Position numbers and translations under genes: made by a program. This document shows positions 1 to 20,973 of a stretch of 20,973 bases of DNA, piece by piece. Source of the DNA: a virus; the IMG/VR virus record IMGVR_UViG_3300020474_000158, positions 1 through 20,973 of that record, one strand, 5' to 3'. The notes beneath the pieces were generated by a model. That model had not been told where the DNA came from, did not search any database, and saw only the letters and a program-made list of their open reading frames with translations. Positions within the stretch are counted from its first letter, which is position 1. Each line of letters starts with the position of its first letter.

Positions 1-508
1 GTGTTGGTGGAGGAGTAAGGTCTCTAGGCGAGTCTGGTGGATCTACATGCGGTTCAGGAGTAAAGACTATTGGCTCGTCCTTCACCTCACGGACTTCAGG
101 TAGATTTTTAAGTGGTCCGATAGTTTCAGGAACTGTGGGTGTGGGGAAATTCGACGGCGTATCTGGCTTGGTTGGATCCTTTAAACCACTGGGACCAAGG
201 AATGGCGTTTGTGCAGCCACTTGCTTAATTGTTTTAAGACGCTTTGTGTTTTTCTTTACAGAGACACCTTTAATACGACCTTTTTTAAAAGCCTTAGGCT
301 TAACCGATTTAGAGCTTTTTTTAATAAGGTTAGCAAGACGCTTAGATGAACCTTGGTAGCCACCCTTTTTAGCACTACTGCGAATAGTTTTAAGCTCTCT
401 TTTTGAAAGCTTTTTGTCTTTAAGAGCAATACTTAGCTGACTCTTAAGCTTCCGTTTGCCTTTTTTGTATTTATTTTTGTTTTTAAATCCTTTGTAACGT
501 TTAGCCAT
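1..508 (-). CDS. Lys/Arg-rich then Pro-rich hypothetical protein (partial, runs off the left edge)
   Basis: An open frame from ATG at 508 continues without a stop to base 1, giving at least 169 residues; the C-terminus lies outside the window. The product starts MAKRYKGFKNKNKYKKGKRK. Its first ~95 residues are extremely rich in Lys and Arg. After that it changes to a Pro/Asp/Glu-rich, probably disordered segment with repeated TP and PP pairs. The start lies two bases after the stop of the 194-aa gene, so the two are probably translated together. The basic half suggests nucleic-acid binding or a small virion component (T7 keeps small virion proteins such as gp6.7 and gp7.3 just before the portal gene), but I recognise no family. 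The coding call is firm because the frame stays open over 508 bases with consistent composition; the function is unknown. Confidence 0.8.
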   Translation of the reverse strand, partial: MAKRYKGFKNKNKYKKGKRKLKSQLSIALKDKKLSKRELKTIRSSAKKGGYQGSSKRLANLIKKSSKSVKPKAFKKGRIKGVSVKKNTKRLKTIKQVAAQTPFLGPSGLKDPTKPDTPSNFPTPTVPETIGPLKNLPEVREVKDEPIVFTPEPHVDPPDSPRDLTPPPT

Positions 509-510
509 GA

Positions 511-1095
511 TTAGTTCTTAAGGTCTTTTTTCAAGCCTTTGATAACGAGCTTTGCAGTGTTGTTAATAGGAGTAGAACCTTTAGCATACTTACGTACACT
601 CTTAGGTAGCTTAGGTTTTTTATAGTCAGACTTTTTAATTTTATCTGTCTTTAATTTTTTATTGGGATCTACTTTTTTGAGGAACGTGTCAGTTTTGTCA
701 AAGGAACTTTTGATACCACCTTTATACTGTCGCTCGTAGCTTGGTTTAAATTTAGGTTCCTTCTCGTCAGATGGGTCTTTGACAAACGCCTCTGTGATCT
801 GTTCTTTTGAATAGGCACCTTCAACATAACGCCAAGCTTCTTTATCCTGACTTCTTACTTGATAAGTAAATGACTCAAAAGCTCCACCAGGACCACGACC
901 TGCTAAGAAAGATTTCTTGACATCTGCCTTGTAGTCGTCCCTAAACTCCTTCCAGTCAGTTGCATCTTCAGGAGCATAAAGGGGATTGATGTTTTGGCTC
1001 TTAATCCTATCTTCCCATGTATCCATGAATTTACGGTAAGCCTTTTTGTTTCGCTGCTGCTCTTTTTCTGTTAGATCAGTAATGCTTTTCGTCAT
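511..1095 (-). CDS. Lys-rich hypothetical protein, 194 aa
   Basis: Complete ORF beginning MTKSITDLTEKEQQRNKKAY. The N-terminal ~105 residues are mixed-charge and probably folded, with aromatic residues and a short Gly-rich turn (GRGPGGAF). The last ~80 residues are dominated by Lys with Asp/Ser/Pro and look disordered. The ATG overlaps the end of the preceding gene by 20 bases, and the next Lys-rich gene starts two bases after its stop, so it belongs to one polycistronic unit downstream of the RNR genes. In T7-like phages this position, between nucleotide metabolism and the portal gene, holds small poorly characterised or virion-associated proteins. I do not recognise the family. Confidence 0.8.
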   Translation of the reverse strand: MTKSITDLTEKEQQRNKKAYRKFMDTWEDRIKSQNINPLYAPEDATDWKEFRDDYKADVKKSFLAGRGPGGAFESFTYQVRSQDKEAWRYVEGAYSKEQITEAFVKDPSDEKEPKFKPSYERQYKGGIKSSFDKTDTFLKKVDPNKKLKTDKIKKSDYKKPKLPKSVRKYAKGSTPINNTAKLVIKGLKKDLKN

Positions 1096-1273
1096 CGTTA
1101 TCGAGTCGGTTAGTTAACCACTCCACAACAGAACGTTGACCAGAGCGGTACATGATTTTTTCAATTGAATGCTCTGGAGATGGATTGACAACGGGGAAAC
1201 GTTCATCCATCTCAGACAGTACAGCTCTGGCCTCCATACCGAAGACCTCAAGCATATTGGGGGAGATTGACAT
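1076..1273 (-). CDS. Hypothetical protein, 65 aa
   Basis: Small ORF starting MSISPNMLEVFGMEARAVLS and ending in an acidic tail (DNDDEKHY). I chose the ATG at 1273; a TTG at 1285 would add four residues. It overlaps the end of the RNR beta gene by 26 bases and the start of the 194-aa gene by 20 bases. This dense packing supports it being real and translationally coupled. The segment GQRSVVEWLTNRLDND reads as one amphipathic helix. No signal peptide, membrane segment or metal motif is visible. Function unknown. Confidence 0.65.
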   Translation of the reverse strand: MSISPNMLEVFGMEARAVLSEMDERFPVVNPSPEHSIEKIMYRSGQRSVVEWLTNRLDNDDEKHY

Positions 1274-1961
1274 TGCTATGTTCAAAGAATGCAGGCATAC
1301 GTCCTGCTTTGGTTTCTGCTAGTTCAGGTGCTTTGCCTTCATACATGAGACGATCACTAGATGCAAGCCAGAATTGTTTGTCTAAATATTTATCAGATGA
1401 CTTACCCAAAGGTTGCATCACCCAATTGATAGTTGCCTTCCTGAGTTTATCAAGAGAAGGACTGATGTTATACCCCAGCTCAGTATGAACCAGACTATTG
1501 GCAGCCACATGAATTTGTTCATCTCTACTAATATCGGCACTTACTGTTCGCATACCAGCGTCACCATTAAAGCGAAAGAATGGTAGAAGAACGAAGAAAA
1601 TTGCACGCTCGGCAACCATTGCTTTGGTAATTGTGTGATCAGGATTCGCTTCCCAAGCAGCCTTAAGCCGTAGGGCTTCCGCTTCCGCTTTCTCATCAAC
1701 GCCGTAAGCAGAGGCAATGTAACCAAGTGCGACATCGTGATTCTCTTCGTCTGTGACATTAGATCGCAGGAGATCGCGCGATGCCTCTGGTACTTCAGTG
1801 GACAAAGCATCAGTAATAAAATCTCCCACAGGTAGTTCCATATGTCTCAAGGCAAGTGCACGGAAGATTGCTTCTTCTGCTCCGCTCTTGCATGTACCAG
1901 CACTCACTTGTACTGGTGTCCATTTGCGCTTTCGCGCTATTAGTTTTTGGTAAGGGTTCAT
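1248..1961 (-). CDS. nrdB: Class I ribonucleotide reductase beta-like subunit (ferritin-like)
   Basis: Product of 237 aa with the ligand pattern of a ferritin-like di-metal protein: E42 in the first helix, E72xxH75 (EENH), E118 and E148xxH151 (EQIH). This is the layout of the class I RNR radical-generating subunit, although spacing between the second and third ligands is much shorter than in E. coli NrdB (46 versus 89 residues). The residue four after the first His, where the radical tyrosine (Y122 in E. coli) would sit, is Leu79, so an unmodified tyrosyl-radical mechanism is unlikely. Its ATG overlaps the alpha stop as ATGA, implying coupled translation and a stoichiometric partner. From memory, cyanopodoviral RNRs once called class II have been reassigned to class I with such an adjacent beta gene. 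Confidence 0.85.
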   Translation of the reverse strand: MNPYQKLIARKRKWTPVQVSAGTCKSGAEEAIFRALALRHMELPVGDFITDALSTEVPEASRDLLRSNVTDEENHDVALGYIASAYGVDEKAEAEALRLKAAWEANPDHTITKAMVAERAIFFVLLPFFRFNGDAGMRTVSADISRDEQIHVAANSLVHTELGYNISPSLDKLRKATINWVMQPLGKSSDKYLDKQFWLASSDRLMYEGKAPELAETKAGRMPAFFEHSNVNLPQYA

Positions 1962-3340
1962 TCTTGACAATCACATTGAGGTTCATTAATTGACTCCTCA
2001 AATAGGTTGGCAAGATAATCATCAATATCCGACTCTTCAAGAGCAGCATACGCACTTGACTTATCTTGCACATCACCCATTACTTGGAGCGAATAATAGA
2101 GAGAAGTCTGGGGCGATTCCAACCACTCTTCAATAAAGTCCTCATCCATAGTGACCATATCTGACCACCAATTCTGAGAGTATCCGTGAAGAAGTCCAGT
2201 CCTATTCAACATTATCATTATGTTGTCGGAAACTTTCTTGAATGCCTCCCATCCGACAGCAGAGGCAATTTCCACGTCACCGTATTCATAAGTCTCGACA
2301 CCGAATGTGCCTGAGTCTCTGTCAACAGTGCGAGATATAGGTGGTGCAATTTCTGGGGTTGAAGTAAAACCATCAAGACCCTTTGAGCGGTAGCTACAAG
2401 ACGCTGTGGGAGCGATTGCAAATGCTCTGACCATATTGTGTGCACGGGCAACTTGAGCGGCACCCTTGATGCCTTCAGCAAGTTTTGTTGCCAGCACAAA
2501 AGCAGGTGATGCTTTTAGCTCTCCGTTGTTGTATTGCTCAAGGGCAGTTCCGAATTGCTTGTAGGTGATTCCATAGCGTCGGAGTAAGTTGGCAAGTCCC
2601 AGCATTCCGAGTCCAACTTGTCTGTCAGTTTCAGGGGGTTCATACTCTCCGCTATCCCCGACGCCAGTACGAGCGTGGAGGCCACACAATCCCTGCATAC
2701 CCTGAATGAAAGCGTCATAGATTGTGTCGAATTCACACGCAGACAGGTTGATATGTTGCAACAAGCACGTTCCGCGTGAGCGCAGGTAAACTTCAAGGCA
2801 GACGTTTCCATAAATACGTTCTCCTTCGTTATCGTATTTGACTTTGTTGAGCCACACATCACCACGCTTCATTGCATTTAGAAGCTTGGTACGTGTAATT
2901 ACATCCATGCCTTCCCACCACTCGGGTGTCATGTCAACACAACGTTTGACCCAAGGAAGTTGTTCACGTGGAGTATTGATAAATTCTTCGATGTCTTCAT
3001 GGTTTGCGTCAAGATGCAGCACAATAGCGCCGTTCTTATATCGCCCACCCCGTCGAAGAATTTCATTCATAGTTGAATATATTTTCCCGAATGACACAGG
3101 CCCAGAGGCAACAAGCCCTTCGCCATTATCGTGTCCTTTGGGTCGTAGTTTTGAGAGGTGGATGGCAACCCCTGCTCCGTTTCTGAGGGCGTGACTGGCG
3201 AAGCGCCAGCTGGCCTCGATGCCCTCTGGTCCCTCCATGCTGTCGTCGCACACGAAGACCGTACAGCTGACAGGAAGCCTTCCAGCGGGATCATCAATCC
3301 AAGATTGAACACGTCCAGTTCTTGAAATAGTATTAGGCAT
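1958..3340 (-). CDS. nrdA: Ribonucleotide reductase catalytic (alpha) subunit, short form
   Basis: Product of 460 aa that reduces ribonucleotides to deoxyribonucleotides for phage DNA synthesis. Key elements: first redox Cys in VSCTVFVC (C26), radical/substrate motif N179-x-C181-x-E183 (GNVCLE), partner Cys in GTCLL (C192), the PTASCS phosphate-binding loop (311-316), and a C-terminal Cys pair (C456, C458) that would accept electrons. A LYY pair at Y415-Y416 matches the class I radical-transfer tyrosines (Y730/Y731 in E. coli) and argues against class II. The N-terminus starts almost at the first redox Cys, so there is no ATP-cone and roughly 200 residues are missing relative to E. coli NrdA. 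I used ATG 3340, which overlaps the MazG stop by 8 bases; a TTG at 3346 is an alternative. Confidence 0.92.
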   Translation of the reverse strand: MPNTISRTGRVQSWIDDPAGRLPVSCTVFVCDDSMEGPEGIEASWRFASHALRNGAGVAIHLSKLRPKGHDNGEGLVASGPVSFGKIYSTMNEILRRGGRYKNGAIVLHLDANHEDIEEFINTPREQLPWVKRCVDMTPEWWEGMDVITRTKLLNAMKRGDVWLNKVKYDNEGERIYGNVCLEVYLRSRGTCLLQHINLSACEFDTIYDAFIQGMQGLCGLHARTGVGDSGEYEPPETDRQVGLGMLGLANLLRRYGITYKQFGTALEQYNNGELKASPAFVLATKLAEGIKGAAQVARAHNMVRAFAIAPTASCSYRSKGLDGFTSTPEIAPPISRTVDRDSGTFGVETYEYGDVEIASAVGWEAFKKVSDNIMIMLNRTGLLHGYSQNWWSDMVTMDEDFIEEWLESPQTSLYYSLQVMGDVQDKSSAYAALEESDIDDYLANLFEESINEPQCDCQE

Positions 3341-3713
3341 TAACAAGGTCGAGTAAATTAGGTGGTTGATAATTAGGTCCTTTCATGACCTTGCCGTCTT
3401 GACGGCGAATAGGTTTACCATCCAAACCAAGCTTGGACAGGTTTGATTTATGGACACGATCAAGTGCTTCCTCTAGATCCCATTCCATATTCTCAGCGTA
3501 TTGAAAGCAAACATAAACTAAATCTGCTAGCTCTTTGAGTTCCTGCTCAAAGCCTTCACGCATTGAATGTCGAAACTCAAGGTATTCTTCAGCGATCAAA
3601 TCCCGTTGCATAGTCCGGTTCGCCATCGAGTTCTGGATCCCATACGCTGTACGGAACTCGATCGCTTGATCGCTCAGACTCTTCTCTCTGCAGTGTTGTG
3701 TGGTGGAGTTCAT
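3333..3713 (-). CDS. mazG: MazG-like nucleotide pyrophosphohydrolase
   Basis: Product of 126 aa from ATG 3713, beginning MNSTTQHCREKSLSDQAIEF. It shows the all-alpha NTP-PPase pattern: FRTAYGI, then RDLIAEEYLEFRHS, then ELKELADLVYVCFQY. The EEYxEF and ExKELAD acidic residues form the Mg-binding site in this family. Such enzymes hydrolyse (d)NTPs or related nucleotides, and cyanophages commonly carry them. The C-terminal part (LDGKPIRRQDGKVMKGPNYQ) is typical of phage members. It overlaps the DUF3310 gene by 125 bases in another frame, which is unusual; an internal ATG at 3626 would cut the overlap to 38 bases but lose FRTAYGI. It sits directly before the RNR genes. Confidence 0.8.
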   Translation of the reverse strand: MNSTTQHCREKSLSDQAIEFRTAYGIQNSMANRTMQRDLIAEEYLEFRHSMREGFEQELKELADLVYVCFQYAENMEWDLEEALDRVHKSNLSKLGLDGKPIRRQDGKVMKGPNYQPPNLLDLVNA

Positions 3714-3888
3714 TTTCAAGATAGTGGATAGCCTTTTTAAGGTCTTCAATCTCTGTGTGAGTACTTTTGAAACCGGCTCTGCAAATATATTTAATAGCAT
3801 TGCCTCTAAAGTAATTAAGCCCTTGGTCTCGTATGAAGTCCCAGACTTCTATAGTTCCTCGGGTGTAATGTCTGGGTGAATCGGCCAT
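3589..3888 (-). CDS. DUF3310 family protein
   Basis: Product of 99 aa. The first ~62 residues carry the DUF3310 signature: HYTRGTIEVWDFIRDQGLNY, then FRGNAIKYICRAGFK and EIEDLKKAIHYLENEL. This small helical domain is common in tailed phages; some databases label members nucleotide kinases, but no P-loop is visible here and I do not endorse that label. The C-terminal ~35 residues overlap the MazG gene and are poorly structured, rich in Glu, Asp and Ser. It sits among nucleotide-metabolism genes, which fits a role in host takeover or dNTP supply, but that is inference. Start ATG 3888 overlaps the previous gene's end by 40 bases. Confidence 0.8.
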   Translation of the reverse strand: MADSPRHYTRGTIEVWDFIRDQGLNYFRGNAIKYICRAGFKSTHTEIEDLKKAIHYLENELHHTTLQREESERSSDRVPYSVWDPELDGEPDYATGFDR

Positions 3889-4085
3889 TGTTTGACTAAG
3901 TTGCTTACGGTATTTGATAAAATAAAGTTCTGCCTTTGTAAGGCAACAAAGACAGAGATGATGTCATCTTTACTAGCCTCAGCTAGATAGTCATCAATCC
4001 TTCTCAGCTTGAACTGCTGCTCCATCGTTAATTCGATAACCGGCGGCGGGGGTCCAAGGAATGACGGCTCTGTTGATTGGGTCAT
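3849..4085 (-). CDS. Hypothetical protein, 78 aa
   Basis: Starts MTQSTEPSFLGPPPPVIELT. A Pro-rich N-terminus is followed by a helix-rich segment (MEQQFKLRRIDDYLAEASKD) and a C-terminal Pro/Ile-rich end. I chose ATG 4085, which overlaps the end of the exonuclease gene by 92 bases. A later ATG at 4025 would give 58 aa and drop the Pro-rich part, and a TTG at 4112 would add nine residues. No clear Shine-Dalgarno sequence helps decide. It lies between exonuclease and DUF3310 in an unbroken run of overlapping genes. Function unknown. Confidence 0.6.
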   Translation of the reverse strand: MTQSTEPSFLGPPPPVIELTMEQQFKLRRIDDYLAEASKDDIISVFVALQRQNFILSNTVSNLVKQWPIHPDITPEEL

Positions 4086-4761
4086 AGTCTTCACTGGTAA
4101 GAATTCGTGCAAGACGTGCGTTCATCAATGCAGCATCTTCATCGAGATCTTTACTTGTAAAGGCTTTGACAACTGTCTCCCAGCTGTACCCATCCTCTTC
4201 AAACAAAGTCACTGCACGTTTCACACCAATGCCAGGTACGCCGCTGTAACCATCTGTCTGGTCACCGGCTAGTGTCTGGATCAAATGCCACTTGGCACCT
4301 TCTTCTGGTGTGACGTGAATCGTTTCGTCTAGGTTGTAGACACGTCCAGGTATCTGGCGCATGTCTTTATCTGGACTGACAATAATGTTACCTGGGTTAG
4401 CTGTAGCGTAGATGCCCATCGCATCATCAGCTTCCAGCTCATACATCCTGATAACTTCGTATTCTTTTTTTAGTTCTTCAATGACTCGGCGGTAACCACA
4501 CGGCTTCTTACGATTTCGATGGCCTTTGTATGCTGGGTAAATTTTTTTCCTAAAATTCCTGGCGTCACTGAAGAACAGGATGAGTTCGGGTGCATCCCAA
4601 ATAAACTCGTTTTTAATTCTATGTAGTTCTTTTAGAACATTTTTGTAGGCTTCGCTAAATTTACTGGTGACAAGGATGACATCATCACCCCAATCTATTT
4701 CTGTTTCAGCGGCAGCACAGGACTTGTAAACAATAAAGTCCGCGTCTACCAATAGTTTCAT
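3994..4761 (-). CDS. T7 gp6-like 5'-3' exonuclease (FEN/PIN fold)
   Basis: Product of 255 aa. Acidic metal-binding positions of a flap/5' nuclease follow in order: LLVDADFIVY near the N-terminus, FFSDARNFRKKIYPAYKGHR (single-strand/arch region), ELEADDAMGIYA, IVSPDKDMRQI, and the helix-hairpin-helix region LAGDQTDGYSGVPGIGVKRA. In T7, gp6 removes RNA primers and, with gp3, degrades host DNA to mononucleotides. The gene begins directly after the DNA polymerase stop (TGA then ATG without a gap), so the two are probably made together. Length is a little below T7 gp6 (about 300 aa). The assignment is secure. Confidence 0.93.
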   Translation of the reverse strand: MKLLVDADFIVYKSCAAAETEIDWGDDVILVTSKFSEAYKNVLKELHRIKNEFIWDAPELILFFSDARNFRKKIYPAYKGHRNRKKPCGYRRVIEELKKEYEVIRMYELEADDAMGIYATANPGNIIVSPDKDMRQIPGRVYNLDETIHVTPEEGAKWHLIQTLAGDQTDGYSGVPGIGVKRAVTLFEEDGYSWETVVKAFTSKDLDEDAALMNARLARILTSEDYDPINRAVIPWTPAAGYRINDGAAVQAEKD

Positions 4762-6033
4762 TCAATGTACCTCCGCCCAGTTTTGTCCGACCTTTGCCTC
4801 TGCTGCGACTGGAACTCTGAGGTTGTAGTACTCTCCAGCTGCTGCAGCGCTGTATACCAGGGATGCTGATAGATCTTTTGCGTCCCTAGGTTCGCATTCA
4901 AATTGCAGTTCGTCATGTATAAAGGCAAGCTGCGAACAACACAGCTTTGTTTGTTTAATAGTATCCTGGTTGATCACCATCCATCGCTTTGCGATGACTC
5001 CGGCTCCAGATTGTAATAGTGAATTAAGCGATTTGTGTGGGGAGTCAAGCAGAATTTTCCGTTTATCGAGTGAATAGACGAAACCTTGTTGGCCTCTTTT
5101 CTTAACGGCTTCAAGTAGATCTGCAAGTCCGTCAATAGCAGCAACAAACGCTGTACGAATCTCCTTACCTTTCTTTTTAGCTTTCGCATCGCTCATTTGA
5201 GCATCGAAGGAATGTCCAATTTTGGCGTTTCCAGCACCGTAGAGGAAGGCGTAAGTGATTGTTTTAACTTCGCGCCTGCTGATTCCAATTCTGTCTGCAT
5301 TGACTTGATGGATGTCTCCGTTGAGTAGTAATTCCGCATAGCGTCCCGCATCGTATTTAGCGAGGTAGTGAGCGAGCATCCGTAGCTCGATGCCACTAAG
5401 ATCGGCACCCACCATAACTTGACCAGGCGTTGCCTGAAAGAGTTGTCTGTATTCATGATCAGAAGGTACTTGGGCTAAGTTTGGTTTACGATGTGCACAT
5501 CTATGGGTAACTGTTGCAACTGAACAATGGTGATGTATACGATTAGATGTCGTACTCAGCTTCAGCCAAGCGTTCACGCCGTTCGACAACATCCCAAGCA
5601 TTTTCGTTACCGTCAAACATCTCGCAAACATCATAGAAATCTCTGACCCAATCTCGGTCAGAATAACTTCGTCTACGACTGGCTTCCCAGTAGCTGTCTC
5701 CTGCTTTGGCTTCCAGCCATAGAATGTTGTTAATATCCATGCGATGTGATCTCTTGATGATGGGCTTAATTCTTTCAGTCGAGTGAAGGTTGCGCCTTCG
5801 ATGTAGCCGCTAGTCTTGTTATTTCGCTTTGGAGTGAATTCAGCTCCTCCGACGTAAGGGTGCCTTTGTCGAAGTACCTTTTCAAGATCTTGAAGTTCTT
5901 GTTGGAGAGCCGATGTAAGTTGCCATGCAGCCCGTTCATCGAAATACCAACCGTGTCGTTCTTGTTCACTTAGGATTTTTGCTACGGTGTGCTCTAACGC
6001 AACCCACTCAGGTAGGGGTGGAAGTGGTCGCAT
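4762..6033 (-). CDS. DNA polymerase, family A polymerase domain (T7 gp5 C-terminal part)
   Basis: Product of 423 aa with motif A VGADLSGIELRML (catalytic D211), motif B RREVKTITYAFLYGA (K257, Y265) and motif C IHDELQFE (D374). The ends match T7 gp5: QERHG near the N-terminus and GQNWAEVH at the C-terminus. The T7 thioredoxin-binding insertion before SSRDHI is reduced to roughly 35-40 residues. The 3'-5' exonuclease domain is not in this frame; it is encoded just upstream and the ORFs overlap by 40 bases, with the polymerase frame at -1 relative to the exonuclease. ATG 6033 is the first ATG available and lacks a visible Shine-Dalgarno. A -1 frameshift or one missing base would fuse both into a ~582-aa enzyme. 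Confidence 0.93.
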   Translation of the reverse strand: MRPLPPLPEWVALEHTVAKILSEQERHGWYFDERAAWQLTSALQQELQDLEKVLRQRHPYVGGAEFTPKRNNKTSGYIEGATFTRLKELSPSSRDHIAWILTTFYGWKPKQETATGKPVVDEVILTEIGSEISMMFARCLTVTKMLGMLSNGVNAWLKLSTTSNRIHHHCSVATVTHRCAHRKPNLAQVPSDHEYRQLFQATPGQVMVGADLSGIELRMLAHYLAKYDAGRYAELLLNGDIHQVNADRIGISRREVKTITYAFLYGAGNAKIGHSFDAQMSDAKAKKKGKEIRTAFVAAIDGLADLLEAVKKRGQQGFVYSLDKRKILLDSPHKSLNSLLQSGAGVIAKRWMVINQDTIKQTKLCCSQLAFIHDELQFECEPRDAKDLSASLVYSAAAAGEYYNLRVPVAAEAKVGQNWAEVH

Positions 6034-6509
6034 AGTTTTGTTGTTACTTTTACGTCTTGTTTGCAGTAGTCCTGCATGTCTTGTGACCAGTTTTTCCAGT
6101 CTGTAGTCTTACCAAACTCGCCTTTGTATTCACCTAGTCGGTGACCGTAGGATTCAAGTGAGTGGCGTCCATACAGCTGTATTGGCATGTGGTGAATGTT
6201 GCGAACTTGATCTCTTTTGAGCATGTCTGTGTGATACAAACGTGACAACAAAAGAGTGTCTACAACTAAGGCTGTGCAATTAAACCACGGGTAGATTTTT
6301 TCAATGACTGGAATGTCATAAGCAAGCACGTTATGACCAGCGATAATTTCAGCACCTTCCAATACTTGAACACCGCGAACAATTGGTTCTTCGTTACCTT
6401 GATCGTTATACGTGTATGTTTGATCAGCTTCTGAGTCGTAGATGACCAGACAATGGATACAGGTAACATCATTTAGAAGACCGTCGGTCTCCAGATCGAA
6501 CACCAGCAT
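5994..6509 (-). CDS. DNA polymerase 3'-5' exonuclease (proofreading) domain as a separate ORF
   Basis: Product of 171 aa beginning MLVFDLETDGLLNDVTCIHC, corresponding to the N-terminal part of T7 gp5. Exo I is FDLETDG (D5, E7), Exo II includes AGHNVLAYDIPVI, and Exo III is DYCKQDVKVT (Y148, D152), so the proofreading site looks intact. I chose ATG 6509, which puts the DxE motif at the same residues as in T7 gp5; TTG 6533 would add eight residues. The frame ends in TAG at 5994, 40 bases inside the polymerase ORF. Physiologically it should work with the polymerase domain, either as one frameshift product or as two polypeptides. It follows the helicase gene by 71 bases. Confidence 0.9.
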   Translation of the reverse strand: MLVFDLETDGLLNDVTCIHCLVIYDSEADQTYTYNDQGNEEPIVRGVQVLEGAEIIAGHNVLAYDIPVIEKIYPWFNCTALVVDTLLLSRLYHTDMLKRDQVRNIHHMPIQLYGRHSLESYGHRLGEYKGEFGKTTDWKNWSQDMQDYCKQDVKVTTKLCDHFHPYLSGLR

Positions 6510-6580
6510 TTTTCCAAATGTAAGTTTTATCAATAAATTGTGCCCGCTTTACCATCTCAGGAGTTGGCGGATTAGGACGC

Positions 6581-8146
6581 TTAAAAGTCTTCTTCGGCGT
6601 TGAATGCTTTAGTTTCATTGAATTTACAGGTATCTTTGTTGTATGTCAGTGAGCAGGCGATGCCAGTCTCCCCTGAATAGCGGTTCTTGATAATTCGCAC
6701 AGTCGTATCAGCGTGTTGAGATCCACTCTGCTGATCTCGTTCGAGTCCAATAACTGCGTCAGAAATTTGTGCAATGCTGTGACTTCCGCGCAGCTGTCCA
6801 AGTGAAACTTTTGCTCCATCTTCATGTCCTTTGTCACCTTGAGGTCTACGTAAATGTGAAACAAGAAATAGTGAAATACCTGTGCGCTCAACTAGTGATC
6901 GAAGACGAGTCATAGTTGTATCAATCATTCGTCGTTCGTCTCCGTCCAGTCCACTGAGGAGGATTGATAAGTGGTCGAGGAAGATGATCTTGCAGTCGAG
7001 ACCCGATGCCAAATACTCAATCCGATTATAGATAACATCAGGATCGTAGGAGCCGAAACCATCAAACAAATAGAGATTCCAATTAGCCAACGTCTTATCG
7101 AACGCAGTCGTAAGTTCTTCATGTGATGGTTCACCTAAATGAAAAGCTTTGCCACAGGCAACGCTCATTAATCCAAGGGCAGTCCGTCTATTTGATTCCT
7201 CCAAAGCCAGGTAACCGACTCGTTCTCCTTTCTGAAGTAAACGAGCCGCAATGTCCCGGCAGAATGAGGACTTTCCAATACCGCTGCCTGCAGTGATCGT
7301 GACAAGTTCTCCGTATCGGATTCCGTGAAGCAGTTCTTGTAAGCCGTCGAATGGGTATTCATGTATGCAAGGTGGTTGTGGTTCTACTACAAGTGAAAGT
7401 AATGATTTACCTTCTACGATTCCATCCGGCCGGAACGGTTGTGCATTCCAAATAGCCTCACGAACCGCCTGAAGGTTGTCGTCTTGACAAGCCTCTGAAG
7501 GGTCTTTGTAGCCCTTGAGATCAGCGATCTTAACTTTGCCAGGAGGAAGGACACTGGCTGCCTCTTGAGCTGCCTTACGGCCTGCCTCGTCGCCATCAAA
7601 GAAGAGGACGATGGTTTGCCAGTTCTGTAACCACTCCAAATTTTTTTGGATTGATTTTTTTGCTGCTGCTGCTCCATTTGGGAGGCTAACCATTTCCCAT
7701 GTTGGGAGGGCTTCCCGACACGTAGCAGCGTCAAGTTCACCTTCTGTGATAACGACTTGCTTACCTGCCTTCCGAAATAAATGCTGTCCAAAGAAGCACC
7801 CGTCAGTTTCCCCTTCATATTTAAACTGTTTATCCTTTGTTTTGGTTTTTATGCCAATAAGCGATCCAGTGTTGCTTCGATAATGGAAGCATAATTTGTC
7901 TCCGTCTTTGTGGATTCCGTATTCTTCACAGACTTTCTCGGAAATGCCTCGTTTAGAAAGTCGTCCGGGGAATCCTCGTGGTTCCATTCTGTGTACATAG
8001 GTGGTTTTGTGATTGTGAACATTGCCGTCTCCGCCTTTCCAGGTGTGACAGACAAAACAAAAGGTGTGCCCATCTGTATACAAACTATTGCCATCAGATG
8101 AGCCGCATTCTTCGCAAGGAATATGCCTTTCAAATTCGCTTGTCAT
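6581..8146 (-). CDS. Bifunctional DNA primase-helicase (T7 gp4-like)
   Basis: Product of 521 aa. An N-terminal zinc-binding primase domain carries C11-x2-C14 (PCEECGSSDGN) and C30-x2-C33 (HTFCFVC). TOPRIM motifs VITEGELDAAT (~residues 133-143) and LFFDGDEAGR follow. The RecA-like helicase has Walker A GSGIGKSS (~287-294), Walker B KIIFLDHLSIL, and LVSHLRRP plus LRGSHSIAQISD towards the C-terminus, ending acidic (NAEEDF) as in T7. It would unwind DNA and prime lagging-strand synthesis at the fork. I chose ATG 8146 because it overlaps the endonuclease stop as ATGA and leaves the zinc motif in the normal place; the frame extends to a TTG at 8155. Confidence 0.96.
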   Translation of the reverse strand: MTSEFERHIPCEECGSSDGNSLYTDGHTFCFVCHTWKGGDGNVHNHKTTYVHRMEPRGFPGRLSKRGISEKVCEEYGIHKDGDKLCFHYRSNTGSLIGIKTKTKDKQFKYEGETDGCFFGQHLFRKAGKQVVITEGELDAATCREALPTWEMVSLPNGAAAAKKSIQKNLEWLQNWQTIVLFFDGDEAGRKAAQEAASVLPPGKVKIADLKGYKDPSEACQDDNLQAVREAIWNAQPFRPDGIVEGKSLLSLVVEPQPPCIHEYPFDGLQELLHGIRYGELVTITAGSGIGKSSFCRDIAARLLQKGERVGYLALEESNRRTALGLMSVACGKAFHLGEPSHEELTTAFDKTLANWNLYLFDGFGSYDPDVIYNRIEYLASGLDCKIIFLDHLSILLSGLDGDERRMIDTTMTRLRSLVERTGISLFLVSHLRRPQGDKGHEDGAKVSLGQLRGSHSIAQISDAVIGLERDQQSGSQHADTTVRIIKNRYSGETGIACSLTYNKDTCKFNETKAFNAEEDF

Positions 8147-8496
8147 ACAAGCCAATCAATGGGGATGTTTGTCCAAGTTGTCCAAGGGATGCCAAGTTTT
8201 TCGCAGTACTTGGCGTACGTTGTTTTTGATTTTTTAGAAATAGTGTTAAAGGGTGCCTGGAAAACCATGCGAAGGTCAATGTCAGGATTTTGTTGTTTGA
8301 CTGACTTGACCTTGCGCCGGTCAGCACTATCCCAGTAACCCTTACATTCCAGCCAGACCCCGTTCGGAAGAACGAAGTCCGGCGTATAGGAATGATGGAT
8401 TACATATGGGACTTTTGTGCTTTCATATTCATACTTGACACCCAGGTCTACGAGAAGGTCAGCAACCTTCTCCTCTAGACCCGATCTGAATGCCAT
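8143..8496 (-). CDS. T7 gp3-like endonuclease I (Holliday junction resolvase)
   Basis: Product of 117 aa matching T7 endonuclease I: FRSGLEEKVADLL (E8), YTPDFVLPNGVWLECKG (D40, E50, K52), corresponding to catalytic E20, D55, E65 and K67 of T7. It resolves branched DNA and helps break down host chromosomes to feed phage synthesis. Compared with T7 gp3 (149 aa), about 12 N-terminal residues and the basic C-terminal tail are absent. Its start lies inside the preceding 48-aa gene by 38 bases and its stop overlaps the primase-helicase start (ATGA). Confidence 0.95.
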   Translation of the reverse strand: MAFRSGLEEKVADLLVDLGVKYEYESTKVPYVIHHSYTPDFVLPNGVWLECKGYWDSADRRKVKSVKQQNPDIDLRMVFQAPFNTISKKSKTTYAKYCEKLGIPWTTWTNIPIDWLV

Positions 8497-8605
8497 TGAG
8501 ATTACGGTTTTGTTTGATGTAAGAAACGCCGCGATACTTCAGAACTTGCTCCATTTGAGCAGCTTTTTGTTCACGAACACGTTGACGAAGTTCAACTTGA
8601 GACAT
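8459..8605 (-). CDS. Small protein, 48 aa, with a YRGVSY motif (DUF4278-like)
   Basis: ATG 8605 to TGA 8459; begins MSQVELRQRVREQKAAQMEQ and is followed by VLKYRGVSYIKQN. The (L/V)xYRGVSY motif resembles the small DUF4278 family common in cyanobacteria and cyanophages. The N-terminal half is a charged helix. A clear GGAG lies about 10 bases upstream of the ATG, one of the better Shine-Dalgarno matches in the window. The last ~12 residues overlap the endonuclease gene and look like low-constraint sequence. Function unknown. Confidence 0.7.
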   Translation of the reverse strand: MSQVELRQRVREQKAAQMEQVLKYRGVSYIKQNRNLNGIQIGSRGEGC

Positions 8606-8648
8606 GATAGTTCTCCAAAGTACCTACCCCCCGTTCCATGGATAGGCG

Positions 8649-8813
8649 TCATGCGTCCAATGTTGATTCAAGTACCATTTTGGTGAATTGCGTTTCTAAG
8701 AATTCAATATCAAGTTGCTCTTGTGGATGACCACCAGCCCATTGTTTTCTATATTGTCTTAGTGCATCTCGTATAATACGAGCACCATTATCATCTACTT
8801 GAATGTCAAACAT
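8649..8813 (-). CDS. Conserved-looking small protein, 54 aa
   Basis: ATG 8813 to TGA 8649; begins MFDIQVDDNGARIIRDALRQ and continues with YRKQWAGGHPQEQ and LETQFTKMVLES. The pattern, an acidic strand followed by two amphipathic helices separated by a Gly/Pro turn, resembles short proteins frequent in cyanophage genomes, though I cannot name a family. It lies 18 bases downstream of the psbA stop and 43 bases before the 48-aa gene. No Shine-Dalgarno is obvious. Function unknown. Confidence 0.7.
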   Translation of the reverse strand: MFDIQVDDNGARIIRDALRQYRKQWAGGHPQEQLDIEFLETQFTKMVLESTLDA

Positions 8814-8831
8814 AGGATGAACGTACGTTTC

Positions 8832-9884
8832 TTAACCGATCGCTGGTGCTTTATGTGTAGCTAGATCCAACGGAAAGTTGTGTGCATTGCGCTCATGCAT
8901 TACCTCAAATCCAAGATTTGAACGATTGAGGATGTCAGCCCAAGTGTTAACAACTTGGCCTTGCTGAGCGATAATGGATTGATTAAAGTTGAAGCCGTTC
9001 AGGTTGAACGCCATTGTAGATACGCCCAGAGCAGCAAACCAGATGCCGACAACAGGCCAGGCAGCCAGGAAGAAGTGAAGGCTACGGCTGTTGTTGAAGG
9101 AGGCGTATTGGAAGATCAGGCGACCGAAGTAACCGTGGGCAGCCACGATGTTGTAGGTCTCTTCCTCTTGGCCGAACTTGTAGCCGTAGTTCTGGGACTC
9201 GCTCTCGGTGGTTTCACGCACCAGGGAAGAAGTCACCAGGGAGCCGTGCATGGCGGAGAACAGGCTGCCGCCGAAAACACCTGCGACGCCCAGCATGTGG
9301 AAGGGGTGCATCAGGATGTTATGTTCCGCCTGAAAAACAAGCATGTAATTAAAAGTACCGGAAATGCCAAGAGGCATACCGTCAGAAAAGCTGCCCTGTC
9401 CAAAAGGATAAACAAGGAAGACAGCGGTCGCCGCAGCGACAGGTGCAGAGTAGGCAACAAAGATCCAGGGCCTCATCCCTAGTCGATAGCTAAGTTCCCA
9501 TTCTCGTCCCATGTAAGCAAAGACGCCAATGAGAAAGTGGAAGACGACGAGTTGATACGGTCCCCCGTTATACAACCATTCGTCAAGTGTATTAGCTTCC
9601 CAAATTGGGTAGAAGTGTAGTCCGATGGCATTGCTGCTCGGAACGACGGCTCCCGATATGATGTTGTTTCCATACAGGAGGGAGCCTGCGACTGGTTCTC
9701 TGATTCCATCAATATCTACGGGTGGTGCTGCTACGAAAGCAGTGATAAAGCAAATAGTTGCAGCCAGCAGGCAAGGGATCATCAGGATTCCAAACCAGCC
9801 AACATAAAGTCGATTATTAGTAGAGGTTACCCAGGAGCAAAACTCATCCCAGGTAGACCTCTGTTGTTGAAGTACAGCGGTCAT
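8832..9884 (-). CDS. psbA: Photosystem II reaction-centre protein D1
   Basis: Product of 350 aa, unmistakable D1: five hydrophobic spans, QB/plastoquinone and Mn-cluster segments ([49 protein letters not shown]). It would replace the fast-turning-over host D1 so that photosystem II keeps supplying energy during infection. The C-terminal extension removed by CtpA is short: after DLA only THKAPAIG, eight residues against about 16 in usual cyanobacterial D1. The N-terminus is also a few residues shorter than common. GC content jumps in the middle of the gene (about 55-67% at 9001-9300 against 42-47% on both sides), suggesting recombination. Unusually, the gene sits between ssb and the endonuclease gene. 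Confidence 0.98.
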
Positions 9885-9936
9885 TAAAAGTGCGGGGTTG
9901 TTGTTGTAAAGGGTATGTATTTGAGCACTTTAATGA

Positions 9937-9969
9937 AGCCCTCCCAAGGCTCACGTCCAGTGGAGGGCT
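9937..9969 (-). terminator. Stem-loop between the beta-barrel-like gene and psbA
   Basis: A perfect 8-bp stem (AGCCCTCC / GGAGGGCT) with a 17-base loop lies just downstream of the 117-aa gene and 53 bases before psbA. On the minus strand the tail is only moderately T-rich (TTCATTAAAG), so it may be a weak terminator, a processing site or an mRNA-stabilising element separating hli/small-gene transcripts from psbA. No convincing psbA promoter could be named in 9885-9936. Confidence 0.5.
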
Positions 9970-9976
9970 GTATTAA

Positions 9977-10330
9977 TCAGAAGCTGTATGTCACACCAGC
10001 CTTGGTTCCGTAAGAATTGGTATCTTCAAAACTTGCGGAGAGTTCACCATACATTTTAAGTTTCTCAGTTGGTTTAATACTGAAGCCAACCTTGCCAGCA
10101 GGCACAGTATCAGTTTCACCACCATCAAGGGTAGTCATACTAGGACCACCTTCAATGAAATAGCTAACATTACCGACTTTATTCTCATATCCTAGGAAGA
10201 AATCAGTGGCAGTTTTAGAGTAATCGGAACCAGTGAACTTTGATTGTGTCTCAACGTTCACGTATGGGCCAGCAATTGCGGCACCATGTGCACAACCAAG
10301 CAGGAGACCTGCAGCAACAATAGATTTCAT
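9977..10330 (-). CDS. Secreted, outer-membrane-barrel-like small protein
   Basis: Product of 117 aa. Residues 1-20 form a signal peptide (MKSIVAAGLLLGCAHGAAIA) with a plausible AIA/G cleavage site. The mature ~97 residues alternate polar and aromatic residues in beta-strand fashion (GPYVNVETQ, TDFFLGYENKVGNVSYFIEG, KLKMYGELSASFED) and end GVTYSF; a C-terminal Phe is typical of outer-membrane beta-strands. The barrel would be very small unless it oligomerises. Similar short proteins occur, as far as I recall, in other cyanophages. It may act in the host periplasm or outer membrane during infection or lysis; that is inference. It follows the 49-aa gene by 10 bases. Confidence 0.8.
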   Translation of the reverse strand: MKSIVAAGLLLGCAHGAAIAGPYVNVETQSKFTGSDYSKTATDFFLGYENKVGNVSYFIEGGPSMTTLDGGETDTVPAGKVGFSIKPTEKLKMYGELSASFEDTNSYGTKAGVTYSF

Positions 10331-10340
10331 GTGTGTGTAA

Positions 10341-10490
10341 TTACTTTTTCTTAGCAGTTTTTGCGGAGCGTTTGAAGTTAGCAGAAGTGGGTGCTCCTTT
10401 AGACCCAGGCTTCCTCATTTTTTCACCACTACCAGCAGCAATACGTTTGCGCTTGGCGTGGATGTTTGCGTAGAGACCTTGCTTAGCCAT
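10341..10490 (-). CDS. Very basic small protein, 49 aa
   Basis: ATG 10490 to TAA 10341; begins MAKQGLYANIHAKRKRIAAG and ends in AKTAKKK. About a third of the residues are Lys or Arg, with no acidic residue except one Glu. The motif GLYANIHAKRKRIAAGSGEK is one I associate with short cyanophage proteins of unknown role. The ATG follows the upstream stop directly (TAAATG), pointing to translational coupling. Probably nucleic-acid or ribosome associated, but that is only inferred from charge. Confidence 0.8.
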   Translation of the reverse strand: MAKQGLYANIHAKRKRIAAGSGEKMRKPGSKGAPTSANFKRSAKTAKKK

Positions 10491-10730
10491 TTAACATTTC
10501 CATTTGCGAAGGGCTAGTGCTTTACGTGTGGGTCTGCCTTTGGAATCCTTCATTGGACCTTTGACACCACCCATACGTGCACAGAAAGACTTTTTACGTT
10601 TACCGCCACCAGGCTGTGGAGCCTTAAGGTTAGATCCGGTTTCACGATTGTATTTTTCTCGGCCAGCTTTTGTCAGTCCGCCAGTTCGGGACTTGTGCTT
10701 ACCGATCTTTAGACTGACATTCTTTGCCAT
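10491..10730 (-). CDS. Basic protein with a DUF6321-like pattern, 79 aa
   Basis: Begins MAKNVSLKIGKHKSRTGGLT. Characteristic pieces are GGLTKAGREKYNRETGSNLK, then GGGKRKKSFCARMGGVKGP and the ending ALALRKWKC; this matches my memory of DUF6321, a small basic phage family. Two conserved-looking Cys (in SFCARM and at the very C-terminus) could bind metal or form a disulfide, but this is not established. The ATG overlaps the upstream 23-aa stop as TAATG. The strong basic charge suggests DNA or RNA binding. Confidence 0.8.
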   Translation of the reverse strand: MAKNVSLKIGKHKSRTGGLTKAGREKYNRETGSNLKAPQPGGGKRKKSFCARMGGVKGPMKDSKGRPTRKALALRKWKC

Positions 10731-10801
10731 TACTTTTTCTTAGTACCTTTTTTAGGCGGACGGCCTTTCTTAGTGCCGTATGTTCCTGGTCCTTGTGGCA
10801 T
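10730..10801 (-). CDS. Micro-protein, 23 aa, GRPPKK type
   Basis: ATG 10801 to TAA; MPQGPGTYGTKKGRPPKKGT followed by KKK. Both ends interlock with neighbours as TAATG (hli stop/its start, and its stop/start of the 79-aa gene), which is strong positional evidence that it is translated. The GRPPKK core resembles an AT-hook (GRP) and occurs in short phage peptides I have seen in cyanophages and other phages. Possible minor-groove DNA binding is inference only. Confidence 0.65.
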   Translation of the reverse strand: MPQGPGTYGTKKGRPPKKGTKKK

Positions 10802-10992
10802 TACCAAACTCCTGGGATAATTTGTCCAGTCAAGGCGTACGCACCAAGCGCAGCGATGACGCCCATCATTGCCAGGCGTCCATTCAGGCGTTCAGCCTTT
10901 TCGTTGTGTGTTTCTGTTACGTCCATAATTTCCATAGGTGGTTCTTTGGCATAGACATTTGTGCGTCCGCCATCTTCAATAACTGTTGTCAT
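10801..10992 (-). CDS. hli: High-light-inducible protein (HLIP)
   Basis: Product of 63 aa. A soluble N-terminal ~30 residues precede a single membrane helix with the Hli/chlorophyll-binding signature EKAERLNGRLAMMGVIAALG, ending ALTGQIIPGVW. In the host thylakoid such proteins bind chlorophyll and carotenoid and protect or help assemble photosystem II, complementing the phage D1 encoded ~0.9 kb downstream. The gene follows ssb by 40 bases and overlaps the next micro-gene. It is a typical cyanophage host-derived gene. Confidence 0.93.
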   Translation of the reverse strand: MTTVIEDGGRTNVYAKEPPMEIMDVTETHNEKAERLNGRLAMMGVIAALGAYALTGQIIPGVW

Positions 10993-11032
10993 CAGGGACT
11001 ATCCAGTGTGTGTATAGGTCGTCGTAACACTT

Positions 11033-11599
11033 TCAGAAGTCGTCTTCTACCTCTTCAGGTGTAGGTGTGACATTTGGATCGTTTGTTTTGAATCCTTGTG
11101 TCTTACCAAACAGGTCAGCAACAGCTTCAGGTGCCATGTCACCGGTATCAACACCGGCTTGACCATTACAGGAGACAACCTGAATACCAACTAGCTTCAG
11201 TGATGTGCCATAAGTAACATTATCATTAAGAATATATGGCTTCTGATAAAAAGCAATCTTGACCTGACTACCAGAGTAAAGAGGTAGACGTACATCAGTG
11301 ATTGCTGTACCTTCAGTGTCAACAATAGGAGGCTTTGCCTCTTCATTCCAGCTAAACTTAACGGTGTACTTACCGTCAGATACCTCTTCCCAAGGTTCGG
11401 GTTTAAGAGATGAGCGTTTCGGATTCTTCAGTTTCGATTCAGCCCACTTCAAAGTGGTGGTTCGGTCGTCTTCAAGCTTGTCGATCATTTCTTGATTAAC
11501 AATGGCTTTCAATGAATAGCCAAACTTAGACGGTTGCAGTACTGCCTGGTATCCCTCAAGGACAACAGGATCAGGAGTAACAAATGTGGTTCTTGCCAT
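11033..11599 (-). CDS. ssb: Single-stranded DNA-binding protein, T7 gp2.5-like
   Basis: Product of 188 aa starting MARTTFVTPDPVVLEGYQAV, with an OB-fold-like centre (YTVKFSWNEEAKPPIVDTEG, RLPLYSGSQVKIAFYQKPYI, GTSLKLVGIQVV) and a strongly acidic tail ending EEVEDDF, the protein-interaction tail of gp2.5-type SSBs with a terminal Phe. It coats single-stranded DNA at the fork and contacts polymerase and helicase. I chose ATG 11599 because it interlocks with the RNA polymerase stop as TAATG; an upstream TTG at 11605 adds two residues. Confidence 0.9.
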   Translation of the reverse strand: MARTTFVTPDPVVLEGYQAVLQPSKFGYSLKAIVNQEMIDKLEDDRTTTLKWAESKLKNPKRSSLKPEPWEEVSDGKYTVKFSWNEEAKPPIVDTEGTAITDVRLPLYSGSQVKIAFYQKPYILNDNVTYGTSLKLVGIQVVSCNGQAGVDTGDMAPEAVADLFGKTQGFKTNDPNVTPTPEEVEDDF

Positions 11600-14004
11600 T
11601 AACAAAAAAAATATGTAGATTCAATTACTGACTCAGGTTTTAACGTGTCAATAATCGGTGGTTCAGATTCAGCGCCAATCTGTTGCGCCCAATCTGTTAG
11701 GTAGTCATGTTGCGCAAATAAGTACATGTATGTTTCACGAACGATCTGTGAAAGCATAGACATGTCAGTAGCACGACAAAGTACCGAGTCGTGTATGAGG
11801 GATATCGGAGCGTTAAAGCGTGTTGCAGATAAGTGGAGTAAAGATGCATCAAGTGAATGGATAAGGTTGGGCGCTGTTGCATTTTTGTGATGGTTTTTAT
11901 CAACTTCATTAGTGTTGCCATCAGCCACCTTGATTTGACAACGTCCTAACAATTGAAGCTCTACCATCTTTACGTCTTTCTTCATTAGTTTTTGTGTTAC
12001 CACAAAGCCTGAAGGTGTGACCCATTGCAGTTCACTAGCTCCACGATCAATTGCCGCGGCCACCTCAGATTCAATCCACTTCATGACCTTCATTGGACCA
12101 GGAACGATGACGTTCATGGCATCACGTACAGCCTTGACAGTGGCTGTCAGATCTTCGGAAGTAAAAGTAACAGCTTTGTCTCTCAAATCACTTTCGACAG
12201 CGTACCTATCAGTATCTTCTTTGACATATTCTAATTTCTTAGAAAGTAAAGCTTCTTTGATATAAGATCGGTTGCTGAAAGGTTTAGCATTGTAAGGCAC
12301 AGTCATGACCGTTCTTTTGGTCGTTTTTCTGTCCATGTACGGTTGTAAATGAACAGGTACGTGAGGTTTAGCTTCGTCAGCTATTACTTTGTATGCGTCT
12401 TGTGGTCTATCACTTGGAAGAACATTAACTAATTTGGCTGTACTTGCATCTCTTGCCAATCCGGCAAGAATTTGTAACCCACTGCATGTAGCATCAACTG
12501 CAACAGGCAAGTTAGTGTAATTGCGATCACACTCGATGACACAATGATAGTATTCATCGCAGGCAGCAAGGAAAGTCCAAGGGTCTTCTGCTCCTTCCCA
12601 TTCGGATAAGTTACCGACCGGGTCTTTTGCAATACGTTCAATTAGATTTCTATTTTCAAGTGTCCATGTCATACGTTCAGGCATTGTTGCCTTATCAAGT
12701 CCGTATGTGGTTGCACACTGAAATGCGAGCCAGTGCTCCGCTTCAGGTGTCATGAACGCGTGATTGTGAAACTTAAGTAGTGATTTACCAAAGTCTGTAT
12801 CTTGTGGTGTCAAGAATGCTGGGATTGGATAAGCTCTTCCTCTGTAATCCAGACTCCAAGGCAAGAAAAATTTCTCTACATCCTTGAATCTTTCCACCGC
12901 ATTCATTGTCATCCGTGTACGACATGACTTTTTGAATGCTTGTTTGTTGATGTTGCAAACCTCTGTAGCTCGTCGCCTGTAATCGTGACGTGCTTCCGCA
13001 TTATCAGCGATGTCAGGTGGCTTAGGTGGTAGAGGTAGCTCAACAATCGGTATGAATTTTCCGACTTGTATTTGACGTTCTTGGAGTGTCTTTGCGACAC
13101 CCACGATGAACGGGTTCAGGGTGTAAGCAACCTTTTGAATTCGGTTAAGGAAATCAACGGGTTGTTCTCCCTGTATACGGTAGGGGTTTCCTCTGCGGAC
13201 CATGTCGTAGCCTCGCATCACCTCATTGAGGATGTATCCGCCGTGATTTCCGTCAGGTGTCCAATCGTTTGGCTCGATCAGCATCGGCCACGCCAACGGG
13301 CTAAACAGCTCCGCTTGCGCCATGATGTCGTCCTTGACGGATAAGAACTCAGGCGTTGGGCTTACTTCAAGGATTGTCTTACGTCCTTGTCTACGGGTGG
13401 TCTTCATGAAGTAGTTGCTGACTTCACAAATGCAGTCGAGCAACCAGCCACCAAGCTTGACTCTGTTGGTTCTTCCCCACTTATCCCAGGTGTCAACGTT
13501 ATAACGTTTCATCAACGTTTTGATGACTGTTACTTTTTGTGTCGTACCAATTGAGCGATGAAAGTAATTCTCTTTTAAAACGTTGAGAAGCCCAGGAACG
13601 TTGCGTTCGTAATGACGCATCATGCACTCATTTTCGACAGCTGTGCCTATTGCATCAGTAATATTTGTGATTGTTGATTGACCTGGCTTGATGCTAAATA
13701 CCTTGTCAAAGGTAACTTTTAAAGCAATAGCTGCAGCTGCTTCAGCTTCGAGATCTTGGAGAAAACGGATGATCTCAGCAAACGCAACTCCTGCACTTCC
13801 TTGCCTTACCCGATTTGCAGTGCCAGTAATACGATTAACAATATCAGGGAGGAGCTGCTCAATAGAAACAACCCCGTATACTGAAGCGGATGCATAACTT
13901 TTCTCCTCAAGTTTGTGAGTGTTGTCTCTTAAGTCTTTGAGTCCTTGTCTGATTTGTTCTCGTTCAAGGGCTATTTGTTCGTCAATCTGTCCTGGTGTTG
14001 GCAA
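11599..14004 (-). CDS. T7-like single-subunit DNA-dependent RNA polymerase
   Basis: Product of 801 aa (T7 gp1 is 883). Palm motifs are complete: motif A AVDATCSGLQILAG (D504), motif B TKRTVMTVPYNAKPF (K563, Y571) and motif C LIHDSVL (D739). Also present are LPWSLDYRGRAYPI (~381-394), a specificity-loop-like WVTPSGFVVTQKL (~661-673) and HHKNATAPNLIHSLDAS. It transcribes the middle and late phage genes. The start appears to be TTG at 14004: an in-frame TAA lies 15 bases upstream and no ATG occurs before MTM... deep inside, while GGA lies a few bases before the TTG. The C-terminus YFFC differs from the FAFA of T7. It contains one copy of the 26-bp repeat at codons ~271-280. Confidence 0.96.
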   Translation of the reverse strand: MPTPGQIDEQIALEREQIRQGLKDLRDNTHKLEEKSYASASVYGVVSIEQLLPDIVNRITGTANRVRQGSAGVAFAEIIRFLQDLEAEAAAAIALKVTFDKVFSIKPGQSTITNITDAIGTAVENECMMRHYERNVPGLLNVLKENYFHRSIGTTQKVTVIKTLMKRYNVDTWDKWGRTNRVKLGGWLLDCICEVSNYFMKTTRRQGRKTILEVSPTPEFLSVKDDIMAQAELFSPLAWPMLIEPNDWTPDGNHGGYILNEVMRGYDMVRRGNPYRIQGEQPVDFLNRIQKVAYTLNPFIVGVAKTLQERQIQVGKFIPIVELPLPPKPPDIADNAEARHDYRRRATEVCNINKQAFKKSCRTRMTMNAVERFKDVEKFFLPWSLDYRGRAYPIPAFLTPQDTDFGKSLLKFHNHAFMTPEAEHWLAFQCATTYGLDKATMPERMTWTLENRNLIERIAKDPVGNLSEWEGAEDPWTFLAACDEYYHCVIECDRNYTNLPVAVDATCSGLQILAGLARDASTAKLVNVLPSDRPQDAYKVIADEAKPHVPVHLQPYMDRKTTKRTVMTVPYNAKPFSNRSYIKEALLSKKLEYVKEDTDRYAVESDLRDKAVTFTSEDLTATVKAVRDAMNVIVPGPMKVMKWIESEVAAAIDRGASELQWVTPSGFVVTQKLMKKDVKMVELQLLGRCQIKVADGNTNEVDKNHHKNATAPNLIHSLDASLLHLSATRFNAPISLIHDSVLCRATDMSMLSQIVRETYMYLFAQHDYLTDWAQQIGAESEPPIIDTLKPESVIESTYFFC
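13165..13190 (-). promoter_or_regulatory. 26-bp exact repeat, copy 1: candidate phage RNA polymerase promoter inside the polymerase gene
   Basis: On the minus strand the repeat ends in CGTATACAGGGAGAA. Its last half resembles the initiation end of the T7 promoter (CACTATAGGGAGA), with GGGAGA at the expected start point. An identical 26-mer lies at 19334-19359. Here it also encodes part of the RNA polymerase (GNPYRIQGE). A promoter here would add transcripts towards ssb and the replication genes. The function is inferred; the identity is seen. Confidence 0.5.
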
Positions 14005-14066
14005 TGAGATTCCGCGTTAGTACCGGTGATTACACTGTTGACCAAGTGCAACCGTGATTGTGAAAG

Positions 14067-14094
14067 AAAGGTCAGGGCGCGGACCCCGACCTTT
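14067..14094 (-). terminator. Stem-loop in the RNA polymerase leader
   Basis: Stem AAAGGTC/GACCTTT continues, after one A-C mismatch, into GGG/CCC with a 6-base loop, between the attP-like site and the polymerase gene. On the minus strand the tail is CTTTC-type, following a stem that itself ends in TTT, giving TTTCTTTC. It could be an intrinsic terminator or attenuator between the integrase region and the RNA polymerase, or an RNase III-type processing site as found around T7 early genes. Confidence 0.5.
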
Positions 14095-14111
14095 GCACAT
14101 GTGAAACTTAG

Positions 14112-14160
14112 TTCAGGTAGAACCTGAAACTAGCGCGTCTACCAATTCCGCCACATCCGC
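14112..14160 (-). other. attP: Putative attP: 5' half of a tRNA-Leu(CAG) gene
   Basis: Read on the minus strand from 14160, the sequence begins GCGGATGTGGCGGAATTGGT, the 5' acceptor and D-arm of a tRNA-Leu, and runs to the anticodon loop TTCAGGT (anticodon CAG, 14126-14124), ~39 bases. It then departs from tRNA sequence: there is no variable arm, TTCGA arm or matching 3' acceptor, so it is not a functional tRNA. The point of divergence is a perfect 7-bp inverted repeat, TTCAGGT-TCT-ACCTGAA (14128-14112), as expected for a tyrosine-recombinase core. From memory, cyanophage P-SSP7 has a ~42-bp tRNA-Leu match downstream of its integrase. The integrase gene ends 322 bases upstream. Confidence 0.8.
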
Positions 14161-14243
14161 GTGTGGATTCCAGCGATGAGTCTCAGTGAGAACTCCGTCG
14201 CTTGGGAACGAAACCAGTGTACAACGCTACCCATTAGTCACGC

Positions 14244-14414
14244 CTAGACAGAGATCAAAGATCTCCCTCTGCGTCTTTTGTGCTCAACCTCTAGAACGTG
14301 GTCAAGCATGTGTTCGACCCAGTTCCCGTGTGACTCAGAATGAGCCCGAGCTTCGTCATCAAACTCCATGCAAGCGCAAAGAGCTTGGACGTTGTAATAC
14401 GTCACGTGTTCCAT
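14244..14414 (-). CDS. Hypothetical protein, 56 aa, between integrase and attP
   Basis: ATG 14414 to TAG 14244; begins MEHVTYYNVQALCACMEFDD and continues EARAHSESHGNWVEHMLDHV, ending in a basic stretch HKRRRGRSLISV. The helix-like middle and the basic tail make it a plausible DNA-binding accessory protein, possibly a recombination directionality factor given the position beside the integrase, but there is no recognisable domain. No Shine-Dalgarno is visible. The rest of 14161-14243 carries only a small hairpin (14178-14195) and no gene. Confidence 0.45.
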   Translation of the reverse strand: MEHVTYYNVQALCACMEFDDEARAHSESHGNWVEHMLDHVLEVEHKRRRGRSLISV

Positions 14415-14425
14415 GTACTAGTTGT

Positions 14426-14456
14426 CAAGGTGCAGGGCAAAGCCCGCCTTGTTTTT
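14426..14456 (+). terminator. Plus-strand intrinsic terminator just beyond the integrase stop
   Basis: CAAGG/CCTTG and GGGC/GCCC pair around an AAA loop, and the plus strand continues directly with TTTTT (14452-14456). The T-tract is only on the plus-strand side, so it would stop transcripts running antisense into the integrase gene. No plus-strand gene is evident in the window. On the minus strand the same hairpin could still stabilise the integrase mRNA end. Confidence 0.6.
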
Positions 14457-14481
14457 ACCGTTTGGAAAACAAACGTCAAGG

Positions 14482-15336
14482 CTAGATCGCAGCCATAGCC
14501 GCTTCTGCAGCTGAGTCCGTGTGCTTGGCGTAATGCAGGGTTGTCTCGATCCGCTTGTGTCCCATCAAACCCATCAGGGTTCTCATAGGCGTACCGGCAA
14601 TGGCGTGCCACGTACCGAAACTGTGACGCAGATCGTGGAAGGAATAGGCAGGAGCCTGTGCGTAGTCCCTGACCTTCTTAAAGGACAACAGGAGCTGATC
14701 CTTGTTGCCGACATCGTCGAACACCTTGACGCTTGGAGAGGCGTGCTCCAGGCGCTTACAGAGCACGTTCCTGATCCTTGGATGGATAGGGATGGCTCGG
14801 TAGTTCTTGGCCTTGGTCTTGAGGTGAGGTACGCCACCCACATGAATGCGTGGTGCAGCACCGTCAAGGTCAATGTCTTGTGCCTTGAGCTTGAGCAGCT
14901 CACCTTGCCGCATGCCTGTGTAGGCAGCGACAACAATGATGTCTGAGATCTCATCACGAGCGAAGGGATCCAGAGCTGCAAGGCTGATGTTTTCCACTTG
15001 GTCCTGGGTAAACCAGAACATGCGACGTTCGCCTTCGTCGTACTTCTCAAACACAGGTGCAGATTCACACATCTCCCGCTTGGCACAGCAATTAATGACA
15101 GTGCCGATTGCAGTAATGCAACGGTTGATTGTTGAATCTTGAACACCACGCTCTTCCTTCAGATACGCAGCAAACAAGTCCATCTGTACTTGATTGATAC
15201 GTTCAACAGGAAAGGAACGACCAGCAAAGCTAGTGAAATGTCCTGTGTTGATTTTGTTTGTTTTAAGGCCAGCTTTGCCTGCCCACTTAGTTTTAAGTGT
15301 GTAGTCCAAAGCTTCACCCCAGGTGAATTTAGCCAT
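14482..15336 (-). CDS. int: Tyrosine recombinase / phage integrase
   Basis: Product of 284 aa. The N-terminal SAM-like core-binding domain spans ~1-100; the catalytic domain has R143 (AYTGMRQGELLKL), the beta-hairpin Lys in KTKAKNYRAIPI (~173-177), H234-x2-R237 (SFHDLRHSFGTW), H260 (MGLMGHKRIETT) and nucleophile Y269 (LHYAKH). All six active-site positions are present, so it should be active. It would recombine attP with a host tRNA-Leu. ATG 15336 overlaps the MarR-like gene stop by 8 bases, so regulator and integrase are probably co-expressed. Lysogeny by marine cyanopodoviruses is rarely shown, so use in vivo is uncertain. Confidence 0.95.
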   Translation of the reverse strand: MAKFTWGEALDYTLKTKWAGKAGLKTNKINTGHFTSFAGRSFPVERINQVQMDLFAAYLKEERGVQDSTINRCITAIGTVINCCAKREMCESAPVFEKYDEGERRMFWFTQDQVENISLAALDPFARDEISDIIVVAAYTGMRQGELLKLKAQDIDLDGAAPRIHVGGVPHLKTKAKNYRAIPIHPRIRNVLCKRLEHASPSVKVFDDVGNKDQLLLSFKKVRDYAQAPAYSFHDLRHSFGTWHAIAGTPMRTLMGLMGHKRIETTLHYAKHTDSAAEAAMAAI

Positions 15337-15715
15337 TGAGTAGGATGGATAAACGTTGGGCTAGTTTGCGTCCTTCAGATGTCATCTTGAGGATACGCAA
15401 CCGTTTGTTGGGTTGATACACCTCCTTGGTAATAAGGTTTAATCCCCTTTGTGGATTGCTCCGGTGCTCACCAGTCAGCCACGTTGTGTTACGTGAACAA
15501 CTAGCAGCAGATAAGCCGAGTTCCTCTTGCATCTCTTGCGTAGTGCAACCGTCATGGGTAGCAACGAAGAGAAAACAAGCGATAACTTGGGCAGGCATCT
15601 CGACATCAAGAACCCGTAGGGTCTCGATCACGTTCAGTAGACGGGTGAGATCTGCTTTGGCCTTGAGGCTGATTGGTTCCAAAATGGAAGTAGGGGAAAC
15701 ATAAGTGTAGCACAA
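15329..15715 (-). CDS. MarR-like winged-helix transcriptional regulator
   Basis: Up to 128 aa. A leading helix (AKADLTRLLNVIETLRVLDV) is followed by MPAQVIACFLFVATHDGCTT, the recognition region QEMQEELGLSAASCSRNTTW, a wing with basic residues (EVYQPNKRLRILKMTSEG) and a closing helix. This order is typical of MarR-type wHTH proteins. No ATG is available: in-frame starts are TTG 15715 or TTG 15682, and a stop lies at 15722-15724. It overlaps the 79-aa ORF by 110 bases in another frame. Directly upstream of and overlapping int, it is a candidate controller of integration or early transcription. Confidence 0.75.
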   Translation of the reverse strand: MCYTYVSPTSILEPISLKAKADLTRLLNVIETLRVLDVEMPAQVIACFLFVATHDGCTTQEMQEELGLSAASCSRNTTWLTGEHRSNPQRGLNLITKEVYQPNKRLRILKMTSEGRKLAQRLSILLNG

Positions 15716-15845
15716 GTTTGCCTAAGTGGAAGGATAATCCGCTACCGTTTTGCCAAACGTCATAGTCAACGATGTCGTCCATATAAAAATGAACATCAAA
15801 GAGTTTCAAAAGTTTCCTTAAACGCATGTGAAGTTTCGTCGTCAT
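15606..15845 (-). CDS. Hypothetical ORF, up to 79 aa
   Basis: The central part (FYMDDIVDYDVWQNGSGLSF, HLGKLVLHLCFPYFHFG) has an alternating hydrophobic, beta-rich look suggesting a real protein. The last ~30 residues (QPQGQSRSHPSTERDRDPTG) are the out-of-frame reading of the MarR-like gene and look random. The start is unsure: ATG 15845 overlaps the 51-aa gene; ATG 15782 would give 58 aa and almost no overlap there. A frameshift linking it to the MarR-like frame cannot be excluded. Confidence 0.45.
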   Translation of the reverse strand: MTTKLHMRLRKLLKLFDVHFYMDDIVDYDVWQNGSGLSFHLGKLVLHLCFPYFHFGTNQPQGQSRSHPSTERDRDPTGS

Positions 15846-15951
15846 CCAATAGTTGCGCTACTGCAAGAGACAAAACTTCATCTTTGTGCTTGTGTTCTTG
15901 TATCTGTTGACACAAGTTATTAACCAAGCGATCAAAAGTCTTCGAGTTCAT
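15796..15951 (-). CDS. Hypothetical early protein, 51 aa
   Basis: ATG 15951 to TGA 15796; begins MNSKTFDRLVNNLCQQIQEH, then KHKDEVLSLAVAQLLDDDET. It looks wholly alpha-helical and acidic at its C-terminal half. It overlaps the end of the 109-aa gene by 20 bases, in keeping with the packed early region. Small acidic early proteins in T7-like phages often inhibit host enzymes, but nothing here identifies a target. Confidence 0.6.
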   Translation of the reverse strand: MNSKTFDRLVNNLCQQIQEHKHKDEVLSLAVAQLLDDDETSHAFKETFETL

Positions 15952-16261
15952 AATCTTCAATGTCTAGTTGTGATACAAAGTGAATAGTTTCTGAAGTGCA
16001 TACAGTGAACTCAATCCCGTCCTTAGCCATAAGCTGACGGACTTTGTTTTGGGCTGCTCCTGAGCGTTGATACACGTGCTCAGTGACCTTCTTTGTTTCC
16101 AGGTCAGCTTCACGTATTAAACAGCTGATGTTGCTGGGTAGTTCCCATGCACCGACACGCCAATCCATAATTTCTTCAAAGGTGTGCTGATGAAATAAAT
16201 CATCTGGTGCGTCCTTAAACTTCTGCCAGTTATTAGGAAATTCCTTGCGTTTACCACTCAT
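15932..16261 (-). CDS. Hypothetical early protein, 109 aa
   Basis: Begins MSGKRKEFPNNWQKFKDAPD. An N-terminal segment (FPNNWQKFKDAPDDLFHQHT, FEEIMDWRVGAWELPSNISC) leads to a possible helix/strand domain (VYQRSGAAQNKVRQLMAKDG, EFTVCTSETIHFVSQ) and a very acidic end DIEDYELEDF. ATG 16261 overlaps the previous gene by 11 bases. No family recognised; the acidic C-terminus resembles host-interaction proteins of T7-like early regions, but that is conjecture. Confidence 0.75.
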   Translation of the reverse strand: MSGKRKEFPNNWQKFKDAPDDLFHQHTFEEIMDWRVGAWELPSNISCLIREADLETKKVTEHVYQRSGAAQNKVRQLMAKDGIEFTVCTSETIHFVSQLDIEDYELEDF

Positions 16262-16430
16262 AAGTTCTAATTACGTCCTTTAATTGTGCGTTTCGGTTTG
16301 TGGACAACTCCAAAGCAGACCATGCAGCGTGCTCTAAGTCGGGAGCGTAGACGTACTCTGTCCAACGTTCCTCACCGTCTTCTAAAACAACCATGTATTC
16401 GTCAAGCTTTTGATTTCCTAGTAGTGGCAT
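16251..16430 (-). CDS. Hypothetical early protein, 59 aa
   Basis: ATG 16430; begins MPLLGNQKLDEYMVVLEDGE, then ERWTEYVYAPDLEHAAWSAL. The frame is open to 16568, but the upstream part is the out-of-frame reading of the neighbouring gene, so I chose the ATG at 16430. The strand-turn-helix pattern (YMVVLEDGEERWTEYVYAPD followed by a helix) is a compact small-domain shape seen in many short phage proteins. It overlaps its upstream neighbour by 29 bases and the next gene by 11. Confidence 0.65.
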   Translation of the reverse strand: MPLLGNQKLDEYMVVLEDGEERWTEYVYAPDLEHAAWSALELSTNRNAQLKDVIRTYEW

Positions 16431-16608
16431 CTGTGTCTTTGCTTCGTGATTGTGAACGTTTGCGGGCGGGCCGCGGCTTGGGTAGATACACCTCACGCTT
16501 AACAAGTTCTTGATAACGTGGTGTCCATGGATGATCAGGAAAGTGATGCAACCAACAACCGATTGCATTCTTAATCAACCAATCATCTGTTTTCTTTTGT
16601 TCAGGCAT
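16402..16608 (-). CDS. Hypothetical early protein, 68 aa, basic C-terminus
   Basis: Begins MPEQKKTDDWLIKNAIGCWL and continues HHFPDHPWTPRYQELVKREV. The first ~45 residues look folded and contain several Trp and His. The rest (PKPRPARKRSQSRSKDTDAT, then TRKSKA) is a basic, Ser-rich, disordered tail that overlaps the next ATG. The start overlaps the previous gene by 8 bases. Function unknown. Confidence 0.65.
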   Translation of the reverse strand: MPEQKKTDDWLIKNAIGCWLHHFPDHPWTPRYQELVKREVYLPKPRPARKRSQSRSKDTDATTRKSKA

Positions 16609-16834
16609 TCATCAGTGCTCTACGTTCTTTCCATTCCTTTGAGTGCTTTAATCGTGACTTCATTTCATCTGTTGTGATTAGTTGTTGACTCTCAATCTTC
16701 ACGTCCTCGTAAAGTTCAAACGTGTTGTTGACCTCCATTTGCTGTACTCGTGCAATGGCTGCTGTCAATGTTGAGTAGACTGATACGAACGTACCTGATT
16801 CGTGGGTGTACGTGAGTACGTAGATGGTTTTCAT
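16601..16834 (-). CDS. Hypothetical early protein, 77 aa
   Basis: Begins MKTIYVLTYTHESGTFVSVY, continuing STLTAAIARVQQMEVNN. The strand-turn-strand-helix arrangement at the N-terminus (IYVLTYTHESGTFVSVYSTL followed by an Ala-rich helix) is common in short phage proteins. The C-terminal half is a charged helix (EMKSRLKHSKEWKERRALMN). The start overlaps the upstream stop as ATGA. No family recognised. Confidence 0.7.
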   Translation of the reverse strand: MKTIYVLTYTHESGTFVSVYSTLTAAIARVQQMEVNNTFELYEDVKIESQQLITTDEMKSRLKHSKEWKERRALMNA

Positions 16835-16962
16835 GTTGAGTGAATAAAAGATTTACGATCAAGTAAATGAACAATGTTGAGAAGCTGCGTCCTTGATATC
16901 AATCCCTTGTGATAATCACGCAGGGCTGTTACTTGCAGGTCCTTGATCTCAGCTTGTGTCAT
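16831..16962 (-). CDS. Hypothetical early protein, 43 aa
   Basis: ATG 16962; begins MTQAEIKDLQVTALRDYHKG and then LISRTQLLNIVHLLDRKSFI. The frame extends to ATG 17040 (69 aa), but the extra sequence overlies a hairpin (GAGGG/CCCTC) and reads poorly as protein, so I prefer the short form. Its two-helix pattern with DYHKGLIS is plausible for a small DNA-binding or scaffold protein. The stop overlaps the next ATG (ATGA). Confidence 0.55.
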   Translation of the reverse strand: MTQAEIKDLQVTALRDYHKGLISRTQLLNIVHLLDRKSFIHST

Positions 16963-17062
16963 AAGTAAAAACCAAATGGTGTCCGTGAGATAAACAACGG
17001 AGGGTGAGTCCCTCAAATAACCCGCCACACGGTTGCCCATGTGGAAGGGTTGTTAGTGAGAA

Positions 17063-17413
17063 TCAAGCCCAGTCAGGGTGTCCGTTGCGTTGCAACAACT
17101 GAACTGCGAACAGTTCAACAAACATCCAGACGGCTTGCTCCTTGAAGATTTGCAAGGAGTCGTATTCAATACCGCGTTGGTCCATGGAATTTAGGACCAT
17201 GCGGAATCCGTTCTGCTCACCAAGATCAAAGGCGTGCTCATCGAGATAAGCCATGATCGTGTCTTCATGTTCTTGATAGACATCATGAAGCTCGGATGAG
17301 TAGATGAAACCAGACACACCAGCTTCGCAGCCATGTGTGGCGATGTCATTCAGTGCGTCCATGTCAAACTCGTGGCCGAGAATGTCAAAAGTTTGCACAG
17401 TAGTAACAGTCAT
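17063..17413 (-). CDS. Hypothetical acidic early protein, 116 aa
   Basis: ATG 17413; begins MTVTTVQTFDILGHEFDMDA. The segment DIATHGCEAGVSGFIYSSEL (around residues 23-42) followed by HDVYQEHEDTIMAYLDEHAF resembles a phage family with an HGxxAGxxGFxY motif that I have seen in other tailed phages but cannot name with certainty. The protein is acidic and ends RNGHPDWA. The frame stays open upstream to 17611 but that part is non-coding-like. Two hairpins (17436-17477) lie in its leader. Confidence 0.75.
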   Translation of the reverse strand: MTVTTVQTFDILGHEFDMDALNDIATHGCEAGVSGFIYSSELHDVYQEHEDTIMAYLDEHAFDLGEQNGFRMVLNSMDQRGIEYDSLQIFKEQAVWMFVELFAVQLLQRNGHPDWA

Positions 17414-17435
17414 GATTGACCAAGTGAAACAATAA

Positions 17436-17477
17436 AGGACCGAAGTCCTAGAGCTGGACAGGGGTTCGCACCCTGTC
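17436..17477 (-). terminator. Two adjacent hairpins between early genes
   Basis: On the minus strand GACAGGG/CCCTGTC (17477-17457, 7-base loop) is followed by AGGAC-TTCG-GTCCT (17449-17436) and then TTTATTGTTT. The second, with its UUCG tetraloop and T-rich tail, looks like an intrinsic terminator or attenuator placed between the KTSC-like gene and the 116-aa gene; the pair could also be an RNase III processing site. Confidence 0.55.
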
Positions 17478-17492
17478 ACTCGCTTGAACGAA

Positions 17493-17810
17493 TCAGCTGA
17501 CGTTGCAGTACACGTAAGCTGCAGGATCACTGTTGTCAGTGATTGGCAGTGCAGAAGCATTGAGTGCTCTGAGTACTGTGCACTCACCGAAGACACGAGT
17601 CTTGCAATCAAAAGGAAGCAGGTTCTCGTTAACCCAGAAACCCAAAGACATGTTTGGGTTCATGATGAGGTTAAGGATTGCACGACGGCTAACGTGTGTG
17701 TACTCGTAGATGTTGCCCTTGGCGTATGCAACTTGCACAACACCACGCAATGGATCCACGACCATACGCTCAACACATGCTGAGGTACGGCACGGAATGT
17801 TAATGAACAT
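17493..17810 (-). CDS. KTSC-like domain protein, 105 aa, first gene of the early region
   Basis: ATG 17810; begins MFINIPCRTSACVERMVVDP. The central part, VDPLRGVVQVAYAKGNIYEY followed by THVSRRAILNLI and SLGFWVNENL, matches the KTSC-domain pattern (a strand, G-x-x-Y-x-Y, helix, then G-x-x-x-N), a small domain common in phage and bacterial proteins and named after its relation to the C-terminus of lysyl-tRNA synthetase. A C-terminal extension contains two Cys (FDCKTRVFGECTV). As the first gene after the 690-bp non-coding block it is likely expressed earliest, but no clear promoter is visible. Confidence 0.7.
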   Translation of the reverse strand: MFINIPCRTSACVERMVVDPLRGVVQVAYAKGNIYEYTHVSRRAILNLIMNPNMSLGFWVNENLLPFDCKTRVFGECTVLRALNASALPITDNSDPAAYVYCNVS

Positions 17811-18059
17811 TGAAAAGAAATAAACAATTGAACTGATGCGTCCTTGATGACGCAATAGCTAACAGCCCGACTCAAACGGGCAGGGCGTCGGTGCACCGTG
17901 CAGCTGTGCCATGAGCAGACAATGCGTGTGGCTCCGCTGTATGATTTGACACATGATCGTGTGTCGTCTGCCACATCCTCCCGGTCAGATACCCATGCCG
18001 GTGGTCGTCATCTAGCGGTGCTCCGCTGCCGATGTGCTTATTCGGTTGTCAAGGTTCGG

Positions 18060-18116
18060 AGAGTCAGTGAGTGGTGGTTGACTCTTGAGATCTCTCTCAC
18101 TCTCTGACGAGAGATC
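18060..18116. repeat. Tandem stem-loops with complementary loops
   Basis: AGAGTCA/TGACTCT (18060-18085) with a 12-base loop GTGAGTGGTGGT is followed three bases later by a perfect 8-bp stem GATCTCTC/GAGAGATC (18089-18116) with a 12-base loop TCACTCTCTGAC. GTGAG of loop 1 can pair with CTCAC at the start of loop 2, and GTCAG (18063-18067) with CTGAC (18104-18108), giving possible kissing or alternative folds. Confidence 0.6.
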
Positions 18117-18413
18117 GAAAGATCAATCATCAAACCACTCATCTGTATCTACCATAGCGCTACTGCAACCATTGCCAACTGGTCATGGTGTATCACCTTG
18201 CTACCACAGCAGCTGAGATCCATTGCAGTATCGGAATGATAAGTCTTTGGTCAGCTAACGATCAGTCTTGCTTATCATCTGTGATCCATTGCTGTCACTG
18301 GCTTTCTCAGCATTCTCAATAAGCGGCACACAGATAGCACAACAAACACGCCCACGATCCAACTACCGCGCCCGCCTGATGCGCCCGCGTTTCATCTAAA
18401 ACCCAGTGCCATC

Positions 18414-18462
18414 CGTTAGTTTGTAGAACTAACGAGGCATTAGGCACCCCCCTATGGGGGGT
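18414..18462. repeat. Pair of hairpins downstream of thyX, one C6/G6
   Basis: CGTTAGTT/AACTAACG (18414-18434, 5-base loop) and ACCCCCC-TAT-GGGGGGT (18446-18462). Neither is followed by a T-tract on either strand, so they are not ordinary intrinsic terminators. They sit 42-90 bases beyond the thyX stop, at the edge of the non-coding block. Confidence 0.6.
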
Positions 18463-18503
18463 CCCGGCCCTGTATATACGTAAATAGGCTTCAGAAAATT
18501 ATG

Positions 18504-19136
18504 TCATTTTCCTAGCCAAGCCTTAGCTACCAGCGGAAACTGCTGAATAATCAGGTCTTTACATTCATCAGCGACATCTTTGTGTTCTTTCTGTGTACCA
18601 TTAGCACATCTTAGCTCACAATAATGAATCCAAGACCGCAAAGACCCATTCATGTACATCTTTGTCGGTGTACAAAGCGGTAAAGCCTCTCTAGCACATT
18701 CTTTAGCGACACCATCTTTAAGCATTGACTCATATATCTGAGTAGCTTGTTCAAAATGATGTTGTAGTCGTAGTTGGTAATGCTGTAACGTAAAAGCATC
18801 GAGGTCATCAGTACTATTCTGTCTGTTTTTTGTATCTTGTCTACGTAACTCAGGAACACCAATAGGATCAGTGACTTGAGCATAACGTTGACTGAACTCT
18901 TGAAAAGAGAAACTACGATGACGTAGTATCTGTGCAGCTATACTTCTAGTTGTATTGATTTCTACACACATATTGACCATCTCAAAGGGAGACCAATGTT
19001 TATGTGTAATGAGATATTTAATTAGACGACCACTGGTCTCAGTGTTGTCTTGATTGTTTGGATTAGACACCCTAGCCATATAAGCTACTAGGTTGTCACC
19101 ATCAGGTGTAGAGTGAATTAATTTTACGTGTGTCAT
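18504..19136 (-). CDS. thyX: Flavin-dependent thymidylate synthase
   Basis: Product of 210 aa. The ThyX signature RHRSFSFQEFSQRY (residues 72-85, RHRxxSxxxxSxR) is intact, preceded by HWSPFEMVNMCVEI, the FAD-binding face, and followed by HYCELRCANGTQKEHKDVAD near the C-terminus. It methylates dUMP to dTMP using FAD, NADPH and methylene-tetrahydrofolate, complementing the RNR and MazG encoded elsewhere in this genome. Its position directly after the terminase puts it at the right genome end. Its coding strand is more A/T-rich than the replication genes. Direct repeats and a hairpin precede it, suggesting its own control. Confidence 0.95.
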   Translation of the reverse strand: MTHVKLIHSTPDGDNLVAYMARVSNPNNQDNTETSGRLIKYLITHKHWSPFEMVNMCVEINTTRSIAAQILRHRSFSFQEFSQRYAQVTDPIGVPELRRQDTKNRQNSTDDLDAFTLQHYQLRLQHHFEQATQIYESMLKDGVAKECAREALPLCTPTKMYMNGSLRSWIHYCELRCANGTQKEHKDVADECKDLIIQQFPLVAKAWLGK

Positions 19137-19145
19137 ACAGTATGA

Positions 19146-19187
19146 ATAGTGATATCAAGATGTCCCATCAATGGACATAGTGATATC
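19146..19187 (-). promoter_or_regulatory. Direct repeats around a hairpin upstream of thyX
   Basis: The 11-mer ATAGTGATATC occurs at 19146-19156 and 19177-19187, exactly 31 bp apart (about three helical turns), and between them is an inverted repeat ATGTCC/GGACAT (19160-19178). The block ends 10 bases before the thyX start. Same-face spacing suggests binding of a dimeric regulator or a translational control hairpin. A related GGATATC hairpin lies at 19257-19276. Confidence 0.5.
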
Positions 19188-19256
19188 CGGATTCAAGCTC
19201 GGTTAAAAAACAAATAAACCATTTGATTTATTTATTTTATACCCAGTGCTTACAGA

Positions 19257-19302
19257 ATATCCATTCAGCGGATATCAGTAAAGGGGAAGGTTGTCTTCCC
19301 CT
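19257..19302 (-). terminator. Hairpins between terminase and thyX
   Basis: On the minus strand AGGGGAAG-ACAAC-CTTCCCCT (19302-19282) is followed by TTTACTG and acts as a plausible terminator or attenuator; directly after it comes ATATCC/GGATAT (19275-19257). Further upstream a third small hairpin GCGGT/ACCGC (19379-19366) lies immediately after the terminase stop, and 19203-19242 is AT-rich. Together they suggest a transcription break after the terminase. Confidence 0.55.
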
Positions 19303-19333
19303 AAACCTACAGAAAGAGGGATCCACCCTTTCC

Positions 19334-19359
19334 TTCTCCCTGTATACGGTAGGGGTTTC
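19334..19359 (-). promoter_or_regulatory. 26-bp exact repeat, copy 2: candidate phage promoter after the terminase
   Basis: Identical over 26 bases to 13165-13190 and in the same orientation, but here in intergenic DNA 24 bases past the terminase stop. Read on the minus strand, the T7-like end TATACAGGGAGAA would start transcripts towards thyX and the genome end, with the initial transcript entering a hairpin (19332-19312) almost at once. Position and orientation fit a right-end promoter; activity is inferred. Confidence 0.55.
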
Positions 19360-19383
19360 TCCTAAGCGGTCACTACCGCGACC

Positions 19384-20973
19384 TTAAACCCAGGTGGGAA
19401 CTGACTTTCCGCCAGATTTACCTCTAGCTTGTCTTCGTTGGTCTAAGTTCATGCCAAGGACCATGTGATTAGCAGCAGATTCAGGGTTATCGAACCATTC
19501 TTCCATCATGTCTTGCCATTCATCTTGCTTACGTTGTTTGACTGCTTCATGAGCGGAGATAGCCAAAGCATCAGTAAAGTATTTAACACCTTGAGCTAAG
19601 CAATCAAGTCTGTCATCATGTTTTACTGCGCCTTTTTCACGGCACATACGCGACATTTGATAGAAGAGCATGTACATGAGACGTTTTTCTGGAGCTTCAT
19701 CAGGGTTTGATTTAAAGTCCCATTCAATTACACCTTTGTCAACGATGAGCCTGTGCTGGTTAAGTATAGGTTCAAGCGAATCAATGATTCGGTCTTCTTT
19801 ACGCACATTGGCACGGACCTCTTCGAGGTCAATGGCTTGTTGGGTCTGAACGAGATGTTTCTTGAACAATTCACAAACAATGCCATCACCAAAGTTAGTT
19901 TCAATAACGAGTTTCGTGACATTGTACTTTTTACATCCTTTTAGAATATCGAGAAGTGTTTTGTCGCTGTACCCGTCTCTATAAGCTCGCATTTCGTGCA
20001 AGTACAAGAAACCGTTGCGTTGGGAGATATAAGCTGCCGTTGTTTCATCCGTTCCACGACCCGACGGGTCAACCGAGCAGATTGTTTCGGCGTAAGGATG
20101 CCATTCTCCTTGGAGTTGCATTGGAGAGTAGAAATAATCTCCAGGTAGTCCAACAGTTGGTAGTTCTTTGAGTACCTTCTGTGGATCGGAACACCAGACA
20201 ACGTGGTCAGGAGCAGTGGAGGGATTAACACTAGTGACAACAAGGTCGCTACATTTGAGGGGGAACTTTTCTGAGTCAGACAGGCTGGTGTCCAGCATGA
20301 ACTGAAGCATGAAGTTAGAGCGTCCCATTGCTGCTTCACGTTCGAGAAGATCATCATCAGCAAAGCGGTCAGGGTCAGTTACGTCCCAAGCTTTTGCACC
20401 ATCATCAATCTGTTCCTGTAGTTGAGGTGCAATTAAGCCTTCGTAGTTAGATAGTTTTCTAGGTACACGTGCAGGCCAAACAAAGGGACGATAGTTACGT
20501 TCTGCTAGCTTGCGATAGATAGTAAATGTTGTCTGTGGTGTACCTAAGTACATGATGCGGGAGTCATTCTTTGGTGTAAGAATAGATTCAGCTTCTGTAC
20601 AAAGTTGTAGAAGTTTCTCCCTCATCATTTCAGTCATTGAGTTACCAGGAACTTCAATGTCGTCTAGAATCATTAAATCGGCGCGGCTTCCGGTGAGCTG
20701 TCCAGTGATGCCCACCGACTTTACGGATGGAGCCTGGTGGGGTGAGCAGTTCACATCGAAGCTTATTCTTGACCACCTTGCATCGTCGGACTTCGGGCGT
20801 AAATGAGAAAGCCATGGTGTTTCAATGATTAGTTTTTGTAGAAAGATAGACATGTTGTCAGCCCGCTCTTTAGAAGCGGAGATGATCATGATCTTCTTTT
20901 CGGGGTTATTAAAGAGAGTCCACAGAACAAAAGCACCAGTAATCCAGCTCTTACCAACTCCCCGAAATGCTTG
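19384..20973 (-). CDS. terL: Terminase large subunit, T7 gp19-like (partial, N-terminus beyond the right edge)
   Basis: The frame is open to the last base, giving 529 residues; roughly 55 N-terminal residues are missing compared with T7 gp19 (586 aa). Walker A is at the very edge (QAFRGVGKSWITGAFVLWTL), followed by the coupling segment IMIISASKERAD and Walker B DLMILDDIEVP. The RNase H-like nuclease has CSVDPSGRGTDE, KLVIETNFGDG and KHDDRLDCLAQG. It cuts concatemers and drives DNA into capsids with a small terminase encoded elsewhere. An ATG at 20889 lies after Walker A and cannot be the start. It is followed by hairpins and a candidate promoter. Confidence 0.96.
   Translation of the reverse strand, partial: QAFRGVGKSWITGAFVLWTLFNNPEKKIMIISASKERADNMSIFLQKLIIETPWLSHLRPKSDDARWSRISFDVNCSPHQAPSVKSVGITGQLTGSRADLMILDDIEVPGNSMTEMMREKLLQLCTEAESILTPKNDSRIMYLGTPQTTFTIYRKLAERNYRPFVWPARVPRKLSNYEGLIAPQLQEQIDDGAKAWDVTDPDRFADDDLLEREAAMGRSNFMLQFMLDTSLSDSEKFPLKCSDLVVTSVNPSTAPDHVVWCSDPQKVLKELPTVGLPGDYFYSPMQLQGEWHPYAETICSVDPSGRGTDETTAAYISQRNGFLYLHEMRAYRDGYSDKTLLDILKGCKKYNVTKLVIETNFGDGIVCELFKKHLVQTQQAIDLEEVRANVRKEDRIIDSLEPILNQHRLIVDKGVIEWDFKSNPDEAPEKRLMYMLFYQMSRMCREKGAVKHDDRLDCLAQGVKYFTDALAISAHEAVKQRKQDEWQDMMEEWFDNPESAANHMVLGMNLDQRRQARGKSGGKSVPTWV

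Follow-up and report, generated by a model that had tools for sequence, protein, structure and literature searches.

The tRNA-Leu attachment site of T7-like cyanophages probably lies within a self-contained cassette with a promoter motif and a terminator-like hairpin

Nearly all bacterial elements that integrate into tRNA genes keep the host promoter. Ordinary temperate phages that target tRNA genes share a tyrosine integrase and tRNA rebuilding with the phage considered here, but they carry the 3′ half of the gene and the host promoter stays in charge, whereas this phage carries the 5′ half. The window, by which we mean the whole stretch of DNA that was analysed (a 20,973-base virus record whose source phage is a marine T7-like cyanophage), was described in an earlier note as containing an attP with the 5′ half of tRNA-Leu(CAG), so that integration would rebuild the tRNA behind phage DNA. 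The question raised by this locus is what would then drive the tRNA gene. The best explanation, to which we assign a probability of about 0.83, is that the attP of this integrase-bearing T7-like cyanophage is part of a self-contained ‘tRNA rescue cassette’, in which the order of elements would be int, arm-like repeats, an extended −10 promoter, a leader, the tRNA-Leu 5′ half and a terminator (Table 1).

The nearest isolate by coverage is S-TIP37, to which the window is 74% identical over 35% of the window length, including a match to the S-TIP37 int/RNA polymerase region. In culture, S-TIP37 and P-SSP7 integrate at tRNA-Leu, and S-TIP37 integration needs both int and attP (Shitrit et al. 2021, PMC8776855). 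This attP type is therefore already known (Shitrit et al. 2021, PMC8776855; see also Mizuno et al. 2013, PMC3861242), and the window attP is a further case of it: the gene order is that of the other T7-like cyanophage attPs (P-SSP7, S-TIP37 and others; PMC8776855), and the window shares with them a perfect match of ~39 bp to the tRNA gene, an int directly upstream on the same strand and the phage group. The core is located in the interval between the genes for the tyrosine integrase and the T7-like RNA polymerase, with the 5′ half and the upstream int oriented as first described and one 56-aa ORF between int and attP. A PHROG search with this ORF (14244-14414) returned no family; its stop codon is the TAG within a TCTAG element, and it could be a candidate recombination directionality factor. 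ARAGORN found no whole tRNA in the 21-kb window, and the record may be part of a genome only. The pelagiphage HTVC019P was considered as a further member and rejected, as its int-RNAP spacer is without this layout.

Several other genes of the window can be mentioned. A transcriptional regulator (PHROG 9665; 15329-15715, −) lies immediately upstream of int and overlaps the int start, and the gene at this position in S-CBP1 and S-CBP2 is annotated as MarR family. When the translations of the ORFs at 8832-9884, 10801-10992 and 18504-19136 (all −) were judged by eye, they were read as psbA (photosystem II D1), which blast supports, and as probable high-light-inducible protein and ThyX thymidylate synthase genes.

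Table 1. Coordinates of features at and around the attP; all lie on the minus strand of the window.
Feature	Position	Strand	Evidence
T7-like RNA polymerase gene, after the attP cassette	11599..14004	-	ORF; window matches the S-TIP37 int/RNA polymerase region
Terminator-like hairpin AAAGGTCGGGG-TCCGCG-CCCTGACCTTT-CTTT, in the interval between attP and the RNA polymerase gene	14063..14094	-	37/46 dissimilar loci; folds
Inverted repeat TTCAGGT-TCT-ACCTGAA, incidental	14112..14128	-	exact in 1/130 attP loci
Anticodon loop TTCAGGT, likely 7-bp strand-exchange overlap region	14122..14128	-	host identity ends there in most attPs; provirus junctions consistent
attP core, 5′ half of tRNA-Leu(CAG), 39 nt	14122..14160	-	identical to host tRNA-Leu genes
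Leader of the rebuilt pre-tRNA; hairpin AAGCGA...TCGCT at 14172-14203	14161..14215	-	fold -18.4 kcal/mol
-10 element TACACT, facing the tRNA half; TTG-TACACT versus TGn-TAnnnT	14216..14221	-	motif in relatives; tRNA-Leu(UAA) set
TCTAGGCGTGACTA, pair of CTA units ~10 bp apart	14235..14248	-	motif in 33/55 dissimilar loci; shuffles 1.2, reverse strand 0
56-aa ORF, int-attP interval	14244..14414	-	in relative L016; similar ORFs in L010, L047
Tyrosine integrase gene (284 aa)	14482..15336	-	PF00589 Phage_integrase E 8e-20; PHROG_1 integrase E 1e-42

When read on the minus strand, positions 14122-14160 are GCGGATGTGGCGGAATTGGTAGACGCGCTAGTTTCAGGT, which is identical at 39/39 bases to the 5′ half of picocyanobacterial tRNA-Leu(CAG). 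The 36-base inner part of the core was matched exactly in 120 bacterial loci, most of them Synechococcus, Cyanobium or Prochlorococcus and a few from other bacteria or mislabelled bins, and in 118 of these a complete tRNA-Leu(CAG) gene is present, with the core as its opening 39 nt. One of the remaining two loci (L165) is cut off at its end and the other is a provirus junction (L199, AG-670-B23), which is described below. Alignment to picocyanobacterial genes, as proposed earlier, thus revealed the expected sharing of ~39 bases; as for the site originally delimited as 14112-14160, its core holds at 14122-14160, but the ten further bases are phage-only sequence. The exact attP or attL (TC-type) string was absent from the 400 family genomes searched.

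Phage and host share their sequence through the whole 7-nt anticodon loop, TTCAGGT, and diverge directly 3′ of it. In a typical host gene the loop is followed by ACTAGTGGCAGCAATGTCG, and directly after it the phage has TCTACC where the host has ACTAGT (beyond the loop, TCTACCTG in the phage and ACTAGTGG in the host). Among the first ten bases 3′ of the loop, the only one that is strongly kept in 46 dissimilar loci is a C at +2, a base that the host shares. We read these patterns as pointing to a crossover in or beside the anticodon loop, which is a usual place of exchange for this class of integrase (PMC8371274).

A perfect 7-bp inverted repeat at the end of the shared core (TTCAGGT-TCT-ACCTGAA) had been put forward as a likely crossover core. 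The repeat is indeed present, but this role was rejected, since its exact sequence was found in only one of the 130 related attP loci with enough downstream sequence, namely the window itself, and what the loci share as a core extends no further than the anticodon loop. That it might instead be a functional crossover core specific to the phage of the window is barely credible, given that the close relatives L016 (whose integrase is 98% identical to that of the window) and L109 have TTTAGCTGAA in its place and that one of its arms is the host anticodon loop itself. The repeat gives no sign of being more than a chance addition to a fixed anticodon loop.

With regard to the promoter, a plain sigma-70 scan of the window alone found no promoter and a generic scan found no terminator, so a comparison across relatives was needed. 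When the DNA upstream of the tRNA half was aligned across relatives, within a comparison set of over 200 related sites, a CTA-repeat block was found, followed by TGnTAnnnT, an extended −10 motif that faces the tRNA. This motif is present in 52 of the 55 loci that are <70% identical to one another, as compared with a mean of 3.6 (maximum 10) in dinucleotide shuffles of the same set, 0 on the reverse strand, and a background of 4.5% (same strand) or 6% (other strand) of ordinary 130-nt windows from the same contigs. The motif had been defined on tRNA-Leu(CAG) loci, so it was retested on an independent set of P-SSP7-type attPs in tRNA-Leu(UAA), where it was found in 11 of 14 dissimilar loci (shuffles 2.2, maximum 6) and, in ten of the 11, at 19-20 nt before the tRNA; the remaining loci have TACAAT- or TATAAT-like boxes near the same place, so a −10-like box is present in 14/14. 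In P-SSP7 the sequence is TGTTATAAT, the full extended −10 consensus, and TGnTAnnnT is also found in S-TIP28, S-CBP1, S-CBP2 and S-SRP01, while S-TIP37 has GTAGTACCATT. The window is among the few loci without the exact TG, and with TTG in place of TGn its promoter copy may be weak. The earlier view that no promoter is recognisable in 14161-14243 was therefore overturned by comparison, which revealed a conserved extended −10 motif and a leader between int and attP in nearly all relatives. From these alignments we infer that the motif is active as a promoter and drives the rebuilt tRNA.

There is precedent for another source of transcription. Archaeal pTN3-like elements also carry the 5′ half of tRNA-Leu, and they rely on the integrase promoter to express the tRNA once it is rebuilt (review, PMC8371274); if read-through from int served the same purpose in these phages, the local −10 element would be irrelevant. 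In all the annotated isolates that were inspected int points to the tRNA half, which would allow this, but nearly all loci have a dedicated promoter motif in the interval that separates int from the tRNA half, and this makes such a route quite unlikely.

The CTA units, which are most often found 24 and 14 nt before the −10 motif, suggest that the pair at 14235-14248 represents candidate arm-type integrase sites. Their spacing of ~10 bp and their position adjoining the −10-like string could also mean that the whole conserved upstream block is only DNA bound by integrase or excisionase, and that the −10-like string belongs to a site for such a protein. We regard this as very unlikely, since the string is conserved in the manner of an extended −10 element (the TG, the TA and the final T are kept and the bases between them vary), is one-directional (reverse strand 0), reads TGTTATAAT in P-SSP7, has a near-fixed position 19-20 nt ahead of UAA-type tRNAs, and is separated from the CTA repeats by a distance that differs between groups.

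Downstream of the promoter motif, the distance from the −10 element to the tRNA ranges from 19 to 112 nt, depending on the group. The leader hairpin of the window is retained in a 166-nt fold, and the predicted promoter-to-terminator transcript folds better than shuffles (z −2.84). RNAalifold on the pooled leader set found no significant consensus or covariation, so a conserved RNA structure is not claimed beyond single-sequence folds. On the other side of the tRNA half, a GC-rich hairpin followed by a T-run was found in 37 of 46 dissimilar loci, as compared with 1.65 in shuffles. S-TIP28, in which a gene other than that for RNA polymerase comes next, has such a hairpin too; this argues against the downstream gene as the intended target of the promoter.

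These elements raise the possibility that the promoter serves a small phage RNA during lytic infection, composed of the leader, the tRNA half and the terminator, and that expression of the rebuilt tRNA is a by-product. Transcription of free phage DNA from this promoter would yield an RNA of about 150 nt, ending at the terminator, with the predicted fold described above, but the leader is the most variable part of the cassette in length (19 to 112 nt) and in sequence, whereas promoter motif and tRNA half are both conserved, and an Rfam search found no match; we therefore consider it unlikely that a small RNA is the main purpose. The two uses are not exclusive.

According to the cassette model, strand exchange by the integrase would take place within the anticodon loop of the host tRNA-Leu or close to it. 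One of the resulting junctions would place the phage terminator behind the host promoter and the host 5′ half, and this terminator would stop read-through into phage genes and so insulate them. At the other junction, the phage promoter, leader and 5′ half would be joined to the host 3′ half to give a complete tRNA-Leu(CAG), so the host would keep this gene, now under phage control, and this would presumably be the benefit of the arrangement. The rebuilding of the tRNA behind phage DNA agrees with the layout published for this group. No stable lysogens were observed by Shitrit et al. (2021, PMC8776855), so selection for tRNA expression may be weak or limited to short-lived integration.

Intact prophages of this group were reported to be missing both from isolates and from single-cell genomes, of which there were hundreds (PMC8776855). 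A natural provirus with both hybrid junctions was found here; prophages and hybrid attL/attR reads were among the things that the earlier note had suggested looking for. A genome scan identified a locus (L199) that combines the host promoter side with the right side of the phage, in the Synechococcus single-cell genome AG-670-B23 (QCSL01000012.1). This contig of 52,265 bases encodes an integrase, T7-like RNA polymerase, terminase, major capsid protein, head-tail connector, DNA polymerase and primase-helicase. Its attL, at 48124 (minus strand), consists of host upstream DNA with TATGTT, the 39-nt half and then phage sequence with the terminator, and the host flank is 87% identical to the same locus of Synechococcus MU1642. 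At its attR, near 2610, int comes to its end and is followed by CTA repeats, TGCTATATT and a leader, after which ARAGORN identified a complete tRNA-Leu(CAG). Both junctions fall at the predicted place, and the core-to-core distance of 45,514 nt (a 45.5-kb provirus) is the size of a T7-like cyanophage genome. The contig thus holds a T7-like provirus with both predicted junctions, in one assembly that leaves some residual room for a chimera; the cell may have been either a lysogen or in the course of an infection. The rebuilt tRNA-Leu(CAG) (L261:2571-2610, −) has one extra D-loop base (GGAATCTGG versus GGAATTGG) that the attL copy is without; if this base is derived from the phage, the exchange took place 3′ of it, in agreement with the anticodon loop. 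A literature search found no paper naming AG-670-B23, although papers beyond those searched may do so.

An apparent scar was found in the freshwater Synechococcaceae MAG CANCJV010000068.1, where GGACTACTGC, TGATAAGGT and a leader ending in GAATCCCCAC directly precede a complete tRNA-Leu(CAG) (phage-type block and tRNA at L264:7662-7760, −), and no integrase match was found in this genome. This looks like a phage promoter that was left behind and still serves the host gene, an apparent case of promoter capture with a binning error as the caveat, and it was the only such case among 400 family genomes in a search with one exact leader-tRNA string. On balance, we lean toward the broader proposal that T7-like cyanophages as a group carry a promoter-leader-terminator cassette that replaces the host tRNA promoter on integration, that complete natural proviruses exist, and that in at least one lineage tRNA-Leu(CAG) has remained permanently under a phage-type promoter.

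It is useful to compare this arrangement with known systems, since element-supplied tRNA promoters are rarely encountered in bacteria (PMC8371274). Like pTN3-like elements, the element in the window carries the 5′ half and, as we infer, the promoter of the rebuilt tRNA. In pTN3-like elements the attP is inside int, which is split on integration, whereas the attP of the window is outside int, 321 bp past the int stop, and has its own promoter motif and terminator. In the tRNA-dependent lysogeny of the actinobacteriophages Fionnbharth and Gaia, the phage supplies a whole tRNA with its own promoter (PMC10865867). In both that system and, by our reading, this one, the phage takes over the supply of a tRNA disrupted by integration by means of a phage promoter, but Fionnbharth and Gaia have an entire tRNA gene together with a short core from which the host gene is not rebuilt, whereas the phage of the window has a 39-bp core consisting of the 5′ half, no whole tRNA within a record that may be part of a genome only, and a related provirus in which tRNA-Leu(CAG) is rebuilt. 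The present case, which combines half of a tRNA with a predicted dedicated promoter and terminator, is intermediate between these two systems. In the main text of Shitrit et al. (PMC8776855) the single use of ‘promoter’ concerns a plasmid, and no phage promoter, leader or terminator around attP is described; what appears to be new relative to that study is the conserved promoter motif, leader and terminator around attP, and a whole provirus with both junctions.

If an abundant group of ocean phages supplies a dedicated promoter and terminator, as it seems to do, it becomes testable now whether there is selection on integration by ‘lytic’ phages to keep the host cell translating. This bears on the reason for which T7-like cyanophages retain int and attP although they do not form stable lysogens, and the AG-670-B23 provirus provides a concrete natural case in a group reported to lack intact prophages.

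Two further observations concern the host genomes. AG-670-B23 contains a second integrase-like gene on another contig (G001:C48:7213-7803, L265), the product of which is 35% identical to the integrase of the window. In addition, the marine hosts L199, L139, L144, L152 and L165 have a conserved string, GAGACCGTCTAGA(C/G)(G/A)GCCGGCG, upstream of tRNA-Leu(CAG), where it is positioned between this gene and a divergent EPSP synthase/MurA-type gene.
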